64,000 nt of DNA from the NCBI RefSeq assembly GCF_023051165.1, contig NZ_JALKIG010000002.1:1-64000 (forward strand), read 5' to 3'. The notes below the pieces were generated by a model that ran no database searches, was not told the DNA's origin, and was given only the letters and a program-made list of their open reading frames with translations. Source of the DNA: Veillonella sp. KGMB01456. Its GTDB lineage: Bacteria > Bacillota > Negativicutes > Veillonellales > Veillonellaceae. Position numbers and translations under genes: made by a program. Positions 1-64,000 of the stretch are shown one piece after another (the first letter of the stretch is position 1; the number at the start of each line of letters is the position of its first letter).

Positions 1-1
1 A

Positions 2-117
2 AAACCGACCTCCTTAAAATTAGATTTTTAGGTCTAACTTTAAGGGGTCGGTTCAAAGGTAATAATTCAACCTTCCGAGGCATTTCTTTTTTAGTGTTAT
101 ATTATTTTGAACCGATA
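2..117. terminator. Nested inverted repeat downstream of nadE
   Basis: Arms AACCGACC with CCTTAAA (2-17) and TTTAAGG with GTCGGTT (40-53) pair around an inner TTAGA/TCTAA stem. A second, wider pair is GGTTCAAA near 49-56 and TTTGAACC near 107-114. It lies just past the nadE stop, which is read leftwards, and is a plausible terminator for nadE. The T-rich tracts are short, so termination is an inference. It may also serve a gene beyond the left window edge. Confidence 0.4.
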
Positions 118-121
118 ATAG

Positions 122-2134
122 TTATTGCAGCTGTAATAATTCTTCTTTTAATTCAAAATACTTTTCCGTATAATACGGTGCCATTTGGGATTCCAGCAAA
201 TCACCGCCATAGGCTCGACGGCTGACTACGATGATAGGCGGGCTCTGGATTCGTTTGGCCACGGCCAGGCCGGCGAAGGAATTCCACCAACGTTCTAAAT
301 CAGCGATAAAGTCGGACGCACTGTCAAAGTAATGAGAAATCGGCTTAGGTAAGTTTAGAATCGCTTCTAAACGATTTTCTTTATACGCGAGCAGTAAATC
401 TTCCGGCGTCATACGATTCCAAGGTTCGATGAAGCTCTTAAATAAACGGTCGTGGTATTCGTACTGCAATGGATCGCCTTGACCTTTGGTGATATCCTGG
501 TTTTCAGATAATTCCGCACTCGGAATGATATCAATAGTGCCTTGGGGGATGACTTCGCGCTTGAAGATTTCACGGTTTAAATAATTGGCTAAATCATAGA
601 CCTGATATTTCCAAAGGTCACCGGAGGCGGCTAGGAAACCGGCTAAATCACCATATAGGGTGGCATAACCGATGGTGAATTCCGTCTTATTGCCGTTGCA
701 GGTGAAAGCACCGCCTACAGAAGCAGCGAGACCGGCCAAGATACGAGCAGAGCGGTCGCGGGCTTGGATATTTTCTTTCACAAAGGAGCTAACTTTGACT
801 TGTTCGGAGCCGTTCGGGCCTTCAAAGGTTAATGACTCAAATTGGTTGACGGTGAGCGTTAAACTGTCCTCTACCGGGCAAACGGCATATTGGCAACCTA
901 GATTCTTGGCCAGTTGAGCTGCTAAATCTTTCGTAGCCGTTGAATTGAAGCGGGTCGGCATATTCACCAAATAAATTTGTGATGGATCTAATACGGTCGC
1001 ATAGAGGGCTGCGTTTAAGGCTGAGTCTATACCGCCGGACACGCCGATGACGATTTTTTTTATGCCTGTTTGCTTTAAGAAGGATTTTAAGCCGTAATGA
1101 AGGGCCCGGTAAATTTGAGCAACTTCCAAAGGTGCTTCTGATTTAACAGGCGTTTTAATCACTGTTTGGTTATCGTATAAATCTACTACTTCGTAGCGTG
1201 CTTCAGTCGTTACATTTCGGCTATTTTCAGTAATCGGGCTGTCAGCATTTTCAACCGTGGTTGCTTCGCTTGTTTTTGCCATTAAAACAGGCTGTACGGT
1301 AGCTTCGTAGGCCGGTAATTGAGCAACTACTTGGCCAGCTTGGTTGTACACCGTGGATTGACCGTCAAAGGTACAAATGGATTTACCATTATTTTGTAAG
1401 CCCACAGAATTAATGTAGAAGACAGGCGTTTCTAATTCCTTAGCGCGTTCACTGAATAGGCGATGGCGTCGTTCGTTTTTGCCAAGGGTAAATGGGGACG
1501 CTGAAATATTGATAAATGCATCAATCGGCACATCTTGAATGGTGCTCTTATCCGCAAGCGTCGTCGTTGGAGAGAAGGAGTAGTTTTCATCCCAGCTATC
1601 TTCACATAAGAGTGGGGCTACATTGAACATTTCGCCGTTTTTAAAAGTAAATGGTAAAAGGCCTAACAACTCCTCAACCGGGCGATGTAACTCTTGAGCT
1701 ACAGTCGGTAGCGGCGTGAAATAGCGAGCTTCATTGAAGAAGCGATAGTTCGGATTGAGCGTTTTTATAATAAACGGATAGGGCGATTCCTGAGGGGTAA
1801 TGAGCTCGCCGTTTTGAGCGGCGAAAATAGCGTTAAATTTGCGTGGTCGTCCATCAAAATTGGTTTTGTCAGGATCGAGGCCGACATTGCCGAAGATGAC
1901 AGCTATATTATCGGTTGACTTGATAATTGTTTCGCCCATGGCTACGCATTCATTGACAAAAGCCGGTTGATCCCATACATCGCCGATGAGATAACCGCTA
2001 AGAGCGAGTTCGGGAAGAATTAATAGGTCCAAGCGCAAGGCTTTAGCGTATTCGATCGCTTGTAAAATAATATCTCTGTTTTTACGGGGGTTGCCGGGCG
2101 TAATTTCAATTTGGCCCATACCGATGCGTATCAT
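122..2134 (-). CDS. nadE: Glutamine-dependent NAD+ synthetase
   Basis: Makes NAD+ from nicotinic acid adenine dinucleotide, ATP and glutamine in the cytosol, the last step of NAD biosynthesis. The 670-residue protein has an N-terminal nitrilase-type glutaminase domain (about 1-280) with the expected catalytic Glu42 in LPELALSGY, Lys124 in KTLNPNY and Cys177 in LLCEDSWD. A C-terminal ammonia-dependent synthetase domain follows, with the PP-loop SGGIDS at 366-371. Length fits the two-domain family. The start is preceded by AAGGAG. A terminator-like stem at 2211-2249 separates it from the upstream MFS gene, so it is probably transcribed alone. A low-complexity linker (about 285-315) joins the two domains. 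Confidence 0.95.
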   Translation of the reverse strand: MIRIGMGQIEITPGNPRKNRDIILQAIEYAKALRLDLLILPELALSGYLIGDVWDQPAFVNECVAMGETIIKSTDNIAVIFGNVGLDPDKTNFDGRPRKFNAIFAAQNGELITPQESPYPFIIKTLNPNYRFFNEARYFTPLPTVAQELHRPVEELLGLLPFTFKNGEMFNVAPLLCEDSWDENYSFSPTTTLADKSTIQDVPIDAFINISASPFTLGKNERRHRLFSERAKELETPVFYINSVGLQNNGKSICTFDGQSTVYNQAGQVVAQLPAYEATVQPVLMAKTSEATTVENADSPITENSRNVTTEARYEVVDLYDNQTVIKTPVKSEAPLEVAQIYRALHYGLKSFLKQTGIKKIVIGVSGGIDSALNAALYATVLDPSQIYLVNMPTRFNSTATKDLAAQLAKNLGCQYAVCPVEDSLTLTVNQFESLTFEGPNGSEQVKVSSFVKENIQARDRSARILAGLAASVGGAFTCNGNKTEFTIGYATLYGDLAGFLAASGDLWKYQVYDLANYLNREIFKREVIPQGTIDIIPSAELSENQDITKGQGDPLQYEYHDRLFKSFIEPWNRMTPEDLLLAYKENRLEAILNLPKPISHYFDSASDFIADLERWWNSFAGLAVAKRIQSPPIIVVSRRAYGGDLLESQMAPYYTEKYFELKEELLQLQ

Positions 2135-2163
2135 AGGAGCTCCTTATTTTGAAAAAGAGAACA

Positions 2164-2208
2164 GTTCATAATGTAAAGGTTTATAATGTAAAGATTCATA
2201 ATGTAAAA
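2164..2208. repeat. Three 15-bp tandem repeats
   Basis: Three near-identical units, GTTCATAATGTAAAG, GTTTATAATGTAAAG and ATTCATAATGTAAAA, lie between nadE and the MFS gene. They differ at one to three positions. Function is unknown. Similar 15-18 bp arrays occur at several other gene boundaries in this window. Confidence 0.85.
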
Positions 2209-2210
2209 AT

Positions 2211-2249
2211 ACTGTCTAAGATATATTAGTGCAATATGTCTTAGACAGT
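2211..2249 (-). terminator. Terminator stem after the MFS gene
   Basis: The arm ACTGTCTAAGATATAT pairs with ATATGTCTTAGACAGT with one mismatch around a short loop. It lies 12 bp past the MFS stop on the minus strand and is followed there by a T-rich stretch. A T-rich tract also follows on the plus strand, so it could work in both directions. Confidence 0.7.
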
Positions 2250-2260
2250 TTTATTATACC

Positions 2261-3484
2261 TTATTTTTCAACGGTAGTGATTTTATTTTTTAAATGAGGC
2301 AAATCGGTAATGAAATAGGTGGACAGTAAGGCAATCCAGACAATCGGATTTAAAGTGAGCCAAGCATTTTGAAGACCGTACATATCTGCCAATTTACCGA
2401 TAAGAGGCGCGACAATGCCACCAAGGGTAATGCCGAGTCCTAAGGTAATACCGGAGGCAAAGCCGATGTTTTTAGCTAAATACACTTGTCCTAAAATAAT
2501 CATAGGGCTGTATTGGGTAAAAATACCGAAACTTAACGGTAAAATTAGAATCATGGAGAGCCAGTAGGAATCACTTAGAGTAAAGGCCAACATGATAGGC
2601 ACAAGGGAAATATAGCAATAACGAATGGCTTTAACATAGCCGATGCGATCGGCTAAGGTACCGCCAAGAACGGTAACGATAATACCGCAAACAAAATAAA
2701 TAGAAAGGGCTAAGTTACCGGATGCCGTTGTTTGACCTAAATGGGTAATCCAATAGATGGGGATAAAGGTGTTAAGTACGGCAAAGCAAATGGAGCGAGC
2801 CGCAATGGTAACGAAGAGAATATTGAAACTGCGCCAGTCATTTTGAGCCGTAACGTTGGCAGAGGTTTCTTTTACTTTACGTTCCGCTTTGGCGGCTAAT
2901 TTATATGGTTTTAATACTAAATAGAGGGTCACTGCCACAATGGCGATAACGGCAAAGATTAAGAGGCTTTTGACGCCCCAAATATAAGCGCTGCTGCCGA
3001 TGATAGGACCGATGGTAAAACCGGCTTGGCCACCAACAGAAAAATAACTCATGGCCTTGCCTTTTTCTTTACCCGCAATCGCGTTAACCCAACGCGCTGC
3101 CTCCGGATGGAACAGGGCTGAGCCGAAACCGGAAATGAGGGCGCACATAATAATGCCCACATAACTGTCTACAAAGGCAATGGAAGCAATACTAAAGCCG
3201 CAAATCAGAATTCCCAATGGAACACTTTGCCAAAAGGTTTTTTTATCCGCCAAATAGCCAAAGAATGGTTGGGCAACCGTAGCTAAGGCTGTGTTGAAAA
3301 AGATAATAATGGCTACTTGTTCATAGGTGAGCCCGTAATTGGTAATAAATAATGGCAATAGAGCCGGTAATGAACCTTGAGCCGTATCATTAATCATATG
3401 GCATATGGCCGGTAAATATTCGTGAGTTTTTTGTATAAATCTATTTTCAGACGGAGTCTGGTTAATACTTATTTCGGTAGACAT
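2261..3484 (-). CDS. MFS transporter, fosmidomycin-resistance (Fsr)-like
   Basis: Predicted 407-residue inner-membrane exporter with about 12 hydrophobic segments. The N-terminal motif with HMINDTAQGSLPALLP and the following loop GYLADKKTFW fit the Fsr-type subfamily of the major facilitator superfamily. The real substrate cannot be read from sequence; Fsr proteins export fosmidomycin and other small molecules. The start at 3484 has an AGAGGT ribosome site. It is separated from nadE by a terminator and short tandem repeats. The Fsr target enzyme gene dxr is at the other end of this window, but there is no sign of linkage in regulation. Confidence 0.8.
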   Translation of the reverse strand: MSTEISINQTPSENRFIQKTHEYLPAICHMINDTAQGSLPALLPLFITNYGLTYEQVAIIIFFNTALATVAQPFFGYLADKKTFWQSVPLGILICGFSIASIAFVDSYVGIIMCALISGFGSALFHPEAARWVNAIAGKEKGKAMSYFSVGGQAGFTIGPIIGSSAYIWGVKSLLIFAVIAIVAVTLYLVLKPYKLAAKAERKVKETSANVTAQNDWRSFNILFVTIAARSICFAVLNTFIPIYWITHLGQTTASGNLALSIYFVCGIIVTVLGGTLADRIGYVKAIRYCYISLVPIMLAFTLSDSYWLSMILILPLSFGIFTQYSPMIILGQVYLAKNIGFASGITLGLGITLGGIVAPLIGKLADMYGLQNAWLTLNPIVWIALLSTYFITDLPHLKNKITTVEK

Positions 3485-3973
3485 AAAAGACCTCTTTTTT
3501 AAGTTTAATTATTACATCGGATTAGTAATCAACTTTGTAAGTACTAATTATCCGTAACACTCATATTTTATACCTCTTGGCACACTTTTACAAGAAATTT
3601 ACATACTTGTTTAGGTAAATGATGATTGTTTAGTGATTTATAACGAGAAGCTTTAAAATTTGAATAAACTCTTTTTATTATGTAGTTAATAAGGATAAAT
3701 GCGAGTATTTTGTGAAAAATACCAATTTTTTTTAAAAAAGTATTATCAATAAAAATATTGTTGTGTTTTCTTGATAAATGAGTATATAATGAGTATTATT
3801 TAAAAGTTTTATACGGGGAATAAAATTTTATTATATCTTGTATGGGGTGTTTACTGGAAATAAAAATTAGTTGAGCGTAGAGTATTGAGTAGAATATCGG
3901 GCCTAATCCCGACTTATCAGATTATGGAGTAATGAGTGATTGTGTAATTATGCAATTGAGTAAAAGGAGACTT
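3485..3973. other. AT-rich divergent intergenic region
   Basis: A 489-bp A/T-rich gap separates the leftward MFS gene from the rightward phosphatase gene. It contains a candidate sigma-A promoter for the phosphatase gene and a small CGGG/CCCG hairpin near 3899-3914. A short dyad GATTA-G-TAATC lies near 3520-3530 close to the MFS start. No open reading frame or RNA gene is recognised in it. Confidence 0.5.
3761..3790 (+). promoter_or_regulatory. Candidate promoter of the phosphatase gene
   Basis: TTGTGT (3761-3766) and TATAAT (3785-3790) are separated by 18 bp, giving a leader of about 175 nt before the ATG at 3974. The -35 box is poor, the -10 box is perfect. Confidence 0.45.
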
Positions 3974-4558
3974 ATGGCAACAATTTATCTTATCCGTCAT
4001 GGTGAAAGTGCAGCAAATGCAGGTCTAAAAACGTTTGGAACGGCAACTATACCTTTAACGCCATTGGGGCAATCTCAAGCGCAAGAAGTGCCGGAACATT
4101 TGCCTAATCACTTAGAGTATATTATTCACTCTACGTATTTACGTACTAAAGAAACTGCGAAACCGACGATTAATGCCTATCCGACGGCTACGGTTGAAGA
4201 ATGGCCGGAAGTTCGTGAATTTACTTATTTAGATCCGGTGAAATGTATGGGGTCGACCATGGCGGAGCGTAAGCCGATGGTGGAAAAATTTTGGGAAACA
4301 TTGAATCCGGATTTACAAATGCATCCTACGGTAGAATCGTTCGGGCAATTTATTAAGCGTGTTAAGGCCGCCCACTTATTGTTAAATGAACGTTTTGGCG
4401 GTAGTCATAAAAATGTTGCCGTATTTACGCATGCATTGTTTATGAAAGCTTTTTTTCAGGTGGCGGAGAAGCCTGATGCTTCGGCTAAACAGCTTATGTC
4501 GGAATCTTTTGATTGTCCGGTAATTTATAACTGTGATATTTTTACGTACGAACTTTAA
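3974..4558 (+). CDS. Histidine phosphatase family protein
   Basis: Cytosolic phosphatase of the phosphoglycerate mutase-like (histidine phosphatase) superfamily. The RHGES motif near residue 10 carries the phospho-accepting His, and YLRTKETAKPT and VFTHALFMKAF supply the second Arg and His. The 194-residue length fits small single-domain members. An in-frame upstream ATG at 3932 exists, but the ATG at 3974 is preceded by AAAGGAGA and begins with the typical MATIYLIRHGES, so it is preferred. The substrate is not predictable. It stands alone between two intergenic gaps. Confidence 0.88.
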   Translation: MATIYLIRHGESAANAGLKTFGTATIPLTPLGQSQAQEVPEHLPNHLEYIIHSTYLRTKETAKPTINAYPTATVEEWPEVREFTYLDPVKCMGSTMAERKPMVEKFWETLNPDLQMHPTVESFGQFIKRVKAAHLLLNERFGGSHKNVAVFTHALFMKAFFQVAEKPDASAKQLMSESFDCPVIYNCDIFTYEL

Positions 4559-4644
4559 GTACCATTAAGAGTTTATTGAATGTAATATTATAGTAAAACT
4601 CGACAATCAATACCCTCCATTCACACAAAATTCTCAAAATATGA

Positions 4645-4650
4645 TATAAT
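4645..4650 (+). promoter_or_regulatory. Candidate -10 box for the radical SAM pair
   Basis: A perfect TATAAT lies about 60 bp before the ATG at 4711. A convincing -35 box at normal spacing is not seen (TTCACA lies 19 bp upstream), so only the -10 is proposed. Confidence 0.35.
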
Positions 4651-4710
4651 ATAGCCGATGACTAAGTTAGTGGCAGTGTAGTTAACTGCGATCATATGAT
4701 GAGGATATTA

Positions 4711-6576
4711 ATGAACATACTCTTAAGTACTTTAAATTCAAAATTTATACATTCGTCGTTGGCGCTCAGGTATTTGCGCGCCTTCGGACGCACTCAAGGA
4801 CAGGCATATGATATAGTGGAATACACTATTAATATGCCTGTTTTGGATATTATAAGCGATTTAACGGAACATGACGCCGATGTAGTGGGATTTGCCTGCT
4901 ATATATGGAATATTGATATGACACTCCATGTAGCGTCTTTGTTAAAATCGGTACGACCGGCGGTAAAAATTGTACTGGGCGGTCCGGAAGTATCTTATAC
5001 GGCTCGCCGTATTTTAGAACAGCATCCGTATATTGATTACATTGTACAAGGTGAAGGGGAAGAAGCTTTTGCCAAATTAACGGCTAAATTGCAAGCCGGA
5101 GAATCACCGTTGGAACCGGCTATAACGGGTATATTGGGACGTGAAACCGGAACTGATGTAACCGGCACCAATACTATGGATGTTACAGCGTTGATTGCTA
5201 ATGTTGGGAACGTTAATTCTTTAAATGAGATATATCCTATTAAAGGTTCTGAAGAAGTGGCGGAAGTAGCCGATTTAGGTACGATTCCATTCCCCTATGA
5301 TGAATCGGATATGGTAGATTTGGAACATAAGATTATTTACTATGAATCGTCTCGCGGCTGTCCGTTTCACTGTCAGTACTGTTTATCGGGCAATGCCAAT
5401 ACGGTACGATTTTTCCCGCAGGAACGAACCTTTAAAGAATTACAGTGGTTTATTGACCATAAGGTAAAGCAAGTTAAATTTGTAGACAGAACCTTTAACT
5501 GCGCCAAGCATTATCATTTACCGCTGATGCAGTGGATCCATGATGCGGATACGGCGACGAATTTCCACTTGGAAATGGAACCGGTTTTGATGGGGCAGGA
5601 AGAAGTTGATTTACTCGTCACTGCCCCCAAAGGGCGTATGCAGATTGAAGTAGGTGTTCAGAGCACAAATCCGGAAACACTTAAGGCCATTCAGCGCTAT
5701 AACAATTGGGCCCATATTTGTGAGGTTATCCGTCCCGTTATCGAAGGTGGGCGAACCCATGTACATATGGACCTCATCGTTGGTTTACCGCATGAGCCTT
5801 ATGAGCGTTTTGGTGAGTCTTTTAACGATGTGTTTAGTTTGACGCCACATGCTTTGCAAATCGGGTTTCTTAAATTATTACAAGGGTCCGGTTTGGAACG
5901 AAGTAAGGATTATGATTATGTATATGATCCGAAGGCACCGTATGAAGTACTGGCTACGCATGTCATGCCTTACGATGAAATACGCTTTTTAAAGCATTTT
6001 GAAGATGTGTTTGAGCGTTTTTACAACAGTGAACGGTTGCGCACTGTGTTTGGCTATTTAGGACGACGTTTAATTGCCAATGGCGAAAGTGCCTTCCATT
6101 ATTTTGAAAATTTGACGAAAGCCTGGCTCGCCCAGAATTTACATCAGCGTAAATTGAATGATCGCGACCAAATGGCTTTTTTACATGATTATTTTGAAAA
6201 ACAAAATGATGTAATCAGTAAAGAGCTCTTGGAATATGATTGCCTGGTAAGCTTCGGCGGTAAAGTGCGGGGCGATGAATTGGGCCTCCCTAAACAGACT
6301 AAGGAATTGTTACAGGCCGGCGAGACGTTCTGGCGTGACGAAGAATTAGTGAAACAGTTTATTCCTAATTATCGCTTTGTAGAATGGCGACGGATTCGTC
6401 AAGATTATTGTGAACATACAGTCACATTGGCTACAGCCGTTATATTAGGTGCCATTTCCGAAGCGGAACAGAAGACCTATAAGACAAAGGGGATAGACCG
6501 GGTGACGCTAATTATAGATGTAAAACAACGGCAAACGCCGTTTGTAAGACCGGAGGTGGTATTAGTTAATGAGTGA
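4711..6576 (+). CDS. B12-binding-domain radical SAM protein (DUF4080-type)
   Basis: Iron-sulfur enzyme of unknown reaction. The N-terminal third (about 1-140) looks like a cobalamin-binding fold with LGGPEVSYTARR and VQGEGEEAF. The radical SAM core follows, with the cluster-binding CxxxCxxC in SRGCPFHCQYC at about 215-225. The C-terminal 200 residues match the DUF4080 style of this family. The ATG at 4711 is chosen because GAGGA precedes it; an in-frame ATG at 4696 is possible but has no ribosome site. It overlaps the next gene by 8 bp, so the two radical SAM genes are probably translated together. Length (621 residues) is normal. The substrate is unknown. Confidence 0.88.
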   Translation: MNILLSTLNSKFIHSSLALRYLRAFGRTQGQAYDIVEYTINMPVLDIISDLTEHDADVVGFACYIWNIDMTLHVASLLKSVRPAVKIVLGGPEVSYTARRILEQHPYIDYIVQGEGEEAFAKLTAKLQAGESPLEPAITGILGRETGTDVTGTNTMDVTALIANVGNVNSLNEIYPIKGSEEVAEVADLGTIPFPYDESDMVDLEHKIIYYESSRGCPFHCQYCLSGNANTVRFFPQERTFKELQWFIDHKVKQVKFVDRTFNCAKHYHLPLMQWIHDADTATNFHLEMEPVLMGQEEVDLLVTAPKGRMQIEVGVQSTNPETLKAIQRYNNWAHICEVIRPVIEGGRTHVHMDLIVGLPHEPYERFGESFNDVFSLTPHALQIGFLKLLQGSGLERSKDYDYVYDPKAPYEVLATHVMPYDEIRFLKHFEDVFERFYNSERLRTVFGYLGRRLIANGESAFHYFENLTKAWLAQNLHQRKLNDRDQMAFLHDYFEKQNDVISKELLEYDCLVSFGGKVRGDELGLPKQTKELLQAGETFWRDEELVKQFIPNYRFVEWRRIRQDYCEHTVTLATAVILGAISEAEQKTYKTKGIDRVTLIIDVKQRQTPFVRPEVVLVNE

Positions 6577-7531
6577 TACGACAAAACCGAAACGGTATCG
6601 AGCCATATCGGCTTTTTTGAAAGAAAAATATGGAGAAAAAGTATATAAATTGCCTGTAGCCTTACCGTTAACTTGCCCTAATCGTGACGGTTCGGCCGGT
6701 GTAGGGGGCTGTGTATTCTGCGGCGAAATCGGGGCGGGCTATGAAAATCTACCGGCCTCTATGACGGTGCAGGAGCAATTGGTGAAGAATATTGCCCATA
6801 TTGCCCCTAAATATAAAGCGTATAAATACATTCCGTATTACCAAAATTTCAGCAATACGTATTTGGAACCGGAACGTTTCAAAGAATATATGGAGGCAGG
6901 TTGCATTGATAGTACGGTTGGCCTTGCCATAGCGACCAGACCTGACTGTATTAACGACACGTACCTAGAGATTCTAAAAGGTATTAAGGAAACATACGGT
7001 GTGGATATTTATTTGGAATACGGCTTGCAGTCGGTGAATTACCACACCCTTGAAAAAATCAATCGTGGTCACGGCATGGCGGAGTTCATTGATGCGGTGC
7101 TTAGGACTAAACGTTACGGCTTCAGCGTTTGTGCTCATATGATCGTCAATCTGCCGTGGGATACCATGACGGATACGATTGAAGGGGCCAGGATTTTAAC
7201 GGCACTCGGTGTTGATCAAGTTAAACTGCATGCTCTTTATATTGTAAAGAATACATTAATGGACAAGTGGTATGAAGAGAAACAATTTGAATTAATCAGT
7301 GCCGATGAATATATTGAGCGTGTTATTGCTTTTTTACGACATTTAGATAAAAATATAGTCTTACAGCGCTTGGTTGGCCGGGCGCCGGAAGAAAACACCT
7401 TGTTTACGAATTGGTCTATGGGCTGGTGGCGTATTCAAGAAGAAATAGAACGACGTATGGATGAACGTGATGTGCGACAGGGGGACTTATGTAACTACTT
7501 AAACGGCTCGGCAGTACGTAAATTTTTGTAA
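6569..7531 (+). CDS. TIGR01212-family radical SAM protein (YhcC/YtqA-like)
   Basis: A 320-residue radical SAM protein with the widely spaced cysteine motif of this family: CPNRDGSAGVGGCVFCG near residues 32-48 supplies the three cluster ligands. Downstream motifs YYQNFSNTY and ATRPDCI are typical of the TIGR01212 group. Its role is not established with certainty; members are broadly conserved in bacteria and proposed to act on RNA or a cofactor. It overlaps the preceding radical SAM gene, which suggests a shared transcript. It ends 95 bp before phoH, which has its own ribosome site. Confidence 0.88.
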   Translation: MSDTTKPKRYRAISAFLKEKYGEKVYKLPVALPLTCPNRDGSAGVGGCVFCGEIGAGYENLPASMTVQEQLVKNIAHIAPKYKAYKYIPYYQNFSNTYLEPERFKEYMEAGCIDSTVGLAIATRPDCINDTYLEILKGIKETYGVDIYLEYGLQSVNYHTLEKINRGHGMAEFIDAVLRTKRYGFSVCAHMIVNLPWDTMTDTIEGARILTALGVDQVKLHALYIVKNTLMDKWYEEKQFELISADEYIERVIAFLRHLDKNIVLQRLVGRAPEENTLFTNWSMGWWRIQEEIERRMDERDVRQGDLCNYLNGSAVRKFL

Positions 7532-7626
7532 AAATGAATAACGAATATTGGCAGATACAATTAATGGCATTTTTATAAAATCCTACAGTTTTATTTATTA
7601 CAGTTAAAAGGAATAAGGAGAAGAGT

Positions 7627-8745
7627 ATGACGGAACGAACTTTTACGTTTCCCCGCTATGAAATGGCAGCCCCTATTTTGGGGATGCAAGAACGAAATTT
7701 AAAGATTATTGTGGAAGAATTACCTTGCCAGGTGGTGAGTCGCGGCGATACGTTGCAACTCAAAGGGGACGATGAAATTGTCAACCATTTTTGGCGTGTC
7801 CTGGAAGAACTGGTTTTCCTTTATAAAGAAAGCAGTGCCATTACGGAACAGCAGATTCGTATGGCCGTGCGCATGGTTAAATCCGGTAAGGCCGATTTAT
7901 TGCATACCATGTTTGAAGATACCATTAATGTGACTATGAAGGGTCGCATGATTACGCCAAAAACGGAAGGTCAGAAGGTGTATGTAGACAGTATTCGTCG
8001 CAATACGATTACTTTTGGCATCGGACCGGCCGGTACGGGTAAAACGTTCCTAGCCGTAGCACTGGCTGCTTTTTACTTAAAAAATCGCGATGTAGAGCGT
8101 ATTATTTTAACGCGTCCGGCCGTTGAAGCCGGTGAAAAGCTTGGTTATTTGCCTGGCGATTTAAAGGAAAAGGTGGATCCCTATTTGAGACCACTCTATG
8201 ACGCATTAAATGATATGTTCGGCTTGGAACAGGTTGACCGTTTCATGCTACGCGGTATCATCGAAGTGGCTCCACTCGCTTACATGCGCGGCCGTACTTT
8301 GGAAAACGCCTTTATCATTTTGGACGAAGCACAGAACACGACACCGGAACAAATGAAGATGTTCTTAACCCGTTTGGGTAACAACTCTAAGATGGTTATT
8401 AACGGTGACCGCACCCAGATCGACTTACCGGGACGCATGGTGTCAGGCCTTATTGAGGCGGAAAATGTACTTACGGGCCTAGCCGGCATTTCCATGGTTC
8501 ACTTTACCGATGCGGACGTAGTTCGTCATGACCTGGTAAGTAAGATTATTCGCGCGTATGAACGGTATGAAGTGAAACGAACCGGGCGTGATTTAAATAA
8601 ACCGCTTAGTAAACAAAAGAACGATAAAACGGATAAGCAAGCTAAGGCGGATAAAACGGTAAAAAATGATTCAACCGATGTAATCGCAAAAGAGTTTGAT
8701 ACACCGGTTCAAAAGACGGATACTACACAAGAGGAAGGTCGGTGA
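7627..8745 (+). CDS. phoH: PhoH-family ATPase/RNA helicase-like protein
   Basis: Cytosolic P-loop ATPase of the PhoH family, linked by gene neighbourhood to YbeY and 16S rRNA maturation. Walker A is GPAGTGKT at 133-140 and Walker B is ILDEAQN near 232-238. The family core ends near residue 315. The last 50 or so residues form a Lys/Asp/Thr-rich tail of low complexity that is probably disordered and is longer than usual. The start ATG follows AAGGAG. The stop overlaps the next start by 4 bp, so phoH, ybeY and era form a tightly coupled operon. Confidence 0.93.
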
Positions 8746-9245
8746 AACCTATGATAGTTACAATCAGTTATGCAGAAGGCATGGAACCTGTTGAAGGTGA
8801 TAAAACGGCAGCCCTTAATGAAGAAATTATTCAAAAAGTTTGCGGCGAAGTGAGCGAAGTATATGGTCTCAGCGATGAAGAAGAGCTCAGTGTATTACTT
8901 TGTAACAATGAAGTAATCCATCAGCTCAATAAAGAGTATCGCGGCATCGACCGTCCAACCGATGTCTTGTCTTTTGCCCTCAATGAAGGGGACGAAATTG
9001 ATATGGAAGTGGAAACTCATTTGATTGGCGATTTGATTATTTCCTTGGAACGAACAGCCGAACAGGCTGAAGAATACGGCCATCCGTTTGAACGGGAATT
9101 GGCATATTTAACAGTTCATGGTTGTTTACATATTTTGGGTTATGATCATATGACGGATGAAGATAAAGCGGAAATGCGCCGCGAAGAAGAGTTCGTATTG
9201 GGCAATTTAGGTTATGTGCGGGAGGATGCACCATATAATGAATAA
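8742..9245 (+). CDS. ybeY: Endoribonuclease YbeY, rRNA maturation factor
   Basis: Single-strand-specific metallo-endoribonuclease needed for 16S rRNA 3'-end processing and 70S ribosome quality control. The zinc-binding motif [11 protein letters not shown] is near residues 127-137 and [10 protein letters not shown] is the conserved upstream motif. The 167-residue length fits. The GTG start (8742) overlaps phoH by 4 bp, and the stop overlaps the era start by 8 bp, so translation is coupled in both directions. Confidence 0.93.
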
Positions 9246-10134
9246 AGATAAACATTTTAAATCCGGTTTTGTAGCAGTGGTAGGGCGTCCGAATGTGGGC
9301 AAATCCACATTAATCAATGCGCTCATTGGCAATAAAATTGTGATTGTTTCCGATAAAGCGCAGACGACGCGTAATCGCATCGTTTGTGTGTACATGGATG
9401 AGAAAAAACAGATTGTGTTTATGGATACGCCGGGGATTCATAAGCCGAAACACAAATTGGGTGAATTCATGGTAAAAGCGGCCGTAGACTCGCTAAAAGA
9501 AGTAGAAGCCGTTTTATTCTTGGTGGCAGGCAATGAAAAACGCGGGCCCGGGGACAATTTCATCATCGAACAGCTTAAGAATGTGGATGTACCGGTATTC
9601 TTGGTAATCAATAAGATTGACACTTTGTCCAAAGAACAAATTTTGGAAACTATCGTAGAATATCAGAATTTATATCCCTTTGAAGGGATTATTCCTATTT
9701 CTGCCCTTGAAAAGGATAATATCCATGAAGTATTGGACGTATTGGAAAAAGTATTACCGGAAGGTCCGCAGTACTTCCCGGAAGATATGATTACGGATCA
9801 GCCGGAACGTCTTATTATTGCCGATATTGTGCGTGAAAAAATTTTGCTTAAAACGCGTGAAGAAATTCCGCATGCTATCGCTGTTGATGTAGATGAGATG
9901 AAACAACGTCCCGACGGCACCACTTACATTCGTGCAACTATCTATTGCGAACGGGACTCGCAAAAGGGTATAATAATCGGTAAAAAAGGAAATATGTTGC
10001 GTGAATTAGGGGCTGAAGCGAGAACGGATGTAGAACGCTTATTGGCCACCAAAGTTTACCTCGATTTATGGGTAAAAGTTAAAAAGGATTGGCGCAACAA
10101 ATCAGGCATGTTGTCTGAATTTGGTTATGAATAG
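9238..10134 (+). CDS. era: GTPase Era
   Basis: Ribosome-assembly GTPase that binds the 3' end of 16S rRNA. G1 is GRPNVGKS (16-23), G3 DTPG (63-66), G4 NKID (125-128), and the C-terminal KH domain has [11 protein letters not shown]. The upstream in-frame start at 9214 lies inside ybeY; the ATG at 9238 is preceded by GGGAGG and gives the normal length of 298 residues. The next gene begins 6 bp after the stop, in the same reading frame. Confidence 0.95.
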
Positions 10135-10140
10135 AAAGGA

Positions 10141-11505
10141 ATGATTGGTATAGATACCCCCCTAGGGGCCGCCATATTATTGATAGGGTTGGCCGTAGTT
10201 TGTATTGTAATGATTAATATTTTAGTTTTGGCAAAATTTTCATTCGCAAGGCTCAGTGAAGAGCATTTGGATGATATTGAAGATTTAAGTGAAGTGGCCA
10301 AAGCGTATTTGCGAAATTTGTATAAACGACCGGCTCGGTTTATTAATACGGCGCAATTTTTGATTCTGTTTTTTATCGTACTCCTTGCCGGCGTTGGCAG
10401 TGCTTTGATAGCACCGTTTATTGCAGATTGGGAGCGATTGTTTGAGGTCGAAACTGATTGGCTGGCCGGTATTATCGATTTTATAGTGATAGCCTTGATT
10501 GCGTTATCCATCCTGACTTTCGGTGAAATTATTCCTAAAGCATTGGGTTTATCTTTCCCGATTCGCTATATCCGTTGGACTGCCAAGATAGTTATGGGCG
10601 TAGGCTTTATAGCTACACCGTTAGTATGGGTGGCGGAAAAAGTGAGCGCTATCTTCTTAAAGAGCTTCGGCACGTTGTACAAAAACGAACTGGACTTAGT
10701 GCATACGGAAGAAGAAATTCGTATGATGGTTAACCGATCTCATTCGGAAGGTAAGCTTGACCATGTGGAGGGCGAGCTTATCGATAATGTATTTGACTTT
10801 GTGGAGCGCATGGCTCGTGAAGTTATGATTCCTCGTCAAGATGTAGATTGCATCTACGTGGAAGATGACTTTGAAGAAACCTTAAAAATTATTTCTGAAA
10901 CAAGTCATACCCGTTATCCCCTTTGTATGGAAGATAAGGATCATGTAATCGGCCTTGTTCATATTAAGGATTTAATGGAGCAAAAAGAAAAGGCTCGGAA
11001 AGATTTACGCTTAGTTCGTCGCGATATTTTGACCGTACCGGAAGTCATGAAGCTTTCCGTACTCTTACAATATATGCGTACCCGTCGAATTTATCAGGCT
11101 GTTGTAGTTGATGAATACGGCGGTATGGTGGGTCTTGTTTGCCTCGAAGATATTATCGAAGAGCTCGTTGGCGACATTAAAGATGAGCATGAAACAGATT
11201 TACCGGCTGTAGTCATCAATGATGACGGCACCTTCGATTTTGACGGCAAAGTCCTTGTGGACGAAGTGGAATATGCTATGCATGTTGACTTCGATGAGCC
11301 GGAAGAAGATACTATCGGCGGTTATATCTTCGGTATGCTGGAACGTACGCCGGTTGTAGGCGATACGGTTGAGCTTTCCGGTTATGTTTTCACCGTTACA
11401 GAAATGCAAGGGTATCGCATTGCCCGTCTCAAAGCGGCACCGGTACCACCGGTTGAAGAAGAGACTGAAGCTGAGCCTAAGGAGCAGGATAAGGAAAAGG
11501 AGTAA
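10141..11505 (+). CDS. CNNM/CorC-type membrane protein with CBS domains
   Basis: Inner-membrane protein of the hemolysin C / CorC (UPF0053) family, linked in other bacteria to Mg2+ or other cation homeostasis. It has a DUF21 membrane domain with four hydrophobic segments (about 1-190), a CBS pair (about 210-335, including IPRQDVDCIYV and VVVDEYGGMVGLV) and a CorC_HlyC C-terminal domain (about 350-430), followed by an acidic tail. The ATG at 10141 sits directly against AAAGGA with no spacer, which is unusual; the in-frame era stop just upstream excludes a longer protein, so initiation may use a later non-ATG codon. Probably part of the phoH-recO operon. Confidence 0.88.
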   Translation: MIGIDTPLGAAILLIGLAVVCIVMINILVLAKFSFARLSEEHLDDIEDLSEVAKAYLRNLYKRPARFINTAQFLILFFIVLLAGVGSALIAPFIADWERLFEVETDWLAGIIDFIVIALIALSILTFGEIIPKALGLSFPIRYIRWTAKIVMGVGFIATPLVWVAEKVSAIFLKSFGTLYKNELDLVHTEEEIRMMVNRSHSEGKLDHVEGELIDNVFDFVERMAREVMIPRQDVDCIYVEDDFEETLKIISETSHTRYPLCMEDKDHVIGLVHIKDLMEQKEKARKDLRLVRRDILTVPEVMKLSVLLQYMRTRRIYQAVVVDEYGGMVGLVCLEDIIEELVGDIKDEHETDLPAVVINDDGTFDFDGKVLVDEVEYAMHVDFDEPEEDTIGGYIFGMLERTPVVGDTVELSGYVFTVTEMQGYRIARLKAAPVPPVEEETEAEPKEQDKEKE

Positions 11506-11511
11506 TACCCT

Positions 11512-12228
11512 ATGAAAGGTCAAAATACGATAAATTGTGATGCGGTGGTCTTATATCGCCGTAAACGCAAGACCTATTCAGTAGTAACGTTTTTGACAAA
11601 ACAACGTGGTATTCTTCATTGCTCCATCCCGCAACGGCGTTGGCAGACGCTTAAAAATGCCGGTTATTTACAGCCTTTCAGTCAGGTGTATATTACCTTA
11701 TTGCCGAATGGTGAGTATTACGATTTACAGCAACTGGACGGTCGTTATTTAGTTCGCTCCATCGAAACCGATTTAGACAGCATTTGCTATGCTGCCTTTG
11801 CGGGGGAGTTTATCAGCACCGCCTTTGCTGCGGAAGAACGAGATATAAATCTTTATACTTTGGTTGTGCGATTTTCGGAGTTAATTCGTACGAAGCCGGT
11901 GCCGTTAGCCGTTATCTTACTGGGTTGGCAACTACTTAGTCTGGCCGGCTTTGTGCCATCCGCTAAAGCCTATCAACAGGCGGACGGGGTAGCTCGGTTT
12001 GTCAAAGAATTCACAGACACAACTGGCTTTACTTTGTCGCGAACGGCGCAAGATGCGATAGGGCAGATTTTGCTCTATGATTGGCAGGATACCACATCGG
12101 TTCAATTGCCCCGTACATTGTGGCGCGAGTTGGAGCGTGCGCTTTTTGCCTATACAACGATACAGTTGGGGCAAGAACTCAGTTCTTTGCGATTCTTACA
12201 TGAAATGAAGGCGAAAGCTTTTGATTAG
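11512..12228 (+). CDS. recO: DNA repair protein RecO
   Basis: Recombination mediator that loads RecA with RecR in the RecFOR pathway. The N-terminal OB-fold (about 1-80, with DAVVLYRRKRKTYSVV) and helical C-terminal domain fit the family, as does the length of 238 residues. The four-cysteine zinc site found in some RecO proteins is absent. The position after era and a CorC-like gene and before glyQ is the common Firmicute arrangement. Confidence 0.85.
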   Translation: MKGQNTINCDAVVLYRRKRKTYSVVTFLTKQRGILHCSIPQRRWQTLKNAGYLQPFSQVYITLLPNGEYYDLQQLDGRYLVRSIETDLDSICYAAFAGEFISTAFAAEERDINLYTLVVRFSELIRTKPVPLAVILLGWQLLSLAGFVPSAKAYQQADGVARFVKEFTDTTGFTLSRTAQDAIGQILLYDWQDTTSVQLPRTLWRELERALFAYTTIQLGQELSSLRFLHEMKAKAFD

Positions 12229-12311
12229 CAATGGCTTTAATAATAGTTAGTAAGTTACGCATATAATTATTACTATATAAGCAATTTTTGACCGAGGACA
12301 TATGTTTTTGG

Positions 12312-12340
12312 TTGACAATATAAACGGGAATTGGTATGGT
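12312..12340 (+). promoter_or_regulatory. Strong promoter upstream of glyQ
   Basis: A perfect TTGACA (12312-12317) and TATGGT (12335-12340) are 17 bp apart, 47 bp before the glyQ ATG. This suggests that glyQS has its own promoter apart from the phoH-recO operon. Flanking arms AGGACA (12295-12300) and TGTCCT (12354-12359) could form a wide dyad around it. No T-box motif is present. Confidence 0.7.
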
Positions 12341-12387
12341 AACAGAAGTTAGTGTCCTAAAGGGCCACCATGTTAGGAGGAACGAAC

Positions 12388-13263
12388 ATGACATTTCAAG
12401 AAATAATTTTAAATCTGCAAAAATTCTGGGCAGAGCAAGGTTGTATTTTACAACAGCCTTATGATATGGAAAAAGGGGCCGGTACAATGAACCCGGCGAC
12501 TTTTTTACACGCTATCGGACCTGAACCTTGGGCCGTTTGCTATGTGGAACCATCCCGTCGTCCGGCGGATGGCCGTTATGGTGACAATCCAAACCGTTTG
12601 TTCCAACATCATCAATTCCAGGTTATCGTTAAACCATCGCCTGAAAATATTCAGGAGTTGTATTTAAAAAGCTTGGAAACTTTGGGGATTCATGCGAAAG
12701 ACCATGATATCCGCTTCGTAGAAGACAACTGGGAATCGCCAACTTTAGGCGCTTGGGGTCTCGGCTGGGAAGTTTGGCTCGACGGCATGGAAGTAACGCA
12801 GTTTACTTACTTCCAACAAGTGGGCAGTATCGATGTAAAACCGGTATCTGTAGAAATTACGTATGGTTTGGAACGTTTGGCTATGTATATTCAGGGCGTA
12901 GAAAACGTGTATGATTTGAAATGGAATGAAAATGTAACGTATGGCGATATTTGGCATCTTAATGAAGTGGAACAGTCTGCTTACAGCTTCGATTTAGCCG
13001 ATACGGATATGTTATTCACTTTGTTTGAAATGTATGAAAAAGAAGCTAAACGCATTTGTGAAGAAGGCTATATTTTGCCGGCTTACGACTATGTGTTAAA
13101 ATGCTCGCACACGTTTAACTTATTAGATTCTCGCGGCGCCATCAGTATCAGCGAACGTACCGCTTTCATCGGTCGTGTACGCAGTCTTGCTCGTATTTGC
13201 GCTCAGGCATACTTGGATAAACGTGAAGAATTAGGGTTCCCACTCTTGAAAGGAGATAAGTAA
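12388..13263 (+). CDS. glyQ: Glycyl-tRNA synthetase alpha subunit
   Basis: Catalytic alpha chain of the bacterial tetrameric (alpha2beta2) glycyl-tRNA synthetase, which charges tRNA-Gly. The class II core includes [14 protein letters not shown] and the conserved [17 protein letters not shown] segment near residue 60. The ATG at 12388 follows AGGAGG and gives 291 residues, the standard length; an in-frame ATG at 12370 has no ribosome site. It is followed by glyS after 1 bp. Confidence 0.96.
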
Positions 13264-13264
13264 T

Positions 13265-15316
13265 ATGGCTGAAGATGTATTATTTGAAATTGGTGCTGAG
13301 GAAATACCGGCCGGCGCCATGCCCGGCATTTTAGCACAGCTTAAATCCTTAACGGAAACTAAATTGCAGGAACATCATTTAAAATATGAAGTGATTCGCA
13401 CTATGGGCACACCACGCCGTATTACCTTAATGGTTGATGGTGCAGCGGATATGTCCGAAGAATTGAGCGAACGCCATAAAGGACCTTCCGCAGCTATCGC
13501 TTATGATGCAGATGGCAATCCGACAAAAGCCGCTATCGGCTTTGCCCGCGGTAAAGGCCTTGATGTAGCCGACTTAGTAGTAGAAGACGGTTATATTTAC
13601 GCTGAAACCAAAACAGCCGGTGTTAAAGCTATGGATATTTTCACACAAATCTTGCCTGAATTAATTCATGGTTTAAGTTTCCCTAAATCTATGCATTGGG
13701 GCGATTTGGATGATAAATTCATTCGTCCGGTTCGTTGGATTTTGGCTTTATTGGGCACCGCCGTAATTCCGGTGGAATTTGCCGGTGTTCGTTCCTCCAA
13801 CTTCAGCCGTGGCCATCGTTTCTTAGGTGAACGCGGTGTGCTTGTACAGCATCCGGCTGATTATATCAAAAACTTGGAAGATAACTTTGTTATCGTGGAT
13901 CAAGATAAACGCCGTGACATGATTAGTAAACAACTTCATGATTTGGCTGATTCTAAAAATGCTACCATCGTATGGGACGACGATTTATTGGAAGAAGTTT
14001 TATACTTGGTAGAATATCCGACAGCTCTTTGCGGTACTTTCGATGAAAGTTACTTGGCATTGCCGGATGCTGCGGTTATTACGCCGATGAAAGACCATCA
14101 GCGTTATTTCCCATTGGTATCCAAAGACGGTAAATTATTGCCAATGTTCCTTACCGTTCGCAATGGCGACAGCCATAGTCTTGATGTGGTAACAGCCGGT
14201 AACGAACGCGTATTGCGTGCTCGTTTGGACGATGCTAAATTCTTCTTTAATGAAGATCGTAAAAAAGCCTTGGCCGATCGTTCTGAAGGCCTTAAGAAAA
14301 TCGTATTCCAAGAAGGTCTCGGTAATTTAGCTGATAAAACTGAACGTTTATTAGCCTTAGGTGCTGAATTCGGTGAAGCTTGCGGCCTTGGTGAAGACGC
14401 CATGGTTGAACTTGAACGAGCTACCGTATTGGCAAAAACGGACTTAACAACCGGCATGGTAACTGAATTCACTGAATTACAGGGCATTATCGGTAAAGAA
14501 TATGCTTTGCTCGACGGTGAATCCGGTGAAGTGGCGGAAGCTATTTTTGAACAATATTTGCCACGTTTTGCCGGCGATATTTTGCCTGAAACTCCGGCCG
14601 GTAAAGTGCTCAGCATTATCGACAAAGTTGACAATATTGTGGCTACTTTCAGCCGCGGCTTAATTCCAACCGGCTCCCAGGACCCTTATGCACTTCGTCG
14701 TCAGACTATCGGCGTATTGAATATTTTAAGCAATAGTGCTTGGAATGTTTCTTTAGAACCGTTATGGCGCCAGGATTTAACATTGTTAGGCGTTCCGGAA
14801 GCTAAACACGATGAAATCGTAGGACAGTTGAATAACTTCTTTGCCCTTCGTTTGAAAAATATTTACCTCGATCATGAAGTGCCGCACAATGTTATTGAAT
14901 TGGTATTATCCAATCCGACTGTTACCGTAACTCAGGCTGACGGCCTTGTTAAAGCTATTATGGCTCATCGTATCGATGAAAATGTAGAACTCGTTCAGGC
15001 TTATACGCGTATGTATAACTTGGTTAAAAACGAAAGCTATAAGGCTGTGGATGATTTGTTATTCAGTGACGAAGCTGAAAAAGCATTATTCAAAGAAGCG
15101 GTTCTTGCTTATGAAAATTCACAAACAGCCCTTGAAAACAAGGATTATGATAAAGTAGTAGCTATTCCTGAAACCTTGGTACCGGCTATTAATAAATTCT
15201 TTGAAGATGTTATGGTTATGGTCGACGATGAAGCGGTTAAAGCCAATCGTTTACAATTAGTGCGTTTGGCCTATGAATCCATGGCTGTTATCGGGGATGT
15301 AAGTACTTTAAAATAA
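13265..15316 (+). CDS. glyS: Glycyl-tRNA synthetase beta subunit
   Basis: Beta chain of the tetrameric glycyl-tRNA synthetase; it carries tRNA recognition including the C-terminal anticodon-binding region. The start LFEIGAEEIPAGAMP and the internal RPVRWILALLG motif are diagnostic. The length of 683 residues is typical. AAAGGAG precedes the start, which lies 1 bp after glyQ, so the two chains are made in a coupled way. Confidence 0.96.
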   Translation: MAEDVLFEIGAEEIPAGAMPGILAQLKSLTETKLQEHHLKYEVIRTMGTPRRITLMVDGAADMSEELSERHKGPSAAIAYDADGNPTKAAIGFARGKGLDVADLVVEDGYIYAETKTAGVKAMDIFTQILPELIHGLSFPKSMHWGDLDDKFIRPVRWILALLGTAVIPVEFAGVRSSNFSRGHRFLGERGVLVQHPADYIKNLEDNFVIVDQDKRRDMISKQLHDLADSKNATIVWDDDLLEEVLYLVEYPTALCGTFDESYLALPDAAVITPMKDHQRYFPLVSKDGKLLPMFLTVRNGDSHSLDVVTAGNERVLRARLDDAKFFFNEDRKKALADRSEGLKKIVFQEGLGNLADKTERLLALGAEFGEACGLGEDAMVELERATVLAKTDLTTGMVTEFTELQGIIGKEYALLDGESGEVAEAIFEQYLPRFAGDILPETPAGKVLSIIDKVDNIVATFSRGLIPTGSQDPYALRRQTIGVLNILSNSAWNVSLEPLWRQDLTLLGVPEAKHDEIVGQLNNFFALRLKNIYLDHEVPHNVIELVLSNPTVTVTQADGLVKAIMAHRIDENVELVQAYTRMYNLVKNESYKAVDDLLFSDEAEKALFKEAVLAYENSQTALENKDYDKVVAIPETLVPAINKFFEDVMVMVDDEAVKANRLQLVRLAYESMAVIGDVSTLK

Positions 15317-15336
15317 AACTAAATTACAATATCAAA

Positions 15337-15350
15337 TTGAACACGTTCAA
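15337..15350. promoter_or_regulatory. Operator-like dyad upstream of the anion transporter
   Basis: TTGAAC-AC-GTTCAA is a palindrome with 6-bp arms in the 111-bp gap before the transporter gene. A second hairpin, AAATCTG/CAGATTT, lies near 15384-15407. Either could be a regulator site, but no regulator is adjacent. Confidence 0.35.
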
Positions 15351-15427
15351 AACAAGATATAAGTACTTAAAAAATTTAGAATAAATCTGAAAGAGAGAGC
15401 AGATTTATATGATTTGGGGATGTTAAT

Positions 15428-16832
15428 ATGAATACTTTTATGCGAGCGGCCTTAACCGTTTTGGTAGGGCTTGTTATATGGTTTTTACCTCACACCGAGG
15501 CCATTAAGCCGGAAGGTTGGCAATTGTTGGCTATTTTTATAGCCACTATTGCAGGCTTTATTCTGCGCCCCTGGCCTACGGGGATTATGGCGATTTTTGG
15601 CGTTGTTGCTGCCGTAGCGACTAAATCTATCACTATGGTACAAGCTTTGGGCGGTTACGCGGAAGCTAATGTATGGCTCATCGTGGCAGCTGTATTTTTC
15701 TCCCGCGGCATCATTAATTCCGGCCTCGGCAAGCGGATTGCGTATACCTTAATTCATTTATTCGGTACCAGTTCGTTGAAGCTATCCTATGCGTTAGCCT
15801 GTGCAGATTTGATTATATCGCCGGCAACGCCGTCAAATACGGCCCGTGGGGGGCGGGATTATTTTCCCGATTGTGCAAAATGTTTCACTGTCCTTCGGAT
15901 CCAATCCACACGACAGCTCGTCCCGCAAAATCGGTGCCTTTTTGATGACTACGGCTCACACCATTAATACGATTACCGTTACTATTTTCTTAACGGCTTG
16001 TAGCGGTAACTTATTGATTACCTCCTTAGGGGCCAAGCTATTCGGTTATGATATTTCCTGGTGGGAATGGTTTCAGGCGGGCGTGATTCCCGGTGTGATT
16101 TGTATGATTTTAATGCCGTGGTTCATTTATAAAATCTATCCGCCTGAAATTAAAGCGACGCCGGAAGCACCGGCGATGGCACAAAAAGAGCTGGATAAGT
16201 TAGGACCTATCACCAAGAGTGAAATTTATGTGGCTTTGATTTTTGTGGCTTGTATCATTTTATGGGCTACAGCTATCTGGACTAAATTGCATCCAACGGC
16301 TGTCGCTTTAATCGGCGTTCTTGCCTGTGTTGTGACGGGCTCATTAACGTGGGATGATATATTGGGCGAAAAAACGGCTTGGGATATACTCATCTGGATG
16401 GGTACCCTCATCGGTATGGCCGGGCTCCTTGGTAAGTTAGGCGTTGTTGCAGTATTTGCGGATTTCGTAAGTAACTTCCTGAAAGGGTATGACTGGTTCT
16501 GGGCCTCTTTCTTTGTATCAGCGGCTTTCGTGTATTCTCAATATTTCTTTGCCAGCGGCACCGCTCGCATTACCGCTTTGTTCTCCGCTTTTGCGGCTAT
16601 TTTGGTGGCGATGGGGGCTCCTATACCGTTTACCATCTTGTTATTCGGTTTGATGAACAGCCCGGGCTGTACGTTGACACATTACAGCTCCGGCGTAACG
16701 CCGATTTTCTTCGGTGTCGGCTATGTACCGCAGGGTACGTGGTGGTGCGTTGGCCTGGCTATTTCGGTTGTGAGTTTCTTAATTCACTTCTGGGGCGGCG
16801 TATTGGGTATGAAACTATTCGGCATACTCTAA
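15428..16832 (+). pseudogene. DASS-family anion:Na+ symporter, frameshifted
   Basis: Inner-membrane transporter of the divalent anion:sodium symporter / citrate-succinate antiporter type. The first 140 residues (15428-15847) end in SPATPSNTARG, the family signature, and the rest (15848-16832) continues in another frame as GGGIIFPIVQN and SSSRKIGAFLMTTAHT. Joined, they give a normal 468-residue protein. The break is a run of six G at 15848-15853; five would restore the frame. As written, the first frame stops at 15967, so the protein is truncated. The cause may be a real mutation, a slippage-prone switch or a sequencing error. It stands alone between glyS and rplS with its own ribosome site. 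Confidence 0.88.
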
Positions 16833-16915
16833 TTGGGCTGAAGTCATTCGTAAGTAGCGAAAATATAGGGCTGATGGAAATAGTTGGCCGCAGTAAAAAT
16901 TTTACAAAAATAGAC

Positions 16916-16945
16916 TTGCTATATATAGTTAGTATGTGATATTAT
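16916..16945 (+). promoter_or_regulatory. Promoter of rplS
   Basis: TTGCTA (16916-16921) and TATTAT (16940-16945) with an 18-bp spacer lie about 75 bp before the rplS GTG. The leader has no clear riboswitch motif. Confidence 0.55.
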
Positions 16946-17018
16946 AGTACTGTTATTTTGAGATAGTCCGCTGCCTATGAGGTATGGGTAAGAATGTCTA
17001 CAATAAGGAGGAAAAAAA

Positions 17019-17360
17019 GTGAACATTATTAACGTAATTGAGCAAGAACAGCTTCGTGCAGACATTCCTGCATTCCGCGCCGGCGACACCGTTCGTGTAC
17101 ACGTAAAAGTTGTCGAAGGCACACGTGAACGTATCCAGGTTTTTGAAGGCTTGGTTATTAACCGTCAAGGCGGTAGCGTTCGTGAAACTTTCACTGTTCG
17201 TCGTATTGCTTCCGGTGTGGGTGTAGAACGTACATTCCCACTTCACAGCCCACGTTTGGCTAAAATCGAAGTTATGCGTCGTGGTGTGGTTCGTCGTGCT
17301 AAGTTGTATTACTTACGTAATCTCACTGGTAAAGCTGCGCGTATTCGCGAAAAACGCTAA
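17019..17360 (+). CDS. rplS: 50S ribosomal protein L19
   Basis: Ribosomal protein at the 30S-50S interface. The motifs [13 protein letters not shown] and [12 protein letters not shown], and the basic C-terminus with [18 protein letters not shown], are typical. The length of 113 residues fits. It starts with GTG after AAGGAGG and is followed by a strong terminator, so it forms a single-gene unit at the head of an L19-rbgA-rnhB gene order seen in Firmicutes. Confidence 0.97.
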
Positions 17361-17370
17361 TTTCACAAAT

Positions 17371-17404
17371 AAAGGGTTGCCGTTGGCAGCCCTTTATTTT
17401 TTGC
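17371..17404 (+). terminator. rplS terminator
   Basis: The stem AAAGGGTTGCC / GGCAGCCCTTT (one unpaired base) with a GTT loop is followed by ATTTTTT. This is a classic intrinsic terminator 10 bp past the rplS stop. Confidence 0.88.
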
Positions 17405-17430
17405 ATGTTATAATATAGTTAGTGAAAAAC

Positions 17431-17492
17431 TAGCGAGTGATGAGTAAATAATTAGCGAGTGATGAGTGACCAATTAGTTAGCAATTAGTTAG
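17431..17492. repeat. Short direct repeats
   Basis: TAGCGAGTGATGAGT occurs at 17431-17445 and 17453-17467 (22-bp period), followed by CAATTAGTTAG twice in tandem (17471-17492, 11-bp period). Function is unknown. Confidence 0.8.
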
Positions 17493-17690
17493 CACTGCAT
17501 TAAATTACACGAATTGCATAAATTAAAAATATTCTGATTATTATACATGTGTGCTACGTTATATGTCAGTATATATAAACTGAGGCGATATATAACGTAC
17601 GAATATTTTTATTATTTTTTACTGTGGCATAAAGATACGTGTATAAAAATCAGTTAAAGATGAACGATTAAGCTTAAAGGAGGCGATACC

Positions 17691-18611
17691 ATGGCAGATA
17701 CAAAACAGGATATATTTCCGGTCGTACATTGGTTCCCGGGGCATATGGCGAAAGCCACCCGCATGATAAAGGAATATGTCAAAAAAGTAGACGTTGTCAT
17801 CGAGTTGTTGGATGCTCGGATTCCACGGAGTAGTGCCAATCCCGTAATCAGTGAAGTAGTGGGCCAAAAACCACATATCGTCGTGTTAAATAAGTCCGAT
17901 TTGGCTAATCCGCAAGCAACTAAAGAATGGGTTGCTTATTTCGAAAGCCAAGGTGCTACCGTATTGGCAATTGATTCCAAAACCGGTAAGGGGAATAAGC
18001 AGTTAGTCAAAGCTGTTGAACGTCTGGCCCAGCCGATTATCGACAAATGGAAGAATAAAGGCATTCGCAGCCGTTCCGTGCGTACTATCATTCTTGGTAT
18101 TCCCAATGTAGGGAAATCTACCTTGATTAATAAATTGGCCGGTGCTGCCGCTACTCGCACGGCGGATAAACCGGGTCATACCAGAGGTCAACAGTGGGTT
18201 AAAATCGGTAAGGATTTGGAACTTCTCGATACGCCGGGCGTATTGTGGCCTAAATTGGAAGATCAGCGTGCCGCTGCTCGGCTGGCTATGACCGGTGCTA
18301 TTTCAGATGATGTGTATGACCTTGAATCGGTAATGAAACAATTACTTAATCAGGTCAATGAAGCGCAACCCGGTTTATTAGCGGAACGCTATAAATTAAA
18401 ACCGGAAGAGTTAGGCGATGCCGATACATTGTTAGAAAATATCGGCCGTCGTCGCGGTTGTTTAGTAAGTGGCGGTATCGTCGATTTAGACAAGGCGCGA
18501 CGCATTGTGCTCACCGATTATAGGAATCAGAAGCTTGGCAATTTAACATTGGATAGTGTCAATGAAGAACCGTTAACTAAAGAGGACGAAACTAAGCATG
18601 ACGAAGAATGA
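17691..18611 (+). CDS. rbgA: Ribosome biogenesis GTPase RbgA (YlqF)
   Basis: Circularly permuted GTPase needed for late 50S assembly. The order G4 (NKSD, near 65-68), G1 (GIPNVGKS, near 138-145) and G3 (DTPG, near 181-184) shows the permutation. The N-terminal HWFPGHMAKATR is the family signature. The length of 306 residues is slightly longer than usual. The start is preceded by AAAGGAGG, and the stop overlaps rnhB by 14 bp. Confidence 0.94.
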   Translation: MADTKQDIFPVVHWFPGHMAKATRMIKEYVKKVDVVIELLDARIPRSSANPVISEVVGQKPHIVVLNKSDLANPQATKEWVAYFESQGATVLAIDSKTGKGNKQLVKAVERLAQPIIDKWKNKGIRSRSVRTIILGIPNVGKSTLINKLAGAAATRTADKPGHTRGQQWVKIGKDLELLDTPGVLWPKLEDQRAAARLAMTGAISDDVYDLESVMKQLLNQVNEAQPGLLAERYKLKPEELGDADTLLENIGRRRGCLVSGGIVDLDKARRIVLTDYRNQKLGNLTLDSVNEEPLTKEDETKHDEE

Positions 18612-19407
18612 ATTTGAGGCCTTAACGGTAAAAGAAATTAAAACCCTTTTGGAAACCACTCAATTTGAGTTTGATGTTCTCTTGTGGGCTCAGGAAGATT
18701 CCCGATCTTCGGTTCGTAAGTTGGCCGCTGCTTACGTGATGCGTCAGAAGAAGCAATTAGCGGAATTTCAGCGTTTGAATGCACTTTATACGTATGAAAA
18801 CAGCTTCTATGAAGAAGGTATTTTTGAAGTGGCCGGTGTTGATGAAGTTGGGCGCGGTCCCATTGCGGGGCCGGTTACAGTGGCTGCTGTAATTTTACCG
18901 CCAAATGCTCAAATCGAAGGCCTTAATGATTCTAAAAAGATTGCACCGCATAAACGGGAGCTTATTTATGATGAAATTATGCGCCAAGCCGTTGCGGTTA
19001 GTTGCATTTCGTATGGTCCTGAAAAAATTGACGAGCTCAATATTTATCGGGCTACGCAGACGGCTATGTGTGAAGCAATTAATACCTTAAAGGTGCCGGC
19101 GAAGGCAGTCCTGGTAGATGCTATGCCATTGCCGGAGCTTGCAGTTCCTGTAGAATCACTCGTTAAGGGTGATTCTAAAAGTGCTTCCATTGCGGCCGCA
19201 TCAATTGTGGCTAAAGTAACACGCGATCGTTATATGGAATCCTTGGAGGATGAATATCCGGGTTATGGTTTTGCCATTCACAAGGGCTATTTTACGCCGC
19301 TCCATAAAGAAGCCTTGGAATTGCAAGGCATAACTCCGCTCCACCGCAAAAGTTTTGAACCCATTAAAAGCATGGTAGGTTTTGAATATCCGTCAAAAAG
19401 TAAATAG
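18598..19407 (+). CDS. rnhB: Ribonuclease HII
   Basis: Removes RNA from RNA/DNA hybrids and misinserted ribonucleotides. The catalytic motif VAGVDEVGRGPIAGPV is near residues 77-92, with further acidic residues in LVDAMPLPEL. The N-terminal 70 residues are an extra helical region also found in Firmicute RnhB proteins. Length is 269 residues. It overlaps rbgA by 14 bp, which implies translational coupling. A terminator follows. Confidence 0.94.
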   Translation: MTKNEFEALTVKEIKTLLETTQFEFDVLLWAQEDSRSSVRKLAAAYVMRQKKQLAEFQRLNALYTYENSFYEEGIFEVAGVDEVGRGPIAGPVTVAAVILPPNAQIEGLNDSKKIAPHKRELIYDEIMRQAVAVSCISYGPEKIDELNIYRATQTAMCEAINTLKVPAKAVLVDAMPLPELAVPVESLVKGDSKSASIAAASIVAKVTRDRYMESLEDEYPGYGFAIHKGYFTPLHKEALELQGITPLHRKSFEPIKSMVGFEYPSKSK

Positions 19408-19728
19408 AATCCTATGTTGGAAAACCGGTCCTATGGCCGGTTTTTTGCATTCTCTATGTATAACTTTAGTTGCGTAATAGTTGAATGATTAATATTCAAA
19501 AACGAATAAATATTCTAAATGGAATAGAACAATTAATTGGTTTTTGTCAAGTGGTGTGCTGCTACGAAAGGTCGATTTTAAAAAGAGGTTTGAAGTACAA
19601 GGATTTACAGTTCCTTCAATAACTGATAAGGTAATAAACAGATACTATACAATGTTTTGGACAAAGAGAAACCATAATTGAGCACCATATGGAATCTGGT
19701 TTACATAGAAATCGGGAGGCTGTTATTT
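19408..19728. other. Intergenic region between rnhB and yraN
   Basis: The 321-bp gap starts with the rnhB terminator. The rest is A/T-rich with small dyads such as TGAAT/ATTCA near 19481-19499. One stretch (about 19490-19681) is open for roughly 60 codons but has no ATG near its start or ribosome site and resembles nothing recognised. No gene is called. Confidence 0.45.
19421..19446 (+). terminator. rnhB terminator
   Basis: The stem AAAACCGGTC / GGCCGGTTTT (one G-T pair) with a CTAT loop runs into TTTTTT, 13 bp past the rnhB stop. Confidence 0.88.
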
Positions 19729-20085
19729 TTGACTAACAAAGAATTGGGACAGTATGGGGAATCAAAAGCATGTGAATATTTATGCTCTAATGAATATGAG
19801 TTAGTGGCCCGTAATGTGCGGACTCGTTATGGAGAGTTAGACATTATTGCCAAAAAAGCGGGAATTTTGATTGTCATAGAAGTAAAAACGCGGCGCAGTA
19901 AGAAGTACGGTCTTCCCTGTGAGGCTGTTACAGCATTAAAGCAAAATCATATTCGACGCAGTACGGAACTTTATTTAGAGCAGTACAGTAGTGGGGATAT
20001 ACCGGTTCGTTTTGATGTTATTGAAGTCTATGTATTTCATAATGATCGATTTCAAATACGCCATTTAAAAGGCTGTTTTTGTTAA
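19729..20085 (+). CDS. yraN: YraN family (UPF0102) nuclease-fold protein
   Basis: Small restriction-endonuclease-like protein of unknown role. The motif YGELDIIAKKAG with IEVKTRRSKKYG gives the family D-ExK arrangement. The TTG at 19729 is preferred: it is preceded by GGGAGG with a 9-nt gap and begins TNKELGQYGESKACEYL, as in homologues, giving 118 residues. An upstream in-frame TTG at 19678 would add 17 residues without support. The neighbours comM and dprA are the usual partners in many genomes. Confidence 0.85.
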   Translation: MTNKELGQYGESKACEYLCSNEYELVARNVRTRYGELDIIAKKAGILIVIEVKTRRSKKYGLPCEAVTALKQNHIRRSTELYLEQYSSGDIPVRFDVIEVYVFHNDRFQIRHLKGCFC

Positions 20086-20124
20086 ATAAAAAGCTTATTT
20101 TATTGAATAAATGGGAATCATCGG

Positions 20125-20212
20125 GTATTTATAGGGAATGCCGTATTTATAGGGATGCCGGGGGTTATAGGAATGCCGGTGTTTATAGGGATGCCGAGGT
20201 TTATAGGGGATG
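20125..20212. repeat. Five 17-18 bp tandem repeats before comM
   Basis: Units follow the pattern GTATTTATAGGGAATGCC with drift: 20125-20142, 20143-20159, 20160-20177, 20178-20195 and a decayed fifth copy at 20196-20212. The last copy runs into the comM ribosome-binding region (TAGGGGATG), 8 bp before the start codon. Confidence 0.85.
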
Positions 20213-20219
20213 TTAGGGT

Positions 20220-21761
20220 ATGTATGCAAAAACTAAAGGAATCGTTTTATATGGTTTGGCTGCCAAAGTGGTGACCGTTGAAGTCGATATAGCAAGGGGA
20301 TTGCCTTGTTTTGAAATAGTAGGTTTGCCTACGGCCGCAGTAAGAGAGGCCAAAGAACGGGTTCGGGCGGCCATTCGCAATGCAGGCTTTGAGTTTCCCA
20401 TGAAACGGATTGTCATTAATTTAGCACCGGCGGATATTCGTAAAGACGGCTCAGGCCTCGATTTAGCCATCGCTATGGGCGTTTTATTGGCTTCGGAGGC
20501 TATTCCGTTTAATACCGACCAAAGAGAGGATTTGGCTGAAAATACGATATTTATTGGGGAACTATCCTTAGAGGGACGTTTAAAAGGGACGACCGGTGCT
20601 TTGGCATTGGCTCTCGGTGCAAGAGAACAAAACATACAAAAACTGTATACCGCGCCGGATAATGGTATCGAAATGAAGCATGGTTTCGGTGGTGATGTGG
20701 TGGTGGCTTCGAGCCTTAAAGATTTGGTAGCTATGGTTCTTGGGAAAATACCGGAGATTATGGCAAAACCCGCAACACAAGGTACTCATTCGTTGCAGCG
20801 ACTGGCCGATTTTTCAGAGGTAAAAGGTCAGATTATAGCCAAAAAAGCCCTTGAGATAGCCGCCGCCGGTGGTCATCACGTACTGCTTACCGGTTCGCCG
20901 GGGGCCGGTAAAACTATGCTGGCTAAAGCTATGCCGTCCATATTGCCGCCTTTGACCGAAGAAGAACAGCTCAGCATCAGCCGCATCTATAGTGTGGCCG
21001 GTTTATTGCCGACGGAAGGCCTGATGCAGGTACGACCATTTCGCAGTCCTCATCATACTATTACGTTGGCCGGCATGGCCGGAGGTGGGAGTATTCCGAA
21101 ACCCGGTGAGTTAACGTTGAGTCATGAAGGTGTTTTATTTTTAGATGAAGCACCGGAATTTTCTCGGTCGGTACTGGAAGTTTTGCGCCAACCTTTGGAA
21201 GAAGGGGTTATCCATATTTCGAGAGCCAATGGTACATTCTCGTATCCGTGCCGCTTCATTTTATTGATGGCGATGAACCCCTGTCCGTGTGGCTGGCATG
21301 ATGGTGGTGAAGGTCATACTTGTACTTGTACACCGTGGCAAATTGAAAGTTATGTTAAACGCTTATCGGGACCGCTATTGGATAGAATCGATATGGTGAT
21401 TCATGTAACGAGACCTACTTATGAAGAATTACAAGCTGTTGGTGATGCTGAAACGTCAGCAACCATTCGTGAACGTGTTATCAGCGCTCGTGAAATTCAA
21501 CGAAAACGTTCTATAGCGTTACATTTTAGTGACGGTAATCGAGTCTTGCTTAATAGTGAACTAAGTCATAGACAGTTGATGCTTGCCTGTGAGGTAACCG
21601 ATGAAGCGCAGCAAGTCTTAGCACAGACTTTTCAAAATTTAGACATTAGCATACGCAGCTATGACAAGATTTTACGAGTAGCTAGGACTATTGCCGATTT
21701 GGCCGGCGCAGAACGGGTAGATATTTCACACGTAGCGGAAGCATTGAGCTACCGCATGTAA
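20220..21761 (+). CDS. comM: ComM/YifB family AAA+ ATPase
   Basis: Mg-chelatase-like AAA+ protein. ComM in naturally competent bacteria is a hexameric helicase that promotes branch migration during transformation. There is an N-terminal Lon-protease-like fold (about 1-190), Walker A GSPGAGKTM (about 222-230), Walker B FLDEAPEF and a C-terminal domain with the CPCG zinc-type motif NPCPCGWHDG. The length of 513 residues is typical. The start ATG follows a weak site formed by the end of a tandem repeat array. It is followed by dprA after 134 bp. Confidence 0.92.
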   Translation: MYAKTKGIVLYGLAAKVVTVEVDIARGLPCFEIVGLPTAAVREAKERVRAAIRNAGFEFPMKRIVINLAPADIRKDGSGLDLAIAMGVLLASEAIPFNTDQREDLAENTIFIGELSLEGRLKGTTGALALALGAREQNIQKLYTAPDNGIEMKHGFGGDVVVASSLKDLVAMVLGKIPEIMAKPATQGTHSLQRLADFSEVKGQIIAKKALEIAAAGGHHVLLTGSPGAGKTMLAKAMPSILPPLTEEEQLSISRIYSVAGLLPTEGLMQVRPFRSPHHTITLAGMAGGGSIPKPGELTLSHEGVLFLDEAPEFSRSVLEVLRQPLEEGVIHISRANGTFSYPCRFILLMAMNPCPCGWHDGGEGHTCTCTPWQIESYVKRLSGPLLDRIDMVIHVTRPTYEELQAVGDAETSATIRERVISAREIQRKRSIALHFSDGNRVLLNSELSHRQLMLACEVTDEAQQVLAQTFQNLDISIRSYDKILRVARTIADLAGAERVDISHVAEALSYRM

Positions 21762-21895
21762 GAGCTAACGAGGTTAAATAATAAGGTAAACATCAAATAG
21801 AGGTTATTATTAAAGTTAAAGACATTCCATAATCTGCTGAATTTCGTATAGCGATTATATATTGTTTATAATTTAAAGGGGATGGGGAGTACAGT

Positions 21896-23062
21896 ATGGT
21901 GCAAGCAACAGAATTAACTGACGATCGACTTATTTTAGCCGCTTTAGGAAGTTTGCCGGGTATAGGAAGTGTAACAATTAGTGAAGCCTTAAAGCGCTAT
22001 GGCACACCTATTGAACTATGGCAAACCGTACAAAAAGATAAAGCAGTTGACGATACTTTGCAGGTTAAAAAGCAATATAAATCAGCGTTAGTAAAAGGAA
22101 TATTAACTATGGATTTAGGTAAGCTTGAGCATGATTTGAACAATTATCATATTCAGGTAGTCGGCTTTCACGATGAAGCCTATCCTGAAGAATTACGTGA
22201 AATATTTAATCCGCCGCAAGTTTTATTTTATCGCGGCAATTTAAAGACATTTAAAAATCCCCGTAAAATCGCTATGGTGGGAGCCCGTAATTGTACGCCC
22301 TACGGGCGCAATGTAGCCACTGTTTTTGCAGCCGAACTGGCGAGATATGGTATCGCTGTCGTCAGTGGGGGTGCCCGCGGTATTGATTCGTATGCTCATG
22401 AAGGGGCTCTCAAGGGGCATGGTCAGACGATCGCTGTTATGGGCTGTGGTCTGGACCAAAGCTATCCACGCAGTAATGCCCGTTTATTTCAAAAAATAAT
22501 TGAAAATGATGGCCTTTTGTTGTCGGAATACGGTCCCGGTGTACAAGCTAAGGCGGGATTCTTTCCTATGCGCAACCGCATCATCAGTGGGCTTTCGCGC
22601 GGTGTTATAGTCGTAGAAGCCAAGTCACGCAGTGGTTCATTGATTACCGCCGATATGGCGAACAATGAAGGGCGAGATGTTTTCACTGTGCCGGGGAATA
22701 TATTGACTAATGAATTTGCAGGCAATCATTGGCTGTTAGAAGAGGGGGCTATTTTATTAATAAAGCCCTCTCAAGTGCCTGATATGTATAATTGGCAATG
22801 CTTGGAAGGCGCCGGTGAGGAAAAAAGCAGTAGCCATAAAGGCGTGGGTGTGTTAAGCTTTAGTGTGGAGGAACGAAAGATTTTAGCGTCATTATCCAAT
22901 GAAAAAGAAACATCGTTGGAAACGTTAGCTATGACGACAAAACTTTCAGAGGGAGCCCTCCATTTGAGTTTATTGTCCTTAGAACTTAAGCAGTGTATTG
23001 AACGAACTGCTTCAAAAGGGTATATAATATTGGAATTCGGGAGGAATCAGTTTGTCCATTAA
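21896..23062 (+). CDS. dprA: DNA processing protein DprA
   Basis: Loads RecA on incoming single-stranded DNA during natural transformation. The extended Rossmann fold (about 110-300) carries MVGARNCTPYGRN and VVSGGARGIDSYAHEGAL, both family signatures. A SAM-like N-terminal region and a winged-helix-like C-terminal domain (about 320-388) flank it. Length is 388 residues. A TATAAT-like box at 21869 may be its promoter. The stop overlaps the topA start by 11 bp. Together with comM, comEA and comEC it supports competence. Confidence 0.94.
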   Translation: MVQATELTDDRLILAALGSLPGIGSVTISEALKRYGTPIELWQTVQKDKAVDDTLQVKKQYKSALVKGILTMDLGKLEHDLNNYHIQVVGFHDEAYPEELREIFNPPQVLFYRGNLKTFKNPRKIAMVGARNCTPYGRNVATVFAAELARYGIAVVSGGARGIDSYAHEGALKGHGQTIAVMGCGLDQSYPRSNARLFQKIIENDGLLLSEYGPGVQAKAGFFPMRNRIISGLSRGVIVVEAKSRSGSLITADMANNEGRDVFTVPGNILTNEFAGNHWLLEEGAILLIKPSQVPDMYNWQCLEGAGEEKSSSHKGVGVLSFSVEERKILASLSNEKETSLETLAMTTKLSEGALHLSLLSLELKQCIERTASKGYIILEFGRNQFVH

Positions 23063-25358
23063 ACGTTCCATCGTAATCGGTGAGAAAGACACCGCAACTG
23101 GTAAAAAAGAAGAACGCCGTTTGGAAGGCAAAGTGGCGGTTACCGCCAAGGGGAAAGCCAAACCGGTTATGCAGGCTGTAGGTGATTTAGCCAAAACATT
23201 GCCACCTCGTACGTATAATCCGGATGGTAAAACGTTGGTGATTGTGGAATCACCGGCAAAATCTAAAACTATTGAAAAATTCTTAGGCCCTGACTATATT
23301 GTTAAAGCAAGTATGGGGCATTTACGTGACTTACCAAAAAGTCAGCTTGGTATTGATATTGAAAACGGTTTTGTACCGCGTTATTCTAATTTGACGACTC
23401 GTAAAAAGTTGATTGAAGAGTTATTACATGATGCGGACGAATCAAAAGCCATTTTACTGGCTACTGACCCGGACCGTGAAGGGGAAGCCATTTCCTGGCA
23501 TTTAGCCTATATACTGAATGTGGATGAAGCTTCCAAATGTCGTATTACGTTTAACGAAATTACAAAGCATGCCGTGGCGGAAGCGATTAATTCGCCACGT
23601 ACGATTGATAAAAATATGGTGGATGCCCAACAGGCTCGTCGTATGCTCGACCGTATTGTAGGTTATAAATTAAGTCCTTTATTATGGCGTAAAGTGTGTA
23701 AAGGCCTCAGTGCCGGCCGCGTACAGTCCGTAGCCGTTCGTTTGATTTGTGAACGGGAACAAGAAATTCAAGCATTTATTCCGGAAGAATATTGGTCCAT
23801 TGAAGGGCAATATATGACGACGGATAAGGAAAGCTTTACGGCTGAACTGACACATAAAGGTGATGAAAAAATCACTATCCCTGATGAAGCGACAGCGGAA
23901 GCTATTAAATCAGACATTGCCGGTCAGACGGCGGAAGTTATCAAAGTAGAGCGTCGCAAGCGTTCCCGCAAAGCACCGGCACCGTTTACCACATCGACTT
24001 TGCAACAGGAAGGTGTTCGTAAGCTTAATTTCGGCGCCAAGCGTACCATGATGATTGCTCAGCATTTATATGAAGGCCTCGAAATCGGCGGCTACGGCCA
24101 TGTCGGTTTGATTACCTATATGCGTACGGACTCTACCCGTATTGCCGTTGAAATGCAACAGGCTGCGAAGACATATATTCTAAATCATTTTGGCAAAGAA
24201 TATTATCCGGCTAAACCGAATGTGTTCGGTACGAAGGAAAGCAGTCAGGATGCGCATGAAGCGATTCGACCTACTTCGCTTGAATTACCACCTAAAATGG
24301 TAGAGCCCTTCCTTAGTCGTGATGAATTAAAGCTGTATACTTTGATTTGGAATCGCTTTATGGCGAGCCAGATGGCACCGCAACAATCGGAAACGGTAAC
24401 GGCCCAATTACAGGTTGATGACTATAAATTGCGTGCATCCGGTAGTAAAGTAGTATTTAAAGGCTTTACGGAAGTTTACGAAGAAGCTAAAAAAGATGGG
24501 GATGAACCAAAATTAATTCCTATTATGGCGGAAGGCGATACGGTAGCGAATAAAGAAATTTTGCCGGAACAACATTTTACACAACCGCCGGCTCGTTATT
24601 CGGAAGCCAGCCTCATTAAAACGTTGGAAGAACGCGGTATTGGTCGTCCAAGTACATACGCACCAATTATCGATACTATTATGTCCCGTAACTATGTGGA
24701 AAAACAGGATAAGCAATTTGTGCCAACCGAACTGGGTTTTGTAGTGGTTGACTTCTTGATTGCTCACTTTGAAAAATTTATCAATGTAGACTTCACCGTT
24801 CATTTGGAAAAAGATCTGGATGATATTGCCAGTGGTGAAGAAACCTATCAGGATGTTTTAAGTGAATTCTATACTGTGTTTGCTCAGGAATTGGAGGAGG
24901 CGAATGAAGTAGATAAGGTTAAAATCGCCGATGAAGAAAGCGATGTTATCTGCGATGTTTGCGGCAATCCGATGGTGTATAAATTCGGTCGTTTCGGCCG
25001 TTTCTTGGCATGCTCCAATTTCCCTGAATGTAAAAATACTAAGCCGATTACGGTCAGCACCGGTGTGACCTGTCCAAAATGTCATGAAGGGACGATTGTG
25101 GAACGTAAATCGAAACGCGGTCGTATTTTCTACGGTTGCGATCGTTATCCCGCTTGTGATTTCACCTTGTGGAATAAACCAATTAACGAGACTTGTGAAA
25201 CTTGCGGCAGTATTATGACAGAAAAGACGTATAAGAACGGTACAACGAAGAAGTTCTGTTCCAATGAAAATTGTCCGACGCAGCCTAAGAAACGAACGCG
25301 TAAGAAAAAGGCTGATGATGGAGAGAAAAGTACCACTGATTCAAAATCAGCAGAATAA
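23052..25358 (+). CDS. topA: DNA topoisomerase I
   Basis: Type IA topoisomerase that relaxes negative supercoils. The Toprim domain begins near residue 60 (TLVIVESPAKSKT) with the metal-binding motif DPDREGE near 139-145. The catalytic Tyr is about residue 356 in ITYMRTDST. Three C-terminal four-cysteine zinc modules follow (CDVC...C, CPKC...C, CETC...C). The start is TTG, preceded by GGGAGG inside the end of dprA. The 58 residues before the Toprim domain are a lysine-rich extension longer than usual. Length is 768 residues. Confidence 0.95.
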   Translation: MSIKRSIVIGEKDTATGKKEERRLEGKVAVTAKGKAKPVMQAVGDLAKTLPPRTYNPDGKTLVIVESPAKSKTIEKFLGPDYIVKASMGHLRDLPKSQLGIDIENGFVPRYSNLTTRKKLIEELLHDADESKAILLATDPDREGEAISWHLAYILNVDEASKCRITFNEITKHAVAEAINSPRTIDKNMVDAQQARRMLDRIVGYKLSPLLWRKVCKGLSAGRVQSVAVRLICEREQEIQAFIPEEYWSIEGQYMTTDKESFTAELTHKGDEKITIPDEATAEAIKSDIAGQTAEVIKVERRKRSRKAPAPFTTSTLQQEGVRKLNFGAKRTMMIAQHLYEGLEIGGYGHVGLITYMRTDSTRIAVEMQQAAKTYILNHFGKEYYPAKPNVFGTKESSQDAHEAIRPTSLELPPKMVEPFLSRDELKLYTLIWNRFMASQMAPQQSETVTAQLQVDDYKLRASGSKVVFKGFTEVYEEAKKDGDEPKLIPIMAEGDTVANKEILPEQHFTQPPARYSEASLIKTLEERGIGRPSTYAPIIDTIMSRNYVEKQDKQFVPTELGFVVVDFLIAHFEKFINVDFTVHLEKDLDDIASGEETYQDVLSEFYTVFAQELEEANEVDKVKIADEESDVICDVCGNPMVYKFGRFGRFLACSNFPECKNTKPITVSTGVTCPKCHEGTIVERKSKRGRIFYGCDRYPACDFTLWNKPINETCETCGSIMTEKTYKNGTTKKFCSNENCPTQPKKRTRKKKADDGEKSTTDSKSAE

Positions 25359-25401
25359 AACTAATAGATTATTAATATAGAAATATCAAAAGGAGGATAT
25401 T

Positions 25402-26712
25402 GTGACTACATCTAAAGTTACGATTATCGGAGCCGGACTTGCCGGTTCGGAAGCGGCTTGGCAACTGGCTAAGCGCAATATACCCGTTACTTTGTATGAA
25501 ATGCGGCCACAACGGACTTCGCCGGCCCATCATACAGAAAATTTTGCCGAATTGGTGTGCAGTAATTCCCTGCGGGCCGGAAATATAGAAAATGCCGTAG
25601 GCCTTTTAAAAGAAGAAATGCGTCAGCTTGATTCTTTAATTATGGCCTGTGCCGATGCTACGGCCGTACCGGCCGGTGGTGCCTTGGCGGTGGATCGCCA
25701 TTTATTTAGTGAAATGGTAACGAAGAAATTATCGGAACATCCGATGGTAACGGTTATCCGCGAAGAAGTGACGGAATTACCGAAGGAGGGCATCGTTATC
25801 GTAGCGGCGGGGCCGCTCATGTCGGATGCTTTAGCTGAACAGGTTAAAGCCAAAACAGGGACTGCCGATTTTTATTTCTATGATGCGGCGGCTCCGATTG
25901 TAACGGCCGAATCACTTAACTATGATAAAGTATTTGCCGCTTCCCGCTATGACAAGGGTGATGCGGATTACTTGAACTGTCCGATGACGGAAGAAGAGTA
26001 TAAAGCCTTTTGGGATGCTTTGACGACCGCTGAAGTAGCGGAAGTTAAAGAGTTTGAAAAAGAGCAATATTTTGAAGGCTGTATGCCCGTAGAAATCATG
26101 GCATCCCGCGGTATCGATACCTTGCGCTTCGGGCCGTTAAAACCGGTTGGCCTTGTAGATAAACGAACCAATCAGGAATCCTATGCTGTAGTACAGCTTC
26201 GCAAAGAAAACAAAGAAGCGACCATGTTTAACTTAGTCGGTTTCCAGACACATCTTAAATGGGGCGAACAAAAACGTGTTTTCTCCATGATTCCGGGCCT
26301 CGAAAATGCGGAATTTATCCGCTATGGCGTAATGCACCGCAACAGCTATATCAATTCACCGACTTTATTAAATGAATACTTCCAACTGATTGAAGATCCA
26401 AGATTCTTCTTTGCCGGTCAGATGACAGGTGTCGAAGGCTACTTGGAATCGGCTGCCTCGGGCCTTATGGCAGGCCTTCATGTTAGTCGTATTTTAGAAG
26501 AAAAAGTGCCGGTAAGCTTCCCGCGCACTACGGCGATGGGCGGTTTAAGCCATTACATCAGTGCGTATGAAGGCTCCGATTTCCAACCGATGAATATTAA
26601 CTTTGGTATAATGGAATCATGGCCGACTAAAGTACGTAAAAAGAAAGAAAAAAATGCTTTAATTGCGCAGCGTGCGTTGGATACGTTAGCGAAGTTGAAG
26701 GAGGAATTATAA
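25402..26712 (+). CDS. trmFO: tRNA uridine-54 C5-methyltransferase TrmFO
   Basis: FAD- and methylenetetrahydrofolate-dependent enzyme that makes ribothymidine-54 in the T loop of tRNA. The N-terminal dinucleotide-binding motif [13 protein letters not shown] and the family block [12 protein letters not shown] are clear. The length of 436 residues is normal. It starts with GTG after AGGAGG. The stop overlaps the hslV start by 1 bp. The position between topA and hslVU matches Bacillus, although xerC, which sits here in Bacillus, is missing. Confidence 0.95.
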
Positions 26713-27257
26713 TGAGTGTAGAATTTCACGCAACTACAATTTGTGCCGTTAAACGTGATAAATCTGTTGCCATTGCCGGTGACGGACAGGTTACGATGGG
26801 ACAAAGTGTAGTTATGAAAAATACGGCCCAAAAGGTGCGCCGTTTGTATAATGGCAAGGTTATCTCCGGTTTTGCCGGATCCGTAGCCGATGCCTTTACT
26901 TTGTTTGATAAGTTTGAAGCTAAGCTTAATCAATATAACGGGCAATTGGTGCGTAGTGCCGTAGAACTTGCTAAAGAATGGCGCAGCGATAAAATGCTTC
27001 GTAATTTGGAAGCACTTTTATTAGTAACAGATGGTAAAACTATTTTATTGGTGTCCGGTAACGGTGAAGTCATCGAACCGGATGACGGTATTTGTGCTAT
27101 CGGTTCCGGCGGCAATTATGCGTTGGCAGCGGCTCGCGCTTTAGCGGCCAATACAGAGCTTAGTGCTCGTGAAATTGCCGAGAAAGCACTTCATATTGCA
27201 GCCGATATCTGCGTATATACAAACCATAATGTTATTGTTGAAGAGTTGTCTGAATAG
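26712..27257 (+). CDS. hslV: ATP-dependent protease subunit HslV (ClpQ)
   Basis: Proteasome-like peptidase that degrades unfolded proteins fed by HslU. The family core SGDG-like [11 protein letters not shown] and [17 protein letters not shown] are present, and the length of 181 residues is typical. The N-terminus is [10 protein letters not shown] rather than the MTT type of E. coli. Removal of Met1 would expose Ser2, as in the Bacillus subtilis protein, which uses an N-terminal serine nucleophile. It lies in an operon with trmFO; hslU follows after about 105 bp. Confidence 0.94.
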
Positions 27258-27277
27258 TTATAACCGGTATGGGCTAT

Positions 27278-27307
27278 AGCTATTAAGGTTACAGCTATTA
27301 ATGTTAC
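27278..27307. repeat. Two 15-bp tandem repeats
   Basis: AGCTATTAAGGTTAC is followed at once by AGCTATTAATGTTAC, then a decayed partial copy, in the gap between hslV and hslU. Confidence 0.75.
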
Positions 27308-27362
27308 AGTTAACAAGACCGTGTTATCGACATAGGTAGCCGGCCTTATTCTGGAGGTTTTG

Positions 27363-28766
27363 ATGGATACTAATAACTTTACACCGCGTCAGATTGTGGC
27401 GGAGTTGGATAAATATGTTATCGGGCAATCGGAAGCCAAGAAAATGGTAGCCATTGCCTTGCGTAATCGCTGGCGTGCCAAACAATTGCCGGAAGATGTA
27501 CGCGAAGAGTATACGCCAAAAAATATTTTACTCATCGGCCCTACCGGTGTCGGTAAAACGGAATTGGCTCGTCGTATGGCGAAATTGGTAAAGGCTCCGT
27601 TTGTTAAAGTGGAAGCCACTAAGTTTACCGAAGTAGGCTATGTGGGTCGTGATGTGGACCAAATGATTCGTGATTTGGTTGAAAACTCCGTGCGCATGGT
27701 TAAAGAAGAAATGATGGAAGGACAGCAGGAAAAAGCGGAAGAACTTGCCAATAAACGTTTATTGCAAATTCTTTGGCCTAAAAAAGAGTCGGAATCTAAA
27801 AAGATGACTAATCCTTTGGAAATGCTTTTTGCCAGTCCTGAAGATACAGAAAAAGAAGAAGCTAAAAAAGAACAAGAAGAACCGGAAATGTCTGAAAAAC
27901 GGACCCAGTTCTTTGAACAATTGAAGAACGGTCTCATGGATAGCCGTGAAATCGAAATTGAAGTAGAAGAACAGGCCAAAGCATTTGCTATGCCTTTAAA
28001 TGGTTCGCCTGACGGTATGGGTACCGATATTTCCGAAATGTTTGGTAATTTATTACCGAAGAAAAAGAAAAAACGCCATACCACAGTAGGGCAGGCGCGT
28101 AAAATCTTCGTTCAGGAAGAAGCTCAAAAATTATTGGATATGGATGCCGTTACGGATCGTGCCGTGGAGTTGGCTGAACAAGAGGGAATTGTATTCATCG
28201 ACGAATTCGACAAAATTGCGGCTCGCAGCGGTGCGTCCGGTCCCGATGTATCCCGTGAAGGCGTACAGCGCGATATTTTACCTATCGTAGAAGGTGCAAC
28301 AGTAAATACGAAATACGGTCCTATTAAAACGGAACATATCTTGTTTATTGCGGCCGGTGCCTTCCATGTGTCGAAACCATCCGATTTAATTCCTGAATTA
28401 CAGGGCCGTTTCCCGATTCGTGTAGAACTTAACAGCTTGACGCAGGAAGATTTCAAAGAAATTTTGACGACACCGCAACAAGCATTATTAAAACAATATC
28501 ATATGCTTCTTAAAGCGGATAAAGTGACCATTCACTTTAAAGAAGAAGCCATCGATAAAATCGCCGAATTGGCCTATCGCGTAAATAATGAAACGGAAGA
28601 TATCGGTGCTCGTCGTTTACATACGATTTTAGAGAAATTATTGCAGGATATTTCCTTTAATGCACCACCGGCTGAAGAAGTAGACGTAACCATTACTGCT
28701 GAAATGGTTGAAGAACGCTTAGGTACTATCGTTCAAGACGTTGATTTGTCCGAGTATATTCTATAA
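27363..28766 (+). CDS. hslU: HslU ATPase (ClpY)
   Basis: AAA+ unfoldase that feeds substrates to HslV. Walker A is GPTGVGKT (59-66), Walker B FIDEFDKIA near residue 278. The I domain (about 110-240) is rich in Lys and Glu. The C-terminus EYIL fits the tail that docks into HslV. The ATG at 27363 follows GGAGG; the TTG one codon earlier is ignored. Length is 467 residues. In Bacillus codY follows hslU; here a terminator and a convergent LysR gene follow instead. Confidence 0.95.
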   Translation: MDTNNFTPRQIVAELDKYVIGQSEAKKMVAIALRNRWRAKQLPEDVREEYTPKNILLIGPTGVGKTELARRMAKLVKAPFVKVEATKFTEVGYVGRDVDQMIRDLVENSVRMVKEEMMEGQQEKAEELANKRLLQILWPKKESESKKMTNPLEMLFASPEDTEKEEAKKEQEEPEMSEKRTQFFEQLKNGLMDSREIEIEVEEQAKAFAMPLNGSPDGMGTDISEMFGNLLPKKKKKRHTTVGQARKIFVQEEAQKLLDMDAVTDRAVELAEQEGIVFIDEFDKIAARSGASGPDVSREGVQRDILPIVEGATVNTKYGPIKTEHILFIAAGAFHVSKPSDLIPELQGRFPIRVELNSLTQEDFKEILTTPQQALLKQYHMLLKADKVTIHFKEEAIDKIAELAYRVNNETEDIGARRLHTILEKLLQDISFNAPPAEEVDVTITAEMVEERLGTIVQDVDLSEYIL

Positions 28767-28862
28767 AAGTGCGTTAAATATAAAACATTAGTTATCCTAA
28801 ACCTTTGGTAAGAGCGGTATAGAGAACGCAGAACGGCTCATTTTAGGAGCTATCATACTAAT

Positions 28863-28927
28863 AAAAAAGCAATCCATAAGGCGAGAAACTCTGATTGACA
28901 GAGCCTTTGCCTGCGGATTGCTTTTTT
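28863..28927. terminator. Bidirectional terminator between hslU and the LysR gene
   Basis: AAAAAAGCAATCC (28863-28875) pairs with GGATTGCTTTTTT (28915-28927), enclosing a CTCTG/CAGAG inner hairpin. A and T tracts on both sides allow it to end the two convergent transcripts. Confidence 0.88.
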
Positions 28928-28995
28928 GCTAGGTGGTCGTTTTAGGTTTTCGTTTTGTCCTATAAGCCTCGTTTTGACTATGGAGACATTGTTTT

Positions 28996-29823
28996 TTATA
29001 ACAACTGTTCCATTAAATGACGGTGTTTTTTCAAGGAATTCATATAAAACGGTATGGTAGCAGCGTCCTCTTTAATAGGAATCTTGATGCGATTTTCGGG
29101 GACATGCCAATTCAGTTTGCTCACGTTGGTAATAAAGCTGGGCAAATTGGAAGCCGCTACTAAGGCATTAAATGTTTCCGGCTCGCTTTGCTTGATAAAG
29201 GTCGTTTCGGTCAATTGATTGACAAAATCCTCCCAAATGCCGAGCTGAGTACGCAGTAACATGGTTAAACCGGCTAAATCTTCTTTTGTGACAAATTCTC
29301 GGTCCGCCAACGGATGGTCGGGTGGAACAGTGAGTGACAACACTTCGTTAAAGAACAGTTCAGTAATCACTTTTGGGTTATCGATAGGCTTGTCGGTGAT
29401 GACCAGCTGGCATTCTTCATTTAACAGCTTTTCTCTCAGTGTTTGGTCATCCGCCATTTCTGTGTTTAATTTTTGCTCTAACTTACGTTCTTTGGCTCGA
29501 TACTCTACTTTATATAAAGGACCGGGCGCGGAGGCCCCCACATATAAGACCACTTGTTGTAACGCATATTGATGGATTTTTTGATAAAAATCATCCGTAT
29601 GACGCAGTAATTGACGCGCTTGCGATACGGTGTAGTAACCGGTATCGGTAAGGGTCATGCGATTCTTGGTGCGTATAAATAATTGAATGCCCAGTTCATC
29701 TTCCAAGCGCTGCATGCTTCGCGTCAGAGCCGGTTGGGATATATTAAGCTGTTCTGCCGCTTTTGATAAAGTGCCGAAATCATTGAATGCAATTAATTGT
29801 TCTAATAAGATTAAATCAATCAT
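28996..29823 (-). CDS. LysR-family transcriptional regulator
   Basis: The 275-residue regulator has an N-terminal winged helix-turn-helix (about 1-60; NISQPALTRSMQRLEDELG is the LysR signature) and a shortened type 2 periplasmic-binding-fold effector domain. The ATG follows AAAGGAG. It is divergent from the flavodoxin operon with a 244-bp gap, so that operon is a natural candidate target. The gap contains a perfect ATAAAATTTTAT palindrome (29888-29899) near this gene. The ligand is unknown. Confidence 0.9.
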   Translation of the reverse strand: MIDLILLEQLIAFNDFGTLSKAAEQLNISQPALTRSMQRLEDELGIQLFIRTKNRMTLTDTGYYTVSQARQLLRHTDDFYQKIHQYALQQVVLYVGASAPGPLYKVEYRAKERKLEQKLNTEMADDQTLREKLLNEECQLVITDKPIDNPKVITELFFNEVLSLTVPPDHPLADREFVTKEDLAGLTMLLRTQLGIWEDFVNQLTETTFIKQSEPETFNALVAASNLPSFITNVSKLNWHVPENRIKIPIKEDAATIPFYMNSLKKHRHLMEQLL

Positions 29824-29887
29824 GGTAAACTCCTTTTGGTGTAACGGTTACTACGAATTTACTATGCACAATAATTATAGCATACTC

Positions 29888-29899
29888 ATAAAATTTTAT
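29888..29899. promoter_or_regulatory. Palindrome in the divergent LysR promoter region
   Basis: ATAAAATTTTAT is a perfect 12-bp palindrome 65 bp upstream of the LysR start. It could be an autoregulatory operator, but A/T-rich palindromes arise by chance in such DNA. Confidence 0.3.
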
Positions 29900-29952
29900 C
29901 ATAATAGATAGTTAGGCTTTTTCAAAATATTTAAAAACTTAGAACTATTTAC

Positions 29953-29983
29953 TTGACTTGAAGTTAACATCAAGGAATATAAT
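29953..29983 (+). promoter_or_regulatory. MerR-type promoter with long spacer, before the flavodoxin operon
   Basis: TTGACT (29953-29958) and TATAAT (29978-29983) are 19 bp apart rather than 17. The spacer is filled by the near-perfect dyad CTTGAAGTTAACATCAAG (29957-29974). A 19-20 bp spacer with a dyad inside it is the hallmark of promoters activated by MerR-family proteins through DNA distortion. No MerR gene is in the window. A LysR-type site is the alternative reading. Confidence 0.65.
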
Positions 29984-30067
29984 GGCAATGAAATAATAGC
30001 AAAATATGCTATCAAAAGCATTAAGCCATTATATTTTGAGATATTGAGAGAATTGGGAGGAATTTAT

Positions 30068-30742
30068 ATGACTCTAAAAAAATTTATTTTTGCTATTCTT
30101 GTTGTTATTATAGGCGCAGGCCTGTTTTGGCTGAATTTTTCAAACGATAAAACTGATACGAGTACTACGACCGTGTCTACTAGTAATGTAGTATCCACTA
30201 CGGATACAACTAAAGGGAACCACCGAAGCTTAATCGTATTTTTCTCGCGAACTAAAGGTGTTTACGGTGTAGGCGAATTGCCAATCGGTCACACCCATCG
30301 AATTGCCAATTACATTCAAAGCGCTACCGGGGCCGATATGTATGAAATTGTACCGGTAAAAGAATATCCGTCGGAGTATCGTGAAACTACGCAAGTAGCG
30401 AAGGCGGAACAGGCTAATAATGAAAGACCGGCTATTCAGGGACAAATTCCTGATTTGAGTCAATATGACACTATTTATATCGGTTCGCCAATTTGGTGGG
30501 GTGAGTACCCTATGGTTGTTCACACCTTCCTTGATCAAGTTAATTTGAATGGTAAAACTGTAATTCCGTTTACAACTCATGAAGGGTCCGGCTTAGGGAG
30601 TGTTGAAGCAGTCTTAGCAAAACAATTCCCTGGAGCCCATTTATTGGAAGGCTTAGCAATTCGTGGCAGCGAATCTGATTCCGATGCCGCTAAAACGGCT
30701 GTACAGACATGGCTGCAACGTATCGGTGTATTGGGTCAGTAA
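30068..30742 (+). CDS. Membrane-anchored flavodoxin-like protein
   Basis: FMN-binding flavodoxin-fold protein of 224 residues. An N-terminal hydrophobic segment (about 5-23) followed by a Ser/Thr-rich linker (about 28-50) suggests export and anchoring at the outer face of the inner membrane. The flavodoxin domain starts at LIVFFSRTKGV; GHTHRIANYIQ and YIGSPIWWGEYPMV are typical of the NAD(P)H-quinone-type flavodoxin group. The ATG at 30068 is chosen for its GGGAGG site. It is followed after 13 bp by a heme-type membrane protein gene, so the two may form an electron-transfer pair. The redox partner is unknown. A related gene fragment lies at 31672-31904. Confidence 0.85.
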   Translation: MTLKKFIFAILVVIIGAGLFWLNFSNDKTDTSTTTVSTSNVVSTTDTTKGNHRSLIVFFSRTKGVYGVGELPIGHTHRIANYIQSATGADMYEIVPVKEYPSEYRETTQVAKAEQANNERPAIQGQIPDLSQYDTIYIGSPIWWGEYPMVVHTFLDQVNLNGKTVIPFTTHEGSGLGSVEAVLAKQFPGAHLLEGLAIRGSESDSDAAKTAVQTWLQRIGVLGQ

Positions 30743-30755
30743 AGGGAGCGTGTAG

Positions 30756-31358
30756 ATGGGAAATTTACTGCAAATATTTCGTTTGATAATATACTGGTTC
30801 ATTCTGTCGGCCCCTTTGGTATACTTGATGAACACAGGTATAGTTGAGACTACGAGCAACTTAATTACCTATGATGTAGGCGTAATAGCTTATGTAGGAT
30901 GGTTGTTAGCAGTCTATATAATAACAAAACCAAAATGGTTGCTCCGTGTGTTGCGCATTTCAGAAGTTATGGCTTGGCATCGGTTGTTGGGCCCTTTAAC
31001 CTTACTGCTTGCGTTGGGACACTATTGGTTTTCTTTTTCCATGCATGAGGAAATCAAATATACCGGGCTTGGAGCTCTGGTAGCAGCTGTTATCGCCTTG
31101 TTGGTCGCCATAATTTGGCTCACACCGTTAAGTAAACAAGCGAAAACAACATTTGATTCTTTTAGGCAAGCTATGCGTCAGCTTTGGTCATATCAGACGG
31201 GACGATGGTTGCATCGTTTATATTTGTTGGCCATTGTGCTCGGTCTGGTCCATGTGCATATGATTCCACGCATTGCCGACAGCCTATACTTTATGATGAC
31301 ATTTGATGCCTACACCTTATTTGTGTTGGCATCATATGCTTGGTATCGAATGAAGTAG
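30756..31358 (+). CDS. Ferric reductase-like transmembrane protein
   Basis: The 200-residue integral membrane protein has about six hydrophobic helices. Histidines in helices at AWHRLLGP, LALGHYW, LHRLYLL and VHVHMIP are placed as expected for two b-type hemes in the ferric reductase-like domain family (related to MsrQ and YedZ). It has no NAD or flavin domain of its own, so it would need a partner; the anchored flavodoxin encoded 13 bp upstream is the obvious candidate. The ATG follows GGGAG. A strong terminator lies downstream. Confidence 0.82.
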   Translation: MGNLLQIFRLIIYWFILSAPLVYLMNTGIVETTSNLITYDVGVIAYVGWLLAVYIITKPKWLLRVLRISEVMAWHRLLGPLTLLLALGHYWFSFSMHEEIKYTGLGALVAAVIALLVAIIWLTPLSKQAKTTFDSFRQAMRQLWSYQTGRWLHRLYLLAIVLGLVHVHMIPRIADSLYFMMTFDAYTLFVLASYAWYRMK

Positions 31359-31418
31359 TCACATTAGGCTGAGAGCTTAAGGTGAAACTATTTTACCATA
31401 AATAGAATGAACTCTGCC

Positions 31419-31477
31419 AAATAATCCGTTCGGCGTATTTTTAACTGGGAAAATACATCGAGCGGATTATTTTTTTG
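31419..31477 (+). terminator. Terminator of the flavodoxin operon
   Basis: AAATAATCCG pairs with CGGATTATTT, with an inner GTATTTT/AAAATAC stem and a short loop, followed by a run of T. It is about 60 bp past the membrane protein stop. Confidence 0.85.
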
Positions 31478-31671
31478 CAATGATTGCTTTATTAATTCTT
31501 TAAAATTACACTTCAGTATGCGTGTTGTTTATACATGAATAAAGAACCACTATTGTACTATTTTTAGAATATTAGATATGATACTAACAGTTCTTATACT
31601 AGTTGGAAATCAGATTTTTTGGCTGAAGTTAAAAATTTGAGATTAAAGAAGAGTTAAAAAGTGGAGGGAGA

Positions 31672-31904
31672 AGAACGAAAGACCCGCAATCAAAGGCTCC
31701 ATACCTGATGTAAGCCAATATGATACTATCTATATCGGGTCGCCGATTTGGTGGGGCGAATATCCGATGGTGGTCCGTATGTTCCTCGATCAAGTTGATT
31801 TAAACGGTAAAACCGTGATTCCGTATACTACGCATGAAGGCTCCGGCTTAGGTAGCACTACAGCTATTTTAGTAAGCATATCTACATTTACTCTTTATCA
31901 TTGA
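31672..31904 (+). pseudogene. Flavodoxin gene fragment
   Basis: The frame encodes NERPAIKGSIPDVSQYD, IYIGSPIWWGEYPMVV and THEGSGLGS, closely matching residues about 117-180 of the flavodoxin at 30068-30742. It lacks the N-terminal half and start codon, and after GLGSTTAILV the similarity stops and the frame ends at 31904. It is a truncated paralogue or duplication remnant. It differs from the intact gene at many silent sites, so the duplication is old or the copy came from another paralogue. Confidence 0.9.
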
Positions 31905-31913
31905 AAGAAAAGG

Positions 31914-33266
31914 ATGGTTTTTTTGGAAGAAGTCATGAAAGCGAATAATTCTGTTGAAGCTACCGAAAATACTAAGTTTGGTATGACGCTCGTCATAACG
32001 TTACTATCATATTTTGTAATTCTCATGGATAATTCCATCGTGTTTACCAGTTCGCTACAGATTGGCGAATCATTACAGCTTGATTCCACTCATCTGGCTT
32101 GGGTATCTAATGCCTATACAATCACCTTTGGTGGTTTCTTACTTTTAGCCGGACGTTTATCTGATTTATTGGGGCGAAAACACATTTTTCAGCTGGGTCT
32201 CGTAATTTTTGCACTCAGTTCCTTAGCTATCGGTTACGCCCAGAGCGCGGCTATGCTAATCGGAGCCCGAGCCGTTCAGGGTATTGGCAGTGCGATTATT
32301 GCACCGACCAGTTTGGCTCTTATCATGGATGCGTATATCGGTGAAATGCGCAGTAAAGCCATAGCGTATTACGGAACCACCGCCGGTTTGGGATCCAGTA
32401 TCGGGTTACTTATCGGCGGCGCCTTAACAAGTCTATTTTCCTGGCGAGTGGGTTTTCTGATTAATGTGCCTATCGCATTATTATTGGTAGTATTGACTTG
32501 GCGCTATATTAAGGATAGTGAAACAGTTAACAGCAAAATCGATTATTGGGGCAGCATTCTTTCCGTCATCGGTCTCAGCTCCTTAATTTACAGCTTAACT
32601 GCTGACAATAACGGATTTTGGTTTGCTATAATCGGTATCGTTTTCCTTGCTTTATTTTATTGGCGTGAAAAAAGCATTACGTTACCGATTATGCCACTGT
32701 CTCTATATACCCATAAAGTTCGGTTTGGCGCTTATATAACTCGATTACTATTTATGATGAGTGTGCTGCCGTATTGGTTTTTAATTCCGCAAATGCTACA
32801 ACGAGCTTATGAGCTAACACCGTTTGGAGCGGGGCTAGCCTTTTTACCGATGACGATTCCACAATTTATGACTGCATTACAAGTTCCGCGTTTATCTCAA
32901 TATTGGAAACAAAGTACCATAATGATGGTCGGTTCGGCACTAATCCTTCTTGGCCTTGTGGCCACGGCGCTTATTGATATTGAACAAGGTTATGTACTGG
33001 CCGTTGCCTTACCGATGATTCCGCTCGGCATGGGGCAAGCCATGGTTGTAACCACGGTGACATCGGCAGGTATTTTTGACACACCAAAAGAATTGGCCGG
33101 CGCAGCCAGCGGAATTACCAACACCATGCATCAAATAGGAGGTCCTATAGGTTTGTCTATTATTGTGGGGCTTAACGCATTGTACAGTGAAGGTCTCCTT
33201 ATTATGGCCTCTTATACAGCTATTTCCATGATTATTATAAAAGCCTTTATTATGGGGAGCGATTAA
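31914..33266 (+). CDS. MFS drug:H+ antiporter, DHA2 family
   Basis: Inner-membrane exporter of about 450 residues with 13-14 hydrophobic segments, consistent with the 14-helix DHA2 (EmrB/QacA-like) family. Motif A is GRLSDLLGRKHIF and motif C-like sequence is YGTTAGLGSSIGLLIGG. The start is uncertain: the ATG at 31914 abuts AAGGA without a spacer, a TTG at 31923 has an 8-nt spacer, and an ATG at 31935 follows GGAAG. It begins 10 bp after the flavodoxin fragment. The substrate is unknown. A terminator follows. Confidence 0.85.
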   Translation: MVFLEEVMKANNSVEATENTKFGMTLVITLLSYFVILMDNSIVFTSSLQIGESLQLDSTHLAWVSNAYTITFGGFLLLAGRLSDLLGRKHIFQLGLVIFALSSLAIGYAQSAAMLIGARAVQGIGSAIIAPTSLALIMDAYIGEMRSKAIAYYGTTAGLGSSIGLLIGGALTSLFSWRVGFLINVPIALLLVVLTWRYIKDSETVNSKIDYWGSILSVIGLSSLIYSLTADNNGFWFAIIGIVFLALFYWREKSITLPIMPLSLYTHKVRFGAYITRLLFMMSVLPYWFLIPQMLQRAYELTPFGAGLAFLPMTIPQFMTALQVPRLSQYWKQSTIMMVGSALILLGLVATALIDIEQGYVLAVALPMIPLGMGQAMVVTTVTSAGIFDTPKELAGAASGITNTMHQIGGPIGLSIIVGLNALYSEGLLIMASYTAISMIIIKAFIMGSD

Positions 33267-33299
33267 ATAACAGTTTGGTATAAATATGTAAGGCACAAT

Positions 33300-33358
33300 A
33301 AAAAGCAATCCGCCTGAGTAAGATATCTATGAAATATCTTATAGGTAGATTGCTTTTT
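33300..33358. terminator. Bidirectional terminator between the exporter gene and lgt
   Basis: AAAAAGCAATC (33300-33310) pairs with GATTGCTTTTT (33348-33358), with an inner TAAGATAT/ATATCTTA stem. It sits between two convergent genes. Its outer arms resemble those of the terminator at 28863-28927. Confidence 0.87.
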
Positions 33359-33414
33359 GTTTTTGTAACGAAAAGCAGTTAGCATTCAGTAATTGAACAC
33401 TAACTGTTTAGCTA

Positions 33415-34278
33415 TTATTTGCGTTTATGTTTATTTTGAGCTTTCTGTGGTTGTAATTTTGACGCATCCCGGGAGGCTCCCTCGCCGTCGCCCCCATAGA
33501 GATGAGTATCATAGGAACCTTTTACCTGAAGGTAGATAAAGACGATAATCCCGATAATAATAACCGTAAGACTGGTCATCTGTGCCGATTTGAGGCCCAT
33601 GGTGAGATTTACGTAGTCGCCACGTAAAAACTCGAGAAAGAAACGAGCCGTTGAGTATAAAATAGCATAGAGTACGAAAGTCTGACCTTTTTTGTGTGGT
33701 ACTGTATTGAATAAGAGCAGTGCCACGAAAATGAGGATATCGATTTGACCCTCCCAGATTTCGGCCGGCCATAAGGGTTGAGCCCCGTAGGTTTTAAAGG
33801 CAAGGGTAGTTTCCGGATAGAGAATACCGAAATTACCGCCGGTGGGGTGTCCGAAAGCATCACCGTTCATGAGGTTTGCCATACGGCCTACAGATTGACC
33901 CAGAATTAAAGCCGGTGCAAACACATCGGCAAAAGCCCAAGTGTCGATATTATGTTTCCTTACATACCAAATACCCGCTAAGGTACCGAGCACGACGCCC
34001 CCTTGAATGGCCATACCCCCTTGCCATACAAAGGGAATCTCTAAGAGATGATGTTGATAATAATCCCAGTCGAAGAAAAACACATCCCAAAGACGGGCAC
34101 CGATAATACCGGCAATACCGGTGGTGATAGCGAAATCGAACATGTGAACATGCCAACCGCGGCCGTCTCGTTTAAATAAATAATAGGCTACTGCGGCGGC
34201 GCAGAAAATACCTAACGATAAGAGCAGACCGTAAGCTCGAATCGGAAAGTCTCCTATATAAAATAAATATTGATGCAT
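33415..34278 (-). CDS. lgt: Prolipoprotein diacylglyceryl transferase
   Basis: Inner-membrane enzyme that moves diacylglycerol from phosphatidylglycerol to the lipobox cysteine of prolipoproteins. About seven hydrophobic helices are present. The signature region GRMANLMNGDAFGHPT carries the essential Arg and Asn, and the N-terminal PIRAYGLLLSLG is typical. The C-terminal 30 residues are a charged, Lys-rich tail. The start follows GAGGAGG. It is divergent from pheA with a gap of about 110 bp. Confidence 0.95.
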   Translation of the reverse strand: MHQYLFYIGDFPIRAYGLLLSLGIFCAAAVAYYLFKRDGRGWHVHMFDFAITTGIAGIIGARLWDVFFFDWDYYQHHLLEIPFVWQGGMAIQGGVVLGTLAGIWYVRKHNIDTWAFADVFAPALILGQSVGRMANLMNGDAFGHPTGGNFGILYPETTLAFKTYGAQPLWPAEIWEGQIDILIFVALLLFNTVPHKKGQTFVLYAILYSTARFFLEFLRGDYVNLTMGLKSAQMTSLTVIIIGIIVFIYLQVKGSYDTHLYGGDGEGASRDASKLQPQKAQNKHKRK

Positions 34279-34329
34279 AATTACCTCCTCATAAATAGTA
34301 TATATTCATTATAACGGAGCGCCATTCTT

Positions 34330-34359
34330 ATGACAAATAAAAAGGGGGTATGTTATAAT
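34330..34359 (+). promoter_or_regulatory. Promoter of pheA
   Basis: ATGACA (34330-34335) and a perfect TATAAT (34354-34359) have an 18-bp spacer, about 30 bp before the GTG start. An ATG inside the -35 box opens the same frame, but this is promoter DNA rather than coding sequence. Confidence 0.6.
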
Positions 34360-34389
34360 AAAAATTATCGTAGGAGGAGGCGATTAAGA

Positions 34390-35244
34390 GTGATAACTAT
34401 TTCATTTTTAGGCCCTCACGGGACGTTTACGGAAGAAGCTCTGAATCGTCTGTGTGAGTGTCAATCATTGATGATACAAAAAGAGGCGATGAATACTATT
34501 GATGAAGCTATTGAAGCGGCCATGTTGGGACATGTGGATTATGCTTTCGTACCGGTCGAAAATTCTTTGGGCGGTACGGTTTTGACAACAATAGATTATT
34601 TGGCAGAACACGGCGGCGTGGAAATACGAGCTGAAATCTGCATGCCTATTCGCCATTATTTATGGGGCTTGCCGGGCAGTGCGGCCAATGAAATAACCAT
34701 GATTTATTCCCATCCGCAGGCATTGAGACAATGTAAAGTGTTTTTGCAAAAACAGGCTAAACAGGCTCAACAAATTGTGACGGATTCTACGGCACAAGGG
34801 GCCGGCATTGTGGCTCAATCGCAGTCATTAGCCAAAGCAGCCATTGGCGGCGAGGCTATGGGCATAAAATACGGCTTGGTTAAATTAACCGATCAAATTC
34901 AAGATAATATGCTTAATTTGACGCGCTTTATTTTGGTAAAACCAAATCATCACATAACGTTTGATGCCACTATGACAACGGGGAAGGTGTCTTTACAATG
35001 TGAATTGGAAGGCTTGCGTCCGGGCTCATTGTGGGAATGCTTAGGGATTTTTGCCAAACGGCAAATCAATTTGGTTAAAATCGAATCGCGTCCGACCAAA
35101 GGACGTCTCGGTGAGTATAAATTTTTCCTTGATCTTCAGATATTAGATAATGGACCTCAAATTTCGGAGGCGCTGGCTGAACTTAAAGAATTGGCCACGT
35201 CTTTGCAACTATTGGGGGCCTATGAAACATATATTGTCGAGTAA
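34390..35244 (+). CDS. pheA: Prephenate dehydratase
   Basis: Converts prephenate to phenylpyruvate in phenylalanine synthesis. The catalytic domain (about 1-185) starts with ISFLGPHGTFTEEAL and has VPVENSLGG and a DSTAQGAG region. The C-terminal ACT domain (about 200-280) includes ESRPTKGRLGEY, the phenylalanine-binding ESRP motif, which implies feedback inhibition. The GTG at 34390 is preceded by AGGAGGAGG with a 9-nt gap and gives 284 residues, the usual size; the in-frame ATG at 34330 lies in the promoter. No chorismate mutase domain is fused. Confidence 0.93.
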   Translation: MITISFLGPHGTFTEEALNRLCECQSLMIQKEAMNTIDEAIEAAMLGHVDYAFVPVENSLGGTVLTTIDYLAEHGGVEIRAEICMPIRHYLWGLPGSAANEITMIYSHPQALRQCKVFLQKQAKQAQQIVTDSTAQGAGIVAQSQSLAKAAIGGEAMGIKYGLVKLTDQIQDNMLNLTRFILVKPNHHITFDATMTTGKVSLQCELEGLRPGSLWECLGIFAKRQINLVKIESRPTKGRLGEYKFFLDLQILDNGPQISEALAELKELATSLQLLGAYETYIVE

Positions 35245-35360
35245 AAGCACCTAAGAAGACTTTTAAGGTTGAGTACAAACAGCTGATAATAAATAAAAGT
35301 CTATTAAAGCTAAGCAAACTCATAAAAAATGGAATTTACTATATAAAAGAAAGGATGTAT

Positions 35361-37199
35361 ATGAAGAAAATTTTGACTCGTGCCGTATTGGCAGCGTTAG
35401 TGACGCTTTCCGCCACCGGCGCCCAGGCGGCATCTATTGAAGTGACTAAAGAAAGCAGCAGTTTAATCAAAATAGATAACTCTGTAAAATATAAAGCATC
35501 GCAAGCTACTAGTAATGGTAAAGTAACGGTTTCTAAGGAGGCCGGCAATGACCTTAGCGGCACGGAATCGGTGCAACCTATTTTTATTCGTACATTGGCT
35601 GGTCAGACCAGTGATGCGGGGGAATTGGCTATCGTGGAAGACGGCCATATATTTATCCCTTTAAGCGTATATCAGACGGTAAATTTAAATACTATCAGTA
35701 TAAAAAATAACAAGGCCTATATTGCGTTGCCGGCACCCCGTCGTGCCGGTGACATGAGCTACAACGGCGATCGCCGTAACGGTGTACGTACCATTCAATT
35801 GGCTACGATAGAGCGCAACGGAACAACATATGTAGACATGAGTGCCACATCACCGCTTCTTGGCGTACAGGCGATTCGTACAAAGACGGGTATTGAATTG
35901 AAGGCACCCTTAGGGGCTTTAGATATTCCAACGCGTAAGGAAATAAAGGGTTCTTTGGCATGGGTATTCGATCCTACTGTGTCTGCTTCTTATGGGGTAC
36001 CGGTAGCGAAGAGCGGTACCTCCGTTGTTTCGCCAACATGGTTTGATTTGTCTGAAAAAGGCTTGGCTGTTAAAAACGGTGTAAGCCTGACGTACGCCAA
36101 TACTTATAAAGACGAGGGGTATCGTGTATGGCCGTTGGTGACGAATCAGTTTGATCCGGATTTAACGAGTAAAATCTTAAATGACAAGAAATACTGGCAA
36201 ACCATTGCGGATGATATGGTATTGTATGCGTTGACCTATGGTTATGACGGCTATAATTTAGATTTTGAAGATGTGCATTATAAGGATAAAGCAAAACTTA
36301 CGAGTTTTGTAACATACCTTACACAACGTCTTCATGAGTTTAATATCTATGTTTCTATGGATGTAACGGGCTATTCCGATAGTGAAAACTGGTCCATGGT
36401 ATACGATCGTAAGCATTTAAGCAAAGTCCTCGATTATATGGTGCTCATGGCCTATGACGAAGTGTGGGCATCCAGTCCGGAAGCGGGCCCGGTTGCCAGC
36501 TATCCGTGGGTAAAACGCAATGCTACGGCGCTTACTCGCGAAGTTTCACCTGAAAAAATCGTCCTTGGCGTACCGTATTATATGCGTGTATGGCAGCGTA
36601 CTATTTCCGTAGATGATAAAGGGAAAGTTACCTACGGTAAAGCTAAGAGCCGTACGCTTACTATGAAAGAAGCAGAGGAATTAAAAGCTATTTATGCTGA
36701 TAGAGTGCAGTGGGATGATGATTTGAAATTACACTATTTGCGATTCGGTAATGATGAATTAGGTGAACAATTATTGGCCTATGCGGAAACCGGCAAAGAG
36801 CCGAGAATTGCCGGTGGCTTGCGGAATAAGTCGGCTACCATTTCCGAAGTGTGGTTTGAAGACGAAGCATCTATGGCCTACAAGCGTGAGCTCATGAGTG
36901 AGCTTAAATTAGCGGGCTTTGCAGCATGGCGAAAAGGTTTTGAAACTTCATCTTTCCGTCAATTTATGTACAATGATGCGGTGCCGGCAAAGAATGTTCC
37001 ACACGGTACGGCTAAAAAGATTACTAAATTGCCTAGCTTTATTGGCAACGAATCGGCTGCGACTAAGCAGAATGCCGGTGCTAATCCTTTTACTAGCAGT
37101 GGTGAAACGGCCGGTACAGTATCAGCCGGTGCTACTTCAACGGGCTTAGCTGTTACCGGTTCAAGTTCTACGAAAGTGGCAGTAACAAAAGAATCGTAA
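35361..37199 (+). CDS. Secreted GH18-family glycosidase-like protein
   Basis: Exported protein of 612 residues. A signal peptide (1-23, ending in GAQA) leads to a region of unclear fold (about 25-190) resembling the copper-amine-oxidase-type N-domain seen in some Firmicute wall proteins. A GH18 barrel follows (about 195-530); its catalytic signature DGYNLDFEDV is at about 296-305, with Glu as the expected acid. The last 60 residues are Ser/Thr/Ala-rich. GH18 members of this style (YaaH/YdhD-like) hydrolyse peptidoglycan or chitin-type bonds; the target here is probably the cell wall, an inference. The ATG at 35361 is preferred over 35355 for spacing to AAAGGA. Confidence 0.85.
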   Translation: MKKILTRAVLAALVTLSATGAQAASIEVTKESSSLIKIDNSVKYKASQATSNGKVTVSKEAGNDLSGTESVQPIFIRTLAGQTSDAGELAIVEDGHIFIPLSVYQTVNLNTISIKNNKAYIALPAPRRAGDMSYNGDRRNGVRTIQLATIERNGTTYVDMSATSPLLGVQAIRTKTGIELKAPLGALDIPTRKEIKGSLAWVFDPTVSASYGVPVAKSGTSVVSPTWFDLSEKGLAVKNGVSLTYANTYKDEGYRVWPLVTNQFDPDLTSKILNDKKYWQTIADDMVLYALTYGYDGYNLDFEDVHYKDKAKLTSFVTYLTQRLHEFNIYVSMDVTGYSDSENWSMVYDRKHLSKVLDYMVLMAYDEVWASSPEAGPVASYPWVKRNATALTREVSPEKIVLGVPYYMRVWQRTISVDDKGKVTYGKAKSRTLTMKEAEELKAIYADRVQWDDDLKLHYLRFGNDELGEQLLAYAETGKEPRIAGGLRNKSATISEVWFEDEASMAYKRELMSELKLAGFAAWRKGFETSSFRQFMYNDAVPAKNVPHGTAKKITKLPSFIGNESAATKQNAGANPFTSSGETAGTVSAGATSTGLAVTGSSSTKVAVTKES

Positions 37200-37210
37200 C
37201 ACATCCCATG

Positions 37211-37240
37211 TTGACGGTATTGTTATAATAGTAATATAAT
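37211..37240 (+). promoter_or_regulatory. Promoter of leuS
   Basis: TTGACG (37211-37216) and TATAAT (37235-37240) with an 18-bp spacer lie 70 bp before the leuS start. The leader is too short for a T-box. Confidence 0.65.
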
Positions 37241-37310
37241 TAAATTTAAGACTTGAAGATAAAATAAAACGGTATAGACTTGAGGAATTTGAGTTTGAGG
37301 AGGCTGTGGC

Positions 37311-39779
37311 ATGAACGAAAAATATGTAGCCCAGGACATTGAAAAGAAATGGCAAGCGTATTGGCTTGAACACAATACGTTTAAGACCGACTATGATGAA
37401 AGTAAAGAAAAATATTATGTACTCGAAATGTTCCCATATCCATCGGGGAATTTACATATGGGGCATGTGCGTAACTACTCCATTGGTGACGTAGTAGCTC
37501 GTTTTAAAAAAATGAAGGGCTTCAACGTACTTCATCCAATGGGCTGGGATGCCTTCGGTATGCCGGCAGAAAATGCGGCTATTAAACATGGCATTGCACC
37601 AAGCAAATGGACTTATGAAAACATTGCTAATATGAAACGTCAGCAGCAAGAGCTCGGTTTATCCTACGATTGGGACCGTGAAGTAGCTACCTGTAAGGAA
37701 GATTACTATCGTTGGACCCAGTGGTTGTTCCAACAGTTTTACAAAAAAGGCTTAGCTTACAAAAAAGAAGCCAAAGTAAACTGGTGTGAGCATTGTCATA
37801 CAGTGCTTGCTAACGAACAGGTTATTGACGGCCTTTGCTGGCGTTGTGACAACAAGGTTGAAAAGAAAGACCTTAAACAGTGGTTCTTAAAGATTACAGA
37901 CTACGCAGATCGTTTATTAAACGATTTGGATAAACTCGACCACTGGCCTGAACGCGTTAAAACAATGCAGAAAAACTGGATTGGTCGCAGTGAAGGGGCT
38001 CAGTTCGCTTTTGAAATCCCTGAAATCAATAAAAATATTGAAGTCTATACGACTCGTGTTGATACGATTTACGGTGTTTCCTATATCGTATTGGCTCCGG
38101 AACATCCGTATGTAGAAGAATTAATCGCCAATAAACCGAATAAAGCGGAATTGGACGCATTCATTCACAAAGTACGCAATTTGAACGAAATTGACCGTAC
38201 CTCTACGGATGTTGAAAAAGAAGGTCTTTTCACCGGCGCTTATGCCAAACATCCGATGACCGGTAAAGATATCCCTATTTGGATTGCCAACTACGTACTC
38301 GTTGATTACGGTACCGGTGCCGTTATGGGTTCGCCGGCTCATGATGAACGGGATAATAAATTTGCTCGCAAATACAATTTGCCGATTTTACCGGTTGTCC
38401 AAAATGAAGATAACAACTTAACTTTTGACGAATGGCAAACGGAAGCTCATGAAGACGGTATCCTTATCAATTCCGAAGAATATAACGGTATGCCTTCTGC
38501 GGAAGCACGCGAAGCTATTATCAAAAACTTGGAAGAACGCGGCATAGGCCGTAAGATGGTTAACTATCGTCTGCGTGATTGGTTGATTTCCCGTCAGCGT
38601 TATTGGGGCGTGCCAATTCCGGTTGTATACTGCGATAAATGCGGTGAACAACTCGTGCCTGAAGAAGAATTGCCTGTTCGTTTGCCGGAAGATGTAACCT
38701 TTGATGCAGGTGCTATTTCACCGTTGGCTACATCTGAAAACTTCGTAAAAATCACTTGTCCTAAGTGTGGTGGCGAAGCTCGTCGTGAAATCGATACCAT
38801 GGATACATTCATCGATTCCTCTTGGTATTTCCTTCGTTATACCGATGCTCGTAACGATAAAGAAGCGTTTAATAAGAAATTGGCTGATTACTGGATGGAT
38901 GTAGACCAATACATCGGCGGTATCGAACATGCAATCTTGCACTTATTGTATTCTCGTTTCTTCGTAAAAGTAGTTCATGATTTGGGCCTTGTAAGCTATG
39001 ACGAACCATTCAAAGGTTTGTTGACTCAGGGCATGGTGCTTAAAGAAGGCAGCAAAATGTCCAAATCTAAGGGCAATGTTGTATCCCCTGAAGAAATCGT
39101 TGCGAAATACGGTGCCGATACGGCTCGTCTTTTCATCCTCTTCGCGGCACCGGTAGAACGTGACCTCGACTGGAGCGATGAAGGCGTTGAAGGCTCTTAT
39201 CGTTTCTTGAATCGTGTATGGCGTATCGTTGATGCGTACCAAGAATTGGCTAAAGCAGGTCATAGTGAAAAATTATCGAAAGATGAATTTGCCCTTCGTC
39301 GTGAATTACACCGCGTTATTAAAAAAGTAACCGAAGACCTTGACGGTAAATTCAACTTTAATACGGCTATTTCCAGCATCATGGAATTAGTTAATGCTAT
39401 GTATCAGTTCAAAGACAGTCATGATACAGTACAGGCTGATTTAGGCCATGAATTGGTTGAAAAATTACTGCTCATGTTAGCTCCGTTTACACCGCATATT
39501 ACGGAAGAGTTGTGGCATGAAGTAGGTAAAACCGGCAGCATTCATCAGCAAGATTGGCCAATTTATGAAGAAGCGGCCCTTGTAATCGATGAAGTTGAAA
39601 TCGCCGTACAAGTTAACGGTAAAGTACGCGATAAAATGACGATTCCGGTAGATATGCCTAAAGCCGATTTGGAAGCTCAGGCATTGGCCCTTGATCGTGT
39701 AAAAGAATTTACAGACGGTAAAACTGTAGCTAAAGTCATCATTATTCCAAATAAAATTGTGAATATTGTTGTTAAATAA
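37311..39779 (+). CDS. leuS: Leucyl-tRNA synthetase
   Basis: Class I synthetase that charges tRNA-Leu. The HIGH-type motif is HMGH at 49-52 within [16 protein letters not shown], and KMSKS is near residue 582. The CP1 editing domain (about 220-420) includes the conserved [15 protein letters not shown]. Length 822 is normal for bacterial LeuS. It begins after GAGGAGG and ends before a strong terminator, so it is transcribed alone. Confidence 0.97.
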
Positions 39780-39800
39780 TTAGTAGAATGATATGAGATA

Positions 39801-39835
39801 ATATGCACAATTTAAATTTTAAATTGTGCATATTT
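39801..39835. terminator. leuS terminator
   Basis: ATATGCACAATTTAAA and TTTAAATTGTGCATAT form a perfect 16-bp stem around a single T. The following T tract is weak. Confidence 0.75.
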
Positions 39836-39908
39836 CTGTATAAGCTTAAGTTAGACAGGTCGATATACGTGAAACAATATCATTTATAGCATAATGAGGA
39901 GGTGTCAT

Positions 39909-40388
39909 ATGCCTAAACGCAGTGACTATATTAGTTGGGATGAATATTTTATGGGCGTAGCCATCTTGGCAGCTCAGCGTTCCAAAGATCCGAATACCCA
40001 GGTCGGCGCCTGTATCGTTAGTCAGGATAACAAGATTTTATCCATCGGCTACAACGGTATGCCGCTTGGTTGCAGCGACGATGAATTCGCTTGGGGACGC
40101 GATGCAGACCACGATAATAAATATTTTTACATCGTTCACAGTGAATTAAATGCCATTTTAAACTATCGCGGCGGTTCATTGGAAGGCAGTAAGATTTATG
40201 TCACCTTATTTCCTTGTAATGAATGTGCTAAAGCGATTATTCAAAGTGGCATTCGCGAAGTGATTTATTGGCAGGATAAATACAAAGACACAGCGGAAGT
40301 TATAGCCTCGAAACGAATGCTCAGAACCGCCGGTGTGCAGATAACGGAGTATATACCGACAGGGCGCACGGTAAATATTAGCGTGTAG
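39909..40388 (+). CDS. dCMP deaminase (ComEB-like)
   Basis: Zinc cytidine-deaminase-fold enzyme that converts dCMP to dUMP for thymidylate synthesis. The zinc site is HSELNAIL (Ser where most members have Ala) with PCNECAKAII, and SWDEYFMGVAILAAQRSKDPNTQVGA is the family N-terminus (split here by position, about 7-32). The ATG at 39909 follows GAGGAGG and gives 159 residues. In Bacillus the homologue comEB lies between comEA and comEC; here it is nearby but separated from comEA by a palindromic region and an opposed gene. Confidence 0.92.
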   Translation: MPKRSDYISWDEYFMGVAILAAQRSKDPNTQVGACIVSQDNKILSIGYNGMPLGCSDDEFAWGRDADHDNKYFYIVHSELNAILNYRGGSLEGSKIYVTLFPCNECAKAIIQSGIREVIYWQDKYKDTAEVIASKRMLRTAGVQITEYIPTGRTVNISV

Positions 40389-40390
40389 GG

Positions 40391-40805
40391 CGCGGTTTCT
40401 TCTTGCGCGGTATTGCAAAAACAGGGCAGTCAGGCGGTCAGTATTAGTGCTTAGCCCGCTATGTCTTAATAAATAATGTGTAAAAAACAGACAGACAAGG
40501 AGTATACAGATATATGTAGCTCGCCATTTGCCTTTACTTATCAGCATAAATTTAAAAACAGACTAACAAGGTCTCACTCAGGTTTTCTTACGAAAAAAGT
40601 CGTTCAACCTTGTTAGTCTGTTTTTTGTTTTTGTGCGTTACTTTACGTAAAAAACATGGCGAGCTACATAATCAGCAATCAACAATCCTCTTAGTCTGTC
40701 TGTTTTTTTATATTAGAGCCTAAGAAAACATTGCGGGCTATAGTACTAAAAACTCGATGCGGCTCACTGCCCATTTTTATGCGTACCGCAGTCAAGAAGA
40801 CCCAA
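40391..40805. repeat. Large concentric nested inverted repeat A
   Basis: Four or more inverted-repeat layers share one centre. Innermost: AAAAACAGACTAACAAGGT (40554-40572) with its exact complement (40607-40625), 19 bp. Next: ATGTAGCTCGCCAT (40514-40527) with ATGGCGAGCTACAT (40656-40669). Next: AAAAAACAGACAGAC (40482-40496) with GTCTGTCTGTTTTTT (40694-40708). Then TAGCCCGC (40452-40459) with GCGGGCTA (40733-40740). Looser outer matches pair about 40396-40432 with 40768-40801. Several layers have an A tract on the left arm and a T tract on the right, like nested intrinsic terminators. No coding potential is seen. Confidence 0.85.
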
Positions 40806-40889
40806 AGCGCACTACAACGCTAATATTGGAGGAAGAGAGGAGAAGGAATTACCAAGAAAAAACAAAGCGCACTACAACGCTAATATTGG
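40803..40889. repeat. Two copies of a 27-bp direct repeat
   Basis: Two exact copies of a repeat that begins CAAAGCGCACTACAACGC and ends TAATATTGG lie at 40803-40829 and 40863-40889, separated by 33 bp. Each copy has an internal GCG/CGC mini-hairpin. There is no third copy. Confidence 0.88.
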
Positions 40890-40910
40890 GGGAGTGGGAA
40901 TGAATTGTTA

Positions 40911-40970
40911 AGTCTCCCTCGCACTTCACCTCTCTATTTTTGAAGAAGCGACGGACGAGGGGGATTTTTT
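40911..40970. terminator. Terminator-like stem in the palindrome region
   Basis: TCTCCCTCG and CGAGGGGGA form outer arms with a CTTCA/TGAAG inner stem, followed by TTTTTT on the plus strand. Confidence 0.6.
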
Positions 40971-41070
40971 CTATCATGTTCTCGGGCGGGTGTTAATATA
41001 ATGGCCTCGCCTGCTTATTGCACTTATGAGCCTAATCGGAAGGTTGAGTATGAAGTGTAGCACTATTTTA

Positions 41071-41296
41071 AAAGAAAGAGCGGCAGTTATTTCATAAGAT
41101 TCCGTTCTTAGAAGCTTACGAGGGCGAGTTTATGTAGGAGTATAGCACTATATAAAAAAGAAAAAGCATTAGTGACCTTGAACGACCTTTGCTCTGTAGA
41201 GCCTGGGAGGAGAGGTTACTAATGCTTTTTCTTTATTTATTTTGTCCTCGTAAGCTTATAGAGAACGTTTGCGTGAGGTGCTGCCGCTCTTTCTTT
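41071..41296. repeat. Large concentric nested inverted repeat C
   Basis: Three layers share one centre. Outer: AAAGAAAGAGCGGCAG (41071-41086) with CTGCCGCTCTTTCTTT (41281-41296), 16 bp exact. Middle: AAGCTTACGAGG (41112-41123) with CCTCGTAAGCTT (41246-41257), 12 bp exact. Inner: AAAGAAAAAGCATTAGT plus GACC (41157-41177) with GGTTACTAATGCTTTTTCTTT halves (41214-41234), one mismatch in 21. The centre is about 41184-41210. As in element A, A tracts lie on the left and T tracts on the right. It is 60 bp from the aminopeptidase stop and may end that convergent transcript. Confidence 0.87.
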
Positions 41297-41355
41297 GGCA
41301 AAAAGGCTCAATCGAACTATCCGATTAAGCTCTTGAGAGCTGAAGGAGCTAGGCC

Positions 41356-42585
41356 TTATATTAACAACCTTCCGTTTTTCATGACTTGAATAACATCCCC
41401 CTCGAACGTCGTTCCTTCAATATTCATATCTTCATGTCCAATCATGAAGTCGACGTGGGTCAGGGAGTCATTCAGGCCTTCCGCTTTCAGTTCTTCTTTG
41501 CTCATGCCGTCGCTGTTGGCAAGGCAGGTTGGGTAAGCTGCACCGATAGCCAGGTGGCAGGAGGCGTTTTCATCATACAGTGTTTCGAAGTAGACACGAT
41601 TGGATTGACTGATTGGGGAGTAGTGGTCTACGAGAGCCACTTCGCCGAGATAAGCGGAGCCCTCGTCGGTTTCGATAAGGTGTTTCAGATGTTCCTTACC
41701 AACTTTTGCATCGTAGTCAACGATTTTGCCGTTTTCAAAAGTAAAATGGAATTCATTGATTTCATTGCCCTGATAAATAAGCGGCTTTGTGCTGTACACA
41801 ATGCCGTTAACCCCATTGTATTGAGGGGCACTGAATACTTCTTCGGTTGGAATGTTGGCATCGAAGATGGTTCCGTTTTTAGCAGCCTCTGCACCGCCTT
41901 GCCACAAATGGTTTTTAGGAAGATCAATACGTAAGTCGGTGCCGTTGGAGCAAGTGTAATGAAGTGTTTTAAAATGATAGTCATTCATGGCTTTGGTACG
42001 ATGGCCAAGGCGTTCTAAATGTTTTGGCAAAGTTTCTTCGTCAGCGACGTTTTCAAGACGGCAGAGCGTGAAAATTTCAGACCATAAGGTATCGAGTTTT
42101 TCAGAATCGGTACCGGTGAAGCCTAATAGTTCAGCCCAGCGCAAGGTCGCCACGGAGGCTACGCACCAGGTGAGGGTGGAATCCATGATGGCTTCGTGAT
42201 AGAAAGCAAGCGTTTTATTTAAGTTACGAGACTGCATAGCAATGCGTTCCGATGGAACACCGGCTAGTGCTTTCGGATTAGCGCTGATGAGGGATAAAAA
42301 GGCGGCGCCTCTATCAACATAGGTTTGATAATAGGTAGGAATCCAAGGGGCCGGATTGGATAATACATCTTCCGGCGCATGAAGGAGTCGTTCTTTACCG
42401 ATTTCGGTGGAACGCCAATTTACTACTACTTCTTTAGCCCCTAATGCATAGGCTTCCTTAGTTACGATTAGGGCAAAGTCGCTGTTTTCTACATCCACAT
42501 TGATAACTAAGGTTTGATCTTTTTGAAGGTTTACGCCGGTTGTCAAAAGAGCGTGTGCATAATTTTTTAAACGATTTGTTTCCAT
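41356..42585 (-). CDS. Aminopeptidase, M29 family
   Basis: Cytosolic metallo-aminopeptidase of the AmpS/AmpT (thermophilic aminopeptidase, M29) family, which trims N-terminal residues from peptides using two metal ions. The metal-site block GEVALVDHYSPI and the C-terminal HVDFMIGHEDMNIEG are conserved. The start at 42585 (METNRLKNYAH) is preceded by AAAGGA; an upstream in-frame start would add ten unsupported residues. Length is 409 residues. It is opposed to its neighbours on both sides. Confidence 0.9.
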   Translation of the reverse strand: METNRLKNYAHALLTTGVNLQKDQTLVINVDVENSDFALIVTKEAYALGAKEVVVNWRSTEIGKERLLHAPEDVLSNPAPWIPTYYQTYVDRGAAFLSLISANPKALAGVPSERIAMQSRNLNKTLAFYHEAIMDSTLTWCVASVATLRWAELLGFTGTDSEKLDTLWSEIFTLCRLENVADEETLPKHLERLGHRTKAMNDYHFKTLHYTCSNGTDLRIDLPKNHLWQGGAEAAKNGTIFDANIPTEEVFSAPQYNGVNGIVYSTKPLIYQGNEINEFHFTFENGKIVDYDAKVGKEHLKHLIETDEGSAYLGEVALVDHYSPISQSNRVYFETLYDENASCHLAIGAAYPTCLANSDGMSKEELKAEGLNDSLTHVDFMIGHEDMNIEGTTFEGDVIQVMKNGRLLI

Positions 42586-42756
42586 AAAATACATCCTTTC
42601 TATTACTGTGTCCATACGAAGTTTTATGATTCTTATCTTTAGTTACTCATACCATTAGTGCGCATGCGCACCAGTGGTGGAATTAAGTAGGACTTATATT
42701 TTCAATCACGAAACCCTAACTAAGAATATAAAATTAAGTTTTGGGAGGGTTTTGTA

Positions 42757-43434
42757 ATGGAACAGCTAAAAAAGCATAAAAAAGTATGGTTACTTTTAGC
42801 TATATCTATATTTTTATATTTAGTGGTGCTAAGGCCTATTATATCAGATTCATCGGAGCAAATGAATACATCCGATGTGGTGGCTGCTTCTACATCCGGA
42901 AATAGGAGTGTTAATGATGGTGAAGCCGATAGTTCGCTAATAAACAGAAGTAGTAAAGGGAGTGGCCATTCTAATAGCACTTCGACGGACAATCGTAACA
43001 GTGATTTCAATAACAATTCAGGCGGCGATAATCAGTTTGTTTATGTAACGGGTGCTGTGGAAACTCCCGGATTATACAAAGTGCGCGAAGGTGAAACCGT
43101 AGGCGATGTGATTCAAGGGGCGGGCGGTTTATTACCGTATGCTTCGGTGGATACCTTAAATTTGGCGGAAGTTGCTACCAGCGGCAGTCATATCCATGTG
43201 ACGTTTAATTTCATGGGAAACCCGGAAGAACTTTTGCGTAGGCAAAAGATAAATATTAATACGGAGACGGAGCAGGAATTGACTAAATTATCCGGTGTGG
43301 GGCTGGGAACGGCTAAGAAGATTATTGCTTATCGGGAGCAATCGGGACCTTTTAAAGCGATTGAAGATCTTAAAAAGGTAAAGGGAATTGGGGACGCTAC
43401 GTTTAAGAAATTGGCACCCCATATTACCGTTTGA
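42757..43434 (+). CDS. comEA: Competence DNA-binding protein ComEA
   Basis: DNA receptor for transformation. An N-terminal membrane anchor (about 10-27) is followed by a Ser/Asn-rich low-complexity linker (about 35-88), an SLBB domain (about 92-150, FVYVTGAVETPGLYKV) and tandem helix-hairpin-helix motifs (about 165-225, ININTETEQELTKLSGVG and LKKVKGIG). Length is 225 residues, typical of Firmicutes with the SLBB domain. The start follows GGGAGG. comEC lies about 200 bp downstream on the same strand. Confidence 0.93.
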   Translation: MEQLKKHKKVWLLLAISIFLYLVVLRPIISDSSEQMNTSDVVAASTSGNRSVNDGEADSSLINRSSKGSGHSNSTSTDNRNSDFNNNSGGDNQFVYVTGAVETPGLYKVREGETVGDVIQGAGGLLPYASVDTLNLAEVATSGSHIHVTFNFMGNPEELLRRQKININTETEQELTKLSGVGLGTAKKIIAYREQSGPFKAIEDLKKVKGIGDATFKKLAPHITV

Positions 43435-43450
43435 GCAGCACGCTTTAAGA

Positions 43451-43495
43451 AAAATGATTTAAGTAAAATGATTTAAACAATATAGTTTAAGCGAA
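43451..43495. repeat. Three 15-bp tandem repeats
   Basis: AAAATGATTTAAGTA, AAATGATTTAAACAA and TATAGTTTAAGCGAA follow one another in the gap between comEA and comEC, with increasing drift. Confidence 0.7.
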
Positions 43496-43631
43496 ATATT
43501 TTGTGCGGATCTATTTCAATCAATCAGATTATTTTGTTAATAATTGATGTGACGAAAAAATTCTTTATAAAAATTTTTAAAAATTTGGAGCCAAATTGAA
43601 GTCTGAAACGTTTATATGTATGAGGAGTAAT

Positions 43632-46001
43632 ATGGGTGAGCAAATATCATGGCAGAAAATTGTAGCGCCAGGTAAAAAGGTATTATATTTTTTTACTTAT
43701 ACGGAATGGGGTGCCATACTATGGCTGGCGCCGGCTTGGGGAATCGTGTTTGCCTACGGACAACGCTATGAATTCACTAACCCGATGATTGTTTTTCTCT
43801 GTAGTATTTGGTATTTCATTTGGCTGATTTGGCAGCGAGGAGGTAAAAATAAGAAGCAAAGCTATATCTATGCCGGTCCCACTATAAGTGCTACGGACAT
43901 GGTGCGCCAAGGTATTACATCTTCTTATGTACAAGCTATTATCGTTGGATTGTTATTGGTTTTAGCGAGTATGGGATACTATCATACAAAAAGCGAGATT
44001 GACGAGTATTATGAGGTTAACCCTTACTATATGGGGGCTGAAGGAATATATACAGTTCGTGTTCTGAATTTGCCGGAATCAGTTATCCTGCAAGATAAAG
44101 AATTTCTGCGCTTTGAAGGCGATTTAGTTACTATGATACCAAAAAAAGAAGCCACCGAGTCAAAGCCGTTAAAAGCGGACGGTCAACTTATGGTATATGT
44201 GGCGCCTACCGAAGCTATGAAGGCAAAGCCTATCTTGCCCGGTCAATATGTGATGGTAAAAGGCAGGACGAGTAAACTGTTACAGGCTCCCGAAGAAGGT
44301 CGCATCGATTTGCGCCCCCGTTATCTGGCAGCCCATCGCGTAGGCAATCTATATGAAGGGACTTTTGAGGGCTTTGATACAGCGGTTAGACCAAACTGGT
44401 ATGAGCGTATTAACGATAGAATCGATTATCTATTGGGGGTGACCCGTTGGCAACTGATGAATCAGATAGCTGCTAATTTACCCGGTGAAATGGCTGCCGT
44501 AGGACAGAGTTTATTGCTTGGCGGTGGCTATGGAGCTATAGATGCGTCTGTTATGGATTCGTTTGCCAAAACGGGGTTAATCCACATCTTATCTGTATCC
44601 GGCTCTCACGTAGCCCTATTATTCGGGTTTGTGTTTGTTGTTGCTCATATTATGGGGGTACCCAAGAAAAAAGCGACTTACGGTGCCATCGTCTTTGTTA
44701 TATTATATTGTGCTATTGTGGGGTTCAATCCGCCCGTGGTGCGTTCCGCTGTCATGGGTATTATTATGGGAATTGCTCTAATTCGAGGCGAGGTGTATCA
44801 TAGTCGGCAGGCTCTGAATATAAGTGCGGCTCTTATGTTGGCGTATGAACCGCTTTTGTTCTTGGATATCAGTTTTCAACTCTCCTTAGGTGCCACCTAT
44901 GGCATATTACTCTTCAGCCGCACTTTGTATCAGCGTTTGCCGAAAGGCTGGCCCTATATTATGGGCCCCATCAGTTTATGCCTTAGTGCGCAAATTTTAA
45001 TTTGGCCGTTGCAACTTTATTATTTTCATCTTATGGGGTACGGATCCTTTTTGGCAGCCGTTATTGTCGGTCCTTTATTGGATTTAGCCATATTGGCTAC
45101 TGCTGTGCTGTTGCTTTTGCACTGGTTAATTCCAGTAGGCAGTTTATGGTATTTGCTGGGGCTCCTTTTGCGGTTATCCCTCTTTTTAAACTTTACGATT
45201 GCTTCATTGCCGGGAGCGGTTATGTGGTTAGGGGCATTGCCGGTGTGGCTTGGCACTATATATGTTATATGTTGTCGTCATTTATATGCTATTATGCATG
45301 AATGGAGGGTTCGCTCGCTTTTTTATGAAAACATCACAATGAGTCTGTTATTTATTGTGCTTCTCTTACCCTTAATTCATTTGTCGAGTGAACAAGTTTT
45401 TATTCATACGATTCCGGTTAATAGAGGAGCTGCTTTTTTAGTCATTAAAGAGGAACCGTTAAAAACTGCTAAAGCTTTTTTATATATGACTACAGGCGGT
45501 AAAGGCGTATCGAATATGACGCGAAGCTCCATAGTCAACAGCGTTCATTATTATGGTATCGAACGCCTCAATGGTGTTATAATGCAAGAGGTAAATGAAG
45601 GTAATGAAAAAAGTATCATAACCCTACTGCATAGCTTGGAATTTCCTGTGAGCGCAATACATAAAAGCGATATGAATCAAGATACTTATATAGGGCGTAA
45701 TAGTGCAGATTTCGACAAGCTTGTTAGGGAGTATCCAAATCAGATTTTGGTGGAAGGACCAAGGGGAGGATTCCTATTCGGTAATGGACAAATTAGCGAA
45801 AACAATCTAAAATTAATAGAGACGAAACAATATATTGTAGGAACTACTAACAGCGCTACAGCATCAAGGGGCGATGACGGTCCGTCAGGTCCGGTTGCCA
45901 TTGTATATTGGCCGAGCTCCGGCAATTACGCTGATGTAGATCCGGCGGATTCAACCAGATATATTACGGGCACACGTGTTGTCCCGGATTTTTTATTGTA
46001 G
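43632..46001 (+). CDS. comEC: ComEC/Rec2 DNA-uptake channel
   Basis: Inner-membrane channel that takes up single-stranded DNA. An N-terminal pair of hydrophobic segments, an OB-like DUF4131 region (about 130-240), and the competence domain (about 270-560) with GLIHILSVSGSHVALLFG and FNPPVVRSAVMG are present. The C-terminal region is about 220 residues and not obviously a complete metallo-beta-lactamase domain; no HxHxDH is visible. The ATG at 43632 follows GAGGAG; the earlier in-frame TTG and ATG lack ribosome sites. Length is 789 residues. It lies 8 bp before holA. Confidence 0.92.
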   Translation: MGEQISWQKIVAPGKKVLYFFTYTEWGAILWLAPAWGIVFAYGQRYEFTNPMIVFLCSIWYFIWLIWQRGGKNKKQSYIYAGPTISATDMVRQGITSSYVQAIIVGLLLVLASMGYYHTKSEIDEYYEVNPYYMGAEGIYTVRVLNLPESVILQDKEFLRFEGDLVTMIPKKEATESKPLKADGQLMVYVAPTEAMKAKPILPGQYVMVKGRTSKLLQAPEEGRIDLRPRYLAAHRVGNLYEGTFEGFDTAVRPNWYERINDRIDYLLGVTRWQLMNQIAANLPGEMAAVGQSLLLGGGYGAIDASVMDSFAKTGLIHILSVSGSHVALLFGFVFVVAHIMGVPKKKATYGAIVFVILYCAIVGFNPPVVRSAVMGIIMGIALIRGEVYHSRQALNISAALMLAYEPLLFLDISFQLSLGATYGILLFSRTLYQRLPKGWPYIMGPISLCLSAQILIWPLQLYYFHLMGYGSFLAAVIVGPLLDLAILATAVLLLLHWLIPVGSLWYLLGLLLRLSLFLNFTIASLPGAVMWLGALPVWLGTIYVICCRHLYAIMHEWRVRSLFYENITMSLLFIVLLLPLIHLSSEQVFIHTIPVNRGAAFLVIKEEPLKTAKAFLYMTTGGKGVSNMTRSSIVNSVHYYGIERLNGVIMQEVNEGNEKSIITLLHSLEFPVSAIHKSDMNQDTYIGRNSADFDKLVREYPNQILVEGPRGGFLFGNGQISENNLKLIETKQYIVGTTNSATASRGDDGPSGPVAIVYWPSSGNYADVDPADSTRYITGTRVVPDFLL

Positions 46002-46009
46002 GAGGGGCT

Positions 46010-46978
46010 ATGGCAATTTTGCTGCTTTATGGTGATGAGTCACAGCTCATTGATGAAAAGAAACGCGAATTTTTAACTAAATACAAGGATTTGGCGGTGC
46101 AGTCTTTAAATGATGAAGTCGGACCGGGGCGAATTTGTGAAAAGTTAAGCGAAGATTCGCTATTTGGTGAACCAACTTTATATTGTTTAATCAATCCGCC
46201 TATTTTTGTAAAGCCCAATAAAAAGGTTAGTGATGAGTGGCAACAATTGTATAATTTATTGATTACTTATGAAGGTGCCAATCCGGTGTTAATTCTATAT
46301 CATGATACGATAGATAAGCGGACTAAGCATAATAGTGAGTTTTTGAAAAAAATTACGAATGTGGCCTGCATGCGTCTAAAAAAAGAGGAAATAGTCCAAT
46401 GGTTGCAGTCCTATTGTAAGCAAAATGGTTTTACCATAACAATGGACGGACTGGAATATATGAAGCATTTATTGGAATTGTGGCAAGATGTGCCGGTCAG
46501 CTTTTTGCGAACCGAATTTGACCGTTATTTTCTCTTATTGCCGCCGAAAGGCAAAATAACGCAGGATTTTTTAATTCATAATGGTAGTGATTATGGAGCA
46601 AAAAATATCTTTTTATTCAAAGAGGCATTACTGCAAAAAGATGCAGCTACTTTATTGGCTTTGTTTCCTTTTATGCTTCAGAACAAAGAATCGGAACGAG
46701 CCATGTCATATATTGAAGGCCAATTGCGTTTGCAGTTGATGGTTAGCGAATGTAAAGGTACGGGATTATCGGAACGGGAGGTACAGGATTTATTTAAAAA
46801 ATACGAGTCCGCTACGAAACCGTATCCCATTACTTTGGCGTACCGGCAAAGGAACGTGTCAGTACGAGCCTTGGCTAAATTGTTGCGTGGTCTCTATGAA
46901 GTTATGCGCAACAGTCGTCGTGGTGAGGGCGACTTATCTTATTTTAAAGATTTATGTTTAGCCTATTGCAAGTCCTAG
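46010..46978 (+). CDS. holA: DNA polymerase III delta subunit
   Basis: Clamp-loader subunit that opens the beta clamp. The protein is 322 residues with N-terminal MAILLLYGDESQLIDEKK and the C-terminal collar helices. Motifs are weak in this family, but the position next to comEC is the standard Firmicute arrangement. AGGAGG precedes the start, 8 bp after comEC, so the genes share a transcript. Confidence 0.88.
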   Translation: MAILLLYGDESQLIDEKKREFLTKYKDLAVQSLNDEVGPGRICEKLSEDSLFGEPTLYCLINPPIFVKPNKKVSDEWQQLYNLLITYEGANPVLILYHDTIDKRTKHNSEFLKKITNVACMRLKKEEIVQWLQSYCKQNGFTITMDGLEYMKHLLELWQDVPVSFLRTEFDRYFLLLPPKGKITQDFLIHNGSDYGAKNIFLFKEALLQKDAATLLALFPFMLQNKESERAMSYIEGQLRLQLMVSECKGTGLSEREVQDLFKKYESATKPYPITLAYRQRNVSVRALAKLLRGLYEVMRNSRRGEGDLSYFKDLCLAYCKS

Positions 46979-47043
46979 AGTTTACCCATAGAAAGTTACC
47001 GGGTTTTACTCATTACAAGTTATAGGCAGCGGGGTGTTGTTGA

Positions 47044-48447
47044 ATGAAGAAAAAAGTCGGCATTGTAGCCGGTGTGGTGTTAGGTTTAATTTCATTAAGT
47101 ACGGGCGCCTTTTTATATCCTACAGGCAATGTCATTCAAGGCATGTATTTAGGTGAACGTGATGTGTCACAAGCTAATAAAGAAGAGTTGGCAGATATTA
47201 TTGAAGCGGAAGCGGCCAAGGGACCAACGCATATGAAGGTCAAATGGCAGGATGGTAAGGAAACCACGGTAGCTTTAAAAGATATCGGTGTAAAACCGAA
47301 TGTAGATAAAACCATTGAAAGCCTTATGACTTACGGGTATGAGCCTTCTATGGAAGAATATATTACGAATCGTTGGCATGCATTGATGGCACCGGTATCT
47401 AAAGCTATCGTATATGATGTTAATGTCCCGGCGTTAGAAGCCTTATTGCAGACTTATAGTAAAGAAATCGGGTATACCGGCCATGATGCCTATTTGACGG
47501 TTGAAAACGGACAAGTCGTATTGCATCCGGAAGTACCGGGTAAGCGTCTCGATATTGCTAAGACAGTGGCTAGCTTACAGGAAAAGCTTGCTAAAGGCGA
47601 AGTATCAGGTTTTGAGCTAGTCATCGATAATCAGGCTAAGCCAAAGATCACGGCTGAAACATTAAAAGGGATTAATACCGTATTGGGAACGTATTCCACT
47701 ACTTTTAACTCCGGTGATGTAAGCCGTACCCATAATATTCAAATTGCTACCGATAAAATTAATAATGTGGTGATTATGCCGCACCAAAACTTTTCATTTA
47801 ATGATATTGTTGGTGAACGTACGGCTGAAGCGGGATACGATGATGCACCGGTATTTATGGACGGTAAATTAGTGCCCGGTATTGGCGGTGGCATTTGCCA
47901 AGTTAGTTCCACGCTTTTCAATAGTGCTTTATTGGCGGGGATGGATATTGTAGAACGGACGCCGCATTTTGCACCGGTAGGCTATATGGCGGCCGGTCGT
48001 GATGCTACAGTGGCGTACGGTTATTTAGATTTTATTTTCAAAAATCCGTACGACCATCCAATCTATGTGCTGGCTCATACATCCGGTGATACTTTAACTA
48101 TTAGTATCTTAGGCTTTGCGGCGGATGAACCGCAAGCAGTATCTATTACAGTGGGCAATGAGCAGACAATTCCGAATAAAGTGGAAACTCGTATCGATCC
48201 GTCGGTGACCAAGGAAACAACGACCGAAGGTCATGCAGGCCTTAGTGTGGATACGACGGTACACATTACGTATAAAGACGGCCGAACCAAAACTGACTCC
48301 TTTAACTCCACCTATGATCCGGTAACGACTTATGTTGTAAAACCGGCTAAAGAAACCGCTAAAGACGGTAAGGACGGGGCTAAAGAATCTGATAAAAAAG
48401 AAACACCTACCAATAACGATAAAACTGAATCCGCTAAGTCGGAGTAA
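47044..48447 (+). CDS. VanW family protein, exported
   Basis: Envelope protein of 467 residues with an N-terminal membrane segment (about 5-23), a peptidoglycan-binding-4 type region (about 50-210) and a VanW domain (about 225-370), recognised by the FSFNDIVGERTAEAGY and GGGICQVSSTLFN motifs. A G5-like region follows (about 375-435) and the end is a Lys/Asp-rich tail. VanW members accompany wall or spore proteins, but their reaction is unknown. The start lies 65 bp after holA; polC follows 36 bp after the stop. Confidence 0.9.
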   Translation: MKKKVGIVAGVVLGLISLSTGAFLYPTGNVIQGMYLGERDVSQANKEELADIIEAEAAKGPTHMKVKWQDGKETTVALKDIGVKPNVDKTIESLMTYGYEPSMEEYITNRWHALMAPVSKAIVYDVNVPALEALLQTYSKEIGYTGHDAYLTVENGQVVLHPEVPGKRLDIAKTVASLQEKLAKGEVSGFELVIDNQAKPKITAETLKGINTVLGTYSTTFNSGDVSRTHNIQIATDKINNVVIMPHQNFSFNDIVGERTAEAGYDDAPVFMDGKLVPGIGGGICQVSSTLFNSALLAGMDIVERTPHFAPVGYMAAGRDATVAYGYLDFIFKNPYDHPIYVLAHTSGDTLTISILGFAADEPQAVSITVGNEQTIPNKVETRIDPSVTKETTTEGHAGLSVDTTVHITYKDGRTKTDSFNSTYDPVTTYVVKPAKETAKDGKDGAKESDKKETPTNNDKTESAKSE

Positions 48448-48483
48448 TACAATGAGTTTTAAAAATTTGAAGGAAGGATAGAC

Positions 48484-51400
48484 ATGAAAGTACGATATCA
48501 TATTGTGCCGAAACGGCGAAAGCAAACGGCTCTTATGATTGAAATTAAGGATAAAACCGTAAAAATTAAAAATGTGCTGTCCCAACCGGATGCATTTAAA
48601 GAGTTACAGAATAAACTGGAAGAATGGTATCAGATAAAGCAGATTCCCGTAAGGCAACTGGCTTCCGATGATGCTGATACTTTATTCTATGGCTATGCTA
48701 CGGCACCGATTCATGATCATACGCCGGAAGAGTACTATATGGATGATCCCGGAGAGATTGAAATCCCTGAGGATGCGTTGGATCAAAAGTATTGGGATGA
48801 AATTTTTCACGCCTCTGAGCATGAAAGTCCTGATGAATTTAACCATCAGGAAGAAGATATGCCACCGGGCTTTGATGAATACGATTTTCCCTTTGCATTA
48901 AGAGAGGATGCGCCTATCAGCATGTATGATGAACCGGTAGAGTGTAACTATGTGCCGGCTAAGACTACGCCGGTAGATGCACAGGCAGGCGGTGGTTTTC
49001 AGTATAGCGGAAAACGAAGACGCAGCTTTAAACGTGATGTGACCGATCCGGGCATGATTTTGGGGCCGGCTATTCACGGCGAACCGGTTAGCATTTCTTC
49101 TGTTAATGAAGAAGTAAACGGCGTCGTTTTTGAAGGCATCTTTGTGTCACTTGAAATGATTGAAACGAAAACCGGTAAAGGTCTCATTAAGGGGCATATC
49201 GTAGATGCCACAAACAGTATCCGTTTTGCCAAGTTTACGGATACCGCCGAAGAGGGCGAGGAGCTCCTTAAAACGATGAATGGACTCAAAGCCGTTCGCG
49301 TACAAGGCGATGTTCATTATGATGATAAATTCGAACGTGATTATACGCTGGTATTGCGTAGCATTCAACAGTTGGAAAGTGGCGCTAAACGTACGGAAAA
49401 TCGTGAAGATTCTCGCGTAGAACTGCATCTTCATACTAAAATGAGTGACCGCGATGCCTTGGTTAATGTGAAAGAGTTATTACAAACGGTAAAAGCTTGG
49501 GGTCACCCGGCGGTAGCCATTACCGACCATGGTGTCATTCAGGCTTTCCCGGAAGCACAGGAAGTGGCCGGCAAATTAGGCGTTAAAGTGATTTACGGCG
49601 TGGAAGGGTATTTGATTGAAGATGAAGAAAATGATACCCGCGCGCATATTATTTTATTGGCCAAAAATCGGGTAGGGCTTCGTAATTTATACAAAATGAT
49701 TTCTATTTCCCATTTACAGTACTACAAACGCCGTCCGCGTTTACCGCGTGCCGTTATTGAAGACCATCGCGAAGGTATCATTATCGGTTCCGCTTGTGAA
49801 GCGGGTGAGCTGATTCGTGCCATCATTAAAGGTGAGTCGCAGGAACGATTATTGGAAATTGCCTCTTTCTATGACTATCTGGAAATCCAGCCATTGGAAA
49901 ATAATCAATTTTTAATGTATGACCGTAAAACCGGTGAAAAAATTCATGATGAGCAGTATCTGATTGACATTAATAAAAAGGTTGTAGAACTTGGCGAATT
50001 ATTGAATAAACCGGTAGTGGCAACCTGTGATGTGCATCATCTGAATGATGATGAAAAAATATATCGCCAGATTATGTTGACTGTATCCGGTTTTAAAGAT
50101 ATTGAACGGACGCCGTCGCTATATTTGCGTACTACCGATGAAATGTTGGAAGAATTTAAATACTTGGGCGAAGAGAAAGCCTATGAAGTGGTAGTTACCA
50201 ACTCGCGCATGATTAATGACAGCATTGAATCTTTGCAACCGGTACCGCAGCGCAAAACGTATTCACCTAAGATTGAAGGGGCCGATAATGCATTGAAGGA
50301 AATGTGTTATAAAAAGGCCAAAGAAATTTATGGGGATCCTTTGCCGGATGTAGTAGCGGAGCGCCTCGATTATGAGTTGACCCGTATTATCGGCAACGGT
50401 TACGGCGTGTTGTATTATATTGCGCATAAACTGGTGCGTAAGTCCTTGGATGACGGTTATTTGGTAGGCTCCCGTGGTTCCGTAGGTTCCTCGTTTGTAG
50501 CCACCATGGCAGATATTACGGAAGTAAATCCGTTACCACCACATTATATTTGCCCGAAATGTAAACATAGCGAATTCTTTACCAAGGGTGAATATGCCGG
50601 TGGCTTTGACTTGCCACGCAAGAATTGTCCGGAATGCGGTACACCGCTTCACACCAACGGCCATGATATTCCGTTTGCTATATTCATGGGCTTTAATGGC
50701 GATAAGGTACCTGATATTGACCTTAACTTCTCCGGTGATTATCAGCCACGCGCTCATAAATACACGGAAGAATTGTTCGGTCGTGATAATGTATTCCGCG
50801 CCGGCACAATCGGTACGATTGCTGAAAAAACAGCAATTGGTTATGTTAAAAAATATGCGGAAGCAAATGATATTCAAGCGCGTCAAGGCTTTTTGGAATC
50901 CTTGGCCAAAGGCGTTACGGGTGTAAAAAATACAACCGGTCAGCATCCGGGGGGCATCATGGTTTGTCCGCGCGATATGGATGTGCATGAGTTCACACCG
51001 GTGCAATATCCGGCCAATAAAAAAGACAGTGGCATCATTACGACTCACTTCGATTATCACTCCTTTGAAGGTTGTATGACGAAGCTTGATATACTGGGCC
51101 ATGATGATCCGACAATTATTCGTATGTTGGAAGATATTACCGGTATCGACGTTCAAACGATTCCGTTTGACGATCCGGAAACACTCAGCTTGTTCTCGTC
51201 CACTAAAGCTATCGGTTTAACACCGGAGCAGCTGATGGGTGATAAAGTTGCATCCTTGGCCGTACCGGAATGTGGTACCGGCTTTGTACGGCGTATGTTG
51301 GAAGATTCCAAGCCGAAATGTTTCTCCGACATAGTACGTATTTCCGGTTTTTCTCATGGTACGAATGTATGGCTTGACAATGCGCAAACTTTAATTAAAA

Positions 51401-52164
51401 ATGGTACTTGCCAATTGAATGAAGCCATTTCTACCCGTGATGACATCATGAACTTCTTGATGCATCGCGGTATTAAGCCAATTACTTGCTTTAAAGTCAT
51501 GGAAAACGTGCGTAAGGGCAAGAAGATTGATAAGTTGAATAAATTGGGGCAAAAAGAAACGGATTACGAAGAACAGATGCGTGCCGGTGGTATTCCGGAA
51601 TGGTTCATTGAGTCTTGTAATAAAATTTCCTATTTATTCCCCCGTGCCCATGCGGTGGCTTATGTAATGATGGCGTTTCGCATTGCCTGGTTTAAAATTA
51701 ATTATCCGTTGGCATTCTATGCCGCTTATTTCTCGATTCGTGCCAAAGCGTATGACATGAAAATAATGGCAAGTTCACTCAGTGAACAGCGTGCCGAGTT
51801 TGATCGTTTGAAAGCACTGGACCGCAAGGCAAGCAATAAAGACAAAGACATGATGAGTGCCTTGGAAGTTTCCATGGAAATGAAGCAGCGCGGTTTTGAT
51901 TTCTTAGTGGCTGATCTTAATTACTCAGAAGCCCGTCGTTTTACTATTCATAACGGTGCTTTATTGCCGCCGTTCTTGGCTGTGGACAGCTTGGGTGAAA
52001 AAGTAGCGGATATGATTGTGGCGGAACGGAAAGAAAAACCGTTTACATCAGTTAAAGACTTACAACGTCGTTGCAAGGTTTCCGGCAGCATCATCGCAAC
52101 TATGCGAGATTTAGGTTGTTTTAAAGATTTACCGGAAGATGAACAAATGAGTTTATTCGGCTAA
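48484..52164 (+). CDS. polC: PolC-type DNA polymerase III alpha, without exonuclease domain
   Basis: Main replicative polymerase of Firmicutes. An acidic N-terminal region (about 60-150) precedes the OB fold (about 200-295), PHP domain (HLHTKMSD near 313-320; GVEGYLI near 372-378; CDVHHLN), four-cysteine zinc site (CPKC and CPEC near 688-718) and palm with PDIDLNF (about 743-749). In Bacillus the 3'-5' exonuclease of about 190 residues is inserted after GLEANIVDDG. Here the PHP sequence passes straight from GYLIEDEEND to HIILLAKNRVGLRNLYKM, so the DEDD exonuclease is absent. Length 1226 against about 1440 agrees with this. It is preceded by GAAGGA. Confidence 0.96.
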   Translation: MKVRYHIVPKRRKQTALMIEIKDKTVKIKNVLSQPDAFKELQNKLEEWYQIKQIPVRQLASDDADTLFYGYATAPIHDHTPEEYYMDDPGEIEIPEDALDQKYWDEIFHASEHESPDEFNHQEEDMPPGFDEYDFPFALREDAPISMYDEPVECNYVPAKTTPVDAQAGGGFQYSGKRRRSFKRDVTDPGMILGPAIHGEPVSISSVNEEVNGVVFEGIFVSLEMIETKTGKGLIKGHIVDATNSIRFAKFTDTAEEGEELLKTMNGLKAVRVQGDVHYDDKFERDYTLVLRSIQQLESGAKRTENREDSRVELHLHTKMSDRDALVNVKELLQTVKAWGHPAVAITDHGVIQAFPEAQEVAGKLGVKVIYGVEGYLIEDEENDTRAHIILLAKNRVGLRNLYKMISISHLQYYKRRPRLPRAVIEDHREGIIIGSACEAGELIRAIIKGESQERLLEIASFYDYLEIQPLENNQFLMYDRKTGEKIHDEQYLIDINKKVVELGELLNKPVVATCDVHHLNDDEKIYRQIMLTVSGFKDIERTPSLYLRTTDEMLEEFKYLGEEKAYEVVVTNSRMINDSIESLQPVPQRKTYSPKIEGADNALKEMCYKKAKEIYGDPLPDVVAERLDYELTRIIGNGYGVLYYIAHKLVRKSLDDGYLVGSRGSVGSSFVATMADITEVNPLPPHYICPKCKHSEFFTKGEYAGGFDLPRKNCPECGTPLHTNGHDIPFAIFMGFNGDKVPDIDLNFSGDYQPRAHKYTEELFGRDNVFRAGTIGTIAEKTAIGYVKKYAEANDIQARQGFLESLAKGVTGVKNTTGQHPGGIMVCPRDMDVHEFTPVQYPANKKDSGIITTHFDYHSFEGCMTKLDILGHDDPTIIRMLEDITGIDVQTIPFDDPETLSLFSSTKAIGLTPEQLMGDKVASLAVPECGTGFVRRMLEDSKPKCFSDIVRISGFSHGTNVWLDNAQTLIKNGTCQLNEAISTRDDIMNFLMHRGIKPITCFKVMENVRKGKKIDKLNKLGQKETDYEEQMRAGGIPEWFIESCNKISYLFPRAHAVAYVMMAFRIAWFKINYPLAFYAAYFSIRAKAYDMKIMASSLSEQRAEFDRLKALDRKASNKDKDMMSALEVSMEMKQRGFDFLVADLNYSEARRFTIHNGALLPPFLAVDSLGEKVADMIVAERKEKPFTSVKDLQRRCKVSGSIIATMRDLGCFKDLPEDEQMSLFG

Positions 52165-52167
52165 ATA

Positions 52168-52203
52168 TTAGTAGTAAAATAAATGTTAGCAGTAAAAGGA
52201 GGT
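52168..52203. repeat. Two 18-bp tandem repeats before gluconokinase
   Basis: TTAGTAGTAAAATAAATG and TTAGCAGTAAAAGGAGGT are adjacent; the second copy contains the ribosome site of the gluconokinase gene. Confidence 0.6.
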
Positions 52204-52207
52204 TTTT

Positions 52208-53764
52208 ATGACCTTAAAAGTGAAAGATCCGGTATGGATTGGTGTTGATGTAGGCACGACCGGTGTGCGTGCTACGGCGTATACGGCTACGGGTAAGGCA
52301 GTAGCTACGACTGAAGCATTTTACAGCTTGGAAACGCCACAGTATGACTGGGCGGAACAAAATCCGCAGCAGATTTATGATGCTGTAGAAGAAGTAGTGA
52401 AGGGGACCGTAGCTGAATTACAGTACAAATTGGTTACTATTTCCGGTTTGGCCTTAAGTTCCGTTATGCACAGCTTTATCCCGCAAGATGATAAGTTCCA
52501 ACTCTTAGGCAATATGATGACCTGGGCTGATAGCCGCAGTGCCGCTATTGTTCGTCGTTTAGAAAAAGACCCTAAAGTTAAAGATTTTTACTTCAATACA
52601 GGCTGTCCGTTGCATGCTACCTATCCACTGGCTAAAATCCTATGGGTGAAAGAAAATCAGCCGTCCATTTTTGAACGCATGACTCATATCGGCTCTATTA
52701 AAGATTTCATTTTCCGTAATTTAACCGGTGAATGGGTGACTGATAAATCGGTTGCCAGCAGCAGTGGTCTCTACAATGCGCACAAAGAATGTTGGGACGA
52801 AGAAATTTTAAACTTTGTCGGTATTACCGAAAAATGTTTGCCGGAAGTTGTTTCTACGACTCATAGTAGTGCCTTGTTGCCTGATGTAGCGAGCCGTTTA
52901 GGTTTGCCGGCCGGTTTACCGGTTGTTATCGGTGCAACCGATGGTGTATTGGTAAATGTTGGTATTGGTGCTGTTTCAGCCGGTCAGCTCAGCTGCACGA
53001 TTGGTACGAGCGGTGCGATTCGCATGCTTACGGAAAAACCGCGCATGGATAAACAACAACGTACATGGTGTTACAACTTAACCGATGACATGTGGGTAGC
53101 CGGCGGTGCCATTAACAATGGCGGTATCATCATGCGTTGGATGCGTGACCGTATTCTTCATTTGCATGGCCCGCAAATGGAACAACTCGATGTGGATCCA
53201 TACGATTTGATGACCATGAAAGCTCGTCACGTACCGGCCGGCTCCGGCGGATTACTCTTGATGCCGTTCTTTACCGGTGAACGAGCACCATATTGGAACT
53301 CCGATTTACGCGGTGCTTTTATCGGCTTATCCTTAAATCACAGCCGTTCTTATATGATTCGCGCTACCATGGAAGGTATTTGTTACAGCCTTCTTTGCGT
53401 ATTGCAAGCTCTGCGTGATTTTGAAGAAGTGAAAGACATTCGCGTCAGCGGCAGCTTTACTAAATCCGAATTATGGCTTCAGATTATGGCTGATATTTTT
53501 AATGAAAACATTACCTTGCCGACAAACAGTGAAGGGGCATCCTTTGGCGCAGCCGTATTAGGTTTTATTTCTGACGGTACGTTGAAAGACATTAAAGATA
53601 CAGCTACACTAGTTACGGCTCAAGAAGTATACACACCAAAAGAAGTTAATCGCGAAGTATATGATGACTTGTTCAAGATTTATGAGTCTTTATATGTAAA
53701 TATGAAAGATGATTTGGCTCGTTTGGTGAACTTCCAACAGAACCATCCGTTCAATCGTTTATAA
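52208..53764 (+). CDS. gntK: Gluconokinase, FGGY family
   Basis: Phosphorylates gluconate to 6-phosphogluconate. The N-terminal ATPase fold has GVDVGTTGVRATAYT (about 11-25), and TIGTSGAIR and GGAINNGGIIMRW (about 262-310) belong to the FGGY C-terminal half. Length is 518 residues, typical. A ribosome site AAAGGAGG precedes the start. The gluconate permease follows 55 bp later, which supports the substrate choice over other FGGY sugars. Confidence 0.9.
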   Translation: MTLKVKDPVWIGVDVGTTGVRATAYTATGKAVATTEAFYSLETPQYDWAEQNPQQIYDAVEEVVKGTVAELQYKLVTISGLALSSVMHSFIPQDDKFQLLGNMMTWADSRSAAIVRRLEKDPKVKDFYFNTGCPLHATYPLAKILWVKENQPSIFERMTHIGSIKDFIFRNLTGEWVTDKSVASSSGLYNAHKECWDEEILNFVGITEKCLPEVVSTTHSSALLPDVASRLGLPAGLPVVIGATDGVLVNVGIGAVSAGQLSCTIGTSGAIRMLTEKPRMDKQQRTWCYNLTDDMWVAGGAINNGGIIMRWMRDRILHLHGPQMEQLDVDPYDLMTMKARHVPAGSGGLLLMPFFTGERAPYWNSDLRGAFIGLSLNHSRSYMIRATMEGICYSLLCVLQALRDFEEVKDIRVSGSFTKSELWLQIMADIFNENITLPTNSEGASFGAAVLGFISDGTLKDIKDTATLVTAQEVYTPKEVNREVYDDLFKIYESLYVNMKDDLARLVNFQQNHPFNRL

Positions 53765-53819
53765 TATATTTTTTTCTTTTTGAACTATTGTGTCGGTTCA
53801 TATGAAAGGAGGCGCTTCT

Positions 53820-55139
53820 ATGCCACTGGTTATATTGGCATTAGGCATCGTGCTATTGTTCTTCCTTATTGTAAAAGTGAAGTTGAATAGCTTTTTATCC
53901 CTTATTTTAGTGTGTATTTTGTTGGCGTTTGGTGAAGGGTTGCCGATTGATAAAATCTTCCCTACCATTCAAAAAGGCTTGGGTTCAACCTTAGGCGGCT
54001 TAACAATCGTAGTCGGCTTCGGTGCCATTCTCGGTAAACTCATGGCTGACAGCGGCGGGGCACAGCGTATTGCTACCACATTGATTAATATGTTTGGTCG
54101 TAAAAATGTAAAATGGGCAGTTTGTTTAACCGGTTTTATTGTTGGTATCGCTTTATTTTACGAAATCGGCTTCGTACTTTTAATTCCGTTGGTATTTACC
54201 ATTGCGGTAGCAGCTGACATTCCACTTCTCGAAGTAGGTATTCCGATGGCTGCCGCTTTATCCGTTACTCACGGCTTCTTGCCACCACATCCGGGTCCAA
54301 CCGCGATTTCCGTTATTTTTAACGCCGATATCGGCAAAACCTTGATTTACGGTTTAATCATCGGTATTCCAACCGTTATTATTTCCGGTCCGTTACTGTA
54401 CAACACCGTAAAAGACATTAAAACGGAAATTCCTGAAGGCCTTCACAATGATAAAAACTTCTCTGATGAAGAAATGCCTTCCTTCATGAGCAGTATTTTA
54501 ACCGCTTTAACACCGGTTATCTTGATGGCTATCAGCGCCGTAGGTAAAATGATGGGTATTCCTAAAGATGCGCCAATCATGCATATCTTCAACTTCATCG
54601 GTGACCCAAGTGTTGCGTTGACTATTTCCGTTGCTGTAGCCTTCTACACATTCGGTTATGCTCGTGGCAAAACTACGAAAGAAATCATGGAAACTTCTGA
54701 AAAAGCAATTCTTACCGTTGCTATGATTCTCTTCATCGTAGGTGCGGGCGGGGCGTTGAAACAAGTGCTCATCGACAGCGGTGTAGGCGACTACATCGGT
54801 CACTTGGTAATGGGTGCTAACTTGTCCCCATTATTGTTGGCCTGGATCATCGCTTCCGTTATTCGTATTGCTGTAGGTTCCGCTACCGTAGCAGCTCTTA
54901 CAGCAGGTGGTATCGTAGCGCCGCTCATTCCGCTTACCGGCGTGAGCCCTGAACTTATGGTACTGGCCGTAGGTGCGGGCAGCGTTATCTTCAGCCCACC
55001 GAATGACCCTGGCTTCTGGCTCTTCAAAGAATTCTTCGGTCTTACTGTTAAACAAACCGTACGTACTTGGTGTGCCGTAGAAACAGCCATTGCCGTATGC
55101 GGTCTCATCGGTGTAGAAATCTTGAATTTGTTTGTTTAA
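53820..55139 (+). CDS. gntP: Gluconate:H+ symporter GntP
   Basis: Inner-membrane permease of the GntP family with about 12-14 hydrophobic helices. Family blocks GFGAILGKLMADSGGAQRIA, GFLPPHPGPTAISVIF and SPPNDPGFWLFKEFFG are clear. The ATG at 53820 follows AAAGGAGG with a 7-nt gap and gives 439 residues; the GTG at 53790 is upstream of that site. It forms an operon with gntK and ends at a strong terminator. Confidence 0.93.
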   Translation: MPLVILALGIVLLFFLIVKVKLNSFLSLILVCILLAFGEGLPIDKIFPTIQKGLGSTLGGLTIVVGFGAILGKLMADSGGAQRIATTLINMFGRKNVKWAVCLTGFIVGIALFYEIGFVLLIPLVFTIAVAADIPLLEVGIPMAAALSVTHGFLPPHPGPTAISVIFNADIGKTLIYGLIIGIPTVIISGPLLYNTVKDIKTEIPEGLHNDKNFSDEEMPSFMSSILTALTPVILMAISAVGKMMGIPKDAPIMHIFNFIGDPSVALTISVAVAFYTFGYARGKTTKEIMETSEKAILTVAMILFIVGAGGALKQVLIDSGVGDYIGHLVMGANLSPLLLAWIIASVIRIAVGSATVAALTAGGIVAPLIPLTGVSPELMVLAVGAGSVIFSPPNDPGFWLFKEFFGLTVKQTVRTWCAVETAIAVCGLIGVEILNLFV

Positions 55140-55162
55140 TAAAAACTATATAAGTTTCAATC

Positions 55163-55195
55163 AAAAGGTTGCTTCCTCAGGGAGCAACCTTTTTT
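55163..55195 (+). terminator. gntKP terminator
   Basis: AAAAGGTTGCT pairs with AGCAACCTTTT around an 8-9 nt loop and is followed by T residues, 24 bp past the gntP stop. Confidence 0.88.
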
Positions 55196-55366
55196 GTTGA
55201 AATCTTGTGAAAATTAATAAATTGTTACTTTTATTTATATTCAATTTATGTAATACATTATATTATTTTTATTCACAAAATGTTTAATATAACCGTATAA
55301 TGTAGAATGCTTTTAATGACAAAAACCTATCTTAATAATAGATTTATCAAATAAAAATATAACCAC

Positions 55367-55395
55367 TTGATTTACAATTTGAATTAATTTATAAT
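55367..55395 (+). promoter_or_regulatory. Promoter of the adhesin gene
   Basis: TTGATT (55367-55372) and TATAAT (55390-55395) with a 17-bp spacer lie about 53 bp before the ATG at 55448. Confidence 0.7.
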
Positions 55396-55447
55396 ATGAA
55401 AATATTGTAATTAATTTCATTTTTGTAAGGTTGATTAGGTGGTATTA

Positions 55448-57396
55448 ATGAAGAAGAAACAAAGAGATATGCTGACTTTGCTTGTTTTGGGGCGTTTGCT
55501 GTATGTGGCGCAAATGAAGTTGGAGCGTCAGCTATAGATTATGTAGCTGTTAACTCCAGTGATACAGTTCCGGTTGCAAACGGTACTAATAGTGTAGCGG
55601 TAGGACCTAATTCTACGGCTGAAGCTGTGAATAGTATTACTGTAGGAAACGGCGCCGGCGTCGCTAATGTGGCCGCTCATGGTGTAGCTATTGGCAGGAA
55701 TGCTAAAGTATTGCAATCGGATAATTATAGCGATACTATGTCGAATTCGGATAAAAGAAAAACAAATGGCCAAACATCCATCGCTATAGGTGTTAATGCT
55801 GAAACGAAATGGAGTGGTGCTACGGCCGTAGGTGCGGGAGTCAAGGTAAATGGTCTAAATGCGTCAGCTTTCGGCAACGGAGCAAACGCCATTGGCGAAA
55901 ACAGTATTGCACTCGGTGGTGCCTCTATGAGTGAGACGTATACGTATTTTGATACGACTTACAATATGAATAATGCTATTGCAGTGGGTAAAGAAGCTCA
56001 TGTGGGAGCCGGGCGCGGTATTGCTGTCGGATTAAAAACTAAAGCTGAAGGTATAGCTTCGACGGCCCTTGGGACACAGGCTGAAGCTTTAGGTGAAAGT
56101 GATACGGCTATTGGGAACCAAGCCCATGCCAACGGTTGGGGCGCTTCGGCATTCGGTACCATTGCTAAAGCGGATGGTATGAATGCAACCGCTATCGGTA
56201 ATGATGCAAGAACTCAAAATACCTATGCCGTAGCGTTAGGCACTCATTCTATTGCAACTGCAGAAGGAAGTACATCGCTGGGCCCTAACTCTCAGGCAGA
56301 TGGTAGATTTTCAACTTCCGTAGGTTATAATGTGCAAACGGCCGGACTTCACGGAATATCAATCGGTACCAATACGGTGCGCAACGCCAATGCGAATAAC
56401 GATGCCAATGCGGGTGGCGATTATGCTATTTCCATGGGATCCGATACCCATGCACGCAATACCGACTCTATTGCCATCGGTCGCCAAGCTGATTCTACCA
56501 GTGCCGGCGGTATAGCTATAGGCGCAGATTCTTTCGTGGAAACTCAAGATGGCGTAGCTTTAGGCAGTCAGTCCATAGCTAATCGTTATAGTTTAAAAGA
56601 TGTATCGGTAGTATCTGATGCCTCCGCGGCGGATGAACAAGTGTATGGGGCTGATAAAGCTAAAGATGCCGACAAAACTGCTATTGCTAACACAGTTAAA
56701 GGCAATGCAGGGGCGGTTTCGGTAGGTAATGATGATATGAAACGTCAAATCGTTAATGTGGCGGCCGGTTCGGAAGATAGCGATGCCGTTAATGTGGCAC
56801 AGCTTCGTTCGGTTAAAAATTCAATTGAAACTACCGTGAAAGAATATACGAATGGTTTTACAACTGTTATAAACAATCATACCAGTCAGATAAATGAATT
56901 AAATAATCGAGTAGATAACATTGAGGGCAAAGTTAATACCATAGAACGGGATGTTACCCAAATGAAAGGAGAAATGCACAAAGTCGGTGCTATGTCGGCG
57001 GCCTTAGCCGGTTTAAGAAACCTCGCTTTTGATCCAAGCAGTAAATTAAACTTCTCTGTGGCCGGCGGCTTTTACCGAGAAGCTTCGGCAATGGCATTAG
57101 GTGCGTCCTATCAACCGAATGAAGACGTACTCTTTGCTGTAGGAACAAGCGTGGGCAATAATGACAACATGTATAACGTGTCCGCAACCTTCAAAGTGGG
57201 ACCAAGTGAAAAACGTCGTGCTTATATTAACGATGAACGCATGGCGCCAATCAGCACCGTTTATGTACTCAACGATAAAATGACCCTGTTGGAAAAAGAA
57301 AACCAAATTGCTAATCAGAAAATAGACCAACTAGCTCAAGAAAACGTAGAACTCCTTCAAAAACTTGAACTGTTAATGACAAAACTCTCCGTTTAA
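55448..57396 (+). CDS. YadA-type trimeric autotransporter adhesin, frameshifted signal region
   Basis: Surface adhesin. The passenger head (about 55580-56600) has many SIAIG/AxAxG-type left-handed-roll repeats. A VNVAQLRSVKNSI neck, a coiled-coil stalk and a YadA anchor (GAMSAALAGLRNLAF to VSATFKVG, about 56980-57205) follow. About 60 residues continue beyond the anchor, including a heptad-rich helix, which is unusual. The ATG at 55448 after AGGTGG opens MKKKQRDMLTLLVLG, then a G4 run (55489-55492) shifts the frame and translation stops at 55538. One extra G would join it to AFAVCGANEVGASA, completing a signal peptide, and to the rest. As written, only the GTG at 55627 opens the main frame, without a signal peptide. 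Confidence 0.85.
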
Positions 57397-57415
57397 CTCT
57401 TTTGATAACTACACA

Positions 57416-57558
57416 AGTGCCGTATAAGTGTTAAGCCAATTCAGCGTTGCAAAAGAAACAACACGTACTAAGCATATCCTCCCAAAATCCTTGCTTAAGT
57501 ACAACCAACCTTGCACACTGAATACAACAACTAAACCTATACGGCACTACTTTTTTTG
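57416..57558 (+). terminator. Long nested hairpin after the adhesin gene
   Basis: AGTGCCGTATA (57416-57426) pairs with TATACGGCACT (57538-57548). Inside, ATTCAG-GT-GCAA arms (57439-57452 and 57511-57523) and GTACTAAGCA / TGCTTAAGTAC arms stack concentrically. A run of seven T follows (57551-57557). It is probably the adhesin terminator but is far longer than usual. Confidence 0.7.
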
Positions 57559-57604
57559 CTTCGCAAACCCAGCAGCAAAAACACTATGAGCCCACCCCCA
57601 CCAA

Positions 57605-57950
57605 ATTGAATACTTTTATAACACACGAACCTTTGCTAACAGGCAAGCCGTTTGTGGGCAGAGTATTTTAGTTGTAACCGATGTGTGGGATGGTTGAAGC
57701 TGTATGATAGGGAAGACGATAGCCATGTCATTCGAAGCGATTTTTTTGCTTGCAAAACCTGGAGCAAGACCGCACCTAGAGTCCACCTCCCACCAATTGA
57801 ATACTTTTATAGCACACGAACCTTTGCTAACAGGCAAGCCGTTTAAGAGTAAGTTCTTTGACGGACAGTGAGGCTCTAAACGGAATAGCTGCTATGAAAG
57901 GAAAGGCACTAGCCATGTCATTCGCAGCGATTTTTTTGCTTTGCAAAACC
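57605..57950. repeat. Tandem duplication of about 190 bp
   Basis: The block ATTGAATACTTTTATA followed by CACACGAACCTTTGCTAACA and GGCAAGCCGTTT begins at 57605 and again at 57796. The block AGCCATGTCATTCG and the T7 segment GATTTTTTTGCTT follow at 57721 and 57911. The offset is 190-191 bp. About 60 bp in the middle of each copy has diverged strongly. A shorter relative of the T7 segment lies at 57550. Confidence 0.85.
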
Positions 57951-58078
57951 TGAGCAAGAATGACATGGCTAATGCCTCTATTATTTCCGTTTAGAGCCTC
58001 ACAAGTGCCAAAAAGAAATTCTTCTAAACCGCTTGCCAGAGCAACAGTTCGTGTGATATACTCATAAAGTATGAAATT
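57797..58078. repeat. Large concentric nested inverted repeat E
   Basis: Layers from inside out: AGCCATGTCATTC (57911-57923) with GAATGACATGGCT (57958-57970) plus AGGCA/TGCCT; GTGAGGCTCTAAACGGAA (57868-57885) with its exact complement (57985-58002), 18 bp; GGCAAGCCGTTTAAGA (57832-57847) with TTCTAAACCGCTTGCC (58022-58037); CACACGAAC with GTTCGTGTG (58048-58056); and AATACTTTTATA with TATACTCATAAAGTAT halves. The loop holds a T7 run. The right arm overlaps the proposed rpsB promoter. Confidence 0.87.
58033..58062 (+). promoter_or_regulatory. Promoter of rpsB inside palindrome arm
   Basis: TTGCCA (58033-58038) and TATACT (58057-58062) with an 18-bp spacer lie about 110 bp before the rpsB ATG. 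Both boxes fall in the right arm of palindrome E. Confidence 0.6.
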
Positions 58079-58094
58079 ACGCACGCACGTCTGA

Positions 58095-58135
58095 TCCGAC
58101 ATCTGTGTCAGGGCTTTTCCTGATTTTTACTCGGA
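58095..58135 (+). promoter_or_regulatory. rpsB leader stem-loop
   Basis: TCCGA (58095-58099) pairs with TCGGA (58131-58135), enclosing TCAGG-GCTTTT-CCTGA (58108-58123). It lies in the 5' leader of rpsB, about 40 nt before the start codon. A role in feedback by S2 is possible, as in other bacteria, but the match to a known leader family was not tested. Confidence 0.45.
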
Positions 58136-58173
58136 TATGAAGCGGCGGAGGTTTATTAACAGGAGGTGCCAAC

Positions 58174-58956
58174 ATGGCAGTAGTATCAATGAAACAATTA
58201 TTGGAGGCCGGCGTACACTTCGGTCACCAGACAAGAAGATGGAACCCTAAGATGGCTAAGTTCATCTTCACTGAACGTAATGGTATTTATATCATCGACC
58301 TTCAGAAAACAGTTAAAAAAGTAGAAGAAGCTTATGACTTCCTTCGTGAAGTTGCTCAGAACGGTGAAGTAGTTCTTTTCGTAGGCACGAAAAAACAAGC
58401 TCAGGAATCCGTTAAAGAAGAAGCTATCCGCGCTAACATGTTCTATGTAAACGAACGTTGGTTAGGTGGTATGCTTACTAACTTCAAAACTATCGAAACT
58501 CGTGTAAAACGTTTAAAACAGCTTGAAACAATGGCTGAAGACGGCACATTCGAACTTCTTCCTAAGAAAGAAGTAATCGGCTTGCGTCATGAAATGGAAA
58601 AATTGGAAAAATACCTCGGCGGTATCAAAGATATGCCTAAAATGCCGGGCGCATTATTCGTAATTGACCCTAAAAAAGAACGCATTGCCATTGCAGAAGC
58701 TAAAAAATTGGGTATCCCTGTGGTAGCTACAGTTGACACTAACTGTGACCCAGACGAAATCGATTTCCCAATCCCTGCAAACGATGACGCTATTCGTGCC
58801 GTTAAATTATTAACCGGCAAAATGGCTGACGCTGTATTGGAAGGCCGTCAGGGCGAATCCTTGGATGACCAGGGTGAACACCAGGAAGCTGCCGATCAAG
58901 CTTTAGCACAAATGGTTTCTGACTCCGTTGACATGGTTCAGGACGGTCAGGGCTAA
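58174..58956 (+). CDS. rpsB: 30S ribosomal protein S2
   Basis: Small-subunit ribosomal protein. [22 protein letters not shown] at the N-terminus is diagnostic (about 6-27), as is [27 protein letters not shown] (about 188-214). Length is 260 residues with an acidic, Gln/Asp-rich tail. It starts after ACAGGAGG. It heads the rpsB-tsf-pyrH-frr-uppS-cdsA-dxr order, although a 271-bp gap separates it from tsf. Confidence 0.97.
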
Positions 58957-59170
58957 TAAGAGCTTTTAAAAGCACAGCTTTACAAACTTAAAATGTATCA
59001 TACGTTGAATAAATTTCGGCTCAAAAATATTTGATGAATACACTTTTGACGATAATGCGAAATTGTGAAATCAGCGCTATTGCTTTTTCACAGAGCGGGC
59101 TGTCATTTGAAGTATAAAATATTATATAATCGGCAAAAATTTATTTGATAAAAAATGTAGAACGATATAA

Positions 59171-59204
59171 AATTAAGGTAAGGCTTTATGACCTTACCTT
59201 AATT
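59171..59204. promoter_or_regulatory. Perfect 13-bp hairpin before tsf
   Basis: AATTAAGGTAAGG and CCTTACCTTAATT form a perfect stem with an 8-nt loop, ending just before the tsf ribosome site AGGAGG. It may end rpsB transcripts, protect the tsf mRNA or act as an attenuator. A TTGATA/TAAAAT pair (about 59144-59172) upstream may be a promoter. Confidence 0.6.
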
Positions 59205-59227
59205 ATTGTATAGGAGGTATATATTAA

Positions 59228-59908
59228 ATGGCGATTACTGCTGCATTAGTAAAAGAATTGCGCGAAATTACAGGCGCAGGCATGATGGATTGCAAAAAAG
59301 TATTAACCGAAGCTAATGGCGATATTCAGAAAGCAATTGACTTACTTCGTGAAAAAGGCTTAGCCGCTGCTGCTAAAAAAGCCGGTCGTATTGCTGCTGA
59401 AGGCGTAGTTTCTTCTTATATCCATGGTGGCGGACGTATTGGTGTTCTTGTTGAAGTTAACTGCGAAACAGACTTCGTAGCTAAAACCGAAGACTTCCAA
59501 GCTCTCGTTAAAGACATTGCTATGCAGATTGCAGCAGCAAACCCTGCGTACTTGAACCGTGAAGAAGTTCCTGCCGAAGTTATTGAACACGAAAAAGCTG
59601 TTCTTTTAGAACAAGCTAAAGCAGAAGCTGAAGAAGATGTAAAAGCAGGTCGCAAACCAAAACCTCAAGCCGTTCTTGAAAAAATGGTTAACGGTCGCGT
59701 TGAAAAATTCTATAAAGAAAACTGCCTTATGGAACAGGTTTTCATTAAAGATGGTGACAAAACTATTACTGATGTTATTACTGAAAAAATTGCTAAAATC
59801 GGTGAAAACATTAACGTACGTCGTTTCGTTCGCTACGCTTTAGGCGAAGGAATTGAAAAGCGCCAGGACGACTTCGAAGCTGAAGTTCGTGCAGCCGCTG
59901 GTCAATAA
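59228..59908 (+). CDS. tsf: Elongation factor Ts
   Basis: Nucleotide exchange factor for EF-Tu. The N-terminal UBA-like domain has [18 protein letters not shown] (about 8-25), and [13 protein letters not shown] (about 78-90) is the conserved core contact. Length is 226 residues, the short form lacking part of the second core subdomain. It starts after ATAGGAGG and has its own terminator, so a separate promoter from pyrH is likely. Confidence 0.96.
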
Positions 59909-59919
59909 GAGTTAAAGAG

Positions 59920-59953
59920 ATAAGAGAACACCGTCACGTGTTCTCTTATTTTG
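59920..59953 (+). terminator. tsf terminator
   Basis: ATAAGAGAACAC pairs perfectly with GTGTTCTCTTAT around a 6-nt loop, followed by TTTTG, 12 bp past the tsf stop. Confidence 0.87.
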
Positions 59954-59959
59954 TAATAG

Positions 59960-60705
<746 letters not shown>

Positions 60706-60706
<1 letters not shown>

Positions 60707-61266
60707 TGGAAATTCAAGAACTGTTAACCCGTGAAGAAGGCCGTATGGACAAAACCATCGAGGCTTTAAAACATGAGTTTGCTTCCATTCGTACCGGCCG
60801 TGCCAGTACAGCCTTATTGGACAAAGTTATGGTTGATTACTATGGCACACCATCGCCAATTAACCAGGTCGCTAATGTAACGGCTCCGGAACCGCGTTTA
60901 ATTTTGGTTAAACCATGGGAAAAATCCATGATTGGACCAATCGAAAAAGCAGTTTTACAATCCGATTTAGGACTTAACCCAAGCAATGACGGTGAAACTA
61001 TTCGCTTGGCGATTCCGCAACTTACGGAAGAACGTCGTAAAGAACTCGTTAAAGTAGTAAGCAAAAAAGCGGAAGAAGCTAAAGTTGCCGTTCGCAATAT
61101 TCGTCGCGATGCCAATGACGCTCTTAAAAAAGAAGAAAAAGCAAAAACTATCACCGAAGATGATGCTAAACAAGGTCAAGAAAAAATCCAAAAATTAACG
61201 GATAAAAAAATTAAAGCTATCGATGATTTAAAAGACAAGAAAGAAAAGGACGTATTAGAAGTATAA
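60706..61266 (+). CDS. frr: Ribosome recycling factor
   Basis: Releases ribosomes from mRNA after termination with EF-G. The sequence [18 protein letters not shown] (about 17-34) and the basic helix [17 protein letters not shown] near 145-161 are diagnostic. Length 186 is normal. It overlaps pyrH by 1 bp and the next small gene by 1 bp, indicating a tightly coupled operon. Confidence 0.96.
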
Positions 61267-61526
61267 TGAATACGCCGAACTTAATTGTTGGATTACCTTG
61301 GCAGCTTGCACAGAAGATGTTGCAGGCTGCCAATATCCCTTTTTCAGTAACTATAGGTGAGAACTACAATAGATTTTTTACTGTTGCTGACAATGATTTT
61401 TATGTAGGCCGAGTGACCTATGTAGAGGAAACGGGCACATGGCAAGTTTTGCTATATCGCCCTATGATAGCAAGCGGTTTTGAAAACTGCACTGAGGTAC
61501 AATATGCTAAAGAATTTACTTCGTAA
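61266..61526 (+). CDS. Small hypothetical protein between frr and uppS
   Basis: An 86-residue protein of unknown function. It has no membrane segment, signal peptide or recognised motif; the N-terminal half begins [19 protein letters not shown] and the rest is mixed with aromatic residues. Support for a real gene is positional: the ATG overlaps the frr stop by 1 bp and its end overlaps the uppS start by 23 bp, so it fills the gap without a break in the operon. Its codon use resembles that of its neighbours. It is not found at this place in the standard Bacillus order, so it may be lineage-specific. Confidence 0.72.
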   Translation: MNTPNLIVGLPWQLAQKMLQAANIPFSVTIGENYNRFFTVADNDFYVGRVTYVEETGTWQVLLYRPMIASGFENCTEVQYAKEFTS

Positions 61527-62280
61527 AAAAGAAGGAACTGCGTCAACGTCAGGCGTTACTCTGGATCCTAACAATATACCTCACCATGTAGCTATTATTA
61601 TGGATGGCAATGGTCGTTGGGCGAAACGCCGTGGTTTACCGCGTACGATGGGACATCGTGCAGGTGCTGATGTATTAAAGAAGATAGTGATTGCCGCTGA
61701 TGAAATCGGCATTAAAGCATTAACTGTGTACGGTTTTTCCACTGAAAACTGGAAACGTCCGGCTACAGAAGTGTCTTTATTGATGAGTTTAATTCGTGAA
61801 TATTTGCTTGGTAATGTACGCGATATGCATGAACATAATGTGCGTATTCGTTTTATCGGCTATATCGGTGGTTTATCCGAAGAATTGCAACAGATTATTG
61901 CTGATGCAGAACAATTAACTAAGAATAATACGGGTCTTACCTTACAGTTAGCTATTAACTATGGGGGACGCGATGAAATAGTACGAGCTGTTAAAGCTAC
62001 GGTAGCTGAAGTGACTGCCGGCACTATGACAATTGAAGATATTAATGAAACATCTTTTGGTGAACATTTATTTACCAAAGAATTCAGTGATGTAGATTTA
62101 TTGATTCGTCCAAGCAATGACTATCGAATCAGTAATTTCCTATTATGGCAATTGGCGTATGCCGAATTTTGGTTTACCGAAACTCATTGGCCTGATTTTA
62201 CAGCTCAAACTTTATTAGATGCTGTGTATGCCTACCAGCAACGAGAACGGCGCTTCGGCGGTTTAAAGACGGAGGAATAA
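61504..62280 (+). CDS. uppS: Undecaprenyl diphosphate synthase
   Basis: Cis-prenyltransferase that makes the C55 lipid carrier for peptidoglycan and surface polysaccharide synthesis. IIMDGNGRWAKRRGLPRTMGH (about 34-54, shown by its catalytic Asp-Gly-Asn-Gly-Arg core) and RPSNDYRISNFLLWQ (about 202-216) are conserved. The ATG at 61504 after GAGG is preferred to 61480, giving 258 residues. It overlaps the preceding small gene by 23 bp; cdsA follows after 1 bp. Confidence 0.95.
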   Translation: MLKNLLRKKEGTASTSGVTLDPNNIPHHVAIIMDGNGRWAKRRGLPRTMGHRAGADVLKKIVIAADEIGIKALTVYGFSTENWKRPATEVSLLMSLIREYLLGNVRDMHEHNVRIRFIGYIGGLSEELQQIIADAEQLTKNNTGLTLQLAINYGGRDEIVRAVKATVAEVTAGTMTIEDINETSFGEHLFTKEFSDVDLLIRPSNDYRISNFLLWQLAYAEFWFTETHWPDFTAQTLLDAVYAYQQRERRFGGLKTEE

Positions 62281-62281
62281 T

Positions 62282-63094
62282 ATGCTGAAAACTCGTGTGA
62301 TTACGGCATTGATTGGCCTTGTAATAGCCATTATTGCTATTACGGCAGGCGGTTATATTTTTAATGGCATTATTCTTTTACTGGCCTTATTGGGTTGGCG
62401 AGAATATGTGCGCATACTTCGTAATATTAAGATAGTATTGCCGGAACGGTGGGGCTATTTATTTACACTCCTTATGATGGGAGCCATAACTTTTGGTTTA
62501 TATAAATGGGCAATTATTGCGGGGGCAGCTTCAGTATTGGTAATAGGCTTATTGTATATTTTTGGGCCGGCCAGACTGGATTTATCCGTGATCAGTACGT
62601 CCTTGTTAGGGTTCTTTTACATAAATGGTGGCTTTGCTGCCTTCATGGCATTACGTGAAAACTCTCTCTATGATTTATTACCGATTGGCTTGGCTAATGC
62701 TCATATAGGTGAACTTGTTATTTGGTTATTGTTACTTACCACCTGGGCCAGTGATACTTTTGCTTATTTTGCGGGCGTTAAATGGGGTAAACGTAAGATT
62801 GTACCCAATATCAGCCCTAATAAATCATTGGAAGGGTATGTGGGCGGTTTTATCGGTTGTTTATTAACCGGTATTATTTATGCTGTAATCGTAGGTATTC
62901 CGTTCTCCTTAGGTCTTGGCGCCGGCCTTTTAACCGGTATTGCAGCACCTTTGGGCGATTTATTTGAGTCTAAGTTAAAACGCGCTTGTGGTGTTAAGGA
63001 TTCCGGCGTTTTGTTGCCGGGCCATGGCGGTGTACTCGATCGTTTTGACAGCTTGTTATTTTCAGCGCCAATGGTATTGGTTTACCTTTTGTAA
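62282..63094 (+). CDS. cdsA: Phosphatidate cytidylyltransferase
   Basis: Inner-membrane enzyme that makes CDP-diacylglycerol, the precursor of phospholipids. About eight hydrophobic helices are present. The family signature spans ESKLKRACGVKDSG and LLPGHGGVLDRFDS near 225-255. Length is 270 residues. It begins 1 bp after uppS after GGAGG. The gap to dxr is 143 bp and holds tandem repeats. Confidence 0.95.
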   Translation: MLKTRVITALIGLVIAIIAITAGGYIFNGIILLLALLGWREYVRILRNIKIVLPERWGYLFTLLMMGAITFGLYKWAIIAGAASVLVIGLLYIFGPARLDLSVISTSLLGFFYINGGFAAFMALRENSLYDLLPIGLANAHIGELVIWLLLLTTWASDTFAYFAGVKWGKRKIVPNISPNKSLEGYVGGFIGCLLTGIIYAVIVGIPFSLGLGAGLLTGIAAPLGDLFESKLKRACGVKDSGVLLPGHGGVLDRFDSLLFSAPMVLVYLL

Positions 63095-63132
63095 TCGCGA
63101 TATAATAAGTAGAGAACAGTATAACAGCGTTA

Positions 63133-63204
63133 AGTTAGTAAGACTTAAACAGTTAGTGATACTTAAGTCGTTGGTAATACTTAACCGGTTAGTCATATAA
63201 ATAT
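63133..63204. repeat. Four 18-bp tandem repeats before dxr
   Basis: AGTTAGTAAGACTTAAAC, AGTTAGTGATACTTAAGT, CGTTGGTAATACTTAACC and GGTTAGTCATATAAATAT follow one another between cdsA and dxr. Confidence 0.8.
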
Positions 63205-63237
63205 AGTAGTAGTACAAAGATAAGCAAAGGAGTTTCT

Positions 63238-64000
63238 ATGAAAACACTGAGTATTCTTGGGAGTACCGGTTCTATCGGCACGCAAACTTTGGATGTGGTA
63301 CGACAGCATCCCGATTTATTTTCGGTAAAAGGGCTGGTAGCATACCGCAATGTGGATATATTGGAAGCTCAAATTAAGGAATTTCAACCGGAAGTAGCAG
63401 GTCTGGTTGATGAAACGGCTTTTTTAGAATTAAAAAAACGCTATCAAGGTCCCACAAAGTTGGTAGGCGGTAAAGACGCATTAATTGTTGCCGCCACCTT
63501 GACGAGTGCTGAACTTGTGGTCACTGCCGTAGTCGGTGCAGCGGGCATCGAGCCGACTGTAGAGGCTATTAAAGCGAAGAAGACCATCGGACTGGCCAAT
63601 AAAGAAACCTTGGTGGCCGGTGGGCCGCTTATTACGGCGTTATGCAAAGAATATGGTGTTCAATTATTACCGATTGACAGTGAACACAGTGCGATTTTCC
63701 AATGCTTGGAAGGCCAGACTCGTGAAAATGTAGATTCTTTGCTCATAACGGCATCGGGTGGACCATTACGTACATGGCCGTCTGAAAAAATTGCAACAGC
63801 CACAGCAGCCGATTGTTTGCGTCATCCGACGTGGAATATGGGCAATAAAATTACCATCGATTCGGCCACTTTATTCAATAAAGGGCTTGAAGTGATAGAA
63901 GCTCATTGGTTGTTCGGCTTTGATTTTGATCATATTAAAGTGACTGTTCATCCGCAAAGTATAGTTCATTCCATGATCATGATGAAAGACGGTGCTATTT
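63238..64000 (+). CDS. dxr: 1-deoxy-D-xylulose 5-phosphate reductoisomerase, partial
   Basis: First committed enzyme of the non-mevalonate isoprenoid pathway; target of fosmidomycin. The N-terminal NADPH motif GSTGSIG (8-14), the block ANKETLVAGG and PIDSEHSAIFQ, and HPTWNMGNKITIDSATLFNKG (metal and substrate site, listed by its parts) identify it. The ATG at 63238 follows AAAGGAG. The frame is open to the window end, which cuts the protein after about 254 of the usual 380 or so residues. It supplies isoprenoid units for uppS, encoded just upstream. Confidence 0.95.
   Translation, partial: MKTLSILGSTGSIGTQTLDVVRQHPDLFSVKGLVAYRNVDILEAQIKEFQPEVAGLVDETAFLELKKRYQGPTKLVGGKDALIVAATLTSAELVVTAVVGAAGIEPTVEAIKAKKTIGLANKETLVAGGPLITALCKEYGVQLLPIDSEHSAIFQCLEGQTRENVDSLLITASGGPLRTWPSEKIATATAADCLRHPTWNMGNKITIDSATLFNKGLEVIEAHWLFGFDFDHIKVTVHPQSIVHSMIMMKDGAI

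Follow-up and report, generated by a model that had tools for sequence, protein, structure and literature searches.

PolC-type DNA polymerase III alpha subunits without the exonuclease domain were described by Timinskas et al. in 2014, who found that 6% of PolCs were without Exo, all but one of them from Clostridia and Negativicutes, and that such enzymes made up 16% of the PolC + DnaE1 systems, for which the authors asked whether DnaE1 does the bulk work (PMC3919608). The canonical PolC of Bacillus subtilis, Staphylococcus and Geobacillus has a DEDDh exonuclease in the PHP loop; the Geobacillus structure 3f2b comes from a protein crystallised without the exonuclease and NTD (PMC3919608 Fig. 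1 legend). Proofreading by the PHP domain itself is known from DnaE1 of Mycobacterium tuberculosis and Thermus. In M. tuberculosis DnaE1 nine PHP residues hold three zincs and a change of D23 or D226 abolishes the exonuclease, Taq Pol III alpha has an 18-residue loop with all PHP ligands conserved, and the PHP of Geobacillus PolC, with one of its ligands changed, shows no exonuclease activity (PMC5636811). The ligand set HHDHEHCDH has been used as the definition of an 'active' PHP (PMC12926913). A dedicated proofreader is considered necessary for faithful replication, and PolCs without the exonuclease (exo-less PolCs) provide a natural test of whether PHP suffices for PolC.

The polC gene studied here lies in a window of 64,000 nucleotides from Veillonella sp. 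KGMB01456 (Negativicutes). Its product falls in the exo-less subgroup, as it has no Exo insertion, a DnaE1 partner and a host within Clostridia/Negativicutes. With the enzymes of Timinskas et al. it shares the OB-PHP-Pol3-HhH order, the lack of Exo in PHP, the PolC + DnaE1 genome and the class, and nothing essential differs, except that such proteins were ~6% of PolCs there and are class-wide and common in other Bacillota families here. The finding is real, clean and wider than described; it is not new for the lineage, a matter that the initial annotation had left open and that the 2014 description settles (PMC3919608).

Architecture of the window PolC

The open reading frame at 48484..52164 of the forward strand starts with ATG, is uninterrupted and constitutes a complete polC of 1226 aa with the following features.

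48484..52164, + strand: polC, PolC-type DNA polymerase III alpha of 1226 aa without the DEDD exonuclease (curated models, Pfam, structure alignments)
49096..49398, + strand: OB-fold region, residues ~205-305 (3f2b alignment; modelled by AlphaFold with five beta strands and one helix)
49420..50037, + strand: PHP domain core with nine metal ligands (Pfam, alignment, motif HHDHEHCDH)
49606..49644, + strand: exo-less junction, residues 375-387 (alignment; in the model a short turn joining two neighbouring strands)
50467..50496, + strand: GSRGSVGSSF, conserved polymerase motif, residues 662-671 (sequence)
50551..50637, + strand: zinc-binding cysteine pairs CPKC (690-693) and CPEC (715-718) (sequence)
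50710..50730, + strand: catalytic PDIDLNF, residues 743-749 (sequence)
51898..52140, + strand: tandem helix-hairpin-helix, HHH_6, residues 1139-1219 (Pfam)
52144..52158, + strand: C-terminal sliding-clamp binding motif QMSLF, residues 1221-1225 (sequence)

The protein passed the cut-offs of the curated NCBIfam PolC models NF001688 (1445.4 bits, cut-off 873) and TIGR01405 (1345.2 bits, cut-off 1043), and it has the OB region N-terminal to PHP and the C-terminal clamp motif of a PolC, with the PHP-inserted DEDDh absent. Pfam matched PHP, DNA_pol3_alpha, finger and HHH_6 and found neither RNase_T nor an OB domain in the 1226 aa. The polymerase core, zinc site, OB, PHP and clamp motif are common to the window PolC and canonical PolC, and almost every one of the 81 listed PolCs ends in a motif of the QMSLF type.

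The site of the missing domain was located by three alignments. The NCBIfam model match jumps the exonuclease segment and picks up again at residue 386 (model position 614 of 1445), the alignment with the full-length PolC structure 9qpc is interrupted at query 381/387 (chain 432/640), which is exactly the insertion point, and the alignment with 3f2b starts at residue 204 and is unbroken. The PHP ligands are H315, H317, D324, H349, E374, H388, C438, D516 and H518, where the gap from E374 to H388 is 13 residues as against ~200 with DEDDh in exo-bearing PolCs. In the AlphaFold model of the OB-PHP region (pLDDT 88), whose best structural match is 3f2b, the flanking strands are linked by a short turn.

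The clean absence of the exonuclease, claimed in the initial annotation, is thus agreed upon by Pfam, NCBIfam, the 9qpc and 3f2b alignments and the class-wide exonuclease profile. The annotation had also placed the insertion point in PHP correctly and had rightly seen from motifs that the PHP ligands, zinc site and polymerase site are retained, as alignment confirmed; the block that it put at ~190 residues is indeed lacking, its size being ~200. Searches for the exonuclease domain elsewhere in the protein were negative, with no RNase_T by Pfam and, among the listed matches of the exonuclease profile over genome and class, none in a PolC-sized frame. The second full-length PolC that the annotation had named as grounds for refutation was absent from the 2.47 Mb, 99.9% complete genome, which carries a single PolC and a single DnaE; with one PolC and an uninterrupted frame, truncation or misassembly of the gene and a further full-length PolC elsewhere were ruled out. 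PolC frames of equal length occur in six congeners, the class shares this architecture throughout, and the window PolC is truly a replicative enzyme, of the exo-less type that is fixed in its class.

Two genes upstream of polC lies holA for the Pol III delta subunit (46010-46978, + strand), preceded by a ComEC-like gene and separated from polC by a VanW-like gene (47044-48447). Further downstream, 55435-57396 (+ strand) encodes a repetitive protein resembling a YadA-type trimeric autotransporter adhesin, which would fit a diderm Negativicute.

Distribution and history of the PolC exonuclease

PolC was detected in all 300 class genomes searched except two with weak matches, which suggest assembly gaps; the frames listed are of ~1170-1340 aa, and shorter ones resemble contig breaks. 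Four class members have longer frames (1511-1761 aa), whose interpretation as exo-bearing was rejected, as direct reading identified exo-less PolCs. A profile built from 39 PolC exonucleases, with which a true PolC exonuclease is expected at the top of the ranking, was run on 301 class genomes and gave none in a PolC-sized frame among the best ~150 matches listed; most of these were free-standing proteins of ~180-460 aa or frames as long as a helicase (~730-1012 aa). Sensitivity was controlled with the DnaQ-like protein of the window genome, which as a query matched the PolC exonuclease in 28/28 exo-bearing genomes.

Across the phylum, PolC frame lengths are bimodal (~1220-1260 vs 1400-1490 aa). 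Among 81 PolCs from ~70 families, the PHP E-to-H spacing was 13-40 in 51, 199-217 in 29 and 85 in one (G362); the junction measures 13-23 residues in most exo-less PolCs and is similar in length to the loop of Taq Pol III alpha (18 residues). At the G362 locus (L057) an 85-residue low-complexity linker takes the place of the exonuclease and may represent a further stage of loss. The exonuclease was intact in 76/77 PolCs of named genomes, a scan biased to exo-bearing PolCs by its full-length first query and hence no census. The locus L309, taken up as lacking D-x-E-T-G, was rejected as all five catalytic residues are present.

On an unrooted PolC tree built from the core domains with the insert left out, exonuclease presence changes at least 7 times across ~70 Bacillota families, and at least 3 of the changes are forced by well-supported branches. 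With DnaE as root, well-supported branches force at least 2 changes, on a DnaE1 outgroup branch of 10 substitutions per column that makes the root position unreliable, so that no root is claimed. As the tree is unrooted, it does not give the direction of change, and loss and primary absence are inseparable for this class. Of the 'domain loss' in the initial annotation, the absence of the domain therefore stands, and loss itself is shown only in family f50.

Among the 15 PolCs of this distant family, 12 retain all DEDDh residues, two species have a dead relic and one has a deletion. The last three belong to genus g175, in which G535 (loci L074, L243 and L220) and G423 (L222) have a nearly full-length exonuclease with the catalytic residues replaced, and G394 (L103 and L214) has the exonuclease deleted with ~25 extra residues left. 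The replacements in G535 include DIETTG to LALGTTG and HHRAGDD to EEGRGAS, and its PHP site is intact; it matches JAAYIC010000112.1, the record of a 'Bacillota bacterium' assembled from a metagenome, and is the only member of f50 matched to a named record. Pfam no longer matches the relic exonuclease, and the best match of its predicted fold was PolC exonucleases, a result biased that way by the intact relatives in the model alignment. Between the two relics dN/dS was ~0.36 in the exonuclease and 0.10 in the rest of PolC, as compared with ~0.09-0.14 for the exonuclease in intact pairs, and the nonsynonymous excess of the exonuclease over the rest was 3.2-fold in odds in relics and 1.7-2.2 in intact pairs. 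By these sequence comparisons, constraint on the relic is relaxed and still present.

The occurrence of intact, dead and deleted exonucleases within one family signifies that the direction there is loss. The relics contradict a statement published in 2026 that Pol III DnaQ domains and proofreaders are not inactivated, and no publication on the eroding f50 exonuclease was found in the open-licence literature. The series also offers closely matched pairs for testing PHP proofreading.

The PHP site as a proposed proofreader in cis

All nine PHP ligands were kept in 52/52 exo-less PolCs from ~45 families, and the window PolC, which is among them, has the nine-ligand pattern HHDHEH[C/H]DH of PHP-proofreading polymerases. 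The ligand at D516 was replaced by N in 4/29 exo-bearing PolCs of the 81-PolC set, all in one clade, and in 0/52 exo-less ones. In the named set the same replacement was restricted to exo-bearing Bacilli (Pseudalkalibacillus, Alteribacillus and Shouchella), and by structure alignment 3f2b has N at this position; Geobacillus PolC and its kin in Bacilli are thus without one PHP ligand (D to N), where the window PolC has nine. The window PolC shares the nine-ligand trinuclear PHP site, the loop and the lack of an inserted exonuclease at the same place with the proofreading DnaE1 of M. tuberculosis and Thermus, from which it differs as these are of the other Pol III type and their PHP activity has been measured, whereas the window PolC is known from sequence and model.

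Judged from sequence, model and analogy, zinc-dependent PHP proofreading in cis, together with an intact DnaE1 and MutS/MutL, is probably the most economical explanation, if by a modest measure. The window PolC would polymerise and bind the clamp like any PolC, and its trinuclear PHP site would act as a 3'-5' proofreading exonuclease in cis as in the two DnaE1 enzymes. Loss of DEDDh, repeated among relatives, would then have been tolerated because Clostridia-type PolCs retained a working PHP site, a loss that Bacillus-type PolCs with D516 changed to N could not have afforded, while DnaE1 with its own PHP site and MutS/MutL would share the fidelity load. The initial annotation had put forward either trans proofreading or a raised error rate; the former is taken up below, and PHP activity, the best-supported option, had there been given in brackets only.

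The support from ligand conservation has its bounds. Exo-bearing Clostridia keep the nine ligands too, so that exo-less enzymes are not set apart by this conservation, and the inactive-PHP cases form one clade on the tree, so the association of PHP loss with exonuclease presence is a single event and not statistically independent. Folding or a different hydrolytic function may also be the reason why the site is retained, and no demonstration of PHP exonuclease activity in any PolC was found in the literature surveyed.

The window genome encodes a full-length DnaE1 with the PHP motif HHDHEHCDH, which would also suit bulk replication by a self-proofreading DnaE1 beside a secondary PolC whose proofreading matters little, a possibility raised for PolC + DnaE1 bacteria by Timinskas et al. 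(PMC3919608). We regard this as improbable, since dispensability is hard to reconcile with a PolC found in all but the two weakly matching genomes of the 300 in the class, its polymerase and clamp motifs kept. Less probable again is a PolC that does no proofreading and leaves its errors to mismatch repair. MutS and MutL are encoded in the genome and related lineages have lost the exonuclease, in keeping with such a course; however, it leaves the strict retention of nine ligands in 52/52 exo-less PolCs unexplained.

A DnaQ-like exonuclease with a clamp-type tail

The check for free-standing DnaQ-type exonucleases proposed in the initial annotation yielded three RNase_T proteins in the window genome. 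One is a UvrD-like helicase in which the exonuclease is embedded, the second lies in a 379-aa frame, and the third is DnaQ-like and 206 aa long.

L002:1357-1974, - strand (in L002); G000:C27:21420-22037: 206-aa DnaQ-like exonuclease with C-terminal EQMSFF (RNase_T)

The 206-aa protein could proofread in trans if tethered to the sliding clamp. It has all catalytic motifs and an RNase_T score of 83.6 bits, among solved structures it is closest to the Thermotoga PolC-type exonuclease and E. coli epsilon, and its extreme C terminus EQMSFF resembles a clamp motif. The tail recurs in 16 Veillonellaceae loci as QMSFF (13/16) or QD(T/A)FF (3/16) despite a diverged linker before it, and the ending QLSFF of some PolCs in the phylum makes the xxFF form plausible as a clamp motif; in a pattern scan of the genome, clamp-motif matches were about as numerous as in the control and hence uninformative. 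However, the QMSFF tail is absent in the sister family f2 and the other class families looked at, which are equally exo-less, the protein falls under the epsilon-type cut-offs (PRK06195, 224.9 vs 373 bits; TIGR00573, 66.5 vs 71.5), and clamp-bound exonucleases may serve repair instead. Used as a query, it found no match in about one-fifth of the class genomes and in 19/35 genomes outside the class, nearly all exo-less. The PolC exonuclease profile likewise gave no DEDDh match at E <= 1e-10 in the near-complete exo-less genomes G037, G013, G049 and G054. Since a DnaQ-like exonuclease is undetectable in some exo-less genomes, we discarded the idea that a universal DnaQ in trans is the general answer. 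Trans proofreading of the window PolC is unlikely, and from its sequence the 206-aa protein is a credible clamp-recruited exonuclease for Veillonellaceae, not a general substitute. No publication on the clamp-type tail was found in the open-licence literature; together with the eroding exonuclease of f50 it is a new lead.

Proofreading by PHP in cis may be extended to a fuller and more tentative history, in which PolC repeatedly shed DEDDh via a dead stage as in g175 of f50, the whole class now proofreads PolC by PHP alone, and in Veillonellaceae a new C-terminal tail also brings a free DEDDh exonuclease to the clamp.

Apart from these, genus g39 of family f16 (G037, G108, G132, G156, G162 and G201) had no PolC exonuclease profile match at E <= 1e-10. 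The embedded exonuclease of the window genome is a DEDDh domain in the C-terminal part of an 870-aa UvrD-type helicase (L043:2438-5047, - strand; G000:C16), and frames of ~860-1012 aa with the same match recur through much of the class.
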